From assembly GCF_003634635.1 (NCBI RefSeq), contig NZ_RBJB01000002.1, positions 1,054,001 to 1,118,000 of the forward strand: 64,000 nt of DNA. The letters are read 5' to 3'. A program made the translations under genes and the position numbers. The DNA is from Marinobacter nauticus. Lineage in GTDB: Bacteria > Pseudomonadota > Gammaproteobacteria > Pseudomonadales > Oleiphilaceae. The notes beneath the pieces are model-generated. The model was not told where the DNA came from. It saw only the letters and a program-made list of their open reading frames with translations, and did no database searches. This document shows, piece by piece, positions 1 through 64,000 of this stretch (position 1 is the stretch's first letter; each line of letters starts with the position of its first letter).

Positions 1-1
1 C

Positions 2-226
2 CCCGGCACACCGGAATACTACTATGCGAGCTCGAATGACTTGTGGCATTACCACATCGGTATCCCGGCCTACACCCAGATCCATGGACGATACAAAACC
101 TCGGACATGCTTCTACATTTCCAATGGCGAAACAAAGGTCCACATATCAGCCTCGTAGATATGTATGATCACTACACCAGCACTGGACGATTTTACCTGC
201 CATCTGGTGATTACTTGGTTCGATGA
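2..226 (+). CDS. C-terminal end of an unidentified prophage protein (left-truncated)
   Basis: The reading frame is open from base 2, before its first ATG at 41, to the stop at 224-226. It therefore probably continues left of the window, leaving 74 C-terminal codons. The visible protein is rich in Tyr, His and Asp (for example EYYYASS and WHYHIGIPAY) and shows no membrane segment or motif I recognise. Its DNA is AT-richer than the late genes to the right, as is common for cargo or early phage genes. It lies just upstream of the putative late promoter and so is probably not part of the late operon. It could also be an accidental open frame. Confidence 0.4.
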   Translation, partial: PGTPEYYYASSNDLWHYHIGIPAYTQIHGRYKTSDMLLHFQWRNKGPHISLVDMYDHYTSTGRFYLPSGDYLVR

Positions 227-236
227 TCACTACATA

Positions 237-264
237 TTGACATCAGGGGTCCAGTGGCTACACT
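237..264 (+). promoter_or_regulatory. Putative prophage late promoter
   Basis: A consensus -35 box TTGACA (237-242) is followed after 16 bases by TACACT (259-264), which matches four of six -10 positions. It lies between an upstream open frame and two terminators that precede the lysis genes. This is the layout of a lambda pR'-type promoter. The assignment is by position and sequence only. Confidence 0.4.
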
Positions 265-295
265 ATTTGCTAACTGGTCGAAATGACCCCAAACG

Positions 296-330
296 AAACC
301 GCCCTCCCCTAGGAGCTGGCGGTTTTTTTG
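296..330 (+). terminator. Rho-independent terminator 1 ahead of the late operon
   Basis: AACCGCC pairs with GGCGGTT around a short loop and is followed by a run of T residues. It sits about 35 bases downstream of the putative late promoter and upstream of any late gene. Transcripts would need antitermination to pass it. Confidence 0.75.
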
Positions 331-348
331 TGCCCGACTACTCCAACT

Positions 349-374
349 TGCCCGCCACTGAGCGGGCTTTTTTA
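349..374 (+). terminator. Rho-independent terminator 2 abutting the endolysin start
   Basis: GCCCGC and GCGGGC form a stem with a six-base loop, followed by six T residues that run directly into the ATG at 374. Two terminators in tandem before a late operon support processive antitermination. The hairpin also occupies the place where a ribosome binding site for the next gene would lie. Confidence 0.7.
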
Positions 375-802
375 TGCCTATGAATCGCGAACTGCTGAGA
401 TCACAACTTGAGCGGCATGAAGGCCTGCGCCTGAAGCCCTACCTGGACACAGTAGGCAAGTTGACCGTCGGTTATGGCCGCAACCTGGAAGAGGTAGGCA
501 TCAGTCGAGATGAGGCGGACTTCATGCTCGATAACGATATCGACATGATTGAAGCTCAACTGGAGACCGTTGACGAGTATCTGTCGCTGGACCCAGTGCG
601 TCAGACCGTTCTTGCGAACATGGGCTTCAACTTAGGGTTTTATGGCCTTATGAAGTTCAAAAGGATGTGGGCAGCAATCAGCCGGCAGGATTGGGAAAAC
701 GGTTCATGGGAAATGCGCAATTCCAAATGGGCCCGCCAGGTCGGCTATCGCGCAAGTGAACTCGCCAAGATCATGGAGACTGGCGAGGTAGCCGGTGAGT
801 GA
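374..802 (+). CDS. Phage endolysin, T4-type lysozyme (GH24)
   Basis: This 142-residue protein would cut peptidoglycan between MurNAc and GlcNAc at the end of the lytic cycle. The GH24 active-site pattern is visible: Glu16 in HEGLRL, Asp25 and Thr31, with the same spacing as Glu11, Asp20 and Thr26 of T4 lysozyme, then GYGRNL. There is no signal peptide or SAR segment, so export should depend on a holin. The start may be ATG 374 or ATG 380; neither has a clear Shine-Dalgarno sequence because a terminator hairpin lies immediately upstream. It is the first gene of the lysis cassette and overlaps the next gene by eight bases. Confidence 0.9.
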   Translation: MPMNRELLRSQLERHEGLRLKPYLDTVGKLTVGYGRNLEEVGISRDEADFMLDNDIDMIEAQLETVDEYLSLDPVRQTVLANMGFNLGFYGLMKFKRMWAAISRQDWENGSWEMRNSKWARQVGYRASELAKIMETGEVAGE

Positions 803-1073
803 TATGGCCGACCGCAGGCAATGGCACCTGGATAAGAGCGTCAGTGTTGCCCACATCATCACGACTGTTGCGCTAGTTGTGTCGGCGCTGTGGTTCCTTG
901 CCGGGCAAGACCGGAGAATCAGCAACCTCGAATTGAACTATGCGCACCTGAAGGCGGCCCGAGTTGAAGATCAGGAGCGGGCTGAACGCAAGTTCGACGA
1001 GCTCAAGACTGACCTGCGTATGATTAATGCCAAGCTTGACCGACTGATCGAGGGAAGCGGTGGTGGCCGCTGA
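795..1073 (+). CDS. Small one-TM coiled-coil lysis-cassette protein
   Basis: This 92-residue protein has a hydrophobic segment at about residues 18-36 (from AHIITTV to FLAG) and then a charged helical stretch, probably a coiled coil, to the end. I chose GTG 795 because GAGG lies six bases upstream; ATG 804 is the alternative. The gene overlaps the endolysin stop and the next gene, so the three are translationally coupled. The shape recalls XhlA-like lysis accessory proteins, but I see no diagnostic motif. A role in membrane targeting or holin assistance is inferred from position. Confidence 0.65.
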   Translation: MSDMADRRQWHLDKSVSVAHIITTVALVVSALWFLAGQDRRISNLELNYAHLKAARVEDQERAERKFDELKTDLRMINAKLDRLIEGSGGGR

Positions 1074-1284
1074 TCACCCGAACCCCAATCAGTGGTGGTA
1101 TCACCGCCGCCTGATGGCCTATTTCAGTTTGGCCTGTCTGGCCGCCTTGCTGCTCGGCATGTTTGGGAACCGTATACCAGAGCCGATGTTGCCGCTGGCT
1201 CAAACCCTGGCTTGGGTGTTCAGCGTCAACCTTCTGTACTACTACGGTGGCAATGCCGTCGAGTACCTCAAGGATCGCAAATGA
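1060..1284 (+). CDS. Putative holin, two membrane segments
   Basis: This 74-residue protein has two hydrophobic helices, about residues 19-36 and 44-60, and a charged C-terminus ending EYLKDRK. A small two-helix protein between an endolysin and Rz genes is the usual place and shape for a class II holin, which opens the inner membrane so that the endolysin can escape. The start is GTG 1060, or GTG 1063, after AGGG. Its stop overlaps the ATG of the Rz gene. The holin role is inferred from size, topology and position, not from a family match. Confidence 0.6.
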   Translation: MVAADHPNPNQWWYHRRLMAYFSLACLAALLLGMFGNRIPEPMLPLAQTLAWVFSVNLLYYYGGNAVEYLKDRK

Positions 1285-1658
1285 CTTTCAAAGTAAAGCT
1301 TTTGATTGTTGGCGCGGTTCTCGGAGCTGTTGCTCTGGGTAGCTGGACCGCTCGCGGTTGGTTTGAGGACAGCAAAGACCTCGCTGCCGTTGAAGCCCAA
1401 CGCGCTCTGGCTGCTGAGATTCGCGAGGGCCAGGCTGCCATCTCCAAGCAGGTAGAGGAGCGCCTCAGCCAGCTGCGCGCCAATGAGCGCATCATTGATC
1501 GTGGAGTTATCCGTGAGATCCAGAAGCCGATTTATCAGCGCGTGTGTTTTGAGCCTGAGCTTGTCGAGCTGCTCAATGCTGCGCAGCGAGGCGATGCTGG
1601 GGCCGGATCAGCAGAACCTGCTGGTGAAGTGCCCCGCCCAGCTTCCAGAGTTCAGTAA
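1281..1658 (+). CDS. Rz-like inner-membrane spanin (i-spanin)
   Basis: This 125-residue protein has an N-terminal membrane anchor (about residues 5-23, LLIVGAVLGAVAL) and a long periplasmic helical region rich in Glu, Ala, Gln and Arg, with the Cys of QRVCFEP near the C-terminus. This is the architecture of lambda Rz, which spans the periplasm with Rz1 to fuse inner and outer membranes at lysis. ATG 1281 overlaps the TGA of the holin gene. The Rz1 gene begins inside this frame in another phase, which supports the assignment. Confidence 0.75.
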   Translation: MTFKVKLLIVGAVLGAVALGSWTARGWFEDSKDLAAVEAQRALAAEIREGQAAISKQVEERLSQLRANERIIDRGVIREIQKPIYQRVCFEPELVELLNAAQRGDAGAGSAEPAGEVPRPASRVQ

Positions 1659-1767
1659 TGGTCAGGCAGACACCGCCGCCAGCGTGATAACAGCCACGGC
1701 CAGCATCTACCACGACTGCGCCACCAGGCAGCGTGGCTTGGTCGATGCAGTGATTGAGAGCCAGTAG
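1513..1767 (+). CDS. Rz1-like outer-membrane lipoprotein spanin (o-spanin), overlapping Rz
   Basis: In a different phase from Rz, GTG 1513 opens a lipoprotein-like sequence: basic start RSRSR, hydrophobic FISACVLSLSL, and lipobox LSSC with Cys at codon 1570-1572, followed by about 65 mature residues. GGAG lies six bases before this GTG. The longer ATG 1483 start has no ribosome binding site and gives an unusually long n-region. The overlap with the 3' part of Rz is the arrangement known for many Rz/Rz1 pairs. The mature part is longer and less proline-rich than lambda Rz1. Its stop overlaps the GTG of the HNH gene by one base. Confidence 0.65.
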   Translation: MRSRSRFISACVLSLSLSSCSMLRSEAMLGPDQQNLLVKCPAQLPEFSNGQADTAASVITATASIYHDCATRQRGLVDAVIESQ

Positions 1768-2147
1768 TGCCTCGCAGACCACTGAAGCCATGCGCAGCAG
1801 CAGGTTGCCATGAGCTGCTGCGAGGGCAGCGCTATTGCGACAAACACCAGCCCGCCCCCAGGCAGTACAACCGAGCCAAGGAAAGGGAGCGTGGCAGCAG
1901 CACCCAACGAGGTTATGGCTACAAATGGCGCCAAGCCCGGCGCGATTGGTTGATGGCCAACCCCCTGTGTGCTGAGTGCAACAGGCAAGGCCGAATCACA
2001 GCGGCAACAGATGTTGATCACATCATCCCCCACAGAGGCGACCTGAAACTCTTCTGGAGCCGCTCCAACTGGCAGTCACTCTGCCACCCATGCCACTCAC
2101 GAAAGACCGCGAGAGAGGACGGAGGGTTCGGCAACGATCGAGGCTGA
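1767..2147 (+). CDS. HNH endonuclease next to the terminase genes
   Basis: This 126-residue protein begins with a Cys/His cluster (CAAAGCHELL, YCDKH) and has a classic HNH core: CAEC, then VDHIIPH, the conserved Asn-Trp of SNWQSL, and CHPCHSRKT. In HK97-type cos phages a small HNH protein encoded beside terS and terL works with the terminase in cos cleavage and packaging. That role is assigned here from family and position. Translation starts at GTG 1767, overlapping the preceding TAG. Confidence 0.85.
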   Translation: MPRRPLKPCAAAGCHELLRGQRYCDKHQPAPRQYNRAKERERGSSTQRGYGYKWRQARRDWLMANPLCAECNRQGRITAATDVDHIIPHRGDLKLFWSRSNWQSLCHPCHSRKTAREDGGFGNDRG

Positions 2148-2252
2148 GGGCCCCGGGGGTGGTCAAATCTCTACAGGTCACAAGACCTCGACCGCGTGCC
2201 CTAGCCAGATTTTTATGCGTGAGAAATAACGAAACTTTTTTGGGAGGCCCTG
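2148..2252. other. Noncoding gap between HNH and terS, candidate cos region
   Basis: About 105 bases lie between the HNH and terS genes, the longest gap in an otherwise packed cluster. It opens with a G/C-rich run (AGGGCCCCGGGGG) and then the moderately AT-rich tract TCAAATCTCTACAGG. Phages with an HNH protein and P27-type terS often have cos here. I cannot define the cut positions. Confidence 0.35.
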
Positions 2253-2699
2253 GTGAACAACAACGCCCCGGTTCGCGCCTCCGGCGGAGGGCGGAAAAGG
2301 AAGTCGCTCGGCACACAGAAAAGCTCGATCACTCGGATTAACCCGCCAGAGGAATTGATGGGCGAGGCGGCCCGCCGGATCTGGAAACAACAATCGAAAG
2401 TTCTGATTGATCGCGGCACCTTCGAGGTCGAAGACGCCCCACTCCTGCAAGCCTACTGCAACGCCTGGCAGTTGATGCTCGATGCTGAAACCAGAATCGC
2501 CAAGGAAGGATTAACGCTGCCCACCGCTGACGGCAGCGAGAAGATGCACCCAGTCATCAACGTGCGAGACAAATCAGTGCAGCAACTTTCGAGGCTCGGC
2601 TCTTTGCTCGGCCTGGATCCGCTCACCCGCCATCGGATGCTCGGTGGCGGAGCGAACGACGATGGCAAAAACGAGGGCAACGAATTCGACGAGTTCTAA
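2253..2699 (+). CDS. Terminase small subunit, P27 family
   Basis: This 148-residue protein would bind the packaging site and load DNA onto the large subunit. It looks like the P27 family: a basic Gly-rich N-terminus, a helical DNA-binding middle part (NPPEELMGEAARRIW) and the C-terminal region SRLGSLLGLDPLTRHRM. Translation starts at GTG 2253, with GGGAGG about six bases upstream. It lies three bases before terL, as expected for a terminase operon. Confidence 0.85.
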   Translation: MNNNAPVRASGGGRKRKSLGTQKSSITRINPPEELMGEAARRIWKQQSKVLIDRGTFEVEDAPLLQAYCNAWQLMLDAETRIAKEGLTLPTADGSEKMHPVINVRDKSVQQLSRLGSLLGLDPLTRHRMLGGGANDDGKNEGNEFDEF

Positions 2700-2702
2700 C
2701 CT

Positions 2703-4421
2703 ATGAGCGCCTACCCGAATGTGAACGCGGCGCAGAAGTACGCCCGCGACGTGGTAGGGGGCCGGATCGTCGCCTGCAACTACGTGAAGGCAGCTTGTGC
2801 CCGACACCTCAACGATCTGAAAGCCGCGAAGGCGAAGAGCTACCCCTACCGGTTCGACCGGGATCTGGCGGAGCGGGCGTGTCGATTCGTCCAGCTGCTG
2901 CCCCACACCAAAGGTGAGTGGGCCCGCGGCAATCAGAGAATCGTTCTCGAGCCTTGGCAGCTGTTCAGCTTTGCAATGGTGTTCGGGTGGGTTCGCAAGA
3001 AAGACAAGCTCCGGCGGTTCAGGGAAGTCTACGAGGAAGTTCCCAGGAAGAACGGCAAATCGATCAAGGTAGCCGGTGCGGGGCTGTACGCCTTCTGCGC
3101 AGATAACGAATACGGCGCCGAGGTTTACTGCGGTGCCACCAGCGAGAAACAGGCATGGGAGGTTTTCCGCCCTGCCCTCAAAATGGCCCGCCGGCTCCCA
3201 AACCTGCGCAAGCGATTTGGCATCGTTCCCTGGGCTAAAAAACTGGAACGGGCTGACGGTTCTGTATTTGAGCCGGTGATAGGCGATCCCGGCGACGGCT
3301 CCAGTCCGTCAATGGCCATCGTGGATGAATACCACGAACATCCGGACTCCCGCCTTTACGACACGATGATCACCGGCATGGGCGCACGATCCCAGCCGCT
3401 GATGTGGGTGATCACAACCGCCGGCTTCGATATCGCGGGCCCGTGCTACGAAATGCGGGAACGCGCCATCGAGATGCTGGAAGGAACCAGCCAGGACGAT
3501 GAGCTGTTCGCGATCATTTACACGATCGACCCCGGCGACGACTGGACGACCGACGAGGCGATTCTCAAGGCCAACCCGAACGCCGGGGTTTCAGTAAAGC
3601 TCGACTACCTCCGCAGCCAGCGGGACAAGGCAGTGGCGCGGGCAAGGCTGGCCAACAAGTACAAAACCAAGCACCTCAATGTGTGGGTTTCCTCGAAAGA
3701 GGCATTCTTCAACATGGAGGATTGGAAGCGCTGCGAAGACCGGTCTCTAACGATCGACCAGTTCCGCGGCGAAGAGTGCATCCTCGCGTTCGACCTGGCC
3801 CGCAAGCTGGACATGAACTCCATGGCCCGGGTGTTCCGAAAAGTGATCGACGGCAAAACGCATTACTACAGCGTGGGGCCTCGATTCTGGGTGCCAGAAG
3901 ATACCGCCTTCGATAACGAGGACCGCCGGATCAGCGAGCGGTTCCAGGGCTGGATTGAGTCGAAGCACCTGGACGCGACGGACGGCAGCGAGGTGGATTA
4001 TCGGGAAATTCTGGAGTGTGCCAAGGAAGCGAGCCTTGAGACGCCAGCACTGGAATGCCCAATCGACCCACACGGCGCCACCAACCTTTCGCACCAGCTG
4101 GACGACGAAGGCCTGAACCCGGTCACCATAGTTCAGAACTACACCAACATGTCGGACCCCATGAAGGAACTGGAAGCGGCGATCGTCTCTGGCCGGTTCC
4201 ACCATGATGGCCACCCGATCATGACCTGGTGTGTTGGCAACGTGGTTGGCAAGTATCTGCCCGGCAACGACGACGTGGTTCGTCCTATCAAGCAGGGCGA
4301 TCACAACAAGATTGACGGCGCGGTGGCGCTAATCATGGCCATTGGCCGCGCACTGGCTCACGCCCAAGTAGGCGAGAGCGTGCTCGACACCCTCTCCGAC
4401 GACGACATTCTGGTGATGTGA
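2703..4421 (+). CDS. Terminase large subunit (HK97/P27 type)
   Basis: This 572-residue protein is the ATP-driven DNA packaging motor with a C-terminal nuclease. The ATPase motifs are visible: a Walker A variant PRKNGKS at residues 114-120 and Walker B SMAIVDEY at 203-210. The nuclease part starts near [14 protein letters not shown], whose Asp would bind metal. Length and motif order match P27-linked large terminases. The stop TGA is followed at once by the start of a 58-codon membrane protein gene. Confidence 0.95.
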
Positions 4422-4598
4422 ATGCGCACTTACCTGATCGACACCCTGGGCCTGACCGGCTTCGGGGCGATGACTTATGGCCTGTATCTCCGTTTCGGCC
4501 TCGCGGACGCCCTTATCGCTGCCGGCGGCATGATGCTGGTCATGGCTTTGGCAGCCGCCCGGGCGTCCAAACGCAACGCTGGCGGAGGTAAGAAATAA
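4422..4598 (+). CDS. Small membrane protein between terL and portal
   Basis: ATG 4422 overlaps the terL stop, and TAA 4596-4598 overlaps the portal ATG, so 58 codons fill the gap exactly. The product has two hydrophobic stretches (about residues 9-22 and 29-46, ending MMLVMALAAA) and a basic Gly-rich tail, RNAGGGKK. Small membrane proteins occur here in other HK97-type phages. The tight overlaps at both ends make it very likely translated. Function is unknown; superinfection exclusion or a DNA-packaging role at the membrane would be guesses. Confidence 0.7.
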   Translation: MRTYLIDTLGLTGFGAMTYGLYLRFGLADALIAAGGMMLVMALAAARASKRNAGGGKK

Positions 4599-5833
4599 TG
4601 CTCGAGTCTCTTTTCGCCTCCGAGGCCCGTTCGATCGAGAACCCGGACACCCCGCTGACCGGCCAGAACCTTGATGAGTATCTGCAGGGCGACAGCGGCA
4701 TCACCGTGGACAACCACTCAGCCTTAACGCTTTCAGCTGTGTACTCCTGCATCTACGTGCTGTCGTCATCCATTGGCCAGCTGCCGCTCCACGTTATGCG
4801 CAAGCAGGGCAACAACATCGAGGCCGCCAAGGACCACCCGGCTTATTGGCTTCTGCACGACGAGCCCAACACCTGGCAGACCAGTTACAAGTGGCGAGAA
4901 ACAAAACAGGCGCACGTCCTTGGTTGGGGCAACGGCTACACACAAGCCATTCGCAGCCCTCGCGGCGAGCTCCGGGAATTGGTAACGCGGCGCCCCTGGG
5001 AGACCCAGCTGGTCAAGAACGGTAACCGCTGGCTATTCGCTGTAAACGAGGAAGACGAAGGCAGCCGAGCGGTGGCGCTGGAAGACATGATCCACGTTCG
5101 AGCTCTGGGCTCCGATGGCCGCACCGGGAAGAGCCTGATTCGCCAGCACGCCGAAACCATCGGCCTGGGGCTGGCGGCTCAGCGGTATGGCAAGGATTTC
5201 TTCACTGGTGGAGGCAGGCCGACAGGGCTGGTGACCGTAAAAAATGCCCTGCAAAAAGACAGCTGGACGCGCCTGAAAGAGGCATGGCAGGGCGCTGTCT
5301 CCCGCCTGAAAGCCAGTGAAAACAAAACCCTATTACTCCCGGCGGATCTCGATTACAAGTCGATCACCATCCCGCCAGAAGACGCGCAGTTCCTGGAAAC
5401 CCGGAAGCTGAATCGCTCCGAAGTGGCCGGCATCTTTAACGTCCCGGCCCACATGATCAATGACCTGGACAAGGCCACCTTCTCCAATATCAGCGAACAA
5501 GCCATCCAGTTCGTCCGGCATACCATGATGCCGTGGATCGTGAACTGGGAGCAGGAAATTAACCGGCGGGTTTTCACCCGAGCAGAACGGGCCGCTGGCT
5601 ATTACGCCAAGTTCAATCTGGCAGGCCTGCTCCGCGGTACCGCCAAGGAGCGCGCCGAGTTCTACCACTACGCCATCACCGATGGCTGGATGGACCGCAA
5701 CGAAGCCCGAGTGCTGGAAGACATGAACCCGCGTGACGGCCTCGACCAGATGCTGGTCAGCGTCAACGCCCAACCCCTGAGCAATCTGAACAACTCCAAC
5801 ACCCCCAACGATGACGAGGAACCCACCTCATGA
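4598..5833 (+). CDS. Portal protein, HK97 family
   Basis: This 411-residue protein would form the dodecameric ring at one capsid vertex through which DNA enters and leaves. The region from AVYSCIYVLSSSIGQLPLHV through HPAYWLLHDEPN, and FNVPAHMINDLDKATFSNISEQAIQF later in the chain, are typical of the HK97 gp3-like family. Length and position between terL and the prohead protease agree. It overlaps the protease gene by four bases. Confidence 0.95.
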   Translation: MLESLFASEARSIENPDTPLTGQNLDEYLQGDSGITVDNHSALTLSAVYSCIYVLSSSIGQLPLHVMRKQGNNIEAAKDHPAYWLLHDEPNTWQTSYKWRETKQAHVLGWGNGYTQAIRSPRGELRELVTRRPWETQLVKNGNRWLFAVNEEDEGSRAVALEDMIHVRALGSDGRTGKSLIRQHAETIGLGLAAQRYGKDFFTGGGRPTGLVTVKNALQKDSWTRLKEAWQGAVSRLKASENKTLLLPADLDYKSITIPPEDAQFLETRKLNRSEVAGIFNVPAHMINDLDKATFSNISEQAIQFVRHTMMPWIVNWEQEINRRVFTRAERAAGYYAKFNLAGLLRGTAKERAEFYHYAITDGWMDRNEARVLEDMNPRDGLDQMLVSVNAQPLSNLNNSNTPNDDEEPTS

Positions 5834-6432
5834 GCGAAGTCGAGAAGCGCGCCCTTCCGTGTGAGGTGCGTGCCGAAGAAACCGAGGAAGGACAACCCGC
5901 CCGCATCGTCGGGCACGGTGCCGTCTTCAACAAGCGCAGCGACATGATTCTCGGCATGTTCAAAGAGGAGATCGCCCCGGGCGCCTTCGATGATGTGCTC
6001 GGTGACGACGTGCGCGCTCTGTTCAACCACGACCCCAACTTCGTGCTGGGCCGAACCCTCAGCGGAACTCTTGAGCTGTCCGTGGATTCAGAGGGCCTTC
6101 GCTACGACATCAACCCGCCAGATACCCAGTCTGTTCGCGATCTGGTTCTGGCACCGCTGGCCCGGGGTGATATCACCGGTTCCAGCTTCGCGTTCCGAGT
6201 TGCCCCCGATGGCGATGAATGGCGCGAAGAAGACGACGGCCTGATTGTGCGGACCATTCGCCGCTTCAGCCGGTTGCTCGACGTTTCGCCGGTGACTTAC
6301 CCGGCGTACCCGGATGCGGGCGCTGCCAAGCGCTCCCTCGAAGCTCGCTGTGCCGAGATTCAAAACCTCGCTCAGCGAGCAATCAATCAGCGCCGCGCCC
6401 GCGAGCGCTTCCTTGAACTCATCCACGCCTGA
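5830..6432 (+). CDS. Prohead protease, HK97 family (peptidase S78)
   Basis: This 200-residue protease would cleave the scaffold-like delta domain of the capsid protein during head maturation. The expected active-site residues are seen: His67 in FNHDPN and Ser118 in DITGSSFAF, close to His65 and Ser114 of HK97 gp4. The N-terminal GHGAVFN and the later SPVTYPAYPD are also typical. It is coupled to the portal gene by a four-base overlap and is followed by the capsid gene. Confidence 0.93.
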   Translation: MSEVEKRALPCEVRAEETEEGQPARIVGHGAVFNKRSDMILGMFKEEIAPGAFDDVLGDDVRALFNHDPNFVLGRTLSGTLELSVDSEGLRYDINPPDTQSVRDLVLAPLARGDITGSSFAFRVAPDGDEWREEDDGLIVRTIRRFSRLLDVSPVTYPAYPDAGAAKRSLEARCAEIQNLAQRAINQRRARERFLELIHA

Positions 6433-6464
6433 ACCTCAAACAGCGCCCCGGAGGGCTGAACAAC

Positions 6465-7691
6465 ATGAAACTTCATGAATTGAAGCAAGCTTACAACGAA
6501 GTCGCCCGCAACATGCGCAACCTGCATGACAACATCGGCGATAACACCTGGACTGACGAACAGCGCAGCCAGTGGACCGAAATGAAGAAGAAGCTGGACG
6601 GCTTCGACGAGCAGATCAAGCGCGAAGAGGCCCTTCGTGATGCAGATCAGCGCTTCGTGGAGGAGCACGAAGAAGAGCATCGCAACAACCAGGAAAGCGA
6701 AGAACGCGGCGGAGAGTCTGCTGACGAACAGCGTGCCGCTGCCTTTGATGCTTTCCTGCGTCAGGGCATGAGCGAAATGACCACCGAGCAGCGCCAGATC
6801 CTTCGCGAGATGCGCGCTCAGGCAACCAGCCCCGGTGAGAAAGGTGGCTATACCGTACCGACCCAGATGCTGAACATGATCTACGAATCCATGAAGGATT
6901 ATGGCGGCCTTGCCGGTGTGGCCCAGATCATGACCACCGACAGCGGGAACCCGATTGAATGGCCAACCAGCAATGGTACTGCCGAAGAGGGCGTGCTGCT
7001 GGGCGAGAATCAGGAAGCTGCCGAAGAGGATGTCGAATTCGGCATGGAGACTTTGGGCGCTGTGAAGCTCACATCCAAAGTGATCCGCGTGTCCAATGAG
7101 CTGTTGAACGACTCCGGCGTGAACATCGAGGCGTTCCTGGCAAATCGCATCGGTCAGCGCATTGGTCGCGGCGAAGCCAAGTATCTGGTTCAGGGTACCG
7201 GTGCCGGAACTCCGAAACAGCCCAACGGCCTGCAGTCCGCCGTTACTGGTGTCACAAATGTGGCTGCCAATAACGAGTTCACCTGGCAGGAGATCAACGC
7301 CCTCATCCACTCCATCGATCCGGCATACCGCCGCGCCGCTGGCTTCCGCATCGGCTTCAACGACAACACCCTGAAGCTGTTGACGGAAATGGAAGACAAC
7401 CAGGGCCGTCCGCTTTGGCTGCCTGCCGTTGCCGGCGCCGCGCCAGCCACCATCCTGAACCGGGAATACTTCGTCGACCAGGGCATTGACGATATCGCCG
7501 ACAACGCCAAGTTCATGTACGCGGGTGATTTCAAGCAATTCATCATCCGCCGCGTGCGCTACATGGTGTTGAAGCGTCTGGTTGAGCGTTACGCCGAATT
7601 CGATCAGACCGGCTTCCTGGCATTCCACCGCTTTGACTGCGTTCTGCAAGACACCGCCGCAATCAAGGCGCTGGCCGGCCCGGTCGTTTAA
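6465..7691 (+). CDS. Major capsid protein, HK97 fold, with delta domain
   Basis: This 408-residue protein forms the icosahedral shell. The first 110 or so residues are highly charged and helical (from KQAYNEV to EEHEEEHRNN), as in the HK97 delta domain, which replaces a separate scaffold and is removed by the protease. The cut probably falls near residues 115-125, before GEKGGYTVPT. The remainder (VPTQMLN, then the Ala/Gly-rich GTGAGTPKQPNG and FNDNTLKLL) is typical of the family. GGAGG lies upstream. A stable hairpin (7712-7739) follows the stop. Confidence 0.95.
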   Translation: MKLHELKQAYNEVARNMRNLHDNIGDNTWTDEQRSQWTEMKKKLDGFDEQIKREEALRDADQRFVEEHEEEHRNNQESEERGGESADEQRAAAFDAFLRQGMSEMTTEQRQILREMRAQATSPGEKGGYTVPTQMLNMIYESMKDYGGLAGVAQIMTTDSGNPIEWPTSNGTAEEGVLLGENQEAAEEDVEFGMETLGAVKLTSKVIRVSNELLNDSGVNIEAFLANRIGQRIGRGEAKYLVQGTGAGTPKQPNGLQSAVTGVTNVAANNEFTWQEINALIHSIDPAYRRAAGFRIGFNDNTLKLLTEMEDNQGRPLWLPAVAGAAPATILNREYFVDQGIDDIADNAKFMYAGDFKQFIIRRVRYMVLKRLVERYAEFDQTGFLAFHRFDCVLQDTAAIKALAGPVV

Positions 7692-7711
7692 TCGGCTGGC
7701 GGTTCCGAACC

Positions 7712-7739
7712 GGCTGGTCCCGCTACGTTGGGGCCAGCC
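7712..7739 (+). other. Intercistronic hairpin after the capsid gene
   Basis: GGCTGGTCCC and GGGGCCAGCC form a ten-pair stem (one G-T pair) with an eight-base loop. No T run follows, so it is more likely an mRNA 3'-end stabiliser or partial attenuator than a full terminator. It would help set high capsid expression relative to the genes downstream. Confidence 0.55.
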
Positions 7740-7757
7740 TTCACTTGAGACTGTCAC

Positions 7758-8105
7758 ATGCTCGAACTGGACATCATCAAGCCGCACCTTCGGTTGGAGC
7801 TGGACGACTCCGAAGAAGACGCGCTGCTAGAAACCTACGCAACGGCTGCACAGCGCTACGTCGAGAATCACATCGGCCGGAACCTGTATGCCACCGCGGG
7901 CGAGATCCCCAAGGATCCGGAAACCGGAGAACCAACAGACGACCACGCCCTGGTGCTTGATGACGACATCACGGCAGCAATGCTGTTGCTGATCGGCCAC
8001 TGGTACGTGAACCGGGAAAGCGTCGTGGTTGGATCAATCACCGCCGAGGTGCCGATGGCGGTAGACGCGCTGATCTGCCCTTACCGTCACTTCTACTTCG
8101 CTTAG
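7758..8105 (+). CDS. Head-tail connector protein, gp6-like
   Basis: This 115-residue, mostly helical protein has features of the HK97 gp6-like adaptor: an acidic start LELDIIKPHLRLELDDSEEDALLE, a helix with YVENHIGR, and the C-terminal VPMAVDALICPYRHF. It would form the ring below the portal in the neck. Position directly after the capsid gene is the family norm. Confidence 0.85.
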   Translation: MLELDIIKPHLRLELDDSEEDALLETYATAAQRYVENHIGRNLYATAGEIPKDPETGEPTDDHALVLDDDITAAMLLLIGHWYVNRESVVVGSITAEVPMAVDALICPYRHFYFA

Positions 8106-8116
8106 AGGAATCGAAC

Positions 8117-8368
8117 ATGACTCGCAAAAACCAGAAGACCGAACCAGCTCCAACTGAGGAAGCCGTCAAAACGGAAAGGTCTGAATCAGCCGAGCAACAG
8201 GCGCCGCGTGCTGCTGGAAAGACCGGAGCAAAAACCAGCGCCGGTTACATCGAAGCAAAGCTGAAAGCCCGCCACTGCAGCGGTGGGCGCTGCAAAGAAA
8301 AGGGCGACACCATGCGCATGACCCGCGGGGAATACGAGCGCCTGAAGAAATACGACCGGGTAGAGTGA
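8117..8368 (+). CDS. Hypothetical neck-region protein
   Basis: This 83-residue protein has a low-complexity, charged first half rich in Thr, Glu, Ala and Lys, and a C-terminal part ARHCSGGRCKEKGDTMRMTRGEY with two cysteines. I do not recognise a family. Position between the connector and head-closure genes, with GAGGAA before the ATG, supports it as real. It may be a capsid decoration or assembly factor, but nothing in the sequence shows this. Confidence 0.6.
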   Translation: MTRKNQKTEPAPTEEAVKTERSESAEQQAPRAAGKTGAKTSAGYIEAKLKARHCSGGRCKEKGDTMRMTRGEYERLKKYDRVE

Positions 8369-8369
8369 T

Positions 8370-8891
8370 ATGCGAGCGGGCCACCTGAGAACACGCTTGA
8401 GCATTCTGGATGCTGGGGTAGAAGTCGGCAAAGTCTGGGCCGACGTTCGCCCTCCCACTGAATCAGGTGAGGCCAAGGGGCTCCGCGAATCGGGTTCAAC
8501 CAAGGTCATTATCCGGCCGCGCCCGGGCATCCGCCCCGGGCTATTTCTTTCGGGTAAGGGGTACGTGCTGGTGGTCGAAGCGGCCGGCGATCACCTTGCC
8601 CGCGGTCGTGACCTGCATATCACCTGCACCCGCCTGCTTGGCACTCCAGGCACCTACACCCAGAAGGACGGCACAGAAATTAATGTGCTGGCCCACGTTG
8701 CTGTGAACACCCCATACATCGGCATGAATGGCCAGCTGATGGACTTCCGGTATCGGATAGAAGTGCCGAGTTATCAAGTGCCGGCCAACTGGCAGCCCGG
8801 TGACAAGATCACAGTGTCCGGCCGCGAGTATGTGCTGACCGGGCTGGCGGAAGATTCGGGCCACGGACAAGTTACGGCGTACACGGCATGA
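8370..8891 (+). CDS. Head-closure / head-tail joining protein
   Basis: This 173-residue protein appears to have two parts. Residues 1-90 (RTRLSILD, VWADVRPP, VIIRPRPGI) look like the SPP1 gp16/HK97 gp7-type head-completion family, which seals the connector. The second part (about 95-173, ending KITVSGREYVLTGLAEDSG) looks like another small beta domain. The gene starts one base after the previous stop and overlaps the next gene by four bases. Confidence 0.7.
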   Translation: MRAGHLRTRLSILDAGVEVGKVWADVRPPTESGEAKGLRESGSTKVIIRPRPGIRPGLFLSGKGYVLVVEAAGDHLARGRDLHITCTRLLGTPGTYTQKDGTEINVLAHVAVNTPYIGMNGQLMDFRYRIEVPSYQVPANWQPGDKITVSGREYVLTGLAEDSGHGQVTAYTA

Positions 8892-9445
8892 GTTACACCC
8901 TGCAAACCCAAGGCGCCGACCGACTGGCTGAACTATTGGGCGCCCTGCCGGATGAAACCGAGCGGGCTCAACGTAACGCCCTGAACGCCGCCGCCACCGA
9001 GTTCAAACGGAGCTTTGTGGATGAGATCAGCGCCGGCACCAGCCTGAAGAAAAAGCTGGTTCGCCAGGGCATCCGCGTGAGCCGTGCCAAGCGTGCCACC
9101 AGCGAGGCCCGGATTATCCCGGACAGCCAGGGCCTACCCATTACCGAATACACCTGGCGTCCAGAGCCTGCCGGACACCCTACGCGGGCTCGGGTTCTGA
9201 TCCGATGGTTTGGCGGCTGGAAGGTGGCAGCCGGCTTTATCAACCCGGAGTCCGACCGCCCCATTCCCCTGAAAACGATCACCAGTCGCGGCCGATCACG
9301 CCGGCCAATGTTGGCCCACGGCGTAAGCATCGCAGCCGCGTTCAAGTACGTCAGAGACGACGATCGAAAGATGGAGACCTACGCGGCCCGGCTCGCCGAA
9401 ATCTTTGAAGAGAAGCTTGAAGACCAAATCAACCAGAGAGCGTGA
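8888..9445 (+). CDS. Neck/tail completion protein, gpZ / HK97 gp10-like
   Basis: This 185-residue basic protein has an N-terminal helical part (RLAELLGALPDETERAQRNALN) and the Arg-rich ISRAK-like region typical of the minor tail protein Z family, related to HK97 gp10. Such proteins join the tail tube to the neck. Gene order (head closure, gp10-like, tail terminator, tail tube) matches other siphophages. It overlaps its neighbours on both sides. Confidence 0.75.
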   Translation: MSYTLQTQGADRLAELLGALPDETERAQRNALNAAATEFKRSFVDEISAGTSLKKKLVRQGIRVSRAKRATSEARIIPDSQGLPITEYTWRPEPAGHPTRARVLIRWFGGWKVAAGFINPESDRPIPLKTITSRGRSRRPMLAHGVSIAAAFKYVRDDDRKMETYAARLAEIFEEKLEDQINQRA

Positions 9446-9447
9446 CC

Positions 9448-9909
9448 ATGGCAGACCCCAAATCCCTGAGAGTGGTGAAGGCCGTTCAAGGGGCGCTCGA
9501 GCAAATCCAGAGGCCCGACTACAACACCGACGCCGGTACCCGAATAAGCCGAGGCCGCCGCCGGATCAGCACCAACGAAACCTTCCCCTTGATCATTATC
9601 CACGAAGGTGAAGAGGAAGTGGTTAAGCGGGCGGGGGTGCACCAGGTTCAAAACCGCCTGAACATCACCGTGGAGGGCTGGGTGCAGGCTGACCCGATCA
9701 ACCCGCTCGATGATGCCCACCTGCTACTGGCTGACATTCAGAAATCCCTGTTTCCGGCCCTGGAAAGCCGAACTAATCCGGGGCTGCTTGTGCAAGTGCA
9801 ATACCTGGGGCGAGTCATCGACCCGCCCGAAGACGGTTCCCGTTCCTGTTCTGTCTCTGTCCTGCTCGCCATTGACTGGACAGAACATCTCACCGACCCC
9901 ACGAAATAA
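9448..9909 (+). CDS. Tail terminator-like protein
   Basis: This 153-residue protein is expected to cap the tail tube and bind the neck. It resembles tail-terminator folds: an N-terminal helix (LRVVKAVQGALEQI), then an alternating beta region with FPLIIIHEGEEEV and LNITVEGWVQAD, and a helix DDAHLLLADIQKSLF. I prefer ATG 9448 over the in-frame GTG 9442, which overlaps the previous gene. The assignment rests mainly on position and fold pattern. Confidence 0.65.
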   Translation: MADPKSLRVVKAVQGALEQIQRPDYNTDAGTRISRGRRRISTNETFPLIIIHEGEEEVVKRAGVHQVQNRLNITVEGWVQADPINPLDDAHLLLADIQKSLFPALESRTNPGLLVQVQYLGRVIDPPEDGSRSCSVSVLLAIDWTEHLTDPTK

Positions 9910-9921
9910 GAGGATCGACCC

Positions 9922-10656
9922 ATGGCTGAGCAAATCAACGAGGCGTATATCGGCTCCGGTATCGTCTACATCAACGGCCGCGATGTCGGCAACTGCTCCA
10001 ACGTGAACTTTGCGATCGAGCAGGAAACCCAAACCCAGCGGAACTATCGGGGCGGCGGCGGCAACTTTGCCTCTGTGACCACCGTAAGTGCCGTGAATCT
10101 GTCTATGGAACTGGCCAACTTCAGTAACGCCAACCTGGCGCTGGCGCTTCGCGGTGTCGTTGAAAGCGTAGCGGCGGGTCAGGTTGCCGATGAGTCGGTT
10201 GTGGCGGTTGCTGGCGGTTTGGCTGAGACATCCAAGATGATCGACCTTTCCGATACTGCCAACACCGTAACCGTGAAGGATGAGACAGACCAGACCACTT
10301 ACGTTGCAGGTACCGACTACGAGGTTACCGCTGCCGGCCTGAAGATCCTGTCTGGCGGCAATATCACTGACGGCGAAACGTTGAAAGTGAGCTACGACAA
10401 CCAGGGCACCAACGTTCTGCAGGCTCTGATCGACTCCGGTCAGGAAGTGCGCGTGGTGCTGGATGGTATCAACGACGCGACCGGAAAGCCGGTTACCGTC
10501 AAGGTACACCGCTGGAAGCCGTCGCCAACCTCTGGCCTTGGTCTGATCTCCGACAGCTTCGCAACCTTCACCATTGAAGGTGAAGTGCTGGCGGATGAAA
10601 CCATCCAGGCTGCTGGCAAATCCAAGTTCTTCACCCGCGCCGCAGCTGCAGCGTAA
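9922..10656 (+). CDS. Major tail (tube) protein
   Basis: This 244-residue protein has GSGIVYINGRDVGNCSNVNF near the start and a beta-rich, Gly/Thr/Asp-rich sequence, as expected for a siphophage tail tube subunit. A middle segment (about residues 100-175; TVTVKDETDQTTYVAGTDYEV, then GGNITDGETLKVSY) looks like an inserted Ig-like domain. The C-terminal Ala run suggests a flexible tail. It is the last gene before the tape measure and is followed by a strong hairpin, suggesting high expression. Confidence 0.8.
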   Translation: MAEQINEAYIGSGIVYINGRDVGNCSNVNFAIEQETQTQRNYRGGGGNFASVTTVSAVNLSMELANFSNANLALALRGVVESVAAGQVADESVVAVAGGLAETSKMIDLSDTANTVTVKDETDQTTYVAGTDYEVTAAGLKILSGGNITDGETLKVSYDNQGTNVLQALIDSGQEVRVVLDGINDATGKPVTVKVHRWKPSPTSGLGLISDSFATFTIEGEVLADETIQAAGKSKFFTRAAAAA

Positions 10657-10671
10657 AAGCCTGACCAACCG

Positions 10672-10691
10672 GTGGGGCCACCCGGCCCCAC
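10672..10691 (+). other. Intercistronic hairpin after the tail tube gene
   Basis: GTGGGGCC and GGCCCCAC form a perfect eight-pair stem with a four-base loop, followed by a C-rich rather than T-rich stretch. This suggests an mRNA stabiliser or partial attenuator that keeps tail-tube mRNA abundant and reduces read-through to the tape measure gene. Confidence 0.5.
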
Positions 10692-10727
10692 CACTCCCCC
10701 TCCCCTTGCTGTTCTGCTGAGACTGAC

Positions 10728-13700
10728 ATGGCGCTGAAAGACTCGATCATCAACCTTGTCCTGAAAGGCAAGGACTTAATGACCCCTGCCACCAAAACGG
10801 CAGCGGACAGCGTTGGCAAACTGCAAGAGCGCAGCGACGAACTTACGACTGCCCTCGAAAAGCTCACCAAAACCGAACGCAACATTGAGCAGTTCAAGAA
10901 GCTCAGCGAACAAAGCGATCGCCTGAAAGATAACTGGCAGGAAGCCGAGTACGAGCTGCAGCAACTCAAAGAAACCTTCGAGGCTACAGAGAAGCCCACC
11001 AAGGCCATGGCCCGGGAGCTGGAGAAGGCAGAGAAGTCTGCCGAAGGCGCCCAAGTTGCCTGGCGTAGAAACAGGGATTCCCTCGACCGCCTGACGCCGC
11101 AACTCAAAGCCGCCGGCGTGAACATGGACAACCTCGACCAGGCTCAGGATGACGTTCAGCAGTCTGCCATGCGTCTGCGTTCAGACCTCACCGGCGTCAA
11201 CGTGCAGCTCGATCGTCAGGAGCAGGCTGCAAAAGAAGCCGCCGAGGGTACCGAAGAGCTGGGCGACGAAGCCGAGCGGTCATCTGGTCTGATTTCAAAA
11301 CTCGGTGCAGGCATTAAAACCGTGGCCGCCGGCGCCGCTGCCCTGGTCGCCAGTATCGGTGCATCAGCTGCCACGCTAACTGTTTTCTCCCGTAGCCAGG
11401 CGTCCCTTGCCGACGAGATCACCAACACCAGCAACGCCATTGGCGTAAACCGTGAAGCCCTGCAGGTCTGGCAGGTTGCTGGTGAGCGCGTTGGTCTTAC
11501 AGGTGAAAAGGTCACCGATATTCTCCGCAGCGTGACGGAGCGGCTGGGCGAGTTCGCCGCCAACGGAGGTGGCGAGGCAGCCCAGGTGATGGAGCGCCTT
11601 AATCTCCAAATCGAGGACTTTGAAGGTCTAGCCCCGGATGAGCAAATGCTCAAGTTTGCCGAGGCTATCGAAAGCCTGCCGAAGGCCGAGCAGGTTGCCC
11701 TTCTGGAAAAACTCGGTAGCGATGCCAGTCAACTGCAGCCTCTCCTCGAGGACAACGCTGCAGGGCTGAGAGCCATTGCCGCGGAAGCTGCGCAATCAGG
11801 AGCAATATATTCCGAGGAAGAGCTCGACAAGCTCCTTCGCGCCAATGACATCTACAACTCCATTACCATAAAAATTCAGGGCCTCACCCGCCGAATTGGC
11901 GCGGAGCTGGCACCGGCTGTTGCCGATGCAACGGATAAAGTCGTCAAGCTTTTCGATCAAAACGAAACCGGTGAAAAGCTGATCGACATGTTCAGGCGCA
12001 TCACTACCTGGGGCGCCGATATGGCGACCAAGCTGGTGGAGAATGCTGACAGCATATCCGCCGGTTTCGGCAAACTCTGGGACACCATTCAGGCTGGTGC
12101 CAACGGAGCCGTTGCTATATTTCGCGGATTGCAGACCATCGTTGCAGCTTGGTCCACGCTGGTGGCTGGTAGCTTTGCCACCGTTCTCAGCATCGCGGAG
12201 GGCCTGGCTGTTGCTATGAATAAGGCCGGCCTCGTCAGCGATGAAACCCTGAACAACATTAGATCGAAAGCCGAAGCTGCGCGTCAGTCGGTAATGGATC
12301 TGGGCCAACAGACTGCAGAGTATGGCCGCCAAGCAGTCGAGGCTGGGAAAGGTGTGGTTGATGCCTTCGATGGCGCGGCTGACGCAGGGACAAAGCTCCA
12401 GGAGAAAACCGAGAAAGGAATCGGCACCCTGACCACACTGGCTGAGAATGTTGAAACTGCCGTCCGTAAAGCTGGGGATGAAACGACCAAAGCAAGGCAG
12501 AAAGCCAAGGATTTGGCGGAGGCCTACGAAACGCTTGGTATAGAGAGCCAAGCCGCTTTGAACAAAGCGGCGGAAACTGCCAAGCAAGACTTTGAAACCA
12601 TTCTGGCAAGCGGAAAAGCCACAAAACGTGAACTTTCCGAAGCTTTTCAAGCCTACGCTCAAGCCATTATAGATTCTGGCGACAAAGCCAAGATCCGGGC
12701 CCTGGAAGTGGAAGCCGCCCAACTCGGTCTACGTGATGCGCTGAGAGAGGTGAGGGCTCAGGCGGAGGAATCTGGAGATGCCGCGAGCTCCAGTGCTGAG
12801 GATATTGCTATAAAGGCCGGCAAAGCTGCCGATGAAACAAAGCGCCTCGCAGATGAAACCCGGAAGGCCAAGCAGGAAGCTGAGGCTGCACGGGAGAAGT
12901 TTCGGGAAACCCTTGGAGCGTCCTTCTCCAAAGCGATATCCACGGCCAGAGAGCAGGTAACCGCTCTATCTGTGGCTGCCCGAAACCTGTTCGAGATGAA
13001 GATCGGCGGCAACGCGTTTGTGAAACAGAGCGAAGACGCCGCCGCATCACTGGAGAGGGCCCGCCAGCGTACCGATGAGCTGGCATCTGCCCGACGGCGC
13101 TTGATGTCCAGCAGTCTGGCGGCTTGGTTTGCGGACACCGCCTTACATGCCGCCGAGACAGAAGAACGGTTCTGGGCCCAGGCCGTAGCGATGGAGAACC
13201 TGCAGGAAAAGATTGAATCCGGCAGCTTCAGCCTTAGCCAGCTCAACGGCCTGAGCGAAACCGCCGCCACCCGTTTCGATGTTTTGGACAAGCAGCGCCT
13301 CAGCGGCCTGCAAAGTGCGATCGACTCCGCCAAGCAGAAACTACAGTCACTCACCGACACCGCAGACAACACCCTCAACAGTCTGCGTCAGCGTTTGGCG
13401 GATATCCGGGGTGACACTGAAGAAGCCCAGCGCATTCAGTATGAATCCGAGCGTAAGCGCTTGCAGGAGCAGCTGGAGCAGGCCCGGCAGGCTGGCGCCG
13501 ATGCGGCCGCTGCCGACTACCAGCAGTCCCTGGATACCCTCGAAAAGATCTACCAGATCGAACAGAAGAACCGCCGGGAAGAACAGAACGCCCGCGAGAA
13601 AGAGGCCGCCGATCGGGCGCGTGATCAGCAGCTGGCAGAGATTGAGCGCCAGCGGGCGGGGCGCGATCTCAATAAACCAACACCGGCTGCATCGCCGCCG

Positions 13701-13820
13701 TCTCGGACAATCGTCCTACAGGGCCCGAGCGGCAACCGTGCAAGTGTCTCAGTAGCCGAGGCCGAGGAAAGCAATCTCCTGGACGTACTTGAGGATCTCG
13801 GATATCGGAGTAATGCGTAA
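10728..13820 (+). CDS. Tape measure protein
   Basis: This 1030-residue protein would set tail length and later help DNA cross the cell envelope. It is almost entirely helical: a charged coiled coil at residues 20-180, hydrophobic segments near 190-215 (TVAAGAAALVASIGASAA) and 465-490 (TIVAAWSTLVAGSFATVL), and long Ala/Glu/Lys-rich coiled coils to the end. At the usual 1.5 Å per residue it predicts a tail near 155 nm. No tail-assembly chaperone genes lie between it and the tail tube gene. Its stop TAA overlaps the next ATG. Confidence 0.93.
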   Translation: MALKDSIINLVLKGKDLMTPATKTAADSVGKLQERSDELTTALEKLTKTERNIEQFKKLSEQSDRLKDNWQEAEYELQQLKETFEATEKPTKAMARELEKAEKSAEGAQVAWRRNRDSLDRLTPQLKAAGVNMDNLDQAQDDVQQSAMRLRSDLTGVNVQLDRQEQAAKEAAEGTEELGDEAERSSGLISKLGAGIKTVAAGAAALVASIGASAATLTVFSRSQASLADEITNTSNAIGVNREALQVWQVAGERVGLTGEKVTDILRSVTERLGEFAANGGGEAAQVMERLNLQIEDFEGLAPDEQMLKFAEAIESLPKAEQVALLEKLGSDASQLQPLLEDNAAGLRAIAAEAAQSGAIYSEEELDKLLRANDIYNSITIKIQGLTRRIGAELAPAVADATDKVVKLFDQNETGEKLIDMFRRITTWGADMATKLVENADSISAGFGKLWDTIQAGANGAVAIFRGLQTIVAAWSTLVAGSFATVLSIAEGLAVAMNKAGLVSDETLNNIRSKAEAARQSVMDLGQQTAEYGRQAVEAGKGVVDAFDGAADAGTKLQEKTEKGIGTLTTLAENVETAVRKAGDETTKARQKAKDLAEAYETLGIESQAALNKAAETAKQDFETILASGKATKRELSEAFQAYAQAIIDSGDKAKIRALEVEAAQLGLRDALREVRAQAEESGDAASSSAEDIAIKAGKAADETKRLADETRKAKQEAEAAREKFRETLGASFSKAISTAREQVTALSVAARNLFEMKIGGNAFVKQSEDAAASLERARQRTDELASARRRLMSSSLAAWFADTALHAAETEERFWAQAVAMENLQEKIESGSFSLSQLNGLSETAATRFDVLDKQRLSGLQSAIDSAKQKLQSLTDTADNTLNSLRQRLADIRGDTEEAQRIQYESERKRLQEQLEQARQAGADAAAADYQQSLDTLEKIYQIEQKNRREEQNAREKEAADRARDQQLAEIERQRAGRDLNKPTPAASPPSRTIVLQGPSGNRASVSVAEAEESNLLDVLEDLGYRSNA

Positions 13821-14218
13821 TGGCAATGAGCATATCCAATGGAATGATAACGATCGATCTCCCGCCTGATCTGCAATGGGTAGATGAGTTCGGGTGGTCT
13901 GCCGTCGAGCAGATCAAAGAATACAGCCTGACCGGTGCCCTGATAGTGCAGCAGGGGGTCAAGGCTAAGGGGCGGCCATTCACTCTAAAGAGTAACGGCG
14001 CCTCGTGGGTTAAGCGGTCGGTTGTGGAGCAAATCCAAGCCTTCTACAACACCCCAGGCAACGTTTTCACCCTCACGATTGATGGAACGAGCTACTCATT
14101 CCTGTTCGAGCGGCCAGACGGTTTCATTGCCTCCGAGGTTGGACGCCTCGTGCGGTCGGCTCAGGGTCCAGATTACCCCTTCACCATCGAGATTAAAGGC
14201 TTCGAGGTAGCAGTATGA
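13820..14218 (+). CDS. Distal tail-like protein (tail tip)
   Basis: This 132-residue beta-rich protein starts on the ATG that overlaps the tape measure stop and overlaps the next gene by four bases. Sequence such as LPPDLQWVDEFGW, GRPFTLKSN and PDYPFTIEIKGFEV suggests a small tail-tip beta domain. By position it could be a distal tail or baseplate adaptor. I do not recognise a specific family. It is the last gene before the change in codon usage. Confidence 0.55.
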   Translation: MAMSISNGMITIDLPPDLQWVDEFGWSAVEQIKEYSLTGALIVQQGVKAKGRPFTLKSNGASWVKRSVVEQIQAFYNTPGNVFTLTIDGTSYSFLFERPDGFIASEVGRLVRSAQGPDYPFTIEIKGFEVAV

Positions 14219-15687
14219 CGATTACCAACGATCAGATCGTCCTGGCAAAGAGCCAGGTAATGGCAGACACCGAGGACGGCGGCGGCCGCATGGGCGCGGA
14301 TATCGTCGAGGAAGGCGCGGTAAACAACACCATGCCGGACGTGTCCCGTCTCGATCGCGTGTATGGTCGGGTCAACATGCTAAAGCTCTATCTGTCCGTG
14401 CGATCGGCGAACCAGGACACCTACCTCGGCGCCCATACATGCGTACTTCGTAACCCGGTGGATCCGCGCGTCGCCGTTACCCTATTCCAGACCGGCAGCC
14501 ACACCGACCGCCGGGACTCGGCGCGCGATCGGATCGAGTCCTATGTCGTGAAGGCCACCGAGGCCAACTTCTGGCTATGGGGCGATCAGCTCCAGGGCCA
14601 GCGGGCTATCTCCGCCCTGCAGCGTAAGGACGCCACACCGCCGGAGACCGGCGAGGTCTACTGTTTGATTTCAGACGACGAGCAGACCGAGCAATACGTC
14701 CGTGTTATCGAGGTTGAGGTCGCAATCCAGACCTTTACGATCCAGATCAACAGCGATTTCCGGGAGTTCGAGCTCCAGACCCTACAGATCCGGCTCGCGA
14801 ACCAGCTCGAGCACGACTTCGAGGGGTCAGATCCACACCCGACGGGCAAACAGGGAGGCGCGGCCGCGGTCCGATCAACTCAGGTCGCCGACGCAGCCCG
14901 TTACTACGGAGCGAAGAAACTCGCCGTCAGCGCGGCGCCTGGGGATCTGACAGCCCAGGTCGAGTCGGTCTATAACCACCTGGTACCGAGTGCGCAGTCG
15001 GAGACCGCCCTCACCGATCGCAGCGGCGGGCCAGGCCGTATACCGGTCGTTCCGGCGTCGACGAGCACGATCTCGGTTAATGCCGACGACGTGAACCTCG
15101 ACGGCGACGGGTACGCGGTCTACTACTCCGGCCGGTCGATCGTGCCCGGATCCCTGCAGATCACCGGCAGCAACGGCACCTATGAGGACGCCGGCGGCGA
15201 GCTCGCGCACGTCAGTGGTAGCGACTACCTGGTCGAGTCCTCGATCGACTACGTCGAGGGCATTGTCCGGATCAAGTACGACACCAGCAGCCGGCGGTAC
15301 AACCCGGTTACGCTAACCTTCCTGCCTGGCGCGGCGTTCTCTCAGCAGAGCTACACCGCGTCGCAGGAGGTCACACTACAGACCCGCTCCCTGACCTGGG
15401 TATTCCAGCCTCGACCAATCCCCGCACCCGGGACCCTGATCGTCGAGTATCGGGCGCTCGGCCGTTGGGCAACGCTCCGCGATCGCGGGGACGGAACGCT
15501 CACCGGCGACGGTACCGGAACGATCGACTACGCGACCGGCACGATCAGTATCACGATGGCCGGCCTTCCGGACGTCGGTACCGAGATTATCTACTCCTGG
15601 GGGGATGATCTCTCATTCGATATCGAGGACGGCAGCACAGACGCACCGATCAACGTCGTCGAGTTCATCATCGCGGACAGCATTTAA
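14215..15687 (+). CDS. Tail-tip structural protein with beta repeats
   Basis: This 490-residue protein contains no catalytic motif that I can see. Residues 1-230 form one region. The rest has at least two copies of a beta unit that ends in SIDY or TIDY followed by about two residues and a G-hydrophobic strand (for example SSIDYVEGIVRI and GTIDYATGTISI). The same unit recurs in the next protein. The DNA is rich in GATC and uses mainly GAG for Glu, unlike genes to the left, which suggests acquisition as a module. It probably forms part of the baseplate or tail-tip complex. Confidence 0.6.
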   Translation: MTITNDQIVLAKSQVMADTEDGGGRMGADIVEEGAVNNTMPDVSRLDRVYGRVNMLKLYLSVRSANQDTYLGAHTCVLRNPVDPRVAVTLFQTGSHTDRRDSARDRIESYVVKATEANFWLWGDQLQGQRAISALQRKDATPPETGEVYCLISDDEQTEQYVRVIEVEVAIQTFTIQINSDFREFELQTLQIRLANQLEHDFEGSDPHPTGKQGGAAAVRSTQVADAARYYGAKKLAVSAAPGDLTAQVESVYNHLVPSAQSETALTDRSGGPGRIPVVPASTSTISVNADDVNLDGDGYAVYYSGRSIVPGSLQITGSNGTYEDAGGELAHVSGSDYLVESSIDYVEGIVRIKYDTSSRRYNPVTLTFLPGAAFSQQSYTASQEVTLQTRSLTWVFQPRPIPAPGTLIVEYRALGRWATLRDRGDGTLTGDGTGTIDYATGTISITMAGLPDVGTEIIYSWGDDLSFDIEDGSTDAPINVVEFIIADSI

Positions 15688-15696
15688 GGGGAAACC

Positions 15697-17778
15697 ATGG
15701 CAAGCGTAGGTTATGCAGTCGGCGGGTACGTCTCCCGGCGCAATATCACACCGAATACCCTAACCATTGAATGGGCGATCGGGGCCACGACTTACAGCCT
15801 GACCGACGACGGCGCCGGAAATCTGACCGGCAACGGATCCGGCGAGGTTAGCTACTGGAACGGCCGCGTCTTTTTCCGGCCGAACCCGGCGCCCACTCCG
15901 GCCGATGGGGACTACTCGATCAGCTATAACGAGTGGGCGGCGACCCTGAAAAAGACCGACAGCGTTACGCCGACACAGGCCTCGATCAATAAGACCCTGG
16001 CCAATCAGAACCTTACACCGGGATCCCTGGTTGTCGTGGCGAAGGTTCTCCGGATCAAGGAAAGCCTCGACTACAACAGCTATTCCGGCAGCTTCGACGA
16101 CGTCCGAAAGTACGAGCTCGAGGCGGTCGCTCACGACGACGGAAACGGCAACCTCCGCCGGGACGGCGCGGTGGTCGGCACGATCGACTATGTGAACGGG
16201 ACGGTCAATTTCGACCTCCGGAAAAGCTACACCTACCAGGAATTAGAGCAGGGCTCCGGATTCCTGTCGCGCCAGTGGAAAGCCGGCGGCTCAACAGCCA
16301 CCGAGGAGTACAATACCGCGACCGATATCACCTTCGAGTACACCGTCACCAGTGACCCGGACACCGCGAAAACGAAAACGATCGCGATCCCCGGCCTCAA
16401 GATCGCCCTTGTTCCTGGAACGCCCCGGCCGGTTGTCCCTGGCTCGATCCTGTTCCAGTTCGCCGGCAAGCTCTACCGGGACCGCTCCGGATCCATCATT
16501 ACCGACTGGTCACCGGTCACGGACGGCGGGATCAATGTCGGATCGATCGACTACTCGACCGGTATCGTCGAGCTGAACGACTGGCCAGCGTCTCAAAACC
16601 TGCAGACCGCCGCCAATATCCTTAGTTGCCTGGTCCTCAAGGGCGAGCGGACGAGCTATTACTCGAAGTTCCGGACCGCCGGATCCCCGCTTCGCCAGGG
16701 CTCGCTGATCATTAACGCGACCACCGAGTCCGGCGAGGAGGTCAGCGTACAGGCGGCGCAGGACGGCACGATCACGCACACGGCCATTACGGCCGGATCC
16801 GTCGATCACGAGACCGGGATCGTCTCGATCGAGTGGGCCGAGGCGATCTTTCCCACCTCGCTCAAGTATTCGGCCGTCGCTTACAGCTATCTTCCCCTGG
16901 ATCCTGGGCTCCTGGGCCTGGATCCGACACGGCTCCCGAGCGACGGCCGCGTCCCGATCTTCCTCCCTGGTGACGTGGGCGTATTCAGCCACACGATCGA
17001 GACCGAGGTCGCCAGCCCGATCGCCGGCGCCACGCTGACCTTTACCCGCGATCACCAGGCGGAGGTATGGGTCAAGGGTGATAACGGCCTGGTACTGGAT
17101 GAAGCCGCGTACACCGTCGATCGGGTCGCCGGTACCCTGACCTGGGCGGATCCGCTGAACCTGCAGGACGACCAGGGCCAAGCCCTGACAACACCGCTCA
17201 CGGTTTACGATCGGGTCGAGGACATGGTCCTTATTACGGATGTCCAGGTCTCCGGGCTTGTGGGCTTCAATGCGCAGCTTTCGCAGGATTACCCTGCCGG
17301 TGAGGCGGTCCTGTCCTCGGCGGTCCTTCACGGCGATTTAAGGGCCCGCGTATACAACCTGTTCCATCAAGCGAGCTGGACCGGGGAATGGTCGGATTCC
17401 AGGATCGGCAACGACACCACCGCGAAATATAACGAGGTCGCCTACCCGATCGAGATCACGAACCAGGGCTCAATTAAGGAACGCTGGTTGATACGGTTCA
17501 CCAATACGACCAGTTACGAGATCGTCGGCGAGACCGTGGGCGTTGTCGCGACGGGCAACACCTCTACCGACACCTCCCCAGTCAACCCCGCGACTGGCGC
17601 CCCTTATTTCACGATTCGTCAGGCTGGATGGGGTACCGGCTGGAGCGCGGGCAACTCGGTACGGTTCAACACCGACGGGGCACAGGCGCCTTTCTGGATC
17701 GCGCGGACGATCCTTTCCGGTCCGGCCACGGCCACCGAGGACAGCTTCGCAACGCAGAACAGGGGGGACGCTGACTAA
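15697..17778 (+). CDS. Tail-tip protein with multiple G(T/S)IDY beta repeats
   Basis: This 693-residue protein carries about four or five copies of a unit with a PGSL-type start and a GTIDYVNGTVNF-type end; other copies read VGSIDYSTGIVEL and AGSVDHETGIVSI. The last 200 residues (from VQVSGLVGFNAQ to FWIARTIL) form a different beta region with WTGEWSD and ITNQGSIKERWLIRF. No enzyme motif is seen. AAGGGG lies before ATG 15697. Repetition across two adjacent genes suggests that both line the same tip structure. Confidence 0.6.
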   Translation: MASVGYAVGGYVSRRNITPNTLTIEWAIGATTYSLTDDGAGNLTGNGSGEVSYWNGRVFFRPNPAPTPADGDYSISYNEWAATLKKTDSVTPTQASINKTLANQNLTPGSLVVVAKVLRIKESLDYNSYSGSFDDVRKYELEAVAHDDGNGNLRRDGAVVGTIDYVNGTVNFDLRKSYTYQELEQGSGFLSRQWKAGGSTATEEYNTATDITFEYTVTSDPDTAKTKTIAIPGLKIALVPGTPRPVVPGSILFQFAGKLYRDRSGSIITDWSPVTDGGINVGSIDYSTGIVELNDWPASQNLQTAANILSCLVLKGERTSYYSKFRTAGSPLRQGSLIINATTESGEEVSVQAAQDGTITHTAITAGSVDHETGIVSIEWAEAIFPTSLKYSAVAYSYLPLDPGLLGLDPTRLPSDGRVPIFLPGDVGVFSHTIETEVASPIAGATLTFTRDHQAEVWVKGDNGLVLDEAAYTVDRVAGTLTWADPLNLQDDQGQALTTPLTVYDRVEDMVLITDVQVSGLVGFNAQLSQDYPAGEAVLSSAVLHGDLRARVYNLFHQASWTGEWSDSRIGNDTTAKYNEVAYPIEITNQGSIKERWLIRFTNTTSYEIVGETVGVVATGNTSTDTSPVNPATGAPYFTIRQAGWGTGWSAGNSVRFNTDGAQAPFWIARTILSGPATATEDSFATQNRGDAD

Positions 17779-19619
17779 TGGCGGGCTCAGGATGGGATGC
17801 AGCAACGGCCGGCCTGGGCATTGTGGTCAGCCCGGACGGCCAGACGATTACGCGGCCAACCAGCGACGGCGGCGGTACCTATGCCGGAATCAAAGGTCTC
17901 GCCGGCCGATCCAAGGGTAAGCGTTACTATGAGATTGACATTACAACAGGATCGGTCGGGGCAGCCGACGCAGCGGCCGACGTCTCCGGGATGCTTGGCG
18001 GCGGTAGTGCGATCTCCTGGGGGTACCTGAACGCAGGGTCAGAAGGCGAGCTTTACTATCAGTACGGTGCGGGCGGAGGGACCAGAGCCACCAGCGGGGC
18101 GGCTGGAGCTGGCGTTTACGGGATCCTGCTCGATTTCGACAATATGACGGCCGAGATCTATAAGGACGGCGCACTCCAGTACACGGAGACAATGAACGCT
18201 CCAGCCAATACCGAGCTTTTCCCGGCCGCTTCGATCGGCACCGGCGCAAGCGCGACGCTGCAGACTGAGGAGCCTTTCCAGTACCCGCCGGAAAAAACGT
18301 TCATCGCCTGGGATAAGCCGGACTCCGCTCTCGGGAGTCGTGTCGCCGGCCTTATGCAGATCGAGGACGTTCCGGTCAAACGAATGCTCAAGGCCTTTAG
18401 TTTCGAGCGCCTGACCTTTGACCTGGACGGCGGCTCGATAACCGAATCTAAGCCGCTCGGGCAGACTATCAGCGACGAGACCACCGGCGAGTACGAGATC
18501 ATCCTCCGGGACGGCTTCCCGCGGGAAATTTTCCTCGTGGCCTTCGACGACTACGGCGAGGACTTCGCGGCCAATGCTCCGATCGAGCTCGGCGAGCGTC
18601 TCCACCCGAGCACCCCGAACGGCCACGTCTACGAATGCACCACGGCCGGGACACTACCATCGGAGGAACCGGTCTGGTCGACCGATACCAGCCAGGACCA
18701 GGCGATCGGCACCGCAGCCGTTCGCCCGACCTTGTTCTACCGCCCGGAGGCACACGGCCCGATACAGCCGGAGATCATCGAGATCGGCCTTAACATTCAG
18801 CACTTCCGGAAAACGCTCGCTCTGGGCGCGACCTTCACCGCTTGTGTGAAACCGGACGGAACGGTCGCTTGTTGGGGTAGTAACTATTGGGGGCAGCTCG
18901 ACGTACCCGCTGGCTTAACAGACGTGGTCGCGATTGCCTGCTCGTTCTATAACGTATACGCCCTCAAATCGGACGGAACTATCGTGGCCTGGGGGTACTC
19001 AGGCAACAACGCGAAAAACGTGCCGCCTGGTCTAACTGGCGTTATTGGCGTCGCCTCTACAGGTTACGGCGGCATAGCCCTAATCGACGACGGAACAATC
19101 GTAACTTGGGGAAGTACGTCCGGATCCACTAGCGCAACAGACATTGCTCAGACTTCGGGAGGCTACGACCACGGCCTCGCAGTGACCTCGGAGGGTCAGG
19201 TCGTCACTTGGGGCGACACGGGCAACGGAAAGCGGACCGTGCCGGCTGGCCTGACCGAGGCGGTTCTAGTCAAAGCGGGCGCAGAGCACTCACTCGGCCT
19301 CGGATCGGATGGCACGGTCTACGCCTGGGGAGACAACTCCCAGGGTCAGTGCAATGTCCCTGCCGGGCTTGGCGGCGTCCTCGATCTCGGCGGCGGCCGC
19401 TTCCATAGTATTGCTTTGATCGATACCGGCGAGGTCGTCGGATGGGGCGGGGGATACTACGGCGAAAGCTCACCACCGGCCGGACTCGGCGACGTAGTTA
19501 TGATCGATGGAGGGTACGAGCATGTGGGGGCGGTTCAGTCCGACGGAACCATCGTTCTATGGGGTCGCAGCAGTGACGGTCGATTAGACGTCCCGGCCGG
19601 CGTTAAGGCGAAGGTTTAA
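17778..19619 (+). CDS. Tail protein with SPRY-like domain and RCC1/BLIP-II-like propeller
   Basis: This 613-residue protein has three regions. Residues 1-180 resemble a SPRY domain (GKRYYEIDI, then GILLDFDNMTAEIYKDG and LFPAASIGTG). Residues 180-345 include HPSTPNGHVYECTTAGTLPSEEPVW, a motif often seen in phage tail fibres. Residues 350-613 hold seven repeats, each with DGT-hydrophobic-x-x-WG and often VPAGL; the first and last WG lie at residues 366 and 595, so each repeat is about 38 residues. That number and size match the seven-bladed RCC1-like propeller of BLIP-II. It is probably a receptor-binding or adhesion protein at the tail tip; this role is inferred. Confidence 0.75.
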   Translation: MAGSGWDAATAGLGIVVSPDGQTITRPTSDGGGTYAGIKGLAGRSKGKRYYEIDITTGSVGAADAAADVSGMLGGGSAISWGYLNAGSEGELYYQYGAGGGTRATSGAAGAGVYGILLDFDNMTAEIYKDGALQYTETMNAPANTELFPAASIGTGASATLQTEEPFQYPPEKTFIAWDKPDSALGSRVAGLMQIEDVPVKRMLKAFSFERLTFDLDGGSITESKPLGQTISDETTGEYEIILRDGFPREIFLVAFDDYGEDFAANAPIELGERLHPSTPNGHVYECTTAGTLPSEEPVWSTDTSQDQAIGTAAVRPTLFYRPEAHGPIQPEIIEIGLNIQHFRKTLALGATFTACVKPDGTVACWGSNYWGQLDVPAGLTDVVAIACSFYNVYALKSDGTIVAWGYSGNNAKNVPPGLTGVIGVASTGYGGIALIDDGTIVTWGSTSGSTSATDIAQTSGGYDHGLAVTSEGQVVTWGDTGNGKRTVPAGLTEAVLVKAGAEHSLGLGSDGTVYAWGDNSQGQCNVPAGLGGVLDLGGGRFHSIALIDTGEVVGWGGGYYGESSPPAGLGDVVMIDGGYEHVGAVQSDGTIVLWGRSSDGRLDVPAGVKAKV

Positions 19620-19622
19620 GCC

Positions 19623-21536
19623 GTGGCTTACCTGGTACCGTCGGCCACGTCGGCAGACTTCAACCTCGGGCGCTCGGGGTACGTCCCGCCCACGGATCCG
19701 CGGGCGGTTAACTTCAACCTCCTGGACTCCGGCGAGCTCCCGATCGTGTACCCGATCCCGCCGGGGATCATGGTTACGTCGACGCTCGCGGTCCGCCTGA
19801 CCGGATCCGCCCCGGCGAGTTCCGCCGGGATCGGCTACTCCATGACGCCGGCACAGAAGGCCGTCAGGCGGGCGCTACGCTCGGCCATGGCCTCGAGCAC
19901 GATCGACGAGCGCGCGCCACAACAATGGGACAAGGTCGCCGTTAAGGACGAGTCGATCGACGAGGGGCTCCAGCCATGGGGCGCGGCCGCCCGGAAAGAT
20001 ACAGGGCGAAACGCAACCGGATGGGATCCGGTACCGATCAAGGACCAGGTGCGCGGCGGGCCGGCTCAGGCCTGGGACGGTTCGATCCGGCCGCTCGAGG
20101 GTCGAGCGAGCCAGGGTTACAACGTCCCTCCGCCCAAGGACGCCACAGACAAGCACCCGCAGGCCGACAGCGCCAAGTATTGGGAGCCGGAGCCGATCGT
20201 CGTTCTCGGCGGCTACATACCGGACGTTAATTTCAATCTGACCAGGCCCTACAACGTGCCCGGCGCGGCCGTGACGGACTTCAATCTCAGCAAGGAGAGC
20301 CGGGTCCTCCCGCCGGTATATCCGACCCGCCCGGTCAACGGCGGCCGAGACCTGCAGGGCTGGACCAGCAACCAGCCCCGGGACCACCGTGAGCGCCACC
20401 CATGGGACACCAAGCCTCGGAAAGGGACAGAGGTCGATTTCGACTATGGCCAGGAGGAGCCGTTACCGCCCAAGCCACCGGCGCCGGATCCTGAAATCAA
20501 AGAGGGTTACCTGTTTATGAATGCCTCAAGCCTCAAGAAGTTACCGGAGGGGATCCCGCTCGACTTCGAGGATCTCTCGATCGGCCTCGATATCGATTCG
20601 TTTTCGTGGGCTCTCTCGGCCCGGATCCTGAACCCGGAGAGTATGGACCAGATCCGGCCGGGCCCGAGCGGACCGGTCGAGGTCGAGGCCATGGTCAATA
20701 ACAAGAAATGGCGCTTTATGGTTGAGCGGTACAGCCTCGAGCGTAAGTTCCCCGATGAAACCTACCGGATCACCGGATCGAGCCTTACGCAGCTCCTCGC
20801 GGCGCCCTACAGCCCGAAGCAATCGAAGCAGATCGAGACGCCGACAAACGCGCTCCAGGTTATCCAGGACGTTCTGCAGTACACCGGCTTTACCGTCACC
20901 TGGGATACTTCCCTTGCCGACTACACCATCCCGGCCGGCGTGTGGGGGTATGAGAACAGTACACCGATCGAGGTTATCGACGAGCTGGTCAAGGCTGCCG
21001 GCGGGATCCTGGTCCCGACCTTGAGCCTCTCCGAGCTCCGCGCTTACCACCGGTACCGCGAGGGCGCGCCCTGGTACTGGTCACAGATCGACGCCTCTCG
21101 CCTGGACTTCCAGATCCCGGACTCGACGATCCTCGGTCTGTCCAGCCAATGGGAGCCAAACCCGGCCTATAACGGCGTGTACGTCTCCGGGATCTCCGCC
21201 GGCGTCGCGGTCGACGCGGTCAAGTACGGTACCGCCGGCGACGTGAGGGCTCCGGACGACTACAACGCCCTGAACCTGTCGACGCAGCAATGCCGCGGGA
21301 AGGCGACCTCGATCCTGGGCCAGGGCGGCGACCAGGAGATCGTAACGATCGAGATCCCGATCCCGACCTCCGGAGCTCCTGGCCTGGTAATCCCTGGCCA
21401 GTGGGGCGAGATCCAGGATACCCGAACCCCGGCCAACTCCTGGCGGGCCCTGGTCCTGTCGACTGGCGTCCGGGTCGCGCGCCCGGGATCCGGCCGGGCG
21501 GTCCAGATCCTCAAGCTCGAGCGCCACCACTACTGA
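19623..21536 (+). CDS. Tail hub-like protein with N-terminal FNL repeats
   Basis: This 637-residue protein starts at GTG 19623. Its first 280 residues are Pro-rich and hold two long repeats, each with two FNL motifs (ADFNLGRSGY with VNFNLLDSG; VNFNLTRPYN with TDFNLSKES) followed by a Tyr-Pro-rich stretch. Residues 295-637 look like a baseplate hub domain: LSIGLDIDSFSWALSARI, MVERYSLERKF, then ITGSSLTQLLAAPYSP and TPIEVIDELVKAAGG. This suggests a central hub similar to those of gp27/gp44-type proteins, with a repeat-bearing N-terminal arm. Confidence 0.65.
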   Translation: MAYLVPSATSADFNLGRSGYVPPTDPRAVNFNLLDSGELPIVYPIPPGIMVTSTLAVRLTGSAPASSAGIGYSMTPAQKAVRRALRSAMASSTIDERAPQQWDKVAVKDESIDEGLQPWGAAARKDTGRNATGWDPVPIKDQVRGGPAQAWDGSIRPLEGRASQGYNVPPPKDATDKHPQADSAKYWEPEPIVVLGGYIPDVNFNLTRPYNVPGAAVTDFNLSKESRVLPPVYPTRPVNGGRDLQGWTSNQPRDHRERHPWDTKPRKGTEVDFDYGQEEPLPPKPPAPDPEIKEGYLFMNASSLKKLPEGIPLDFEDLSIGLDIDSFSWALSARILNPESMDQIRPGPSGPVEVEAMVNNKKWRFMVERYSLERKFPDETYRITGSSLTQLLAAPYSPKQSKQIETPTNALQVIQDVLQYTGFTVTWDTSLADYTIPAGVWGYENSTPIEVIDELVKAAGGILVPTLSLSELRAYHRYREGAPWYWSQIDASRLDFQIPDSTILGLSSQWEPNPAYNGVYVSGISAGVAVDAVKYGTAGDVRAPDDYNALNLSTQQCRGKATSILGQGGDQEIVTIEIPIPTSGAPGLVIPGQWGEIQDTRTPANSWRALVLSTGVRVARPGSGRAVQILKLERHHY

Positions 21537-21573
21537 CCGATGTTGATTTTTTCGACCTGAAACGAGACAGTCC

Positions 21574-21807
21574 ATGACCACAGTAAACAAGTTTCTACGC
21601 TTCCGGCGCCTGCTCCCGCAGCGGACCAGGTACACGATCACGATCGCGGCCGTGAACAGTGACGGGACCAGCATCGGCACAACCAGGGACGGGGGTAAGG
21701 TTCGGGTCCTTGGGGACTCGGTCGCAGTCGGTACGAAAGCCTGGGTCGACGACGGCCGGATCGTTGGGGAGGCCCCGGATCTGCCAGAGTATTCGGAGCT
21801 GATCTAG
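21574..21807 (+). CDS. Small tail-associated protein, last late gene
   Basis: This 77-residue protein has a basic start (KFLRFRRLLPQRTRYTITI) and a small beta-rich remainder. It lies 37 bases after the hub gene, with the same GATC-rich codon use, so it belongs to that module. No family is recognised; a tail-tip accessory is likely by position. Its stop lies four bases from the stop of the convergent DUF4124 gene, and no terminator is visible between them. Confidence 0.55.
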   Translation: MTTVNKFLRFRRLLPQRTRYTITIAAVNSDGTSIGTTRDGGKVRVLGDSVAVGTKAWVDDGRIVGEAPDLPEYSELI

Positions 21808-21811
21808 CTCC

Positions 21812-22264
21812 TCAGCGGTAGTAGCCACTCCAATTCACGACGCAGCCATTCTCAAAGTACACATAATTTGCGGAGCCTCCCGAGTAGTGGTAAGCCCACT
21901 GTGTTCGCCTGCCGGTCAGAATGCTTGAAGGGCTTCCCCACGAGCGCCTGACATCATTCGGCTTCATTCCGCGTTTAATCTTGTTCTGGATGATTAATCG
22001 TCGAAGGTCAGTAGAATTGATGTATGGGCAGGGGTCTTCAGGCCTGGAGCGCTGGCGGGGTTCTGGCTCATAGAACTCTACGTCGGTACCAGTATCAAAT
22101 CGTCCCCCAATAGCGGGGGCCGGTTCGTGATCCAATTCCTTGGCGTCATCACCGCAAGGTTCGTCAGAGAAAATTGTCTGGCCATCAACCTTGCACTGAT
22201 AGATGGCGGCCTGGCCCACTACTGGGAAGAGTAACGCGATGAAAAGCAACGTCCTTTTGAGCAT
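21812..22264 (-). CDS. Secreted DUF4124-domain protein, prophage moron
   Basis: This 150-residue protein has a clear signal peptide (KRTLLFIALLFPVVGQA, cut after QA) followed by the DUF4124 pattern IYQCKVDGQTIFSDEPCG with paired cysteines. The C-terminal half contains GMKPNDVRRSWGSP, as in small SmpA/OmlA-like stretches, and TQWAYHYSGGSANYVYFENGCV. It is encoded against the late genes beside attR, with its own strong ribosome site (GGAGG, five bases before ATG). This is the pattern of a lysogenic-conversion gene expressed from the prophage. The function of DUF4124 proteins is not well established. Confidence 0.75.
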   Translation of the reverse strand: MLKRTLLFIALLFPVVGQAAIYQCKVDGQTIFSDEPCGDDAKELDHEPAPAIGGRFDTGTDVEFYEPEPRQRSRPEDPCPYINSTDLRRLIIQNKIKRGMKPNDVRRSWGSPSSILTGRRTQWAYHYSGGSANYVYFENGCVVNWSGYYR

Positions 22265-22295
22265 GCTAACCTCCTTTATCGAGATACCTTAGCCA

Positions 22296-22319
22296 ATGCA
22301 GTCAGAAACTGCATGTCAA
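22296..22319 (-). promoter_or_regulatory. Palindrome abutting a TTGACA box upstream of the moron gene
   Basis: On the minus strand TTGACA (22319-22314) is followed directly by the perfect inverted repeat ATGCAGT-N5-ACTGCAT (22314-22296). The repeat would fall in the spacer of a promoter reading into the DUF4124 gene, a common place for a repressor site. No good -10 box is seen, so the promoter is uncertain. Confidence 0.4.
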
Positions 22320-22517
22320 AAGGTGTTAAATAGCACGCTGGCGGTTTGGTGGTACCCCTATTTTTGGCAGGGGCTTGAAAGGAAAGCGGGCGGAATTTCG
22401 AACCAAAACAACAAGGTAAGATTTTGATTTTTAAGGGGCGGTTTTCCCGATTTTCTGACCTTCCAGAATTCCCCTTTTTCTATATATTTCAGCACCCTAC
22501 CCCGCTTCCCATCCATA
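22320..22517. other. Noncoding right end of the prophage
   Basis: About 200 bases between the moron promoter region and attR hold no open frame with coding character. The sequence is AT-rich with several short inverted repeats, such as CCCC and GGGG around TATTTTTGGCA. It probably contains integrase or excisionase arm sites next to attR, but I cannot identify them. Confidence 0.4.
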
Positions 22518-22563
22518 CATGGGGTGCAAGGGGTCGTAGGTTCAAATCCTACCGTCCCGACCA
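22518..22563 (+). repeat. attR: displaced 3' fragment of tRNA-Pro(GGG)
   Basis: This 46-base stretch is the 3' part of a tRNA-Pro gene: anticodon loop ATGGGGT (anticodon GGG), the following half-stem GCAAG, the variable region, a complete T arm with GGTTCAAATCC, the 3' acceptor strand and an encoded CCA. The 5' half is missing; the bases before it do not pair. Integration into a tRNA 3' end rebuilds the gene at the other prophage end and leaves such a fragment. It therefore marks the right prophage boundary, and the intact tRNA-Pro should stand at attL. Confidence 0.88.
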
Positions 22564-22574
22564 GAATTCCCTAC

Positions 22575-22606
22575 ACAAAGCCCGGGCCGAAAGGTCCGGG
22601 CTTTGT
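22575..22606. terminator. Bidirectional terminator after attR
   Basis: ACAAAGCCCGG and CCGGGCTTTGT form a long stem interrupted by one mismatch and continued by GCC/GGT. It probably terminated the original tRNA-Pro transcript and now also ends the leftward MFS operon, whose stop lies at 22614. Confidence 0.75.
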
Positions 22607-22613
22607 CGTTCTA

Positions 22614-23879
22614 TCAGGCAGCAACCGCCTGCCCACGCTTCTCCCAGGGGTATTCCCGAATCGGCAGGTGAATCAGTGCCGACAACGCGCCAACGCCCAC
22701 ACCAATCCACCACACCAGCGTGTAGTTGTGGTAGAGGTCGTACAGGGCCCCACCCAGCCAGACACCAAGAAAGCCGCCAAGCTGGTGCGAAAAGAATACC
22801 AGGCCATAGAGCGTGCCCATGTACTTCAAGCCGTATATGTGCGCAACCAGGCCGGAAGTAAGCGGCACCGTCGCCAACCACAACGAACCCATTGCCACCG
22901 AGAAGAGCACCACGCTTTCAGGAGTAATGGGCGCCATGATAAAGGCGGCAGAGACGATTGTTCGTAACAGGTAAATCGTCGCCAGAAGGTACTTGCGCGA
23001 GTAACGGTTACCCAACCAGCCGGCCATCAGTGTGCCACCGATATTGAACAGACCGATCAGAGCAATTGAGATGGCGCCGAGCCCGGACGCTGACGTTACC
23101 CCCAGCACGTAGATCAGGCTGTCTGGCGTAATTGGCCCACACATTTCGGTTATAAACGCCGGAAAATGCGCGGTGATGAAAGCCAACTGATACCCGCAAG
23201 AGAAAAAGCCAATAAAAATGAACAGGAACGACGGGTCTTTCACCGCTCGCTTCAGCACCACCCCCATCGGTTCATCGGTCGATACCGAGGGCTCCGCCTT
23301 GGGTGCCCGCATAAACAGAAGGGCAAGCATCGACACCGTAATGAAACCGGCCAACACCATGAACACGCTTTGCCAGGGCATCTGGCTCAGCAGCGCCTGC
23401 GCGACGGGCGGGCCAATGATCTGCCCTGCAGAACCGGCTGCGGTTGCAATGCCCAGCGCCATGGAGCGATGCTTTTCCGGGGCAGAGCGCCCTACGACAG
23501 CGAGAATGACCCCGAATCCGGTTCCGGCAATCCCGAACCCAACCAGCATCTCCAGGAACTGGTGCTGGCCCGGGGTAATGGCGAATGCCGAGGCAACCAG
23601 CCCGACCACGTAACAGATACCGCCCACCAGGATAGCTTTGCGATCACCGTAGCGTTCGGCAAAGGCACCAAAGATGGGTTGCCCGATGCCCCAGAACAGG
23701 TTCTGAATGGCGATGGCCAGAGAAAACGACTCCCTTGGCCAGGCAAATTCCAGGGCAATCGGCAGTTGAAACAGACCGAACGAGGCCCGCACGGAAAAAC
23801 CAACCAGAATAATAATACAGCCTGCGACAAGTACAGGGTTGATCAGTCGATCATAGGTGCCGGAGGCCGTGCCAGACAT
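22614..23879 (-). CDS. MFS transporter, OFA/monocarboxylate-like
   Basis: This 421-residue protein has about 12 predicted membrane helices and MFS signatures (FGAFAERYGDRKAIL in the first cytoplasmic loop; AGWLGNRYSRKYLL in the second half). The overall pattern (FSVRASFGLFQLPIALEF, then GTLYGLVFFSHQLGGFLG) resembles the group that includes oxalate/formate and monocarboxylate carriers. The substrate cannot be told. It begins two bases after the end of another MFS gene, so both are likely one operon. Confidence 0.8.
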   Translation of the reverse strand: MSGTASGTYDRLINPVLVAGCIIILVGFSVRASFGLFQLPIALEFAWPRESFSLAIAIQNLFWGIGQPIFGAFAERYGDRKAILVGGICYVVGLVASAFAITPGQHQFLEMLVGFGIAGTGFGVILAVVGRSAPEKHRSMALGIATAAGSAGQIIGPPVAQALLSQMPWQSVFMVLAGFITVSMLALLFMRAPKAEPSVSTDEPMGVVLKRAVKDPSFLFIFIGFFSCGYQLAFITAHFPAFITEMCGPITPDSLIYVLGVTSASGLGAISIALIGLFNIGGTLMAGWLGNRYSRKYLLATIYLLRTIVSAAFIMAPITPESVVLFSVAMGSLWLATVPLTSGLVAHIYGLKYMGTLYGLVFFSHQLGGFLGVWLGGALYDLYHNYTLVWWIGVGVGALSALIHLPIREYPWEKRGQAVAA

Positions 23880-23881
23880 GG

Positions 23882-25093
23882 TTACAGATTCCCGGAGCTG
23901 AACAGTCGGTGCGCCAGAATAAGCGCGAAGCCAATCAGTATACCTGAAGCAGCGAAAGCCAGGGTAAAGCCGCTCAGTTCAAGTAGCAGGCCAAAGAACA
24001 GGGGCGCCAGAAAGTGCACCGCCCGGTTTGCCATCAAACGCATACCCAATGCCCCTGCACGCCGCTCACGTTCCACAGATTCCGCCAGGATCACCATGGA
24101 TAAAGGCTGGGTAAGGCCGGAACCGATACCGACCAGCATGGCCAGGGCAGCCATCAGCAGCAACTGCTCAGACGCCCCCAGAAAAGCCAAGCCAGCGGCA
24201 AGGGTACCGAGCGAGAGTAACACTGTCGGCACGCGGCCTCCGGCAAGTGCAATAATGCGCGCCATAAACGGCCGAACCAGCATGGAAACACCGGCTCGAA
24301 GACTGACCAGAACTCCGATAATCAACGGGCTGATGGCCAGGCTCTCCAGGTACACTGGCAAATAGCTTCCGTAGACCCCGAGTGCGAACATCCCCAATAC
24401 CGTGACCAGAATCGACAACTGCACCCCACGGTTACTGCCGACAAGCTGCCATTGCGCCCGGAAACCCGCCTGCTTTCGGGTAACGTGAATACGCTCCCTC
24501 GCCTGCCCGGTCAGGCGGAGTGTTACAACGCCCGAGACCAGCGCAAACAGAGCCATCACAAGGAACACGTACTGGGTACCAGAAGACTTCAGCACAACAC
24601 CGGCCAACAGGGGGCCGATAACCTGCCCGCCCGACAGCCAGGTGGCATACCAGCCAAAGTACTGCTCCAGCCTCTGGCCGGTGCCCAGGTTTGAAATGAT
24701 GGTTTGGGCGGCCAGAACCATCTGGAGGTGAGCCAGCCCCACCAGCAACTGACCAGTCACGAGGCCCGCATAGCCATACCACGCATGCATCGACAACAAG
24801 CCTGCCACCATAATGCCCGCCCCGGCCAGCAGCGTGGCCCTGCCACCAAACCGGCTCACGATGCCTCCCAGGGGAATGGCCAGGACCAGCGGTAGCAGAT
24901 ACTGGGCGCTTAACACTGCACCCAGAACGAGCGGAGACGCGCCAAGCTGAAGTCCATACACAGGCACTGCCACAATCAGCATTGAATAGACGACAAAACA
25001 CAGCGTCAGTGACAGACAGACCGCGAAGAAATTTTGCGAGGCCTCAGAGGCTCGCCCGGAAGAGTCGCGGTGGCTGGAATGGTTGCTTTGCAA
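23882..25093 (-). CDS. MFS transporter, drug-efflux-like
   Basis: This 403-residue protein has about 12 membrane helices after a short hydrophilic Ser/His-rich start. MFS features include PLGGIVSRFGGRATLLAGAG and, in the second half, RPFMARIIALAGGRVPTVLL. The resemblance is to the DHA1 or YfcJ-like efflux groups, without a clear substrate. The first ATG may be too far upstream; a start a few residues later is possible. It is the promoter-proximal gene of a two-transporter operon. Confidence 0.78.
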   Translation of the reverse strand: MQSNHSSHRDSSGRASEASQNFFAVCLSLTLCFVVYSMLIVAVPVYGLQLGASPLVLGAVLSAQYLLPLVLAIPLGGIVSRFGGRATLLAGAGIMVAGLLSMHAWYGYAGLVTGQLLVGLAHLQMVLAAQTIISNLGTGQRLEQYFGWYATWLSGGQVIGPLLAGVVLKSSGTQYVFLVMALFALVSGVVTLRLTGQARERIHVTRKQAGFRAQWQLVGSNRGVQLSILVTVLGMFALGVYGSYLPVYLESLAISPLIIGVLVSLRAGVSMLVRPFMARIIALAGGRVPTVLLSLGTLAAGLAFLGASEQLLLMAALAMLVGIGSGLTQPLSMVILAESVERERRAGALGMRLMANRAVHFLAPLFFGLLLELSGFTLAFAASGILIGFALILAHRLFSSGNL

Positions 25094-25176
25094 GTGGATG
25101 CCCGATTCGAATGATGTAGCTAAAGCGGGCTATGGTAACGCGAATGGCTCGCAACAGAAACGCGAGGAAAGGACAT

Positions 25177-25199
25177 GCCGGGGGAAGCGCTCCCCCGGC
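25177..25199 (-). terminator. Hairpin after putA
   Basis: GCCGGGGGA and TCCCCCGGC form a perfect nine-pair stem 12 bases after the putA stop. The T content downstream is weak, so termination may be partial and some transcripts could enter the MFS genes. Confidence 0.5.
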
Positions 25200-25210
25200 C
25201 TAAACCGGCT

Positions 25211-28200
25211 TTATTCAGCCGACGCAATCAGGCTGGCGTTACCGCCGGCCGCTGTGGTGTCGATACACAGATGCCGCTCAATCACGTAGCGCTGATCCAG
25301 CTTGTGTTCGGTGATCACCGGCAGCAACGCGCCCTCACGCTTACTCAGCGCCATGCGGTACTGCTTGAGCAGCGGCTTCTCGGCTACGCTCACCACCGCT
25401 TCAAAGCCGGTCAGATGGCTCAGAGCGTCCGGATCAAGCATGCCATCGCTGGCAACAACCGGAAGGCCCGCCTTGATGGCATCGGCCAGTGCCTTCTCGG
25501 CGCCCGGTGCAATCACCACCACCTTGTTACCCTGCGACAGGGCGGTGCCGGCCTGCTCAACGGCAGATTCGGCGTCTGGGCCAAGGCACAGCACCAGACC
25601 GCGACCATGGCAGGACAGATGGTTCTGCTCGCCCGTCGGCCCCGGCATCTCCTCGTAGCCTTCGTCCAGAGGCGCCGGCACCTTGCCGAAGAAGGGATCC
25701 AGCAACGCCTGACGACCTTCCGCCTCCGGTACCGCTACTTTGGCCAGCTTGTCGATCAACTTCTGAGCCTTGTCGGTACTGAGCACCTTGTCACTGGACT
25801 GAGCGGGCTTTTCAACCACCTCACCCCGCAGGAAGCGGTGCACGTACTGCGGGCCACCGGCTTTCGGCCCGGTACCCGACAGTCCCTCGCCACCGAATGG
25901 CTGGGAACCGACGATGGCGCCGATCTGGTTACGGTTCACGTAGGTGTTACCCACCTTGATACGACTGGCAATGTGCTCGATCCGGCGGTCAACGCGGCTA
26001 TGAATACCGAAAGTCAGGCCGTATCCCTTGGCATTGACGGCGTCAATCACCTTGTCGATGTCCTTGGCTTCAAACGTGGCCACATGCAGAACCGGGCCGA
26101 AGATTTCCTCTTCCAGCTCTTCAATTCCGCTCACCTGAAGCACTGCCGGCGACACGAACAGGCCCTTCTCCGGTACGTTCAGTTTTTTGAGCAGCTTGCC
26201 CTGCTGCTCGAATTTCTGGCAATGGTCGGTAATCTTCTTGCGGGCATTTTCGTCGATCACCGGGCCCACATCGGTCGACAACTGCCATGGATCACCAATA
26301 CCCAGTTCCTCCATCGCACCGTAAAGCATTTCCAGCAAATTATCGGCAATGTCCTTCTGCACATACAGCATACGAAGTGCAGAGCATCGCTGGCCGGCAC
26401 TCTGGAAGGAGGATGCCAGCACGTCACGCACCACCTGCTCCGGCAACGCGGTGGAATCCACAATCATGGCGTTCAGACCACCGGTTTCTGCCACCAGCGG
26501 TGCATCCGGCTCCATGTGTTCGGTCATGGCCTTGTTGATCCGCTGTGCGGTCGCGGTTGAACCCGTGAAACACACACCGGTCACCCGGGCATCGGACGTC
26601 AGGCCGGAACCCACGGTGGAGCCGGTGCCGGGCAATAACTGGATCGCGGCCCTGGGTATGCCGGCCTGATGCATCAGCTCCACGGCCCGGAAGGCCAGCA
26701 GCGAGGTTTGTTCTGCCGGCTTGGCCACCACCGCGTTACCGGCCGCCAGGTTCGCCAGAATCTGGCCAGTAAAGATCGCCAGCGGGAAGTTCCAGGGCGA
26801 GATACAACACATTACACCACGGGCCTCGCCGTCATTCTTGTAACGGATGCCTTCGTTGGCATAGAACATGGCAAAATCCACGGCCTCACGAATCTCGGCC
26901 ACGGCATCCAGCAGGGATTTGCCTGCTTCTCGGGTGGTCAACGCAAACAGCTCGTGCACGTTCTCTTCGTACAGGTCGCCGACCCTGCGAATCATGGCCG
27001 CACGCTCTTCCGCCGGTACCGAAGACCACTGTTTGAAGCCCTCCTGAGCGGCGTCCAGAGCCGACGAAATATCCGCCTCTGAGGTATAGGTGATGTGACC
27101 GACCAGGTCGTCCGGGTTTGCAGGATTCCGCACCTCAACCACTTCGTCACTGACAGAATCCACGGCCAGTATCGGGCCACCTTTCCACTGATGGCTCTTG
27201 TAACGGTTACGACCTTCATCAATCTCAGCCACCGTCACCGGATCGGTAATATCCCAGCCCTTGGAGTTTCGACGCTGCTCACCGAAAATTTTCGACGGAT
27301 GCACGATCGCCTTGCTGGACAGGTTATGGCCAAGCTCCACCACTACATCAATCGGGTCTTTGGCGATTTCTTCCGGGGTGATGCTGGTATCCACAATCTG
27401 GTTAACAAAAGAACTGTTGGCACCGTTCTCCAGCAACCGGCGAACCAGGTAAGCCAGCAGGTCTTTGTGAGCACCCACCGGCGCGTAGATCCGGCAAGGC
27501 ACACCACTGTCCTCCAGAACCTGATCGTGCAGGGATTCCCCCATACCATGCAGGCGCTGGAACTCGAATTTATCCCGACTCAGATCCTTGGCCAGTTCCA
27601 GCACCGCTGACACCGAATGGGCGTTGTGGGTGGCGAACTGCGGGTAGATACGGTCGGTCATGCCCAAAAGCTTGCGAGCACCGGCCAGGTAAGCGACGTC
27701 GCTGCAGGCCTTGCGGGTGAAGACCGGAAAGTCTGACAGGCCCATCACCTGGGCACGCTTGATCTCGGCATCCCAGTAAGCACCTTTAACCAGCCGCACC
27801 ATGATGCGGCGATCCAGTTTTTCAGAAAGCGCATAGAGCCAGTCCAGGGTCTGCGAGGCACGCTTGCCGAACGCCTGGACCACAACACCAAAACCTTGCC
27901 AGTCTTTCAGTTCCGGGTCGGACAGGATGGCCTCAATCACATCCAGGGAAAGATCCAGACGATCCTGCTCTTCGGCATCAATATTGAAGCCCATGTTGGC
28001 CGCTGCTGCCTTTTTGGCGAGCTTGAGTGCCCGGGGCATGAGCTCATTCATCACGCGCTCTTTATGCCCGTACTCATAGCGTGCCAGCAGCGCCGACAGC
28101 TTCACCGAGATACCCGGATTCGTTCTTACATCGCCTTTGCAGCGCTTGCTGATGCTGTCAATGGCATCAGAGTACGCCTGGTAATAACGCTGAGCATCGG

Positions 28201-28840
28201 CATCGGTGCGCGCCGCTTCGCCCAGCATGTCATAGGAATAGGTATAGCCCCGCTCTTCCTGGGACTTGCCGCGGTCCTGCGCCTCTTCAATGGTACGGCC
28301 CAGTACAAACTGGCGCCCCATTTCCTTCATGGCCTGGCCCGCCACGGTGCGCACAACCGGTTCGCCCAGGCGCTTTACCAGCTTACGCAAGGTATCACCC
28401 ACACTCTGGCGCTCGGAATCCTTCAGCAGGTTGCTGGTCATCAGCAGGGCCAGGGTGGCCGAGTTGATCATTCCGGATTTGGCTTTGCCCACGTGAGCAC
28501 CCCAGTTGCCCGAGGTGATCTTGTCTTCGATCAGGTCCTGGATGGTGAGATTGTCGGGTACCCGCAGCAAAGCCTCCGCCAGGCACATAAGAGCCACACC
28601 TTCTTTGGTGGTCAGCCCATATTCGGCGAGAAACTTTTCCATGATGGTCGGGCGTGCGCTGTTGCGGACATCACGCACCAGCTCTGCCGCCCGGGCCGAA
28701 ATAGCCTTTCGGGTTTCATCCGACAACTGGGCCTCAGCAATCAGCCGGTGAATCACTTCATGTTCATCTGCCAGGTAGTTTGCACGGATCGCCTGGCGAA
28801 TGTCGTTGAGCTCCGGTGCCACAGATTGCTGAAGACTCAT
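25211..28840 (-). CDS. putA: PutA: proline dehydrogenase / P5C dehydrogenase
   Basis: This 1209-residue enzyme oxidises proline to glutamate in two steps, by an FAD-dependent dehydrogenase and then an NAD-dependent aldehyde dehydrogenase. The first domain shows RLVKGAYWDAEIKRAQ, QFATHNAHSV and QRLHGMGESLHDQV. The second has the catalytic Cys near residue 819 in SAGQRCSALR and the general base region AETGGLNAM. I place the start at 28840 (MSLQQS), with AGGAGGG upstream, rather than at an in-frame ATG at 28918. The ribbon-helix-helix DNA-binding domain of E. coli PutA is absent, so regulation probably falls to the divergent Lrp-family protein. Confidence 0.96.
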   Translation of the reverse strand: MSLQQSVAPELNDIRQAIRANYLADEHEVIHRLIAEAQLSDETRKAISARAAELVRDVRNSARPTIMEKFLAEYGLTTKEGVALMCLAEALLRVPDNLTIQDLIEDKITSGNWGAHVGKAKSGMINSATLALLMTSNLLKDSERQSVGDTLRKLVKRLGEPVVRTVAGQAMKEMGRQFVLGRTIEEAQDRGKSQEERGYTYSYDMLGEAARTDADAQRYYQAYSDAIDSISKRCKGDVRTNPGISVKLSALLARYEYGHKERVMNELMPRALKLAKKAAAANMGFNIDAEEQDRLDLSLDVIEAILSDPELKDWQGFGVVVQAFGKRASQTLDWLYALSEKLDRRIMVRLVKGAYWDAEIKRAQVMGLSDFPVFTRKACSDVAYLAGARKLLGMTDRIYPQFATHNAHSVSAVLELAKDLSRDKFEFQRLHGMGESLHDQVLEDSGVPCRIYAPVGAHKDLLAYLVRRLLENGANSSFVNQIVDTSITPEEIAKDPIDVVVELGHNLSSKAIVHPSKIFGEQRRNSKGWDITDPVTVAEIDEGRNRYKSHQWKGGPILAVDSVSDEVVEVRNPANPDDLVGHITYTSEADISSALDAAQEGFKQWSSVPAEERAAMIRRVGDLYEENVHELFALTTREAGKSLLDAVAEIREAVDFAMFYANEGIRYKNDGEARGVMCCISPWNFPLAIFTGQILANLAAGNAVVAKPAEQTSLLAFRAVELMHQAGIPRAAIQLLPGTGSTVGSGLTSDARVTGVCFTGSTATAQRINKAMTEHMEPDAPLVAETGGLNAMIVDSTALPEQVVRDVLASSFQSAGQRCSALRMLYVQKDIADNLLEMLYGAMEELGIGDPWQLSTDVGPVIDENARKKITDHCQKFEQQGKLLKKLNVPEKGLFVSPAVLQVSGIEELEEEIFGPVLHVATFEAKDIDKVIDAVNAKGYGLTFGIHSRVDRRIEHIASRIKVGNTYVNRNQIGAIVGSQPFGGEGLSGTGPKAGGPQYVHRFLRGEVVEKPAQSSDKVLSTDKAQKLIDKLAKVAVPEAEGRQALLDPFFGKVPAPLDEGYEEMPGPTGEQNHLSCHGRGLVLCLGPDAESAVEQAGTALSQGNKVVVIAPGAEKALADAIKAGLPVVASDGMLDPDALSHLTGFEAVVSVAEKPLLKQYRMALSKREGALLPVITEHKLDQRYVIERHLCIDTTAAGGNASLIASAE

Positions 28841-28879
28841 GGTGTACCCTCCTGATTGTTTGAATACTGACCGCATTTT

Positions 28880-28980
28880 AGCGAAGCAGGTACATGCAAT
28901 TAGCCTGTTCAGCATCACAATAGATTATTATTTTCCTTTTTTGGTACCTGAAAAATTACCTATAAGCCTGCACTTTCGCT
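28880..28980. promoter_or_regulatory. putA / Lrp-family divergent control region with inverted repeat
   Basis: The AT-rich gap between putA and the Lrp-family gene holds an imperfect inverted repeat: AGCGAAGCAGG (28880-28890) and GCCTGCACTTTCGCT (28966-28980). The distance between arms, about 75 bases, suits a multimeric Lrp-type regulator that wraps or loops DNA. Binding is inferred. Confidence 0.4.
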
Positions 28981-29039
28981 AATATTGGACGTTTCGGCCT
29001 TTTAAAAAAATTCATCCACTATCTCAAAGGATAGCAGTC

Positions 29040-29492
29040 ATGGCAGATCTCGACAGAATCGATCTTTCCATCATCCGGGAACTGCAAAAGAACGGCCGTA
29101 TTACCGTGACAGACCTTGCTTCCCGGGTCGGTTTATCAAAGACTCCCTGTCAGGTACGAATGAAACGGCTGGAAGATCAGGGATACATTACCGGCTACAG
29201 CGCCATGGTGAATCAGACCAAGCTGGGGCTCTCTCATGTTGCGTTCGCCCAGGTCACCCTGAATGACACCAGCAGCAAGGCACTGGCGGCGTTCAATGAG
29301 GCCGTCCGACAAATCTCCGCGGTGGAGCAGTGTCATATGATGGCGGCGAATTTCGACTATCTTCTGAAAATACGTACCCGCAACATGGCTGAATACCGCC
29401 AGGTTCTGGGAGAACAGATCTCCAGCCTGCCCCACGTACTCCAGACCAGCACTTTTGTCGTGATGGAAAACGTTAAAGACCGAGGACAGTAA
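29040..29492 (+). CDS. Lrp/AsnC-family regulator, probable putA activator
   Basis: This 150-residue protein has an N-terminal winged helix-turn-helix (LDRIDLSIIRELQKNGRI, DLASRVGLSKTPCQVRMKRLE) and a C-terminal RAM ligand-binding domain (LSHVAFAQVTL). It lies divergent to putA. In proteobacteria whose PutA lacks a DNA-binding domain, a neighbouring Lrp-type PutR commonly activates putA in response to proline. That role is inferred here. Its stop is one base before the glycerate kinase start, so the two may be cotranscribed. Confidence 0.88.
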   Translation: MADLDRIDLSIIRELQKNGRITVTDLASRVGLSKTPCQVRMKRLEDQGYITGYSAMVNQTKLGLSHVAFAQVTLNDTSSKALAAFNEAVRQISAVEQCHMMAANFDYLLKIRTRNMAEYRQVLGEQISSLPHVLQTSTFVVMENVKDRGQ

Positions 29493-29493
29493 G

Positions 29494-30630
29494 ATGCGGA
29501 TCGTTGTTGCCCCCGACTCTTTCAAGGAATGTCTCTCAGCGCAGCAAGTTGCCTCTGCCATCGCCCGTGGTTGGCGCAACGCTGCCCCGGAGGATGAGAT
29601 TGTAGAAATCCCTCTCGCTGATGGGGGCGAAGGAACCACAGTGGCACTGACAGAGGCTCTGGGCGGGCAACTGCATACGGTGGCCGTCACGGGCCCGCTG
29701 GGTGAGCGTATCGAAGCCCGCTTTGGCCTGGCCAATAACAACGAAACCGCCGTCATTGAGGTAGCTGAAGCCAGTGGCTTGCATTGTGTACCCGCCGAGG
29801 CCCGTGATGCGCTCCGGGCAACCAGCCGTGGTACCGGAGAGTTGATTCTGGCAGCCCTGAAACACCGGCCGAAAACATTGATCATGGGCCTGGGAGGAAG
29901 CGCCACAACGGATGGCGGCGCGGGCATACTGCAGGCTCTGGGGGCGCGCCTGCTGGATAACCAGAGCGAGGAAATCGGGCCCGGCGGTGCAGGCCTGGCA
30001 CGACTGGCCACGGCGGACCTTGAACCTGCCATTCGCAGACTCAACGGCATCCAGTTGATTGTGGCCTGTGATGTTACCAATGCGTTGCTGGGCCCGGAGG
30101 GAGCGGCAGCGGTTTTCGGGCCGCAGAAAGGCGCCAATGAAGACGACGTTCGTCAGCTGGACGCCAATCTTGCGCATTTTTCCCGTCTGGTTAAGGCGCA
30201 GGGCCTGGACATTGCCAGCTTTCCCGGTAGTGGCGCCGCCGGGGGTATCGGTGGCACGGTCAAGGGTATTCTGGGCGCCCGACTCCAACCGGGAATAGAG
30301 CTGGTGATGGAGGCCGTCAAACTGGAGCAGCATATCCGCAACGCGGATCTGGTGATCACCGCGGAAGGCGCCATCGATGCTCAAAGCGCCTTTGGAAAAA
30401 CGCCGGCCGGCGTGTCCAGACTGGCGCATGCCTGCGGTGTACCAGTGATTGGCCTGTGTGGAAAATTAGGGGCTGAACTGGCTCCGCTCCATAGCGTTGG
30501 GTTAACAGCGGCTTTCTCGATCACCCCCGCTCCCATCACCCTGACGGAAGCCTATGGTCTGGCAGAAGCTAACCTCGAGAAGTCTTCGGAGCAGCTGGCG
30601 CGCCTGACGCACAGTTTCTCACGCCGGTGA
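29494..30630 (+). CDS. Glycerate kinase (GarK/GlxK family)
   Basis: This 378-residue enzyme would phosphorylate D-glycerate, feeding glyoxylate or serine carbon into glycolysis. The family pattern is clear: VVAPDSFKECLSAQQVA, PLADGGEGT, GLGGSATTDGGAGILQALG and VITAEGAIDAQSAFGKTP. Length is normal. It directly follows the Lrp-family gene, a pairing whose metabolic reason is unclear. Its 3' end overlaps the convergent Crp/Fnr gene by 12 bases. Confidence 0.92.
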   Translation: MRIVVAPDSFKECLSAQQVASAIARGWRNAAPEDEIVEIPLADGGEGTTVALTEALGGQLHTVAVTGPLGERIEARFGLANNNETAVIEVAEASGLHCVPAEARDALRATSRGTGELILAALKHRPKTLIMGLGGSATTDGGAGILQALGARLLDNQSEEIGPGGAGLARLATADLEPAIRRLNGIQLIVACDVTNALLGPEGAAAVFGPQKGANEDDVRQLDANLAHFSRLVKAQGLDIASFPGSGAAGGIGGTVKGILGARLQPGIELVMEAVKLEQHIRNADLVITAEGAIDAQSAFGKTPAGVSRLAHACGVPVIGLCGKLGAELAPLHSVGLTAAFSITPAPITLTEAYGLAEANLEKSSEQLARLTHSFSRR

Positions 30631-31260
30631 AGCGGTTTTCCGTAATCCGGTGAGCTCAACCCGGCCGCGGGCTAACCGAACCTGGCCCCGGCGTTCGAGT
30701 TCTTTAAGCAGTCGGCTGACCACTTCCCTGGCCGTTCCCAGCTCCACGGCCAGCTCCTGATGGGTAATATTCAGTACACTCTGACCATCAGCCGCACGGG
30801 CCTGAAGCCACTCCGCCAGGCGCTCATCCATACGGTGAAACGCTACTTCTTCAACCAACAACATCAGATCGTCAAGTCGACGGCCATAGGACTCCATAAT
30901 CCCCAGCCGGAACTCTGCCGACTGATCCATCAGCCGATCGAATAATCCGCGCGGGATAATGGCGGCTTCTGCCTCCTCTTCAACGATGGCTTCAGCCCGG
31001 TAGCCACGGCCCGTCATCAGACAGCCAATGGACAACGTGCAGATATCGTCAGCGCCCATACGGTAGAGCACGATGCTGTGGCCAGATGCTCCGGTCATCT
31101 GCACCTTGATACTGCCATCCAGCACCAGGGGAAGCCCCCGGCAATGCTCTCCAGCACTGAACAGCACCTGCCCGGGAGGGAAACGCATGGCCCGGAGACC
31201 CTCCAGGGCATCTTTGCGCAAGGAGTCATGTAGTGTGTCGAGAATACTGTGCCTGGCCAT
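30619..31260 (-). CDS. Crp/Fnr-family transcriptional regulator
   Basis: This 213-residue protein has a cyclic-nucleotide-type beta barrel (FPPGQVLFSAGEHCRGLPLVLDG) and a C-terminal helix-turn-helix (NITHQELAVELGTAREVVSRLLKELERRG). FNR-type iron-sulfur cysteines are not in place; single Cys residues occur in EHCRG, DICTL and IGCLM. I chose ATG 31260 (MARHSIL) over 31308. It is divergent to a DUF2892 gene, a pairing that suggests control of that membrane protein, perhaps linked to redox or sulfur stress. The signal is unknown. Confidence 0.85.
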   Translation of the reverse strand: MARHSILDTLHDSLRKDALEGLRAMRFPPGQVLFSAGEHCRGLPLVLDGSIKVQMTGASGHSIVLYRMGADDICTLSIGCLMTGRGYRAEAIVEEEAEAAIIPRGLFDRLMDQSAEFRLGIMESYGRRLDDLMLLVEEVAFHRMDERLAEWLQARAADGQSVLNITHQELAVELGTAREVVSRLLKELERRGQVRLARGRVELTGLRKTASPA

Positions 31261-31372
31261 TCCGCATTGCCTTGTATCGAAAGTCGTCTGCCTGTGTGAC
31301 TTTATCACTGAATCCGGCCAATAACAGGCCTATAGTCAAACCATCATCCGACATCACACAGGAGAGACCAAG

Positions 31373-31561
31373 ATGACGGTAAACATGGGTTCCGCTGATC
31401 GTATTATTCGTGCCATCGTGGGTGTTGTCCTGCTGGCCCTGGTCTTTGTTGGCCCTCAGACGCCCTGGGGCTGGATTGGCATTGTACCGCTGGCAACAGC
31501 ACTGGTGGGAAACTGCCCTGCCTATTCCCTGCTCGGCATCAAAACCTGCAAAACAAAATAG
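31373..31561 (+). CDS. DUF2892 small inner-membrane protein
   Basis: This 62-residue protein begins NMGSADRIIRAIVGVVLL, a typical DUF2892 start, has two hydrophobic helices, and ends NCPAYSLLGIKTCK with two cysteines. The same unit forms the membrane part of YgaP-type rhodaneses in E. coli, but no rhodanese domain is attached here. AGGAG lies before ATG 31373. It is likely controlled by the divergent Crp/Fnr-type regulator. Its biochemical role is unknown. Confidence 0.85.
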   Translation: MTVNMGSADRIIRAIVGVVLLALVFVGPQTPWGWIGIVPLATALVGNCPAYSLLGIKTCKTK

Positions 31562-31582
31562 GCCTCCAGGCACCAAAAACAC

Positions 31583-31616
31583 AAAGGCCAGAGCAGCTCT
31601 CGCCACTCTGGCCTTT
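31583..31616. terminator. Bidirectional terminator
   Basis: AAAGGCCAGAG and CTCTGGCCTTT pair around a 12-base loop. It lies between the DUF2892 stop and the convergent MerR-family stop and can serve both. Confidence 0.75.
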
Positions 31617-31650
31617 GTCGTTCTTCAATGCAGACAGGCTTACTGCTGTT

Positions 31651-32016
31651 TCAGCGCACCGGCGTGTTCAGCACATCCAGCACTTCCTCAAGCTCGGTGA
31701 TCATCTGACGGATCAACTGCTTGTACTGTGAAGTATCATCCTTCACTTCGCTGCTGCTGAGCTTCTGCTTGGCACCACCAATGGTGTAGCCCTGATCGTA
31801 CAGCAGGCTGCGGATCTGGCGGATGGTGATCACATCCGCGCGTTGATAGTAACGGCGATTGCCCCGGCGCTTGACCGGCGACAGCTGCGGGAATTCCTGC
31901 TCCCAATAGCGCAACACATGCGCCTTGACCGCACACAGCTCGGCTACTTCACCAATGGTGAAATAACGCTTGCCCGGAATAACCGGGAGCTCATTGTTAT
32001 GACTGGGTTCCAGCAT
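31651..32016 (-). CDS. MerR-family regulator downstream of ihfA
   Basis: This 121-residue protein has a MerR-type DNA-binding domain ([41 protein letters not shown]) and a short C-terminal helix, with no effector cysteines like those of metal sensors. The same gene follows ihfA in pseudomonads. It overlaps the 3' end of ihfA by 20 bases, so it is the last gene of the thrS-to-ihfA cluster. Targets are unknown. Confidence 0.88.
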
Positions 32017-32299
32017 ACGCTTCTACTTTCTGCTTCAGTTTCTGACCTGGTCGAAACGTAACTACGCGCCGTGCACTGATGGGAATTTCCTCACCCGTTT
32101 TCGGGTTCCGTCCCGGTCGCTGCTTCTTGTCCCTGAGATCGAAGTTGCCGAAACCCGACAACTTCACCTGCTCGTTGTGGCTGAGTGCGCCTCTGATTTC
32201 GTCGAAGAAAGCTTCCACCATTTCCTTGGCTTCCCGCTTGTTAAGCCCCAACTCCTCGTACAAGCGCTCTGCCATGTCCGCTTTCGTCAAAGCCGCCAT
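31997..32299 (-). CDS. ihfA: Integration host factor, alpha subunit
   Basis: This 100-residue protein has the HU/IHF fold: [18 protein letters not shown], the [13 protein letters not shown] core and the DNA-bending arm [12 protein letters not shown] with its intercalating Pro, then [13 protein letters not shown]. With IhfB it bends DNA in transcription, recombination and phage integration. It lies three bases after pheT, as in E. coli. Confidence 0.97.
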
Positions 32300-32302
32300 C
32301 TG

Positions 32303-34675
32303 TCAACTCCTCAGTGTTGCCCCCAACTCTTCTTTCAGGGCATCGATAACCCCATTGAAGAGCGAATGCACTTCGTCCTCGTTAAGCGTGCGTTCAGGAT
32401 GCTGCCAGAACAGGCTCAGAGCCAGGCTTCGGTTACCCTCACCCAGGCTTTCACCTTCATAGACATCAAACACACGCAACGCCGTGAGGTGCTCGCCAGC
32501 ATGTTTACGGGCCACATGTTCTACCTGGGCGAACGCCACATCGCTCCCGATAATGATAGCCAAATCCCGGCGAACTTCCGGGAATTTTGAAATATCTTTG
32601 AAATTAGGCACATAACCGGCAACGATCGAATTCAAGAATAGCTCAAACATCAGGATCGTGCCATTAAGTTCAAGATTTTTCTGAACTTGTGGATGCAGTG
32701 CACCCAGCCAGCCCACATGCTCGCCATCCCTCAACAGTTCCGCCGTCTGGCCCGGATGCAGCGCAGGGTGCTGGCTGGCAATAAAATCAACCTCGATGCC
32801 AAGCAGTCGGAACAGGCTTTCCAATTCCCCTTTTACATCAAAGAAATCCGTGGTTCTGCGACCGTTTACCCAGTTTTCGGGATTCTGGTTACCAACCACC
32901 ACCCCTGCCAGCATCGGCTGCTGACTGATGCCATCGGCATCCTGAACGAATCGCAAACCGGTCTCAAACAGGCGAATACGGGGCTGCTGCCGGTTCTGGT
33001 TGTAGCCCACGGTTTTAAGCAGGCCGCTCCACAGCGTCGTGCGCATCACCGAAAGATCCGACGAGATGGGATTGGCCAACGCAATCCCCTCACGTTCCGG
33101 ATCCACCAGCTGTTGAACCTTGGGATCAACAAAGCTGTAGGTCACCGCTTCCTGGTAGCCCTGGGCGACGAAAAAGTTACGCACAGCAGACAGCGGCCGA
33201 ACCGCTTCTTCCCGGGCCCGCAGCCCAAGCGAGCCGGTTGGCTCGGTGACCGGCAGATTGTTATAACCAAAAATGCGACCGACCTCTTCGATCAGGTCTT
33301 CTTCGATGGAAATATCCGGCCGGAAGCTGGGCACACTGATACGCCAGCCGTCTTTCAACAGCTTGTCGATGTGCAGGCCAAGCCGGCTGAGAATCTCTTC
33401 AACGGTAGTGCGGTCAATTCTAAGCCCCAACACATCCGCCAGGCGCTGCTCACGCAGATCAATCACCCGCGCCTTTGGCAGGTGTTCCTTGCTGGCCACT
33501 TCGACAATTTCGCCGGGCTCACCCCCGACAATAGCCATCAGCAGACCGGTTGCCCGCTCCATGGCATCCCGTGCCTGCTCATAATCCACGCCCCGCTCAA
33601 AACGGTGGGAGGCATCTGTATGCAGGCCATATTGACGAGCCTTGCCGGCCAGCGTGATCGGGTCAAAAAAGGCGGATTCAAGCACCAGATCCCGGGTTTT
33701 CTCACTCACCCCGGAATGCTCGCCCCCCATCACACCGGCAATGGCCACTGGCTTCTCGTGGTCGGCAATCACCAGCGTTTCCGGAGTAAGCTCGACCTCC
33801 TGACCGTCCAGCAATACCAGTTTTTCGCCCGAGCCAGCCATACGCACAACAATCCCACCTTTGATCTCATCCCGGTCAAAGGCATGCATGGGCTGGCCCA
33901 GTTCCAGCATGACGTAGTTGGTGACATCCACCGCCGCATCAATGGAACGGATACCGGAACGACGCAGCTTCTCCTGCATCCAGAGCGGCGTTTCTGCCTG
34001 CAGATTGACGTTTCGCAGAACACGCCCCAGATAACGGGGGCAACCCTCAGGGGCTTCCACCCGGATGTCAGGCACTTCCGAGTGCTCCGCTTCCACGTGC
34101 GGAATGGAAGGCGCATTGGTGACCAGGCTGTTCAACACGCCCACTTCCCGGGCCAGGCCCTTGATGGACAGACAGTCGCTGCGATTCGGGGTCAGATCCA
34201 CATCAATGGTGATGTCATTCAGCTTCAGATAGTCAACCACCGGCTGCCCAACCGGGGCATCCTCCGGGAGCTCCATCAGGCCGTCATGGTTATCGGACAA
34301 GCCCAGCTCGGATTCCGAACACAGCATACCCTCGGAGGGCTGCCCCCGAAGCTTGGCTTTCTTGATCTTGAAATTGCCGGGCAGTACAGCGCCCACCTCG
34401 GCAAAAGGCACCTTCAGCCCGTGGCGAACATTGGGGGCACCACAGACCACCTGCACGGTCTGCTCGCCATTGCTCACCTGACACACCCGCAGCTTGTCGG
34501 CATCCGGATGGGGCGCAACGGAAATAACCTCACCCACAACCACCCCGGAAAATTCGCCAGCCACGGCCTCAAAGCCGTCGACTTCCAGCCCGGCCATGGT
34601 GATCTGGTCCATCAACTCCTGAGAGCCAATGTTCGGGTTTACCCACTCGCGCAGCCACTGTTCACTGAATTTCAT
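32303..34675 (-). CDS. pheT: Phenylalanyl-tRNA synthetase beta subunit
   Basis: This 790-residue subunit binds and edits in the alpha2-beta2 synthetase. Domains include the N-terminal tRNA-binding EMAP-like domain (GVVVGEVISVAPHPDADKLRVCQV), the B3/B4 editing region (NRSDCLSIKGLAREV, GVMGGEHSGVSEKTRDLVLESAFF) and a C-terminal anticodon-binding domain (FKDISKFPEVRRDLAIII). Length matches the family. It lies 62 bases after pheS, probably cotranscribed. Confidence 0.97.
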   Translation of the reverse strand: MKFSEQWLREWVNPNIGSQELMDQITMAGLEVDGFEAVAGEFSGVVVGEVISVAPHPDADKLRVCQVSNGEQTVQVVCGAPNVRHGLKVPFAEVGAVLPGNFKIKKAKLRGQPSEGMLCSESELGLSDNHDGLMELPEDAPVGQPVVDYLKLNDITIDVDLTPNRSDCLSIKGLAREVGVLNSLVTNAPSIPHVEAEHSEVPDIRVEAPEGCPRYLGRVLRNVNLQAETPLWMQEKLRRSGIRSIDAAVDVTNYVMLELGQPMHAFDRDEIKGGIVVRMAGSGEKLVLLDGQEVELTPETLVIADHEKPVAIAGVMGGEHSGVSEKTRDLVLESAFFDPITLAGKARQYGLHTDASHRFERGVDYEQARDAMERATGLLMAIVGGEPGEIVEVASKEHLPKARVIDLREQRLADVLGLRIDRTTVEEILSRLGLHIDKLLKDGWRISVPSFRPDISIEEDLIEEVGRIFGYNNLPVTEPTGSLGLRAREEAVRPLSAVRNFFVAQGYQEAVTYSFVDPKVQQLVDPEREGIALANPISSDLSVMRTTLWSGLLKTVGYNQNRQQPRIRLFETGLRFVQDADGISQQPMLAGVVVGNQNPENWVNGRRTTDFFDVKGELESLFRLLGIEVDFIASQHPALHPGQTAELLRDGEHVGWLGALHPQVQKNLELNGTILMFELFLNSIVAGYVPNFKDISKFPEVRRDLAIIIGSDVAFAQVEHVARKHAGEHLTALRVFDVYEGESLGEGNRSLALSLFWQHPERTLNEDEVHSLFNGVIDALKEELGATLRS

Positions 34676-34737
34676 TATCCTGGTCCTGTCCTGATTCGGT
34701 TGATTCTGAGCCTGTTACGCCAATTCCTGGTGTCGTA

Positions 34738-35805
<1,068 letters not shown>

Positions 35806-35806
<1 letters not shown>

Positions 35807-35829
35807 CAGAAGGCGCCGTCATGAAACAT
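35806..35829 (-). CDS. Candidate PheM-like leader peptide
   Basis: A seven-codon frame, MFHDGAF, ends with a TGA whose last base is the first base of the attenuator stem. In E. coli the same place holds pheM, a 14-residue peptide with five Phe that governs pheST attenuation. Only two Phe codons occur here and no good ribosome site is seen, so the call is tentative. An alternative hairpin, GGCGCC (35812-35817 and 35832-35837), spans the frame. Confidence 0.35.
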
Positions 35830-35873
35830 GGGGCGCCCGGATCGATCAGCAATCGATGAAAGAGCTTAAGCGA

Positions 35874-36227
35874 TCACAGGGACGCTTTGGCCTTCTCAAC
35901 AACAGCGGCAAACGCCTGCTGTTCGTTCATGGCCAGATCGGCCAGAACCTTACGATCGATTTCAACATTCGCCTTCTTCAGACCAGCGATCAGACGGCTG
36001 TAAGACAGACCGTTTGCACGGGCGCCAGCGTTGATACGGGCAATCCACAGAGCGCGGAATGCACGCTTACGGTTGCGACGGTCACGGTAGGCATACTGAC
36101 CGGCCTTGATAACCGCTTGCTTGGCAACGCGGTAAACACGGCTACGGGCACCGTAGTAACCTTTGGCCTGATTGAGAATCTTCTTGTGACGACGACGTGC
36201 TACCACGCCACGCTTTACACGAGCCAT
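35874..36227 (-). CDS. rplT: Ribosomal protein L20
   Basis: This 117-residue basic protein matches L20 throughout: [30 protein letters not shown] and [21 protein letters not shown]20 binds 23S rRNA early in 50S assembly and in E. coli represses the rpmI-rplT mRNA. It follows rpmI by about 50 bases. Confidence 0.98.
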
Positions 36228-36277
36228 ACTTTAATCCTTCTACCTTTACTTTCTAAGGAATGATTCGCGCGGCTGAA

Positions 36278-36469
36278 TCAGCACGCGGTCATGCGCTTGA
36301 TAGACGCTACGTCCGACTTGGCGATGAGCTTGGTACCGCGCAGCTGACGCTTACGCTTCGGGCTCTTCTTGGTCAGGATGTGGCTGGTGAAGGACTGCTT
36401 GTGCTTGAAGCCAGTGGCGGTCTTCTTGAACCGCTTGGTAGCTCCGCTCTTGGTTTTCATCTTCGGCAT
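36278..36469 (-). CDS. rpmI: Ribosomal protein L35
   Basis: This 63-residue basic protein matches L35: [36 protein letters not shown], with a short C-terminal variant IKRMTAC. It lies between infC and rplT in the conserved order. In E. coli this gene pair is repressed by L20 through its leader RNA. Confidence 0.97.
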
Positions 36470-36523
36470 TTTTAAAACTCCGCATTCTATTTTGGATAAA
36501 CAATTGTGCCCCTGAACGACAAA

Positions 36524-36543
36524 TCCCCCGCTAATGCGGGGGA
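36524..36543 (-). other. Hairpin between infC and rpmI
   Basis: TCCCCCGC and GCGGGGGA form a perfect eight-pair stem 19 bases after the infC stop, followed on the minus strand by TTTGTCG. The T run is too short for a strong terminator. It may tune infC expression relative to rpmI-rplT, or belong to an L20-sensitive leader structure. Confidence 0.4.
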
Positions 36544-36561
36544 CCCGTCACGGGATCAGGT

Positions 36562-37104
36562 TCACTTCTTCTTGCGGGGAGCGATAACCATGGTCATCTG
36601 CCGGCCTTCCATTTTCGGCCGCATCTCAACCTGGGCTATTTCTGCCACATCTTCCTCAATCCGCTGCATGAGCTTCATACCAATTTCCTGGTGTGCCATC
36701 TCACGTCCACGGAACCGGATTGTGATCTTGCCGCGGTCCCCGTTCTCAAGGAAACGTACCAGGTTGCGTAGTTTGACCTGATAATCCCCTTCTTCCGTTC
36801 CTGGTCGGAACTTCAGCTCTTTGACCTGCGTCTGCTTCTGCTTTTTCTTGGCAGCCGCCTTGGCCTTTTTCTCTTCAAAGATCTTCTTGCCGTAGTCCAT
36901 TATCTTACAGACGATCGGATCGGAATCCGTAACCTGCACCAGATCCAGGGTCGCCTCTTCCGCCATACGCAGGGCGTCTTCGATCGGAACAATCCCGACC
37001 TGATTGCCTTCGGCATCAATCAGTCGGACTTCAGTTGCGTCAATGTTCTCATTGATAGGCGCCTTGGGTGCGCGCCCACCCCGATTCGCTCGCTGTTTAA
37101 TAAT
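36562..37104 (-). CDS. infC: Translation initiation factor IF-3, ATT start
   Basis: This is a 180-residue protein if read from ATT 37104. The conserved start of IF-3 ([25 protein letters not shown]) lies upstream of the first ATG at 36966, so an ATG start would delete the N-terminal domain. Two ATT codons in a row (37104 and 37101) are the only sensible starts. ATT is the known start of E. coli infC and lets IF-3 repress its own translation by rejecting non-standard start codons. The first ATT overlaps the last base of the thrS stop (TGATT). Confidence 0.96.
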
Positions 37105-39029
37105 CAGATCTCCGTTTTGGTTCTACCTTTGCGCTCGACGTCAGCTGCAAGCAGCTTTTCAAAATCGTCGACCGACATGGTTCCCAGGTCTTCGCCCTTA
37201 CGTGTCCGGACGGCAACGGCGTTGTTCTCGATTTCTTTATCGCCAACAACAACCAGATAGGGAACCTTATTTAGAGTATGCTCGCGGATTTTAAAGCCGA
37301 TCTTCTCGTTTCTCAAGTCAGCATTAACCCGATAGCCTAAAGAATCCAGTTTTTTGGCCAGATTCTGACAGTAATCACGCTGTTTATCAGTAATATTCAG
37401 GACAGCAACCTGTGTCGGTGCCAGCCAGGTCGGGAAAGCACCCTCGTACTCCTCGATCAGGATACCGATGAAGCGCTCAAAGGAACCCAGTACAGCCCGA
37501 TGCAGCATAACCGGCGTTTTGCGCTCGGAATTGTCGGCCACATACTGCGCCCCCAGACGACCCGGCATCGAGAAGTCGACCTGGATGGTACCACACTGCC
37601 ATACCCGACCGAGGCAATCTTTCAGAGAAAATTCGATCTTCGGGCCGTAGAAGGCACCTTCGCCCGGCAACAGCTCCCAGTCAACCCCTTCACGGTTCAG
37701 CGCCTGCTCGAGCGCTGCCTCGGCTTTGTCCCAGACTTCGTCCGACCCTACCCGCTTTTCAGGGCGGGTGGACAGCTTGTAAAGAATTTCACTGAAGCCG
37801 AAGTCTGCATATATCTCGTGCAACATGGCAATAAATGCAGACACTTCTTCCTGGATACCATCTTCCTCACAGAAGATATGGGCATCATCCTGGGTAAAAC
37901 CACGCACCCGCATCAGGCCATGCAACGCGCCAGAAGCTTCATTCCGGTGACAGGAGCCAAACTCGGCCAGGCGCAGCGGCAGATCCTTGTAGCTCTTCAG
38001 CCCCTGATTAAACACCTGCACGTGACACGGACAGTTCATGGGCTTGATGGCGTAATCGTGCTTCTCGGACTCAGTGGTAAACATGTCATCCTTGAACTTG
38101 TCCCAGTGACCGGACTTCTCCCACAGGGTCCGCGACACCACCTGAGGTGTCTTGATCTCCTTGTAGCCATGCTTATGCTGCTGGGCACGCATGTACTGTT
38201 CCACCTCCTGATAGAGGGACCAGCCATCCGGATGCCAGAACACCATACCCGGGGCTTCTTCCTGCATGTGGAACAGGCCCAGCTTCTTGCCAATCTTGCG
38301 ATGATCCCGTTTTTCGGCTTCTTCCAGGCGGTGCAGGTAGGCCTTGAGGTCTTTCTTGTTACCCCAGGCCGTACCGTAGATACGCTGCAACTGCTCATTG
38401 CTGGTATCGCCACGCCAATAGGCCCCGGCCACCTTGGTCAGCTTGAAGGCCTTGAGCTTACCGGTGCTGGGCACGTGAGGACCACGGCAAAGATCGATGA
38501 AGTCGCCCTGACGATAGAATGACAGGTCTTCCTCTCCCGGAATGTCTTCGATGATGCGAACCTTGTACTCCTCGCCCATCTCGTTAAACAGCTTGATCGC
38601 TTCGTCCCGGGACATAATGGAGCGTGATACCGGAAGATCCTGTTTCGCGAGTTCTTCCATACGCTTTTCAATGCGCGCCATGTCTTCATTGGTAAACGGG
38701 CGTTCATATTTGAAGTCGTAGTAGAAGCCGTTCTCGATTACCGGACCGATGGTGACCTGGGCGCCAGGGAACAGCTCCTGAACCGCCATGGCCATCAGGT
38801 GGGCAGTGGAGTGGCGAATAATATCCACGCCGTCTTCATCACGCTCCGTCACAATCGCCAGCTCTGTATCGTTTTCAATCAGGTGGCTGGTATCCACAAG
38901 CTTTCCGTTAACCTTTCCGGCCAGGGCCGCTTTGGCCAGGCCCGCGCCAATGTCTGCGGCAACGTCGTGTACGGTTACGGGTTCAGCAAAACTGCGATGA
39001 CTGCCATCTGGCAGGGTAATGACGGGCAT
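37104..39029 (-). CDS. thrS: Threonyl-tRNA synthetase
   Basis: This 641-residue enzyme has an N-terminal TGS domain ([14 protein letters not shown]), an editing domain with [16 protein letters not shown] and the zinc-binding and class II core ([39 protein letters not shown], then [17 protein letters not shown]). The start at 39029 has GAGGAG six bases upstream; the longer frame to 39152 is not used. A hairpin in the leader mimics tRNA-Thr, which suggests self-repression. infC follows with an overlap. Confidence 0.98.
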
Positions 39030-39055
39030 GTTTATCTCCTCGTGGTTTCTCAGCG

Positions 39056-39076
39056 GTGATCTATACCAAAGATCAC
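39056..39076 (-). promoter_or_regulatory. thrS leader hairpin imitating the tRNA-Thr(GGU) anticodon arm
   Basis: In the mRNA sense, GTGATCT and AGATCAC form a perfect seven-pair stem closing a seven-base loop, TTGGTAT. The loop has T at position 33 and GGT at 34-36, the anticodon of tRNA-Thr. It ends 26 bases before the ATG, close to the GAGGAG ribosome site. E. coli ThrRS represses its own mRNA by binding a similar anticodon-like hairpin, so this is probably the ThrRS operator. Confidence 0.7.
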
Positions 39077-39136
39077 TTGGTTGCCGGGCTGCGCGACACA
39101 AACCGCGAGCCGGATTTGAGGGCGAGTCTAACAGAA

Positions 39137-39164
39137 AAAAACCCGGCAGCAACGCCGGGTTTTT
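39137..39164. terminator. Bidirectional-looking terminator after the TRAP genes
   Basis: ACCCGGC and GCCGGGT form a stem flanked by A and T runs (AAAA before, TTTT after). On the minus strand it lies 17 bases after the TRAP permease stop and upstream of thrS, so it separates the two transcription units. Confidence 0.8.
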
Positions 39165-39180
39165 ACGGAGCCGAAGCCAA

Positions 39181-41781
39181 TCAGGCCGGCTGGGGTTGGG
39201 CCTCCTCCCGTGCCTTGCGCCTGAGCTGACCGAAAGCGACCAGCCCCAACAGCAACAGTGCCGGGATAAACATCAACTCTTTCGGTGGCCGCTCCAGCTC
39301 AATCTGGACTGCATCAATGGTCCAGCCAAACTGGATACCGGCATCTTCCGCAGCACTGCCAAAGTTGACGAAATCCACCACCAGATCACCGCCCTGCTCT
39401 GACACTTCCAGGCCTGCACCCGCCAGGCGCTCCTGCGCGGTTTCACCTCCAGGGATCTCAAGCTCGACGTAGGTGGTGACATCACTGCCATCCAGCGCCA
39501 TGCCTGACACCTTCAGCACCACCTCACCATCAGCAGGCACATCCGCCACGTATTCCATAACGGCGGTCCCCGGCCGCTCTTCGTTCGGCGGATAGATCAT
39601 GTCCCACCAGAAACCGGGCCGGAACATGGTGAAGGTAATCAGCAACAACAACAGGGTTTCCCACTTCCGGCTCCGGGTGAACCAGAAGCCCTGGGTTGCC
39701 GCCGAGAACACCAGCATGGCCGTGACGGCGCTGAACACCGTAACCAGCAGATCAAACCAGCCAGTCAGACCAATCAACAACAGCTGCGTGTTGAAGATGA
39801 ACATGAACGGCAGAATGGCGGTTCGAATATCGTAGGTAAAACCCTGGACACCCGTTCGGATCGGGTCTGCTCCTGAGATTGCGGCCGCCGCGTAGGCGGC
39901 CAGCCCCACGGGCGGCGTATCATCCGCCAGTATCCCGAAATAGAACACGAACAGGTGCACCGCAATCAGCGGAACAATCAGGCCATTCTGGGCCCCCAGG
40001 GTTACGATAACCGGAGCCATCAAGGTGGAAACCACAATGTAGTTGGCGGTTGTCGGCAACCCCATGCCCAGAATCAGACTGATCACAGCGGTGAAGATGA
40101 GCATCAGCAGCAGATTTCCGCCAGACAGGAATTCCACGAATTGGGTCATCACCAGGCCGATACCAGTCAGCGTCACCGTACCAACTACGATGCCGGCCGT
40201 CGCTGTCGCAACGCCAATACCCACCATGTTCCTGGCGCCGGTCGCCAGCGAATGGAACAAGTCACTGATGCCGCCAATGAATTCAGACATCAATCCGCCA
40301 TGCTTGCGGAAAAATGCCTTCAGCGGCCGCTGGGTAATAACGATAAAGATCATGAACAAGGTTGCCCAGAAGGCAGACAGCTGGGGCGAAAAGCGTTCAA
40401 CCGTCAGACACCAGACCAGCACCACCACCGGCAGCAGATAGTAGAGCCCGGTTTTAACCGTGGGCCCCACCTCCGGCAACTCGGTCATCTCTTTGTTGGG
40501 ATCGTCTTCCTCCAGCTCCGGGAATCGGGTGGCGTATCCAACCAGTCCCGCATAGATCAGAACCAGAATTGGCCCGAGCACCCAGGGCGCAGCCTCACCC
40601 AGCACCCCTTTGGTCCAGCCAACCCCGTAATAAACCGCGAAGGTCAGTACGATCAGGCCAATCAGAATGACCACCCAGTTCAGCATGCGCTGGGCCAGGG
40701 TTGGACGATTCAGCCGCTCTACCCCTTCCATCTTCAGCTTGCAGGCTTCCAGATGGACGATGTAAATCAGCGCAACATAGGAAATCAGTGCCGGCAGAAT
40801 AGCGTGCTTGATCACCTCGAGATAGGAAATCCCCACGTACTCGACCATCAGGAAGGCCGCGGCCCCCATGATTGGCGGGGTAAGCTGGCCGTTGGTGGAC
40901 GCAGCCACTTCAACCGCGCCGGCTTTGGTAGCCGGGAAACCGACCCGTTTCATCAGGGGAATGGTGAAGGTACCGGTGGTCACCACATTGGCGATGGAGG
41001 AGCCGGAAATCACCCCACTCAGACCACTGGAAACCACCGCCGCCTTGGCCGGACCTCCGCGCATATGCCCCAGCATGGCGTAAGCCACCTTGATAAAGTA
41101 GTTACCGGCTCCCGCTCGCTCAAGCAAGGCACCGAACAACACAAACAGGAAAACAAAGCTGGTAGATACCCCAAGAGCAACCCCGAATACCCCCTCGGTT
41201 CCGAGCCATTGGTGGGAAGCCAGCTTGTTCAGGCTCACGCCTTTATGAGAAATCACATCCGGCATGTAAGGGCCGGCCAGTGAATAGACAATAAAAACCG
41301 CCGCAACAACAGTCAGCGGGAGCCCAAGGGCCCTCCGGGTAGCTTCCAGCAGCAATACCAGGCCACCCAACGCCACCCAGAGATCCATGGTGGTTGGTGC
41401 CCCCGGCCTCTGCGAAAGAGCATCATAAAAAACATAAAGATAGGAAGCCGCAAATGCAGCAGCCAAAGCCAACACCCAGTCATATATGGGCACCTTGTTG
41501 GCATGCACCCCCTTGATCATCGGGAATGCCGAGAATGCAAGAAACACCGCAAACGCCAGATGGATTGAGCGCGCTTCGGTGGAATTGAATATTCCGAAAT
41601 TCAGAATGAACGGCAGGGGTGATGCAATCCAGAGCTGGAACAACGACCAGCACACCGGAACGATGAACAGGATAACCGCTGCAGGCCCGGTCAGCGCCCG
41701 GCCTCCGGTTTCGGTCTGCAATACCTGTTCTACCTTGCTGGCATCAACTCCCGCCCCGGTACCGGGGTCATTCTTTGCCAT
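39181..41781 (-). CDS. TRAP transporter fused permease (DctQM type) with DUF3394 tail
   Basis: This 866-residue protein fuses the small and large TRAP membrane subunits, as is usual with TAXI-type binding proteins. Large-subunit features include [39 protein letters not shown] and [19 protein letters not shown]. After the last transport helices, about 120 C-terminal residues (from [17 protein letters not shown] to the end) form a soluble domain and final helix that resemble DUF3394. It uses an ion gradient to take up an organic acid supplied by the TAXI protein; the ligand is unknown. Confidence 0.93.
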
Positions 41782-41817
41782 AGAATGTTCCTGTGATGGG
41801 AAATAACCTTACTGAAT

Positions 41818-41847
41818 CAACAGAGCGGGCCTCAGCCCGCTCTGTTG
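41818..41847 (-). other. Intercistronic hairpin between TAXI gene and permease gene
   Basis: CAACAGAGCGGGC and GCCCGCTCTGTTG form a perfect 13-pair stem with a four-base loop. It lies between the binding-protein stop and permease start, with no T run. It should protect the upstream mRNA and let the cell make more binding protein than permease. Confidence 0.6.
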
Positions 41848-41861
41848 ACATGCCTGGCCGA

Positions 41862-42845
41862 TCAGTCGATCAGGCCAGCCTCGCGATAGTACTTGGCCGC
41901 GCCCGGGTGCAGCGGCGCACTCAGGGCATCAGAGACCATTTCTTCTTTCTTCAGGTTGCCGAAGGCAGGGTGCAGACGCTTGAAGCTGTCGAAGTTCTCG
42001 AACACGGCCTTGACCACTTCGTAAACGACATCTTCCGGAACGTCAGTTGAGGAAACGAACGTAGCAGCCACACCAAAGGTGGTTACATCTTCGTCGGAAC
42101 CACGGTACATGCCACCCGGAATCACTGCCTTACGGTAGTATGGGTTTTCCTTGATCAACGCTTCTGTCGCCTTGTTGTCAACGGCAACAATTACACTGTC
42201 ACAGGACGTGGTGGCTTCCTTGATGGCACCGGAGGGGTGGCCAACGGTATAGAAGAAAGCGTCAATGTTGCCATCGCACAGCGCCTGGGACTGCTCGGCA
42301 GCCTTGATCTCAGCCGCCACCGAGAACTTATCCATAGTCCAGCCCATTTCATCCATCAGCACTTCTGCTGTGGCGCGCTGGCCAGAACCCGGATTACCCA
42401 CAGACACGCGCTTACCTTCCAGGTCTTCAAAGGTCTTGATGCCGGAACCTTTGCTGGCAACCACGGTGAACGGCTCAGGGTGCAGAGAGAAGACCGCACG
42501 CAGCTTCTCGTTCTTGCCCGCATCTTCAAACTGGCTGGTGCCATTGTAGGCGTGGTATTGCCAGTCGGACTGGGCAACAGCCAGGTCCAGCTCGCCCTGG
42601 CGAATGGCGTTCAGGTTGTAAACGGAGCCACCGGTACTCTCAACCGAGCAACGGATACCATGCTCCTTGCGATCCATATTCACCAGGCGACAGATAGCGC
42701 CACCCGCCGGATAATAAACGCCGGTAACACCACCGGTACCGATGGTCACGAAGCGCTGTTCCTGCGCGGAAACCGCAGAGGACGCGGCACCCAGGCTCAC
42801 GGCGGCTGCAACGGCAAAAGCGGACGCTTTGAGTTTCAGTGTCAT
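41862..42845 (-). CDS. TRAP transporter substrate-binding protein, TAXI family
   Basis: This 327-residue protein has a signal peptide ([23 protein letters not shown], cut before QEQR) and the TAXI pattern [25 protein letters not shown], later [16 protein letters not shown] and [15 protein letters not shown]. It would bind a substrate in the periplasm for the fused permease encoded downstream. TAXI proteins are linked to glutamate or dicarboxylate-like ligands in some bacteria, but the ligand here is not deducible. Confidence 0.93.
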
Positions 42846-42880
42846 GTGTGTTCTTCCTTTTCTTGATAGTTATAGTCGAT

Positions 42881-42924
42881 TACCCGCACGGGTATACGGG
42901 CAAACATCCGGTTCGTTCTAGAAC
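42881..42924 (-). promoter_or_regulatory. Palindromes upstream of the TAXI gene
   Basis: Two inverted repeats lie 36-80 bases before the TAXI start: TACCCG-CA-CGGGTA (42881-42894) and GTTCTAGAAC (42915-42924), with a further GAAC close by. They could be sites for a regulator of the transport operon. No regulator gene is adjacent. Confidence 0.35.
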
Positions 42925-42986
42925 ATAGAACACTTCTGGCCATAAATAAAGGAAGGATTAGCACGCTAACCAGCTGACCTATCAAC

Positions 42987-43014
42987 AAAAAAGCCCGCAC
43001 AGGCGGGCTTTTTT
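42987..43014. terminator. Bidirectional terminator after the RND gene
   Basis: AAAAAAGCCCGC and GCGGGCTTTTTT pair around a four-base loop, and the outer AACCAGC/GCTGGTT extends the stem. It lies 19 bases after the leftward RND stop and ends that operon before the TAXI operon. Confidence 0.88.
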
Positions 43015-43032
43015 GCTGGTTCAGGGCGATTT

Positions 43033-45420
43033 TCAGGACTTCGCAGCCCGTGCTTTCGCCAGCATCTTGTCCGGGCGAAGCAGGAATCTCGCCAGGGCCG
43101 GCAGCAGCCAGATTGCCCCTACCATGTTCCACAGGAACATGAAGAACAGCAGGAAGCCCATGTCCGCCTGGAACTTGATCGGAGAGAATATCCAGGTCAC
43201 AACACCAAGACCCAGAGTCACACCGGTAAAGATAACCGCCTTACCGGTGGAGCGCAGGGTTTCATAGTACGCCTCCTGCAGCGTCTTGCCCTCCAGCAGG
43301 AACTTTTCAAGTTTGCTGTAGATATAGATACCGTAGTCCACACCGATACCCACACCCAACGCAATCACCGGCAGCGTGGCCACCTTGATGCCGATACCGG
43401 ACACCGCCATGATCGCCTCACACAGGATGGAGGTCAGGCCCAGCGGAATCACAATACAGGCCACAGCCCTGATGGAGCGGAAGGTCAGGAAGCAGAGCAA
43501 ACTCACTACGCCATACACCAGCAGCAGCATCATGTCCTTGGCGTTCGAGATCACCTCGTTAGTCGCCGCTTCGATACCGGCGTTACCAGCTGCCAGCAGG
43601 AAGGTATGCTCCTCGTTGCTGTTGGCATCGGCGAACTGTTCGACCCGCTCGACTACCGTTTCCAGAGTTTCCGCCTTGTGATCTTCCAGGAACACCAGAA
43701 CCGGCGTGAGGCTGCAGTTGGTATTAATCAAACCTGCCGGCGCGTCACGAATGGAGGCATTGATGATGGTCTGGTTGCGGGAAATCTCGTACCACTTCCA
43801 GTTACCCTCGTTCAGAGCCTTGGTAACCAGCTTGGAGACATCAGCCAGGGAGGCGGAGCTCTGCACACCCGGAGTGTTCTGCAGCTCCCACTGCAGACTG
43901 TCCATGGCCCGGAGTACGCTGTACTGGGTACATTGTTCTTCCGGGGTCTTCACCATCACCACAAGCACGTCTGCACTGGTGGAATAATTGTTGATGATGT
44001 AGGCGTTATCCTTGTTATAGCGGGAATCCGGGCGCAATTCGGGCGCACCCTGGTCCAGGTCACCCACTTTCAGGTCCTGCTTGTAGTACATGCCCAGCCC
44101 CAGGCCGATCACCGCGATCAGCAGGGAAATCGGCGCAACCCCCGGATGGGAGAAGTAGGACATGACCCGCCACTTGCGGTCCTGCTTTTCACCATGATTC
44201 TGAACATGCTGAACACCGCCTTTGGAGATGCCGATGTAAGACATGATCAGAACGTGCAGCACCAGGTTGGTAATGATGACGAACGCCACACCCAGACCGG
44301 CCGCCACAGCCAGATCACGAATAACGTCGATTTCGATAAACACCAGCGTGAGGAAGCCGACAGCGTCAGAAATCAACGCCAGCATGCCCGGAATATAAAG
44401 AGCCCGGAACGCCAGACGAGCTGAGGTGACGGCATCGAAACCCTTGGCCGACTCAACCGCCATGGCATTAACGATCTGAACCCCATGACTGATACCGATC
44501 GCGAACACCAGAAACGGCACCAGTACCGAGTATGGATCCAGGCCATAGCCCAGCAGCCGCAGGGCCCCCAACTGCCAGAACACGGCAATGATTGAGGTAA
44601 AGATCGGCACCAGGGTTCCGGCGATGCAGCGGGAATACCAGAACAGCAGCAGCGTGGTCAGCAGAATGGTAATGCCGGCAAACCAGGCAATGGAGCCGAT
44701 ACCTTCAATCAGGTCACCGACTTTCTTGGCGAAACCAACAATGTGAATATTGACGTTCGGATTCTGTGCTTCGTACTTCTCCCGGATCTTCTCTTCCAGC
44801 TCACGGGAGAATGCTGCGTAATCCAGAGCCTCGCCGGTTTCCGGATTTTTCTCATACAGTGGCGCATACACAATCGTGGATTTGAAGTTGTCTGAAATCA
44901 GACGACCCACCTCGTTCGAACGCAATACGTTCTGGCGCAGCTGCTCCAGACTCTCCCGGGAGCCATCGTAGCCATCCGGAATCACAGTACCGCCCTGGAA
45001 GCCTTGCTCGGTAACCTCTACCCAGCGAACGTTCGATGTCCACAAGGTTTTCAGGCCGGAACGGTCCACCCCATTCAAATAGAACACCTCATCGGTGATC
45101 TGCTTGAGGGTTTCCATGTATTCGGCAGTAAAGATGTCGCCTTCTTCCACGGCAACCGCAATCCGGACGAAGTTACCCAGGTTGTCCAGGTCATCCCGGT
45201 GATCCAGCATATTGACGACGTACGGATGCTCCAGCGGAATCATCCGCTCAAAACTGGCATCCGGCTGGATCTTGATAGCGTTGTAGCCAAGAAACAGCGT
45301 CAGCACAAAAAAGGCGATCAGGATCAGCGCCCGGTTGTTGAAAAGTAAACGCTCAAGGAACGGTTCCGCCTTGGGCGTTGTCAGGTAATGTTCACCCCTG
45401 TCATGCATCGGGTCAGACAT
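43033..45420 (-). CDS. RND-superfamily (MMPL-type) exporter
   Basis: This 795-residue membrane protein has the two-fold RND layout: one helix, a large periplasmic loop (about 40-245), five helices (ending near 420), a second loop and a final helix group. It has VLVPFLVFAIGISHGVQIVNAM in the first half and PVIALGVGIGVDYGIYIYSKLEKFL in the second. This matches the group of predicted RND exporters related to MMPL and HpnN, which move lipids or other hydrophobic molecules. It is the last gene of a group with a YCF48-like and a DUF1329 gene, so the three may act in one envelope pathway. Confidence 0.88.
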   Translation of the reverse strand: MSDPMHDRGEHYLTTPKAEPFLERLLFNNRALILIAFFVLTLFLGYNAIKIQPDASFERMIPLEHPYVVNMLDHRDDLDNLGNFVRIAVAVEEGDIFTAEYMETLKQITDEVFYLNGVDRSGLKTLWTSNVRWVEVTEQGFQGGTVIPDGYDGSRESLEQLRQNVLRSNEVGRLISDNFKSTIVYAPLYEKNPETGEALDYAAFSRELEEKIREKYEAQNPNVNIHIVGFAKKVGDLIEGIGSIAWFAGITILLTTLLLFWYSRCIAGTLVPIFTSIIAVFWQLGALRLLGYGLDPYSVLVPFLVFAIGISHGVQIVNAMAVESAKGFDAVTSARLAFRALYIPGMLALISDAVGFLTLVFIEIDVIRDLAVAAGLGVAFVIITNLVLHVLIMSYIGISKGGVQHVQNHGEKQDRKWRVMSYFSHPGVAPISLLIAVIGLGLGMYYKQDLKVGDLDQGAPELRPDSRYNKDNAYIINNYSTSADVLVVMVKTPEEQCTQYSVLRAMDSLQWELQNTPGVQSSASLADVSKLVTKALNEGNWKWYEISRNQTIINASIRDAPAGLINTNCSLTPVLVFLEDHKAETLETVVERVEQFADANSNEEHTFLLAAGNAGIEAATNEVISNAKDMMLLLVYGVVSLLCFLTFRSIRAVACIVIPLGLTSILCEAIMAVSGIGIKVATLPVIALGVGIGVDYGIYIYSKLEKFLLEGKTLQEAYYETLRSTGKAVIFTGVTLGLGVVTWIFSPIKFQADMGFLLFFMFLWNMVGAIWLLPALARFLLRPDKMLAKARAAKS

Positions 45421-45466
45421 TAAAAAACCCCTCTATCCATTAATCCGTTGATGCCACACCAGGGCG

Positions 45467-46615
45467 TTAATTCAGGTTCCGGCCGCGAGCGTCGGTAATC
45501 TCAACACCGCCTTCGCCGACCAGCAATAGATTGGTTCCCGGCAATGGAACCACACCCATGACACCTTCCCGGTCATTGCGGAAGTAGGGGCGGAAGCTTT
45601 CACCATTGTTGGTGCTCATCAGCACTGCGCCGCCATTTCCCACCAGGGTAATGCGTCCATCCTCGGCCACCGCCGCGTTATTCAGGGTGGCGCCGCCCTC
45701 ATTGGGCACCATGGTCCAGCTGCGGCCAAGATCGGTCGACAGCAGAGTGTTGCCCCGCAAGCCGAACGCCAGCACCTCGTTCACCCGCCCGGTTCCGGTG
45801 ACGCCAAAGAGGGAGCCATCGTATGGGCTTTCCCGCTTCTCCCAAGATTCTCCGCCGTCAACAGATACGTGAATCTGACCAGCTTCACCGACCACCACCA
45901 GCGCGCCACCGGCTACCTCGGTAATGCTGTTGTAGTGGAAGTTGGTTGGGTTATCGAGTTTCGGCGCCCAGTCTTCCCAGGTCTGCCCACCATCCTGGGT
46001 TCGCAGAATCATGCCATAGGCACCCACCACAAAACCGTGGTTCTCGTCTTCGAACCAGACATCAAGGAACGGGTTAACCGGCCCGATTTCCATATCTGCC
46101 TGGGTGTTTTCGAGGGCGAAGAACAGATCGTCAAGCGCCCACTCCAGGTCAGCCTTCTCTTCTTCCGGAGCCTGTTCAATGCGCTCTTCCAGCTCAGCAA
46201 TCTGGTCTTCCTTGCTGGCAATCACGAGCTCGGCGGCCTGAATACCATCGAGCTGCAGCTCCCAGGTCTCCCCGGAATCGCTGGAATGCAACACAACACC
46301 GCTGTGGCCAACCACCCAGCCATGCTGCTCGGTGCCAAAATCAACGGCGGTCAAGGTGACCGCCACCGGCACTTCGGCCTGCGTCCACGACTGGCCCTGA
46401 TCGTCGGAATAGATTACGTGCCCACGCTCACCCACTGACACGATTCGATCGCCTGCGCGGGTTGCGTCGGTCAGTAGTGACTGGGGAGCCAGTTCTGTTG
46501 GCCTCGCCGGTGTCTCGATAATATCCGCGAGTGCAAATGCCGCTGGAGCTGCCAGTGCCATAGAGAGGCCAAGGCAGGCAGTTCCCAGTGTCTCGCACAT
46601 GAACCTTTTAGCCAT
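45467..46615 (-). CDS. YCF48/BNR-repeat periplasmic protein with an inserted coiled coil
   Basis: This 382-residue protein has a signal peptide (to about residue 29, AAFALA) and beta-propeller repeats with the BNR Asp-box pattern: YSDDQGQSWTQ, HSSDSGETWEL, RTQDGGQTWED, HVSVDGGESWEK, STDLGRSWTM, STNNGESFRP. This is the photosystem II assembly factor-like (YCF48) group. Unusually, about 45 charged helical residues (SKEDQIAELEERIEQ and after) interrupt the propeller near residue 130. It lies 46 bases before the RND gene and may be its periplasmic partner. Confidence 0.82.
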   Translation of the reverse strand: MAKRFMCETLGTACLGLSMALAAPAAFALADIIETPARPTELAPQSLLTDATRAGDRIVSVGERGHVIYSDDQGQSWTQAEVPVAVTLTAVDFGTEQHGWVVGHSGVVLHSSDSGETWELQLDGIQAAELVIASKEDQIAELEERIEQAPEEEKADLEWALDDLFFALENTQADMEIGPVNPFLDVWFEDENHGFVVGAYGMILRTQDGGQTWEDWAPKLDNPTNFHYNSITEVAGGALVVVGEAGQIHVSVDGGESWEKRESPYDGSLFGVTGTGRVNEVLAFGLRGNTLLSTDLGRSWTMVPNEGGATLNNAAVAEDGRITLVGNGGAVLMSTNNGESFRPYFRNDREGVMGVVPLPGTNLLLVGEGGVEITDARGRNLN

Positions 46616-46651
46616 TCAGATTGCCTTTACGTTGGTTAAATCCTGATGCGC

Positions 46652-46754
46652 CTGCTGCACGACTGGCAGCAGCCTTCGCAAACAAACCGGCAGCCCCCTG
46701 GGCCGCCGGTCGACATCCTGCTTGTGGCCTCAGGCGCCGGATCAAACCGGCGCC
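46652..46754 (-). other. Intercistronic hairpins between DUF1329 and YCF48-like genes
   Basis: Two strong hairpins fill this 145-base gap: CTGCTGC and GCAGCAG (46652-46672), and GGCGCCGG with CCGGCGCC around ATCAAA (46733-46754), the latter extended by imperfect pairing. No T run follows. They may stabilise the DUF1329 mRNA or mark an RNA-processing point. Confidence 0.45.
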
Positions 46755-46760
46755 GAAGCC

Positions 46761-48149
46761 TCAGCGTACGCTTCGCCTGCGCAAAGAAGCTGGCGAGAAG
46801 TAACGTGTGTTTGGTACATCATTGGTAAATACACGGGTATTCGGCTCTTCGGTATCCAGACCCAACACGTGATATCGACGGGCCTGGAGATCGTGATACA
46901 CATCAAGCACCGTCCAAACCCCCGGCAACTCGTAGTAGTTCTTGGGAATACCCATGGTCACACGCCAGAGATTGCCGCGACCGTCATACTGGTCGAGCAA
47001 TACGGTGTTCCAGCTGTCTTCATCCACATAGAAGCGACGCTTACCATAGATGTGACGCTCACCATCCTTGAGGGTCGCTTCGACCACGTGCACGCGGTGC
47101 AGCTCCCAGCGGGTCAGATCAGGATTGAGGTGGGACATACCCAGAATTTCAGAGTAAGGCGTACCCTTCTCACCGATCCGGTAATTGTTGTAGGGAATGT
47201 AGATTTCCCGAACACCTTCGTAATCCCAGTTATAGCGATCCATGGCACCGTTGAAGATATCGGTGTCATCAGCGGTACGCAGGTTATCAGAGGCCGCAAT
47301 CGGTGAGTCGTAGCCCAGGTTCGGAGCACGGCGGACACGACGTTGACCAGCGTTATAGCCCCAGCCATTGCGCGGATTGATGATCTGGTTCAGGGTTTCG
47401 TGAATCAGAATGGCGCCACCGGCAAGACGAGGTGGCGACTGAGTGAACGAGAGATAGTAGAAGATCACGTTGTCCAGATCTTCTTCACCACCCTCAGGGT
47501 TGTAGAAGTTGAAGAACGCTTCCTGCTGAGAGGTCACCAGGCTGTAGTCGCCGTTGGTCTGAACCGCCACCTCACTGGAGCGCCGGGTGACAGACACACC
47601 GCGCCAACGGGTCAGGTGGTTCCAGATTACCTGCCAGGCCTTTTCTTCGTCATTGCCGTGAAGAATCGGGAAAGGATAGCCACCAAAGGCACCCTCAATA
47701 CCCTCTGCCTCACCCACAATCTCGGCATTCACCGCGTTCTTACGGGTGTTTTCAGCCACCCATTCGGGCACCGCGTGGGTGCGCCGGGACTGATACACGG
47801 GTATGCGGAAGGTAGTCGGGTAGGTTTCCAGCATCGCCCGGACGCCATCGGTCAGATACTCGCTGTACTGATCCATGTTGGAGGCTGTAATGGTAAACAG
47901 CACTTCGTCGTCGGGGAATGGATTGATATGGTGCTGCCCGCTGCCCTCGTAGCCAGCCGGCGGCTCCGTCAGGCCGCCATCCCACGCCGGAATGGTGCCG
48001 GCATCGTTACCGGCCTTGGGTGAACCGAACGGGGTGAGATCCTGGCCAAGGCGCGCTGCCTCGGATGAAGACACTGCCGCCTGAAGTGGCGAAGCAGCAA
48101 AGGACAGAGCCAGCAACCCGCCAAACAAAACGTTTTTGTTGTATCTCAT
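46761..48149 (-). CDS. DUF1329 periplasmic/outer-membrane protein
   Basis: This 462-residue protein has a signal peptide (NVLFGGLLALSFAASPLQA) and DUF1329 features: GQDLTPFGSPKAGNDAGTIPAWDGGL, FPDDEVLFTITASNMDQY, and the C-terminal YVDEDSWNTVLLDQYD. The fold is related to LolA/LolB-like lipid-binding proteins in known structures. It leads the operon with the YCF48-like and RND genes. A DUF1302 porin-like gene often accompanies this set but is absent here. A role in envelope transport of hydrophobic molecules is inferred. Confidence 0.9.
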   Translation of the reverse strand: MRYNKNVLFGGLLALSFAASPLQAAVSSSEAARLGQDLTPFGSPKAGNDAGTIPAWDGGLTEPPAGYEGSGQHHINPFPDDEVLFTITASNMDQYSEYLTDGVRAMLETYPTTFRIPVYQSRRTHAVPEWVAENTRKNAVNAEIVGEAEGIEGAFGGYPFPILHGNDEEKAWQVIWNHLTRWRGVSVTRRSSEVAVQTNGDYSLVTSQQEAFFNFYNPEGGEEDLDNVIFYYLSFTQSPPRLAGGAILIHETLNQIINPRNGWGYNAGQRRVRRAPNLGYDSPIAASDNLRTADDTDIFNGAMDRYNWDYEGVREIYIPYNNYRIGEKGTPYSEILGMSHLNPDLTRWELHRVHVVEATLKDGERHIYGKRRFYVDEDSWNTVLLDQYDGRGNLWRVTMGIPKNYYELPGVWTVLDVYHDLQARRYHVLGLDTEEPNTRVFTNDVPNTRYFSPASLRRRSVR

Positions 48150-48354
48150 TGTGCAACCTTAAATCCGTCTGGAAGCCTCTGTGGGCCTTTTTGTTATCGT
48201 CTGATGCAATCGCAGACTTTCTGACAGATTAGCCGATCCGGCAACATTGTCTATCGACCGAAAGTGCGATTTTGTATCCGGCTGTGACGACGGCTTTACA
48301 ATCACAGCCAGACAAAGGGCCCCACGGCATCAGTCACGGGGCCAGGCTCCGGCG

Positions 48355-50997
48355 TTAGTCTGCCAGGCTCTTGTGTACTACTTCATACACGTCTCGGGAC
48401 AACTCGGCTTTATCGCGAATCCGCTCCAGTGCCGATTTCATCTGTTTGCTATAACCGGGAGCGAACTTCCGCCAACGGGTCAGCGGTGCCACCAGTCGCG
48501 CCGCAATCTGAGGATTGCTGTCATCCAGTCGGCATACCTGCTCGGCAAGGAATTCATACCCGCTGCCGTCAGGATTGTGGAATGCCGCCAGGTTCTGGGC
48601 CGCAAAGGCACCCACCACAGAGCGCACCTTGTTCGGGTTCTTCCAGTCAAACGCCGGGTGGTCGAGCAACTGCCGGATCTGCGGCAGCTGACCTGCGCGG
48701 TCACTTGAGGCCTGAACCGAGAACCACAGCTCCACCACTTGCGGGTCGTCGCTGAACTGCTGGTAGAACGCCTCCAAGGCCTCGGTACGGTCTTCCGCGA
48801 AATCAGAATTCACCAAGGCTCGCAGTGCACCGAGCCGGTCAGTCATGTTATCAGCGCCTCGGAACTGCTCTTTGGCCAGCGCCAGCGCTTCCTGATCACC
48901 AATATGCAGCAACCAGCCCAGCGCGGTGTTACGGAGACTGCGGCGGGCAATGGCCTCAGGCGTCAGCTGGTAATCGCCCTGCCCGGCGTTGCCCCGATAA
49001 CAGGCCATGAGTTCATCCCGCAGGCCTTCAGCCAAATAACCAAGCACGTTTTCACGGGCCTGGTGAATGGCAGCAACATCAGCCTGCTCCGCCAGCTCAA
49101 TGAGATAGGCCTCTGAAGGCAACTGCAGCATCTTTGCCATCAGAGCCTGATCCAGCTCGCTGTCCTGCAGCAACGACCGATAAGCATCCACCAGGCGCGG
49201 CTCCACCCCGGCAGACTCCGGAGCCCCCACCAGAGACTGAATAACGTCCACGGCCAGGCGCTGACCTGCGTCCCAGCGGTTAAAACCGTCCGGATCATGG
49301 CTCATCAGGAACAGTAGTTGCTCCCGCGTCCAGGGGTAGTGCACCCGCACGGGGGCAGAAAAATCTCTCAGCAGAGAAGGTACCGGGCGCTCCGACAGGC
49401 CCTCAAACTCAAAGCAGTGTTCCGCCTGGCTCAGCTCCAGCACCCGCTCCAGAGGCGCTTCGCCACTCTCACCACTCAGCTTCAGGGGCAGAGGCTGCCC
49501 GTCGGCGCCCAGAAGGCCGAGCGCAAATGGAATATGCTGCGGCTTCTTGTCGGTCTGGCCTGGCGTGCCAGGAATACTCTGGCGCACGGTAAGCCGATAG
49601 ATACCGCTCGACTCGTCGTACTCATCAGACACCGAAACCACCGGCGTGCCGGCTTGCTCATACCATAGCCGGAACTGGCCCAGGTCCCGCCCGGAGGCGT
49701 CTTCCATAGCGCGAACAAAATCATCGGTGGTGACCGCCTGCCCGTCATGGCGCTGGAAGTACAGATCGCTGCCCTTACGGAACATCTCGTCACCAAGGAG
49801 GTTGTGGATCATCCGAACCACTTCGGCACCCTTTTCGTAGATGGTCAGGGTATAGAAGTTGGAGATCTCCATGTAAGACGCCGGGCGCACCGGGTGGGCC
49901 ATAGGACCGGCATCCTCGGCAAACTGTGCTGTGCGCAGCAGTGTGGCATCCTCTATTCGTTTTACAGTCGGCGATCCCATATCGGCAGAGAACTGGGAAT
50001 CCCGGAACACCGTAAAACCCTCTTTCAGGCTCAGCTGAAACCAGTCGCGGCAGGTTACCCGGTTGCCGGACCAGTTATGGAAGTATTCGTGGGCGACGAT
50101 GGCCTCGATACGCTGGAAGGCGGCGTCCGTGGCAGTCTCCTGACTGGCCAGCACACAGGAAGAGTTGAAAATATTCAGCCCTTTGTTTTCCATGGCGCCC
50201 ATGTTGAAGTCGTCCACCGCCACGATCATGAAGATATCCAGGTCGTACTCCCGCCCGTAGACATCTTCGTCCCAGCGCATGGAACGCTTGAGGGCATCCA
50301 TCGCGAAATCACACTTCTTCGCGTTGCGGGGCTCGACATACATGCGCAGATCAATGTTGCGGCCGGAACAGGTAGTGAAGGTGTCTTTTTTCTCCACCAG
50401 GTCTCCGGCTACCAGGGCAAAGAGGTAAGCCGGCTTGGGGAACGGATCTTCCCAGGTGACAAAATGGCGACCATTTTCCAGCTCGCCCTTATCCACCGGA
50501 TTACCATTGGAGAGCAGCACGGGATAGGCGCTTTTGTCTGCCTCGATACGGGTACGGAAGCGCGCCATGACATCCGGCCGGTCCGGATAGAAGGTAATGC
50601 AGCGAAATCCTTCCGCCTCGCACTGAGTGCAGAACATACCGGAGGACTTGTACAAACCTTCCAGCCGGGTGTTGTTCTGAGGTTCGATCCAGGTGACTAC
50701 CTGCAGCTCGAATTCTTCCGGCACCGAGGGCACGACCAGCGCATCGCCACGGTCTTCGAACTCACCAGTGCCCAGAGGCGAGCCATTCAGGGAAACCGAT
50801 TCCAGTTGCAGACTATCACCGTGCAGAAACAGAGGGGCAGCTCTCTCCGCGGAATCCGGGTTGCGGCGCACAGTCAGGGTACTGTGCACACGTGCGCCGT
50901 CTTCAAATAATTCAAAACGCAGATCCACCTGATCAACCAGATACGCAGGAACCTTGTATTCACTCAGGTAAATGGTTTGTGGCTGGTTGGTTCGCAT
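48355..50997 (-). CDS. pepN: Aminopeptidase N
   Basis: This 880-residue zinc metallopeptidase (family M1) removes N-terminal residues from peptides in the cytoplasm. The exopeptidase motif GAMENKG and zinc motif HEYFHNW, followed by the third ligand in LKEGFTVFRD, are present near residues 260-320. Length matches E. coli PepN. It lies 31 bases downstream of the DUF2797 gene and may share its transcript. Confidence 0.97.
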   Translation of the reverse strand: MRTNQPQTIYLSEYKVPAYLVDQVDLRFELFEDGARVHSTLTVRRNPDSAERAAPLFLHGDSLQLESVSLNGSPLGTGEFEDRGDALVVPSVPEEFELQVVTWIEPQNNTRLEGLYKSSGMFCTQCEAEGFRCITFYPDRPDVMARFRTRIEADKSAYPVLLSNGNPVDKGELENGRHFVTWEDPFPKPAYLFALVAGDLVEKKDTFTTCSGRNIDLRMYVEPRNAKKCDFAMDALKRSMRWDEDVYGREYDLDIFMIVAVDDFNMGAMENKGLNIFNSSCVLASQETATDAAFQRIEAIVAHEYFHNWSGNRVTCRDWFQLSLKEGFTVFRDSQFSADMGSPTVKRIEDATLLRTAQFAEDAGPMAHPVRPASYMEISNFYTLTIYEKGAEVVRMIHNLLGDEMFRKGSDLYFQRHDGQAVTTDDFVRAMEDASGRDLGQFRLWYEQAGTPVVSVSDEYDESSGIYRLTVRQSIPGTPGQTDKKPQHIPFALGLLGADGQPLPLKLSGESGEAPLERVLELSQAEHCFEFEGLSERPVPSLLRDFSAPVRVHYPWTREQLLFLMSHDPDGFNRWDAGQRLAVDVIQSLVGAPESAGVEPRLVDAYRSLLQDSELDQALMAKMLQLPSEAYLIELAEQADVAAIHQARENVLGYLAEGLRDELMACYRGNAGQGDYQLTPEAIARRSLRNTALGWLLHIGDQEALALAKEQFRGADNMTDRLGALRALVNSDFAEDRTEALEAFYQQFSDDPQVVELWFSVQASSDRAGQLPQIRQLLDHPAFDWKNPNKVRSVVGAFAAQNLAAFHNPDGSGYEFLAEQVCRLDDSNPQIAARLVAPLTRWRKFAPGYSKQMKSALERIRDKAELSRDVYEVVHKSLAD

Positions 50998-51028
50998 TCA
51001 TACTCTCCAGAGAAAAGACATGGCGGAT

Positions 51029-51865
51029 TCAGTCAAGAACCCGGAACCGGACTTCATAGCCGGTAAATTTGCGGATATTGATTACACCGGTGTCGAGCAT
51101 CAGATACTGGCCTTTGATACCTTCCAGCAAGCCCTCCACTTCCGGCGTTTTGTCCAGATTATGGGTTTTCACCTTGGCCGGCCATACCTGAACCGGATAA
51201 CCCAGCCCAAGTGTGGCTTCGTCCACAATTCGTATGCTGTCTTCACCATGCTGCGCCCGCAATTGCGCCAGGTCGTCTGCGATCAAGTCCAACAGCCGCT
51301 CACGCTCTTGCACCAGATCCAGCTCCGGCACATCACCCTTTAGCATGGCTCGCCAGTTGGTGCGGTCAGCCACGTGGTTCTTGCACGCTACTTCTACCAG
51401 ACCAGACAGGTAACGGCTGGCGACCCGCAGCATCGGTATCGCCGTTACCGCCCCTTGATCAATCCAGCGGGTCGGTACCTGGGTGGCCCGGGTTATACCC
51501 ACTTTCAAGCCGCTGGAATTGGCCAGATACACGACATGTTCAACCATGCAGTTGGCCTCGCCCCACTCCGGCTCCCGGCAGGTACCCAGGTGATAGTGGC
51601 ATTTTTCCGGGCTCATGATGCAGCTGTCGCAGGCGGCCAGCTTTCGGAAACACGGATAGCAGTAGCCCTGATTGAAACTCTTTTTGGTGGTGCGATCGCA
51701 ATGAATACAGCGAATCACGCCATCAAAATTCAGCCGCACCTTATGACCAATAAGGTCATTCAGGGTAATGCGTTTGTCGCCGATAGCCAGGTTATAGGCC
51801 ACCGGGTCGCCGGCCTCTGCCGGCATCTTACGAAGCCGACCGGTTACATCAATGGATTCGCTCAA
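51029..51865 (-). CDS. DUF2797 protein with zinc-finger-like and GIY-YIG-like parts
   Basis: This 278-residue protein has a Cys-rich centre (CIHCD, YCYPCF, CDSCIMSPEKCHYH, CREP) that should bind zinc, followed by HVVYLANSSGLKVGITR and PTRWIDQGA, which recall the GIY-YIG nuclease fold. Function is unknown in the family. It overlaps YeaC by four bases and lies upstream of pepN, an order also found in pseudomonads. Confidence 0.82.
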   Translation of the reverse strand: MSESIDVTGRLRKMPAEAGDPVAYNLAIGDKRITLNDLIGHKVRLNFDGVIRCIHCDRTTKKSFNQGYCYPCFRKLAACDSCIMSPEKCHYHLGTCREPEWGEANCMVEHVVYLANSSGLKVGITRATQVPTRWIDQGAVTAIPMLRVASRYLSGLVEVACKNHVADRTNWRAMLKGDVPELDLVQERERLLDLIADDLAQLRAQHGEDSIRIVDEATLGLGYPVQVWPAKVKTHNLDKTPEVEGLLEGIKGQYLMLDTGVINIRKFTGYEVRFRVLD

Positions 51866-52161
51866 ACCTTGACCTCAACAAACTGATCGGGGTCCACATC
51901 GTTGTTGCCCTGGCGATCTTTGCGGAACTGCACAGACGGATCGCAAGCGGTACCGGCTTTCTCGCCACGGTCCAGGTATCCCACTCGCTGTTCTTCCGGG
52001 ATGTTGTGCTTTTCTTCATAATAAATCACCGCTTCCAGGCTGATAGCGCGCTGCTCACGGGTCAGCGCGCGACCATCTGGCCATTTACCAAGCTCAATGG
52101 CCCGTTTCAGGTTGCGGTAAACCGTCGGGTCCAGCCGCTCAATCAGTTCTTCGTATGTCAT
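51862..52161 (-). CDS. YeaC-like protein (DUF1315)
   Basis: This 99-residue protein matches the YeaC family: MTYEELIERLDPTVYRNLKRAIELGKWPDGRALT, QRAISLEAVIYYEEKHN. Function is unknown. A promoter TTGTCA-N17-TTTATA (52214-52186 on the minus strand) and GGAGG before the ATG are visible. A Fur-like box lies next to this promoter and overlaps a divergent one. Confidence 0.88.
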   Translation of the reverse strand: MTYEELIERLDPTVYRNLKRAIELGKWPDGRALTREQRAISLEAVIYYEEKHNIPEEQRVGYLDRGEKAGTACDPSVQFRKDRQGNNDVDPDQFVEVKV

Positions 52162-52207
52162 TCCCGCCTCCTGAACGTTTCTTCATATAAAAAAATGCCA
52201 AGACCGT

Positions 52208-52237
52208 TTGACAATTAAAAATGATAACGATTATCAT
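52208..52237 (+). promoter_or_regulatory. Rightward promoter of the candidate small RNA
   Basis: A perfect -35 TTGACA (52208-52213) and TATCAT (52232-52237, five of six matches) are 18 bases apart. The predicted start is near 52244, one base before the first hairpin. No protein gene lies to the right on this strand. Confidence 0.65.
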
Positions 52238-52238
52238 T
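52220..52238. promoter_or_regulatory. Fur box
   Basis: AATGATAACGATTATCATT is a near-perfect inverted repeat that contains TGATAAC-G-ATTATCA, very close to the 7-1-7 Fur consensus. It covers the spacer and -10 of the rightward promoter, so Fe-Fur should block that promoter. It lies just upstream of the leftward YeaC promoter. Confidence 0.8.
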
Positions 52239-52243
52239 AATTC

Positions 52244-52333
52244 ACCAAATGACAACGGTCGTATCATTTGGTCTCTCTCATCAGGAGCTAAAAGCTCTTT
52301 TAACAGCCTCACCTTTTGGTGGGGCTTTTTTTT
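52244..52333 (+). ncRNA. Candidate Fur-repressed small RNA (about 90 nt)
   Basis: From the predicted start, three hairpins follow: ACCAAATGA/TCATTTGGT (52244-52272), AGGAGCT/AGCTCTT with an AAA loop (52283-52299) and a nine-pair terminator stem AGCCTCACC/GGTGGGGCT (52305-52326) that ends in eight T residues. A C/T-rich unpaired stretch, CTCTCTCATC (52273-52282), could pair with purine-rich ribosome sites. The terminator works only rightward, and no rightward gene precedes it. The design is that of RyhB or PrrF-type iron-sparing RNAs, though I see no clear sequence match to either. Transcription and targets are not shown. Confidence 0.65.
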
Positions 52334-52336
52334 GTT

Positions 52337-53011
52337 TCAGCCTCGGTATCGACGAGGAGGCATGATCGCCGCCATCGCCAACCCGGCCAGAAAGCCGCCC
52401 AGGTGTGCCTCATTGGCCATGCGACCCACGCCAATCATCTCCGGCACTGGCGTAAAGCCAATGATCATCCACACCAGCGCAAAGGTCACGAGTGCCGGCG
52501 GGAATTGGAAACGCGGCAGTCTTCGCTGGCTCAACCAGCAATAACCGAGGATGCCGTACACCACCCCCGAGAGCCCGCCGAACAGCGGGCCGGACACCAG
52601 ATACTGTAGAAGATTGGACGCCAGACTGGTGGCCAGAAACAGTCCTACCAGCCGTGCCCGGCCGTCCATCCATTCGATCTGACTGCCCAGGAACCAGAGC
52701 ATCACCGAGTTGAAGATGATATGGGTCCAGCTGAAATGCAGGAAATCCGGCGTCAGCAGCCTCCAGACCTGGCCTCCCGAAAGGGTCATAGAGAGCGCTT
52801 CCAGGCGCCCGGCCAGTGTGCTGAAGGTATCCCAGCTGAACGGCCGGGGGTCGACAATCATCATAGCGGCGGCAAAATTGCTCTGCCCCATGCCGGTCAG
52901 CCATACCATCACCACGGCAACCACGATGACGCCAATGACAAAAGGAGCATGGCGGGGCGCAGGCTGCCAGCGGCCGCCAGGAGTGATCGGGGAAGACGAC
53001 GGACTATCCAA
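52337..53011 (-). CDS. Rhomboid-family intramembrane serine protease (GlpG-like)
   Basis: This 224-residue protein has about six membrane helices and rhomboid motifs: WRLLTPDFLHFSWTHIIFNSVMLWFLG, the catalytic Ser in GGLSGVVYGILGY and catalytic His in NEAHLGGFLAG. I place the start at TTG 53011 because GAGAGG stands five to six bases upstream and 16 bases separate it from the previous stop; the longer frame to 53155 overlaps the phosphoesterase gene. Substrates are unknown. Its stop is only four bases from the T run of the opposed small-RNA terminator. Confidence 0.85.
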   Translation of the reverse strand: MDSPSSSPITPGGRWQPAPRHAPFVIGVIVVAVVMVWLTGMGQSNFAAAMMIVDPRPFSWDTFSTLAGRLEALSMTLSGGQVWRLLTPDFLHFSWTHIIFNSVMLWFLGSQIEWMDGRARLVGLFLATSLASNLLQYLVSGPLFGGLSGVVYGILGYCWLSQRRLPRFQFPPALVTFALVWMIIGFTPVPEMIGVGRMANEAHLGGFLAGLAMAAIMPPRRYRG

Positions 53012-53027
53012 AACTACCTCTCTGGTG

Positions 53028-54041
53028 TTAGCGGGCGACACTATCTTCGCTGGTCGGGTAATCGGGCTGCTCCGGCCGGTCAACATCAACCCAGACAAAT
53101 TTGTCCGAAGAGAGCACTTTTTCCCCATCAAACCGATAGGCCACCAATTTGCCATACTTCACGGCGCTGAAATCAATACACGCCACATTGTGCTTGAGCG
53201 GAGCGGGGGCACCCTCCATCCAGTAATGCCCGACAAACACCGGCGGCGCGTCCAGTGGATAGGTAATCAGCTGCTTGCGCTCCTCCTCGCGCAAAGTCCT
53301 GCTGGCCACCTCCGGCGGCAGCGGATCCGGCTGAAACACCACATCTGCATAGGTTTGCGGGTCGTCTGCCCAGAACTTGGTACGGAAGAACTGCCGGACG
53401 TAGCCATCCCGGCCCGTAATGGACATCCCTTCCGGCAGGCGCAGGTCGGTTCCGCGCAACAGGGTATCCATCACCTGCCCGGCGAAGGATTCGATGGCCG
53501 CCGAGGCGTGCAGGAAATCTTCGTCGATACAGGCGCCGCCCTGGCTCTGGCGGAACTGATCAATCAGGGTCTGATCCCAGCAGGCATGCACCACGCGAAA
53601 GCCTTCCTCATCAATGAACAGCGGAATGCTGTAAAACCACTCCAGAAATTCGTTCCATTCATGTGGATACGCATCAAACTGCTCAAGGGTTTCCTTGATC
53701 AGCCGATCGTGGCGGGCATTGTGTTCCCTCAGAAACTTCTTGCCGCTGCCTGGCCGTGCCCGGGTGCAGTAACCCAGTGCGTTGTACTCGTGGTTGCCCA
53801 TGACAATTCGGGCAAAGCCGTGCTCCACCATGTCACGCACCAGGTGCAACGCTTCCCGGATTCTCGGCCCACGATCAATAATATCGCCGATAAAAATGGC
53901 CTGTCGGCTGGGGTGCTGGTAAATGCCGTTCCGCTTCCGATACCCCATCTGCTCCAGCAATCGCTCCAGGGTATGGGCGCAGCCGTGGATGTCACCAATA
54001 ACGTCGTAGCCGCGATGTGCGGTTGTCTTGATTGCCGCCAT
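53028..54041 (-). CDS. Metallophosphoesterase (calcineurin-like, PrpE/ApaH-related)
   Basis: This 337-residue protein has the metal-binding motifs of the family: YDVIGDIHGCAHTLERLL, FIGDIIDRGPRIREAL, IVMGNHEYNALGY and the late VFVGHYW. It probably hydrolyses phosphoesters such as Ap4A or phosphoproteins; the substrate is unknown. I prefer ATG 54041 over TTG 54047. It lies three bases after nadK in the same direction and upstream of the rhomboid gene. Confidence 0.88.
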   Translation of the reverse strand: MAAIKTTAHRGYDVIGDIHGCAHTLERLLEQMGYRKRNGIYQHPSRQAIFIGDIIDRGPRIREALHLVRDMVEHGFARIVMGNHEYNALGYCTRARPGSGKKFLREHNARHDRLIKETLEQFDAYPHEWNEFLEWFYSIPLFIDEEGFRVVHACWDQTLIDQFRQSQGGACIDEDFLHASAAIESFAGQVMDTLLRGTDLRLPEGMSITGRDGYVRQFFRTKFWADDPQTYADVVFQPDPLPPEVASRTLREEERKQLITYPLDAPPVFVGHYWMEGAPAPLKHNVACIDFSAVKYGKLVAYRFDGEKVLSSDKFVWVDVDRPEQPDYPTSEDSVAR

Positions 54042-54043
54042 GA

Positions 54044-54928
54044 TCAACTCGCTGCTATTTCGCTTGCCCAGCCCAGCTTGTCCCGGCAGGTCGCGTAAAA
54101 ATTGTGATCGGTGGGATGAATCAGACGGATCTTGAATGGTTTTTTGGTGATTCTGATGATATCCCCCGGGGCACAGGCAATGTTCATCTGACCATCGAAG
54201 CTGACCTGTGGATAGGTCTCATTGGTTTCGCCGATCACCAGTTTGATTTCGCTTTTGCCATCCACCACGATCGGCCGACTGCTCAGGGTGTGGGGGAACA
54301 TGGGCACCAGCACCACCGCATCCAGCTTCGGATGCATGATCGGACCACCAGCCGACAGCGAATAGGCCGTGGAGCCGGTGGGCGTCGCCACAATCAAACC
54401 ATCTGAACGCTGGCTGTAGACGAAATGACCGTCGATAAACAGGTCAAAGCCAATCATCCGCGTGGATTTGCCCGGGTGCAGAACCACGTCGTTCAATGCC
54501 GAGCCATACCCCAATGGCTGGCCATTACGCTCAACATGGCCATCCAGCAAAAACCGGGATTCTTCGATGTAATCGCCCTCAAGAACCCGGGCCAGGCGCT
54601 CTTCAAGATCTGACGGCGAGATATCGGTCAGAAATCCCAGTCGACCGCGGTTCACGCCAAGAATCGGAATCTTGGACTTGGCCAACTCCCTGGCGGCGCC
54701 CAGCAGGCTACCATCACCCCCGACCACGATCACCAGATCACAGATCTCACCCAGGAGCTTCTTGCTGGCCACCTGCAGACCATGACCAGGAATCATGGTG
54801 GAAGTGTCTTCCTCGATGATCACATGGTAATTGTTGGCGGTAAGGTACTGCTTGAGCTGCCGTAAAGACTCCACCACCTTGACGCTGCCCATGCGCCCGA
54901 CGATGCCGATATTCCTGAACTGGTCCAT
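54044..54928 (-). CDS. nadK: NAD kinase
   Basis: This 294-residue enzyme makes NADP from NAD and ATP. The catalytic GGDGSLLGAAR motif and the later family stretch YSLSAGGPIMHPKLDAVVLVPMFPHTL are clear, along with NRGRLGFLTDI. The start at 54928 (MDQFRNIGIVGR) fits the family; the frame continues to 55048 without conserved sequence. It is the first gene of a run with the phosphoesterase and rhomboid genes. Confidence 0.96.
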   Translation of the reverse strand: MDQFRNIGIVGRMGSVKVVESLRQLKQYLTANNYHVIIEEDTSTMIPGHGLQVASKKLLGEICDLVIVVGGDGSLLGAARELAKSKIPILGVNRGRLGFLTDISPSDLEERLARVLEGDYIEESRFLLDGHVERNGQPLGYGSALNDVVLHPGKSTRMIGFDLFIDGHFVYSQRSDGLIVATPTGSTAYSLSAGGPIMHPKLDAVVLVPMFPHTLSSRPIVVDGKSEIKLVIGETNETYPQVSFDGQMNIACAPGDIIRITKKPFKIRLIHPTDHNFYATCRDKLGWASEIAAS

Positions 54929-55004
54929 GAAGTGTCCCGTGGTCTCTGAATGAAACAGGAAACAGTTTAACGAAACTCGGGCAGATTCTGAAAAAAGATA
55001 CCGA

Positions 55005-56240
55005 TCAGGCCTTGTGCTGGTCGCAGCGGTCGTCCTGTCCGGGCTCAAATTCGGCAGGCTGGGTCACGCGCATGATGGGCTCGCCACAGGCTTTGCCTTC
55101 GTCATCAACATGTTTGCATACGGGGTGTTCGTAATGGGCAAGCCATTCCCGATAGGCAGGCTCATTCATACCACAGCGCTCTGCGGCATAGGCCAGCGGG
55201 TTTCCGAAGTAAGTGTCGATGTCTTCGTAGGGCAAAGTAATATGCCCGACACCAGGGTGATAGGCCACCAGGAATACCGCCTGGGTGCGCAGCTGCTCCA
55301 GCAGGGAATCTTCCGGAGGCTGGCGATGGCGGAGTTCATGGTTCTCCTGCTCCAGAGCCACGATTTTGTCGTCCCGCAATTCCAGCTCCCGCTGTTTGCG
55401 CTCCAACTGTTCCCGCAACAACACCGTCTCGGCATTGGCGTTGGCATCTTCCCTGCCTTGCCCGGCACTGCCCTCCGCCATTTTCTCCTGCATGCTCAGG
55501 TATTGCTCATTGCGCTGGGACAGGCGTTTTTTCAATTGCTCGTTGGTCAGTTTCAGGCGTTCGTGTCGCTGCTCCAGGTCCACCAGCTCACTGCGCAGCC
55601 CCTGCATTTCATTGCGATGCTCACGCTGAAGGTCAGCCAGTGAATCCCGATGGACGCTCTGGAGCGTCTTGATTCTGAGCCGTTGCTCGCGGAGGACCTG
55701 AGCCAGACGCGCGCGGTCACGGCTACCATCGTCACTATTCGATTGCGGGGTCGGGGCCGTGAGTACCGGGATATTCTCTTCTTCGGGCTCGATCTTCTGA
55801 AAACGGAGAGTATTGGCGTCAACCGCCTTGCGAATGGCCTGAAAATGGTTGTTGCCGGGGGTCATGTCCGGGTCCCAGAGTTCATTGGCAAACTCCGGAT
55901 CCGGACACTGACTACGACACACCAGCCTGATAGGGCCGCCCCCCATGTTGGGGCCTTTGGCGCCCTGCTCTGCCAGAGCTTCAATGGGGACATTCCAGTG
56001 GCTGTCTGCGCGCCCCTCCTCATCAAACCAGATGCGGAAGAACACCAGAGAACGCACATTCAGATCGGAGCTGAGATTGACGAGAACCGCCCGGACATCA
56101 GTTTCGGCCAGGTCTGACAGACCGACATAGCCATCCAGGAAAGCGCCAAATTCCGACAGCCTCATCTGCCGGGCAACCTGGCTACCGTCCATAAAAAATA
56201 CCGCCGAATAACCTTCAGCGGCCTGGCTGGCATTTACCAT
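55005..56240 (-). CDS. Coiled-coil protein of unknown function upstream of nadK
   Basis: This 411-residue protein has a folded N-terminal part (about 1-165; GYSAVFFMDGSQVARQMRLSEFG, FRIWFDEEGR), a long coiled coil (185-310; rich in Arg, Gln, Glu and Leu), and a C-terminal domain with EQLRTQAVFLVAYHPGVGHITLP and a Cys/His set (PVCKH, ACGEP, DRCDQH) that could bind zinc. ATG 56240 is preceded by GGAGAAGG. I recognise no named family. It lies next to nadK as similar proteins do in related bacteria. The architecture suggests a scaffold with a metal-binding tail. Confidence 0.78.
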   Translation of the reverse strand: MVNASQAAEGYSAVFFMDGSQVARQMRLSEFGAFLDGYVGLSDLAETDVRAVLVNLSSDLNVRSLVFFRIWFDEEGRADSHWNVPIEALAEQGAKGPNMGGGPIRLVCRSQCPDPEFANELWDPDMTPGNNHFQAIRKAVDANTLRFQKIEPEEENIPVLTAPTPQSNSDDGSRDRARLAQVLREQRLRIKTLQSVHRDSLADLQREHRNEMQGLRSELVDLEQRHERLKLTNEQLKKRLSQRNEQYLSMQEKMAEGSAGQGREDANANAETVLLREQLERKQRELELRDDKIVALEQENHELRHRQPPEDSLLEQLRTQAVFLVAYHPGVGHITLPYEDIDTYFGNPLAYAAERCGMNEPAYREWLAHYEHPVCKHVDDEGKACGEPIMRVTQPAEFEPGQDDRCDQHKA

Positions 56241-56373
56241 CAACCTTCTCCGTGCCCCGGGAATCTCAGTTCCGGACGCTCGCCAGCGCCCTTTGGTTCC
56301 AATTCAAACACTTTCCGACATAGTCTAGCCAGACAAGTGCCGAAGCACAGAGAAAAACTGCAACGATTTGTGA

Positions 56374-58455
<2,082 letters not shown>

Positions 58456-58473
58456 TCAGGTATCGGGACATCC

Positions 58474-58490
58474 GCCCATTTGTTATGGGC
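58474..58490. promoter_or_regulatory. Inverted repeat between fadH and araC-type gene
   Basis: GCCCAT-N5-ATGGGC is a perfect 17-base palindrome in the 135-base divergent gap, 37 bases upstream of the fadH start. It is a good candidate operator for fadH or the AraC-type regulator. The regulator that binds is unknown. Confidence 0.4.
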
Positions 58491-58572
58491 ATAACACTAC
58501 CGACCCTGCTCTGCGCCAACAATATCCAAAAATAACATTTGATTATCCCTGAACAACATCAATAATAGGCCC

Positions 58573-59619
58573 ATGATCAAATCCCGAACGCCGGCCCGGA
58601 ATGCTCTGGGCGATATCAGCCTGCTCTACGTGTCCGTACTACTGCGGGCCGTTGCTGCCGAAGGTGGAGATGCGGAACAGCTGAAAGCACGGTTCCATCT
58701 GAGCGCTCCGGAACAGGCAGCCGTCGATGCCCGTATCAGCATCCCCAGATTCATGCGACTGGGCCACGCCGCTATCAAAGCCACGGGGAATCCGGCGCTG
58801 GGGCTGCGCATGGGGGCGCTGTCACGCCCGGTCGACGCCGGCATCGCGGGGTTCGCCGCCGAAACCGCCGGGACAGTCGCCGGGGCACTTGAATTGCTGG
58901 TGCGATATTCACTCCTCACCAGCCATAATTCCCGCGGGGCTCCCAGCTTTCAGCGCGCAATGAAAACCGTGAGCTTCTATTCCATTCGCCCCTACAACCA
59001 ATACAACTATTTTGTCGTGGATTCTGTGCTGGCCGCCTGGACCCAACTGATTCGACACATGACTGGCCGCTACGATGTACTGGAGCGTGTCCGGATTGAG
59101 TACCCATCAATTGGCCAGGACGACCTGTTCGAGAGCTGGTTCCGATGCCCTGTGGAATTCGGGGCTCCGACAAACGATATCCGGATCAAGGCTTCAATCT
59201 GGGAACTGGTACCGGCACAGGCCCAGAGAGGCATGAATGAGAAACTGGTGAACCTGTGCGAACAGGAACTGCAGCGGATCCAGCGAGGGTGGAGAATTAC
59301 CGATCGCGCTCGCCATCACATGGCGCCATTACTGGTGGGTGGCAAGGTGTCGGTGGACGTTCTGGCCGCAAAAATGGGCCTGACGCCCTGGACACTGCAA
59401 CGACAGCTGGCCGAAGAAGGCAGTGGATTCCGGCAATTACTGGACACTACCCGCCAACAACTGGCCTGGGATTACTTGAAGGAAACCGACAGCTCGCTGG
59501 CAGAAATTGCCTGGCTGCTCGGCTTTGCCAACCCTCCGGCATTTCACAAGGCATACCAGCGATGGCATGGCATCAGCCCGGGCGAACATCGAAAGATTCT
59601 GAGGATCAGGAAAAACTGA
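58573..59619 (+). CDS. AraC-family regulator (OruR-like), divergent to fadH
   Basis: This 348-residue protein has an N-terminal effector domain typical of OruR/ArgR-type AraC members (ISIPRFMRLGHAAIKATGNPALGLRMG) and a C-terminal double helix-turn-helix (VDVLAAKMGLTPWTLQRQLAEEG, LAEIAWLLGFANPPAFHKAYQRWHGISPGEHR). It is divergent to fadH, so control of fatty acid oxidation genes is a reasonable inference. The inducer is unknown. Confidence 0.9.
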   Translation: MIKSRTPARNALGDISLLYVSVLLRAVAAEGGDAEQLKARFHLSAPEQAAVDARISIPRFMRLGHAAIKATGNPALGLRMGALSRPVDAGIAGFAAETAGTVAGALELLVRYSLLTSHNSRGAPSFQRAMKTVSFYSIRPYNQYNYFVVDSVLAAWTQLIRHMTGRYDVLERVRIEYPSIGQDDLFESWFRCPVEFGAPTNDIRIKASIWELVPAQAQRGMNEKLVNLCEQELQRIQRGWRITDRARHHMAPLLVGGKVSVDVLAAKMGLTPWTLQRQLAEEGSGFRQLLDTTRQQLAWDYLKETDSSLAEIAWLLGFANPPAFHKAYQRWHGISPGEHRKILRIRKN

Positions 59620-59642
59620 GAAGACTTAAGGGGAGGTGAAAA

Positions 59643-59719
59643 TGGCGGAGCGGACGGGACTCGAACCCGCGACCCCCGGCGTGACAGGCCGGTATTCTAA
59701 CCAACTGAACTACCGCTCC
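59643..59719 (-). tRNA. tRNA-Asp(GTC)
   Basis: The 77-base minus-strand sequence folds as a full cloverleaf: acceptor GGAGCGG/CCGCTCC, D loop AGTTGGTTAGA, anticodon loop CTGTCAC with GTC (complement of 59673-59675), T loop TTCGAGT, discriminator G and encoded CCA. A consensus promoter lies upstream. Confidence 0.97.
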
Positions 59720-59768
59720 GCGTAGCTGCCTGAGCTGTCTTGCGACTGCTCTGTGACAACGAGGGCGC

Positions 59769-59796
59769 ATTATAAAGAGGCCCTCGTTTATGTCAA
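59769..59796 (-). promoter_or_regulatory. Consensus promoter of tRNA-Asp
   Basis: On the minus strand TTGACA and TATAAT are both perfect and are separated by 16 bases. The discriminator region is GC-rich (GCGCCC), as in stringently controlled stable-RNA promoters. Confidence 0.85.
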
Positions 59797-59837
59797 CGAT
59801 TTTCCCAAACTTTTTTCAGATTTGCCTGAATCGCCAC

Positions 59838-60869
59838 TTACATGGCATCAACCATTGCATCCTTGCCTTGGGCGGTCTTGCGGTATTCAATCGGTGTCAT
59901 GCCAGACCAGCGTTTGAACGCCCGATAAAACGTACTGGGTTCTGAAAAGCCGGTCAGGTAGACAATTTCATCAATGGATTCATCGGTGGTGGCCAGTAGC
60001 TGCCGTGCAAGACGGTAGCGGAAATCCGCCAATACCTGATTAAAACTGGTTTCGGCTTCGGTCAGCCGGGTTCGCAGGGTCCGAGGCTTGATCCCCAAAC
60101 GCTCAGCCACGGCATCAAGCGTGACTTCGCCGCTATCGAGCAATTCCGCGATGATGCGCTCCACCTGGCCAACAATGTCCTTCTTCTCGAGCCGGGCCAC
60201 CTGCTCACTGGCGAATCGTTCATGCAGGGCCAACAGTTCGGGTTCCGCATGAGGCGATGCATGGGACAGCAATTCGGCGGGGAAATAAAGCCGGTTCTCC
60301 TCAGCACCGAACACCACGTCACAACCCAACACCTCACGAACATGGTCCTGACCCTGCTCCCGATCATGCTCGAACTCAATCCGGGATGGGTAGAAATTGC
60401 CGTCGGTAATGGATTTGAAAAAGGTAATCAGGCCTTGAACAAAACACTCATTGAAGTGTTTCAGACGGCGAACATCGTCTGAGGCGGTATCCAGAACCAT
60501 GCAGGCTTCATCGCCAGCCACGAAAAAATCCGTGTTGGCGGCATCGCTGAGCAAGCGCTGATAATTCTGGGCGCGGCGCAACCCCTCGCCAAACGTCGGA
60601 CTACTCAGAAACAGGTATTCCAGTACCTGCCCCTTGTAGGCGGGGAGCAATGGCCCAAGGTGCAAACCAACGTCGGGGTCACCGGATACATCCTCCACCG
60701 CCTGCCAGAAATAGAGCTGGGCGCTGTGGGGAGTCCTTAGCTGATCCGTGTATACGTACTGCTCGTTAACGCCAAGGCGGCTGAAGATGGCGTCGGTATC
60801 AATACCTCTTCGCTTCATCGCCTCGTATATCAGGCGCAGCATCACGCCTGCATCACGTAGTTCCTGCAT
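59838..60869 (-). CDS. AraC-family regulator
   Basis: This 343-residue protein has the same layout as the OruR group: N-terminal effector domain (LRLIYEAMKRRGIDTDAIFSRLG, WQAVEDVSGDPDVGLHLG) and C-terminal DNA-binding domain (VTLDAVAERLGIKPRTLRTRLTEAE, IDEIVYLTGFSEPSTFYRAFKRWSGMTPIEYR). It is divergent to a MaoC-type hydratase gene and may regulate it. The two AraC regulators here flank the tRNA and are only distantly alike. Confidence 0.9.
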   Translation of the reverse strand: MQELRDAGVMLRLIYEAMKRRGIDTDAIFSRLGVNEQYVYTDQLRTPHSAQLYFWQAVEDVSGDPDVGLHLGPLLPAYKGQVLEYLFLSSPTFGEGLRRAQNYQRLLSDAANTDFFVAGDEACMVLDTASDDVRRLKHFNECFVQGLITFFKSITDGNFYPSRIEFEHDREQGQDHVREVLGCDVVFGAEENRLYFPAELLSHASPHAEPELLALHERFASEQVARLEKKDIVGQVERIIAELLDSGEVTLDAVAERLGIKPRTLRTRLTEAETSFNQVLADFRYRLARQLLATTDESIDEIVYLTGFSEPSTFYRAFKRWSGMTPIEYRKTAQGKDAMVDAM

Positions 60870-61105
60870 AGTATCCCGCTTTTTTATTTATTGGTTACTA
60901 CTTTGACCCGCCGGACAGGGCCCGGAGCACGCCAGGTCAATGCCAGATCTGGCCGGGTTTGCCAGACTTTCGTCGTACATTAGAGCATATCAGGCCACAT
61001 ACGCACAGTTGTACCAGAAATTGGCAACGCCCAATATAAAATCACATTGCCATCAAGACATGCACATGGATGCCGGCCCCGGGGCCGACCAAGGAGAACG
61101 CTACG

Positions 61106-61981
61106 ATGTCCGCGCCACTGGTTTATCACCACACGCCCCCTGCCCTCTTGCCTCTGTACGGTAAGGCACTGCTGCCGAAATCCGGAAAGAACCACCCCCA
61201 AGCGGTGCAGATTCCGAGGCTGGAGGCCAGTCTTCTGGGCGTTACAACGGACTCTCCCGCGCTCCGCGATTATATGAAAGTCTGCAGTTTTCAGCCGGGA
61301 ACCCGCGTGCCAGTGACCTGGCCGCATATCCTGGCGTTCCCCCTGCACCTTAAACTGCTCACCGAACCCGCATTCCCGCTGCCGTTGCTGGGGTTGGTCC
61401 ACCTGAGAAACAGCATCACCCAGCATCGCCCTCTGGCCGCAGGCGAAAATCTGGACCTCAAGGTTATCCTCGATAACCAGAAACGCACCGACCGGGGCCT
61501 GGAGTTTGACCTGGTTACGGAAGCGAGAGCCTCAGGACGCCTGATCTGGGAGGAAGTCAGTACCAACCTGTTCCGGATAACCAACGGCCCCGGTAAAACC
61601 AGCACCAAACCGAAACCGGAGCTGGAAACCTACCCATTCTCCGAAGCGATCAAGGCCCCGGAAAACCTGGGCCGGCAATACGCCAAAGTCTCGGGGGATC
61701 GAAACCCAATCCACATGCACGCCCTGAGCGCCAGAGCCTTCGGTTTTCCACGGGCCATTGCCCATGGCATGTGGAGCAAAGCACGGGCACTGGCGCTGCT
61801 GGAGAACCAGAAGGGCTGGAAGGATGGCCCGGTGCGGGCCAGTTGCCAGTTCAAGAAACCCCTGCTACTGCCGGGAAACGCGATGCTGAACTGGCAGACA
61901 GGAAAAGATGGCTGGGATTTCCAGTTACTGAATGCGAAAGGCGATGCCCCGCACCTGACCGGGCGCATCGACTGGCTGTAG
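61106..61981 (+). CDS. MaoC-type acyl dehydratase
   Basis: This 291-residue hot-dog-fold protein probably hydrates or dehydrates acyl-CoA or acyl-ACP. The C-terminal MaoC motif YAKVSGDRNPIHMHALSARAFGFPRAIAHGMW is clear, with the catalytic Asp and His. The N-terminal half looks like a second, degenerate hot-dog domain. I chose ATG 61106 (MSAPLVYHH) with AAGGAG upstream, not the frame start at 61070. Its stop lies four bases from the convergent kinase gene. Confidence 0.87.
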   Translation: MSAPLVYHHTPPALLPLYGKALLPKSGKNHPQAVQIPRLEASLLGVTTDSPALRDYMKVCSFQPGTRVPVTWPHILAFPLHLKLLTEPAFPLPLLGLVHLRNSITQHRPLAAGENLDLKVILDNQKRTDRGLEFDLVTEARASGRLIWEEVSTNLFRITNGPGKTSTKPKPELETYPFSEAIKAPENLGRQYAKVSGDRNPIHMHALSARAFGFPRAIAHGMWSKARALALLENQKGWKDGPVRASCQFKKPLLLPGNAMLNWQTGKDGWDFQLLNAKGDAPHLTGRIDWL

Positions 61982-61984
61982 CGC

Positions 61985-63553
61985 TTATTCCTCCGGAGCG
62001 CAGACCTCTACTTCTGCTCCGGAAACAGGCAGGGTGAACCAGAAACAAGCGCCGCCATCTTCCGGTCGCTCGTATCCGATTTCGCCGCCCTGAGCCTGAA
62101 TCAGGGAGCGGCAGGTGGCCAATCCGATACCCATACCCTCGTCTTTGGTGGTATGAAACGGATGAAACAGCTTCTCTTCGGCTTCTTCGGCGACTCCGAT
62201 GCCATGGTCCCGCACCTGAACCCGGACACAGTGGTCGCCACAACGGCGGGCACTCACTTCAACCGGCGTTGCCGCGCCGGCACTGCGGGTGGCTTCCAGG
62301 GCATTGCGTATCAGGTTCAGGGCGACCTGCTGCACCTGTATGGGGTCCGCCAGCACATCCGGCAGCGAATCCTCTACCTGCACCTCGATGCCACCTTCGT
62401 TGTTGCGCATGTCGACTTCGGCAAACTGGCGGGTATCCTCCAGCAAACCGGGAACCGAGAGTATTTCCTTACCGGTGGCGGGCTTTTTCATGAATCGCCG
62501 GATCCGGCGGATGATTTCGCTGGCGCGATGGGACTGAGCCTCGACCTTGTCCAGGGTTTCCTGCAGCAAACCCAGGTCGGGTTGCTCCTTGCCCATCATA
62601 CGCTTGGCCACTCGGGCGTAATTGGTGATTGCCGTCAGTGGCTGATTGACTTCATGGGCAAATCCCGCCGCCATCTCGCCCATGGTGCTCAAACGGGAGG
62701 TGTGGGCCAGCTGATCCCGCTGCTCCTGAACCATGGCCCGGGCATCCTCCAGTGCCTGCTCGTTTTCCAGCTCGGTGGTGATATCCCGGAACACCACCAC
62801 CGCGCCGTGGAGTTCTTCGTCATCCAGCTTTGGCGTTGAGCGATACTCCGCGGGGAAACCGGAACCGTCGGCCCGTAGCATACGGATATCTCGCTGGTTC
62901 TCGGCCACGCCTTGCCGGCAGGTAGCCATTACCGGCAGGTTGTCTTCCGAATCTGACGCGGTCGAAAAATGCAGATCAAAAAAGCTCTTGCCGATCAGGT
63001 CTTCAACCGGGCAGCCCATGATCATGCCCGCAGCGGGATTGGCGAATTCAATGATGCCATTCTCGTCGAGGCCGTAGATGCCCTCGCTGATGGAATTGAG
63101 AATCCGGGCCTGATCACCCTGGAGTTCGCGGTTCCGGGCCTGCAATTCACGCTCAAGGCGAATCACCTGGGCATGGGTTTTCACCCGCGCAATCACTTCC
63201 TGGGACTGAAACGGCTTGGAAATGTAATCCGCGCCGCCAAGAGAAAAACCTTTTACCTTGGCCTGCAGATCATCCAGTGCCGACAGAAACACCACCGCGC
63301 AGTCGGCCGTTTGCGGGTCGGCTTTCAGGCGCTCGCAGACCTCATAGCCGTCCATTTCCGGCATCATGATATCCAGAAGGATGACTTCAGGGTGGTGTCG
63401 GTGGGCAAGGTCCAGTGCTTTCTCGCCTTCGTTGGCGATCAGCAAACGGTAGCCTTTGTCTTTCAGGGTCTCGTAGAGGACCTTCAGGTTCTGCGGGTTG
63501 TCGTCCACCAACAGAACCGTCACCTCGGAGTTCTCACTGACAGTTTCAGTCAT
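61985..63553 (-). CDS. Hybrid sensor: receiver-PAS-histidine kinase
   Basis: This 522-residue protein starts with a receiver domain (VLLVDDNPQN, phospho-acceptor Asp61 in VILLDIMMPEMDG, FLSAL, SKPF), followed by a PAS domain (about 145-262; GIYGLDENGIIEFANPAAGMIMG), a kinase core with phospho-acceptor His300 in GFAHEVNQPLTAITNYARV, and an ATPase domain (NLIRNALEAT, VRDHGIGV, GMGIGLATCRSLI). There are no membrane helices, so it is cytoplasmic. It lies 51 bases after a FixJ-like regulator and probably signals to it. The stimulus is unknown. Confidence 0.92.
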   Translation of the reverse strand: MTETVSENSEVTVLLVDDNPQNLKVLYETLKDKGYRLLIANEGEKALDLAHRHHPEVILLDIMMPEMDGYEVCERLKADPQTADCAVVFLSALDDLQAKVKGFSLGGADYISKPFQSQEVIARVKTHAQVIRLERELQARNRELQGDQARILNSISEGIYGLDENGIIEFANPAAGMIMGCPVEDLIGKSFFDLHFSTASDSEDNLPVMATCRQGVAENQRDIRMLRADGSGFPAEYRSTPKLDDEELHGAVVVFRDITTELENEQALEDARAMVQEQRDQLAHTSRLSTMGEMAAGFAHEVNQPLTAITNYARVAKRMMGKEQPDLGLLQETLDKVEAQSHRASEIIRRIRRFMKKPATGKEILSVPGLLEDTRQFAEVDMRNNEGGIEVQVEDSLPDVLADPIQVQQVALNLIRNALEATRSAGAATPVEVSARRCGDHCVRVQVRDHGIGVAEEAEEKLFHPFHTTKDEGMGIGLATCRSLIQAQGGEIGYERPEDGGACFWFTLPVSGAEVEVCAPEE

Positions 63554-63604
63554 AGAAATACGGCCGGTTAAAAACGTTCGGACATGATGACGGTGCCGGC
63601 CGTC

Positions 63605-64000
63605 CTAGTCGATAAGGTCCTTTACGGACAGGACCATACGTACCAGATGGGCCAGGGAATGGGTGCCCATTTTGTGCATTACGCGGGAACGGTGAATCTC
63701 CACGGTACGCTGGCTGATTTCCAGCTCAATGGCGATGACCTTGTTGGCCTGGCCGGCAATCATGCGGTCCATGATTTCCCGCTCGCGGGGCGTCAGGCTC
63801 TTCACCCGGCGGATGATTTCCTGTTTTTCGTCCAGGGATTTACGCTGTTCCTGATCCTGCTCCAGGGCCGCCTCGATCTTCTCCAGCAGAGCCTCTTCAC
63901 GGTAGGGCTTCTGGATGAAATCCACGGCACCCTCTTTCATGGCGTCCACCGCCATCGGCACATCGCCATGGCCGGTCACAAAGATGATGGGCAGGATCGA
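63605..64000 (-). CDS. FixJ-like response regulator (N-terminus beyond window)
   Basis: The frame is open to base 64000, so the receiver's N-terminus is cut off; the internal GTG at 63979 is not the start. Visible residues include IIFVTGHGDVPMAVDAMKEGAVDFIQKPY from the receiver, a linker, and a LuxR-type helix-turn-helix (SLTPREREIMDRMIAGQANKVIAIELEISQRTVEIHRSRVMHKM). It is the likely output partner of the hybrid kinase encoded next. Confidence 0.92.
   Translation of the reverse strand, partial: SILPIIFVTGHGDVPMAVDAMKEGAVDFIQKPYREEALLEKIEAALEQDQEQRKSLDEKQEIIRRVKSLTPREREIMDRMIAGQANKVIAIELEISQRTVEIHRSRVMHKMGTHSLAHLVRMVLSVKDLID

What the first reader, a model, noticed from the sequence alone, without database searches (positions are those of the whole stretch)
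52208..52333. Candidate Fur-controlled small RNA between YeaC and rhomboid genes
The sequence shows a perfect TTGACA, a five-of-six -10 box 18 bases on, a near-perfect Fur box lying over the promoter, three hairpins and an eight-T terminator that works only rightward. No rightward gene precedes that terminator. Together these make a complete transcription unit of about 90 nt. By analogy with RyhB and PrrF it would be made under iron starvation and would repress iron-using proteins. The unpaired CTCTCTCATC could pair with ribosome sites. I see no obvious match to known RyhB or PrrF cores, so it may be a new family.
Basis: partly seen in the sequence, partly recalled or inferred. Interest (0 to 1): 0.88.

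Follow-up and report, generated by a model that had tools for sequence, protein, structure and literature searches.

The report
Divergent PrrF-type iron-sparing RNA in Marinobacter
A short stretch between two ordinary genes of a marine bacterium most likely encodes a small regulatory RNA that is switched on by iron starvation, is a distant cousin of the Pseudomonas PrrF RNAs, and is predicted to block an iron-rich enzyme of denitrification.

Summary
In detail: a TTGACA/TATCAT promoter under a Fur box, a three-hairpin ~90-nt RNA (fold z -5.1) and a T8 terminator. The element lies between the same two genes in 36 of 37 Marinobacter genomes searched (the miss is 62% complete); -35, Fur box, hairpin 1 and the CUCUCUCAUCAGG core are conserved while flanks diverge. 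Rfam PrrF is the best match, full length, though far below its gathering score (36.5 vs 90 bits). A model of the transcript alone recovers PrrF genes elsewhere, and Thalassolituus/Oceanobacter relatives join UCUCUCUCAUCA to the PrrF motif GCUAAUCACGG. I read it as a divergent branch of the PrrF lineage: it lacks GCUAAUCACGG and has its own covarying second hairpin. Likely mechanism: Fur derepression, then Hfq-assisted pairing of the exposed core with mRNAs of iron proteins. Best predicted target: nirS (cytochrome cd1 nitrite reductase), whose start codon lies in CCUGAUGAGAG in 17 of 19 leaders. sodB and sdhC are not supported by pairing energy. No expression, Fur or target test exists here.

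The parts
52208..52213 (+). -35 box TTGACA
   Evidence: TTGACN + 16-19 nt + TAnnnT in 36 of 37 homologues
52223..52241 (+). Fur box, overlapping the -10
   Evidence: 15 to 19 of 19 consensus matches in 37 of 37 homologues
52232..52237 (+). -10 box TATCAT
52244..52333 (+). predicted sRNA transcript, about 90 nt (start inferred from the -10)
52244..52272 (+). hairpin 1, the best-conserved structure (arm identity 0.93 and 0.89)
   Evidence: pairs kept mostly unchanged or with one-sided changes
52273..52285 (+). core CUCUCUCAUCAGG; 52273-52282 unpaired in the fold; proposed seed
52283..52299 (+). hairpin 2, not seen in Pseudomonas PrrF; 4 of 5 counted pairs have two-sided changes
52305..52333 (+). 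intrinsic terminator and T8 tract
51862..52161 (-). context: DUF1315 (YeaC-family) gene, divergent from the sRNA
52337..53155 (-). context: rhomboid protease gene, convergent with the sRNA (its start codon is uncertain)

Best explanation
52208-52333 is the gene of a ~90-nt Fur-repressed trans-acting sRNA, a divergent Marinobacter branch of the PrrF lineage. With iron, Fur covers the -10 and keeps it off. In iron starvation it is transcribed to the T8 terminator, is bound by Hfq, and its exposed CUCUCUCAUC-AGG core pairs at translation starts of mRNAs for iron-using proteins and lowers their synthesis (iron sparing). Best-supported target: nirS (cytochrome cd1 nitrite reductase), where CCUGAUGAGAG spans the start codon. 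Weaker candidates: nirJ in part of the species, and sdhC and sodB through GAGAGA tracts. Shown here: gene anatomy, conservation, covariation, link to PrrF, complementarity, presence of fur and hfq genes. Inferred: transcription, Fur response, Hfq binding, repression.
For: Anatomy and fold. Genus-wide conservation with diverging flanks and conserved neighbours in 36 of 36 loci. Covariation: 95.9% of cells paired; 7 pairs with two-sided change vs 4.0 in shuffles, 3 of 500 shuffles as high. PrrF is the best Rfam match, E 4.7e-5 over 184 nt; RF00444 over 244 genomes of the order gives a graded series of hits; transcript-only model R1 coincides with RF00444 places in 39 of 40 matches on 30 such loci; bridge sequences. 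Hfq and Fur genes present. nirS: exact 11-mer only at the RNA gene and at the nirS start in the own genome, in 17 of 19 leaders, mean duplex -25.3 vs -17.9 in dinucleotide shuffles, 4 of 300 as low; 1 of 264 background genes as strong.
Against: No expression data. RF00444 gathering score missed by far; in the order-wide search with stricter filters 6 of 9 genus genomes were hit and the own genome was not. Without promoter and Fur box the PrrF match drops to 22.5 bits, E 0.03, behind three other families by E-value. Model R2 from the bridge sequences scores the window only 19.8 bits, E 0.019. Chance hits of R1 reach 25.7 bits in 300 kb of the own genome and 37.9 bits elsewhere. sodB and sdhC fail the energy test (134 of 300 and 181 of 200 shuffles as low). 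nirS is in only 20 of 41 genus genomes, so it cannot be the reason the RNA is kept everywhere. PrrF1 overexpression in Stutzerimonas did not change nitrite accumulation (PMC13086519, passages).
Confidence: 0.8

Rival explanations
1. A Fur-controlled iron-sparing sRNA that is not related to PrrF by descent and converged on the CUCAUCAGG core and the promoter-hairpin-terminator layout.
For: Transcript-only PrrF score is weak (22.5 bits); R2 barely finds the window; gene neighbours differ from those of PrrF in other families (0 of 29 loci with YeaC or rhomboid within about 1.5 kb).
Against: Full-length match order, R1 finding the PrrF places, bridge RNAs with both halves of the core, global alignment of window and a Pseudomonas-type transcript z 7.4 over mononucleotide shuffles (shared terminator and T tract contribute).
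Confidence: 0.13
2. The Fur box and promoter serve another unit (for example divergent YeaC) and the hairpins are incidental or only a terminator.
For: A Fur site lies in the YeaC upstream region, and Fur sites can serve divergent genes (general knowledge).
Against: The promoter points away from YeaC and no rightward gene precedes the terminator; hairpin 1 and core are the best-conserved stretch; hairpin 2 and terminator covary.
Confidence: 0.03
3. A small RNA of this kind whose main job is not iron sparing (for example a dual-function RNA with a peptide, or an sRNA with non-iron targets).
For: An ATG inside hairpin 1 opens a frame in most copies; 11 of 14 other core-complement sites are not at starts of iron genes by my reading; nirS is absent from about half of the genomes.
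Against: The frame is not kept; Fur box in 37 of 37 copies; the single exact non-self core complement lies on nirS.
Confidence: 0.06

Closest known systems
PrrF1/PrrF2 of Pseudomonas (Rfam RF00444)
   Same: Order of parts (promoter with Fur box, hairpin, unpaired UCUC-CUCAUCAGG core, terminator); best Rfam match over the full model; a tandem copy in one Marinobacter genome (G020), as PrrF1/PrrF2 are tandem in P. aeruginosa (PMC4211561, passages).
   Different: 36.5 bits against gathering 90; about 90 nt, without the model stretch that lies between Fur box and hairpin 1 in PrrF (alignment); lacks GCUAAUCACGG and has hairpin 2 instead; different genomic place.
PrrF-like RNAs of Oceanobacter, Thalassolituus, Bacterioplanes and Oleispira (sub-threshold, found here)
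   Same: UCUCUCUCAUCA identical to the Marinobacter core.
   Different: Keep the PrrF half GCUAAUCACGG; longer 5' part; some in two or three copies.
RyhB of enterobacteria (Rfam RF00057)
   Same: Same control logic: Fur-repressed, iron sparing (general knowledge).
   Different: No sequence relation: 11.4 bits, E 7.3, gathering 55.

Membership tests
PrrF (RF00444) | score at or above Rfam's gathering score (90 bits) | tested here: not met
   36.5 bits; no hit in the gathering scan of the window
PrrF (RF00444) | Fur box over the promoter | tested here: met
   (sequence only; binding untested)
PrrF (RF00444) | core UCUC-CUCAUCARG-CUAAUCACGG | tested here: not met
   first half present (CUCUCUCAUCAGG), second half GCUAAUCACGG absent in the 37 aligned copies
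PrrF (RF00444) | common descent with PrrF | tested here: inconclusive
   favoured; but single scores are near noise and R2 is weak; no phylogeny made
PrrF (RF00444) | iron-repressed expression and repression of iron-protein mRNAs | not testable with these tools
   only complementarity could be computed
RyhB (RF00057) | match to the Rfam model | tested here: not met
   11.4 bits, E 7.3, gathering 55
Hfq-dependent trans-acting sRNA (functional class) | intrinsic terminator with U tail, and an hfq gene in the genome | tested here: met
Hfq-dependent trans-acting sRNA (functional class) | binding to Hfq | not testable with these tools
   none

The most novel reading that the evidence does not exclude
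In Marinobacter the PrrF-type RNA has been rewired toward denitrification: when iron is short it closes the nirS start codon (and in some species a site before nirJ), so that the nitrite-to-NO step of these marine denitrifiers is gated by iron after transcription. The nirS genes of 23 non-Marinobacter loci of the order lack the site, so this would be a lineage-specific gain.
Probability: 0.5. Interest if true: 0.72.

Novelty: new variant of a known kind. Interest (0 to 1): 0.55.

Why it matters
If right, a whole marine genus that Rfam leaves unannotated at its own threshold has a specific iron-starvation RNA; the PrrF lineage reaches well beyond Pseudomonas through its order, with many sub-threshold members and tandem copies; and there is a concrete, bench-testable link between iron limitation and cytochrome cd1 denitrification.

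Tried and rejected
Rfam at gathering score finds only a tRNA in the window. Other families in the permissive lists (STnc180, ncS54, rnk leader, anti-hemB, GcvB and others) stay far below their gathering scores and, in the alignments shown, match largely through the terminator and U tail; rejected, although three of them have lower E-values than PrrF once promoter and Fur box are removed. R1 places in G224, G268:C11, G174, G142 and G131 show no Fur box or core by eye: taken as chance; the one in G224 outranks three of the four PrrF places. L187 25.7-bit hit: U-rich stretch with a terminator, chance. R1 also scores 30.1 bits on the reverse strand of the window element itself, because hairpin 1 is a palindrome. 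Yersinia vastinensis pattern hit L252: no Fur box (10 of 19) or T tract, chance.

Targets. Ferredoxin reductase (fpr-like): strong in the own genome (5 of 264 background as low; 6 of 300 shuffles), but the site is coding and decays in many of the 30 genomes read; not claimed. nirJ: duplex of -20 kcal/mol or lower in 9 of 19 leaders; 5 of 300 shuffles as low over 18 of them (L219 left out); partial. sodB: 130 of 264 background genes as low, 134 of 300 shuffles. sdhC: 181 of 200 shuffles as low. Dinucleotide shuffles of a UC-rich core keep UCUC runs, so they are a severe control for GAGAGA tracts.

Papers. Searches: Marinobacter+PrrF, Marinobacter+RyhB, PrrF+ArrF, PrrF+Halomonas, Marinobacter+Fur+small RNA, PrrF+nirS, small RNA+nirS+Fur, Marinobacter+sRNA/Hfq (79, 12 of 477 listed), PrrF with Oceanospirillales names (80, 12 of 227 listed). 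No listing shown reported this RNA or a direct PrrF-core/nirS pairing; subscription journals are largely not held and the capped lists were not read through. Passages only were seen in PMC7857532, PMC11559095, PMC8233155, PMC13414033, PMC4211561, PMC2851614, PMC8395346, PMC13086519 and PMC12004955.

Full report
What is there. On the + strand TTGACA (52208-52213) and TATCAT (52232-52237), 18 nt apart, make a promoter-like site, 11 of 12. A Fur box lies over the -10 (52223-52241, 16 of 19 to a recalled consensus; the only site with up to 3 mismatches in 64 kb, 0 in 100 shuffles). From about 52244 the strand folds into hairpin 1 (52244-52272), an open CUCUCUCAUC, hairpin 2 (52283-52299) and a terminator (52305-52326) with T8 to 52333; -32.5 kcal/mol, z -5.07, 0 of 200 shuffles as low. 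Promoter and terminator alone are not beyond chance in the 1.5 kb scanned (2 found vs 0.9, 2 vs 1.2); their combination with the Fur box, and conservation, are.

Conservation. DNA search of 58 genomes: own genome and 35 of 36 other same-genus genomes match, the miss being 62% complete; 1 of 21 genomes of other families matches 21 bases of the Fur box. I aligned 37 copies from 36 genomes; G020 has two copies 233 nt apart. Mean pairwise identity: -35 0.90, Fur box 0.84, hairpin-1 arms 0.93 and 0.89, core 0.93, terminator hairpin 0.74; upstream 0.49, downstream 0.41. In 36 of 36 loci tblastn finds the YeaC-family gene on one side and the rhomboid gene on the other. On 34 distinct sequences 95.9% of cells pair; 7 pairs have two-sided changes (4 of 5 in hairpin 2, 3 of 8 in the terminator, 0 of 8 in hairpin 1) against 4.0 in shuffles, 3 of 500 as high. 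In the named scan 23 of 44 stretches are Marinobacter-type and all 23 bear the name Marinobacter; six of their contig lengths equal those of G002, G009, G010, G023, G024 and G029, so the genus is Marinobacter. A Marinobacter MAG (bin133, L230) agrees with the window over the stretch printed.

Relation to PrrF. At gathering scores Rfam gives nothing here. In the permissive search of 184 nt PrrF is first, full length, 36.5 bits, E 4.7e-5; the next best E is 0.0095. That model includes promoter and Fur box; on 52244-52345 alone the match is 22.5 bits, E 0.03, behind ncS54, anti-hemB and GcvB by E-value. RF00444 over 244 genomes of the order: 40 genomes hit at E 0.001, 9 over the cut-off (family f20, presumably Pseudomonadaceae); the rest form a graded series from 34 to 84 bits, with pairs or triples in several genomes; of 9 genomes of this genus 6 are hit (36.7-44.5 bits) and 3, the own genome included, are not, under the stricter filters used. 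R1, a model of the Marinobacter transcript without Fur box, over the same 244 genomes hits 9 of 9 genus genomes and the one other genome of the family (G222); of 9 further places 4 are RF00444 places (E 3.3e-6, 2.3e-4, 6.7e-4, 9.9e-4) and 5 are not and look like chance, the best of these at E 5.9e-5. On 30 loci that RF00444 had found, 39 of R1's 40 matches (E up to 10) lie at RF00444 places and 29 of 30 loci are hit; one locus (L066) is of this genus and was in the training set (coordinates compared by eye). Single R1 scores of 25-38 bits also occur by chance, so the coincidence, not the score, is the evidence; all these RNAs share a terminator with a U tail, which helps any such model. In the named scan 20 of 44 stretches (Oceanobacter, Thalassolituus, Bacterioplanes, Oleispira and others) read UCUCUCUCAUCAAGCUAAUCACGG: the Marinobacter core joined to the PrrF second half. 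R2, built from 13 of these, finds 16 of 16 other PrrF loci given to it (28.6-45.8 bits) and the window as its only window match, weakly (19.8 bits, E 0.019). I read the Marinobacter RNA as a divergent branch that lacks the stretch between Fur box and hairpin 1 and GCUAAUCACGG, and has hairpin 2 instead. By Rfam's definition it is not a member of RF00444; common descent is favoured, not proven.

How it may work. fur and hfq genes are present. The core complement with up to 3 mismatches has 14 places besides the gene itself, against 9 for the reversed pattern; by eye 3 of the 14 lie at translation starts: nirS (Cytochrom_D1, 425 bits), nirJ (TIGR04051, above cut-off) and a ferredoxin reductase. 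The 11-mer CCUGAUGAGAG occurs exactly twice in the genome: in the RNA gene and across the nirS start codon. 20 of 41 genus genomes have nirS. Of 19 leaders used (L184 dropped because its start is uncertain, L185 a fragment) 17 carry the exact 11-mer; mean duplex -25.3 kcal/mol against -17.9 for dinucleotide shuffles (4 of 300 as low) and -10.9 for mononucleotide shuffles (0 of 300). 1 of 264 background genes is as strong as nirS. Part of the 11-mer is Shine-Dalgarno spacing and coding sequence, so some of its conservation has another reason. 23 of 23 non-Marinobacter nirS loci lack TGATGAG near the start. For the classical targets sodB and sdhC the energy test fails (134 of 300 and 181 of 200 shuffles as low), though GAGAGA, complementary to UCUCUC, lies within 40 nt upstream in 29 of 30 sodB and 20 of 29 sdhC leaders and in 2 of 264 background leaders, whose starts were called by a simple heuristic. 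I hold nirS likely, sdhC and sodB possible.

Known work. Passages read describe PrrF as Fur-repressed, iron-sparing RNAs of Pseudomonas with a relative, ArrF, in Azotobacter (PMC4211561, PMC2851614). In P. aeruginosa nirL responds to iron and heme through the prrF locus, and the authors saw no obvious complementarity of PrrF itself to that operon (PMC2851614). PrrF1 overexpression in a Stutzerimonas strain did not change nitrite accumulation (PMC13086519), which speaks against a general PrrF-nirS link, though not against one particular to Marinobacter.

Verdict. A real, conserved Fur-box-controlled sRNA gene of a known kind, divergent enough to fall outside Rfam's PrrF, with one strong and testable target prediction.

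Noticed in passing
L014 (G020) 1501-1616 and 1734-1849: One Marinobacter genome carries two tandem copies of the RNA, both with Fur boxes; the -35 of one has drifted.
   Followed up: partly
L258 140-163, 1510-1533, 2714-2737; L222, L226, L247: Oleispira/Thalassolituus MAGs carry PrrF-core RNAs (three copies in L258) in a longer setting; within 140 nt no good Fur box was scored, but the middle L258 copy shows a Fur-like AT-rich stretch further up and a long-stem terminator.
   Followed up: partly
L234 (Oceanobacter kriegii) 1685-1708, 2077-2100, 2387-2410; L059 (G136): Three tandem PrrF-like copies outside Pseudomonas.
   Followed up: no
L319-L348, sdhC leader: AGAGAGTGTGAGAGCGCT directly before the GTG start of sdhC is identical in 29 of 29 readable Marinobacter leaders and the first codons are nearly unchanged: an unexplained regulatory-looking element.
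   Followed up: partly
L106-L135, sodB leader: GAGAGA just upstream of the ribosome site in 29 of 30 Marinobacter sodB leaders.
   Followed up: partly
G036:C1:2174379-2175145: The ferredoxin reductase gene appears split into two frames in this genome.
   Followed up: no
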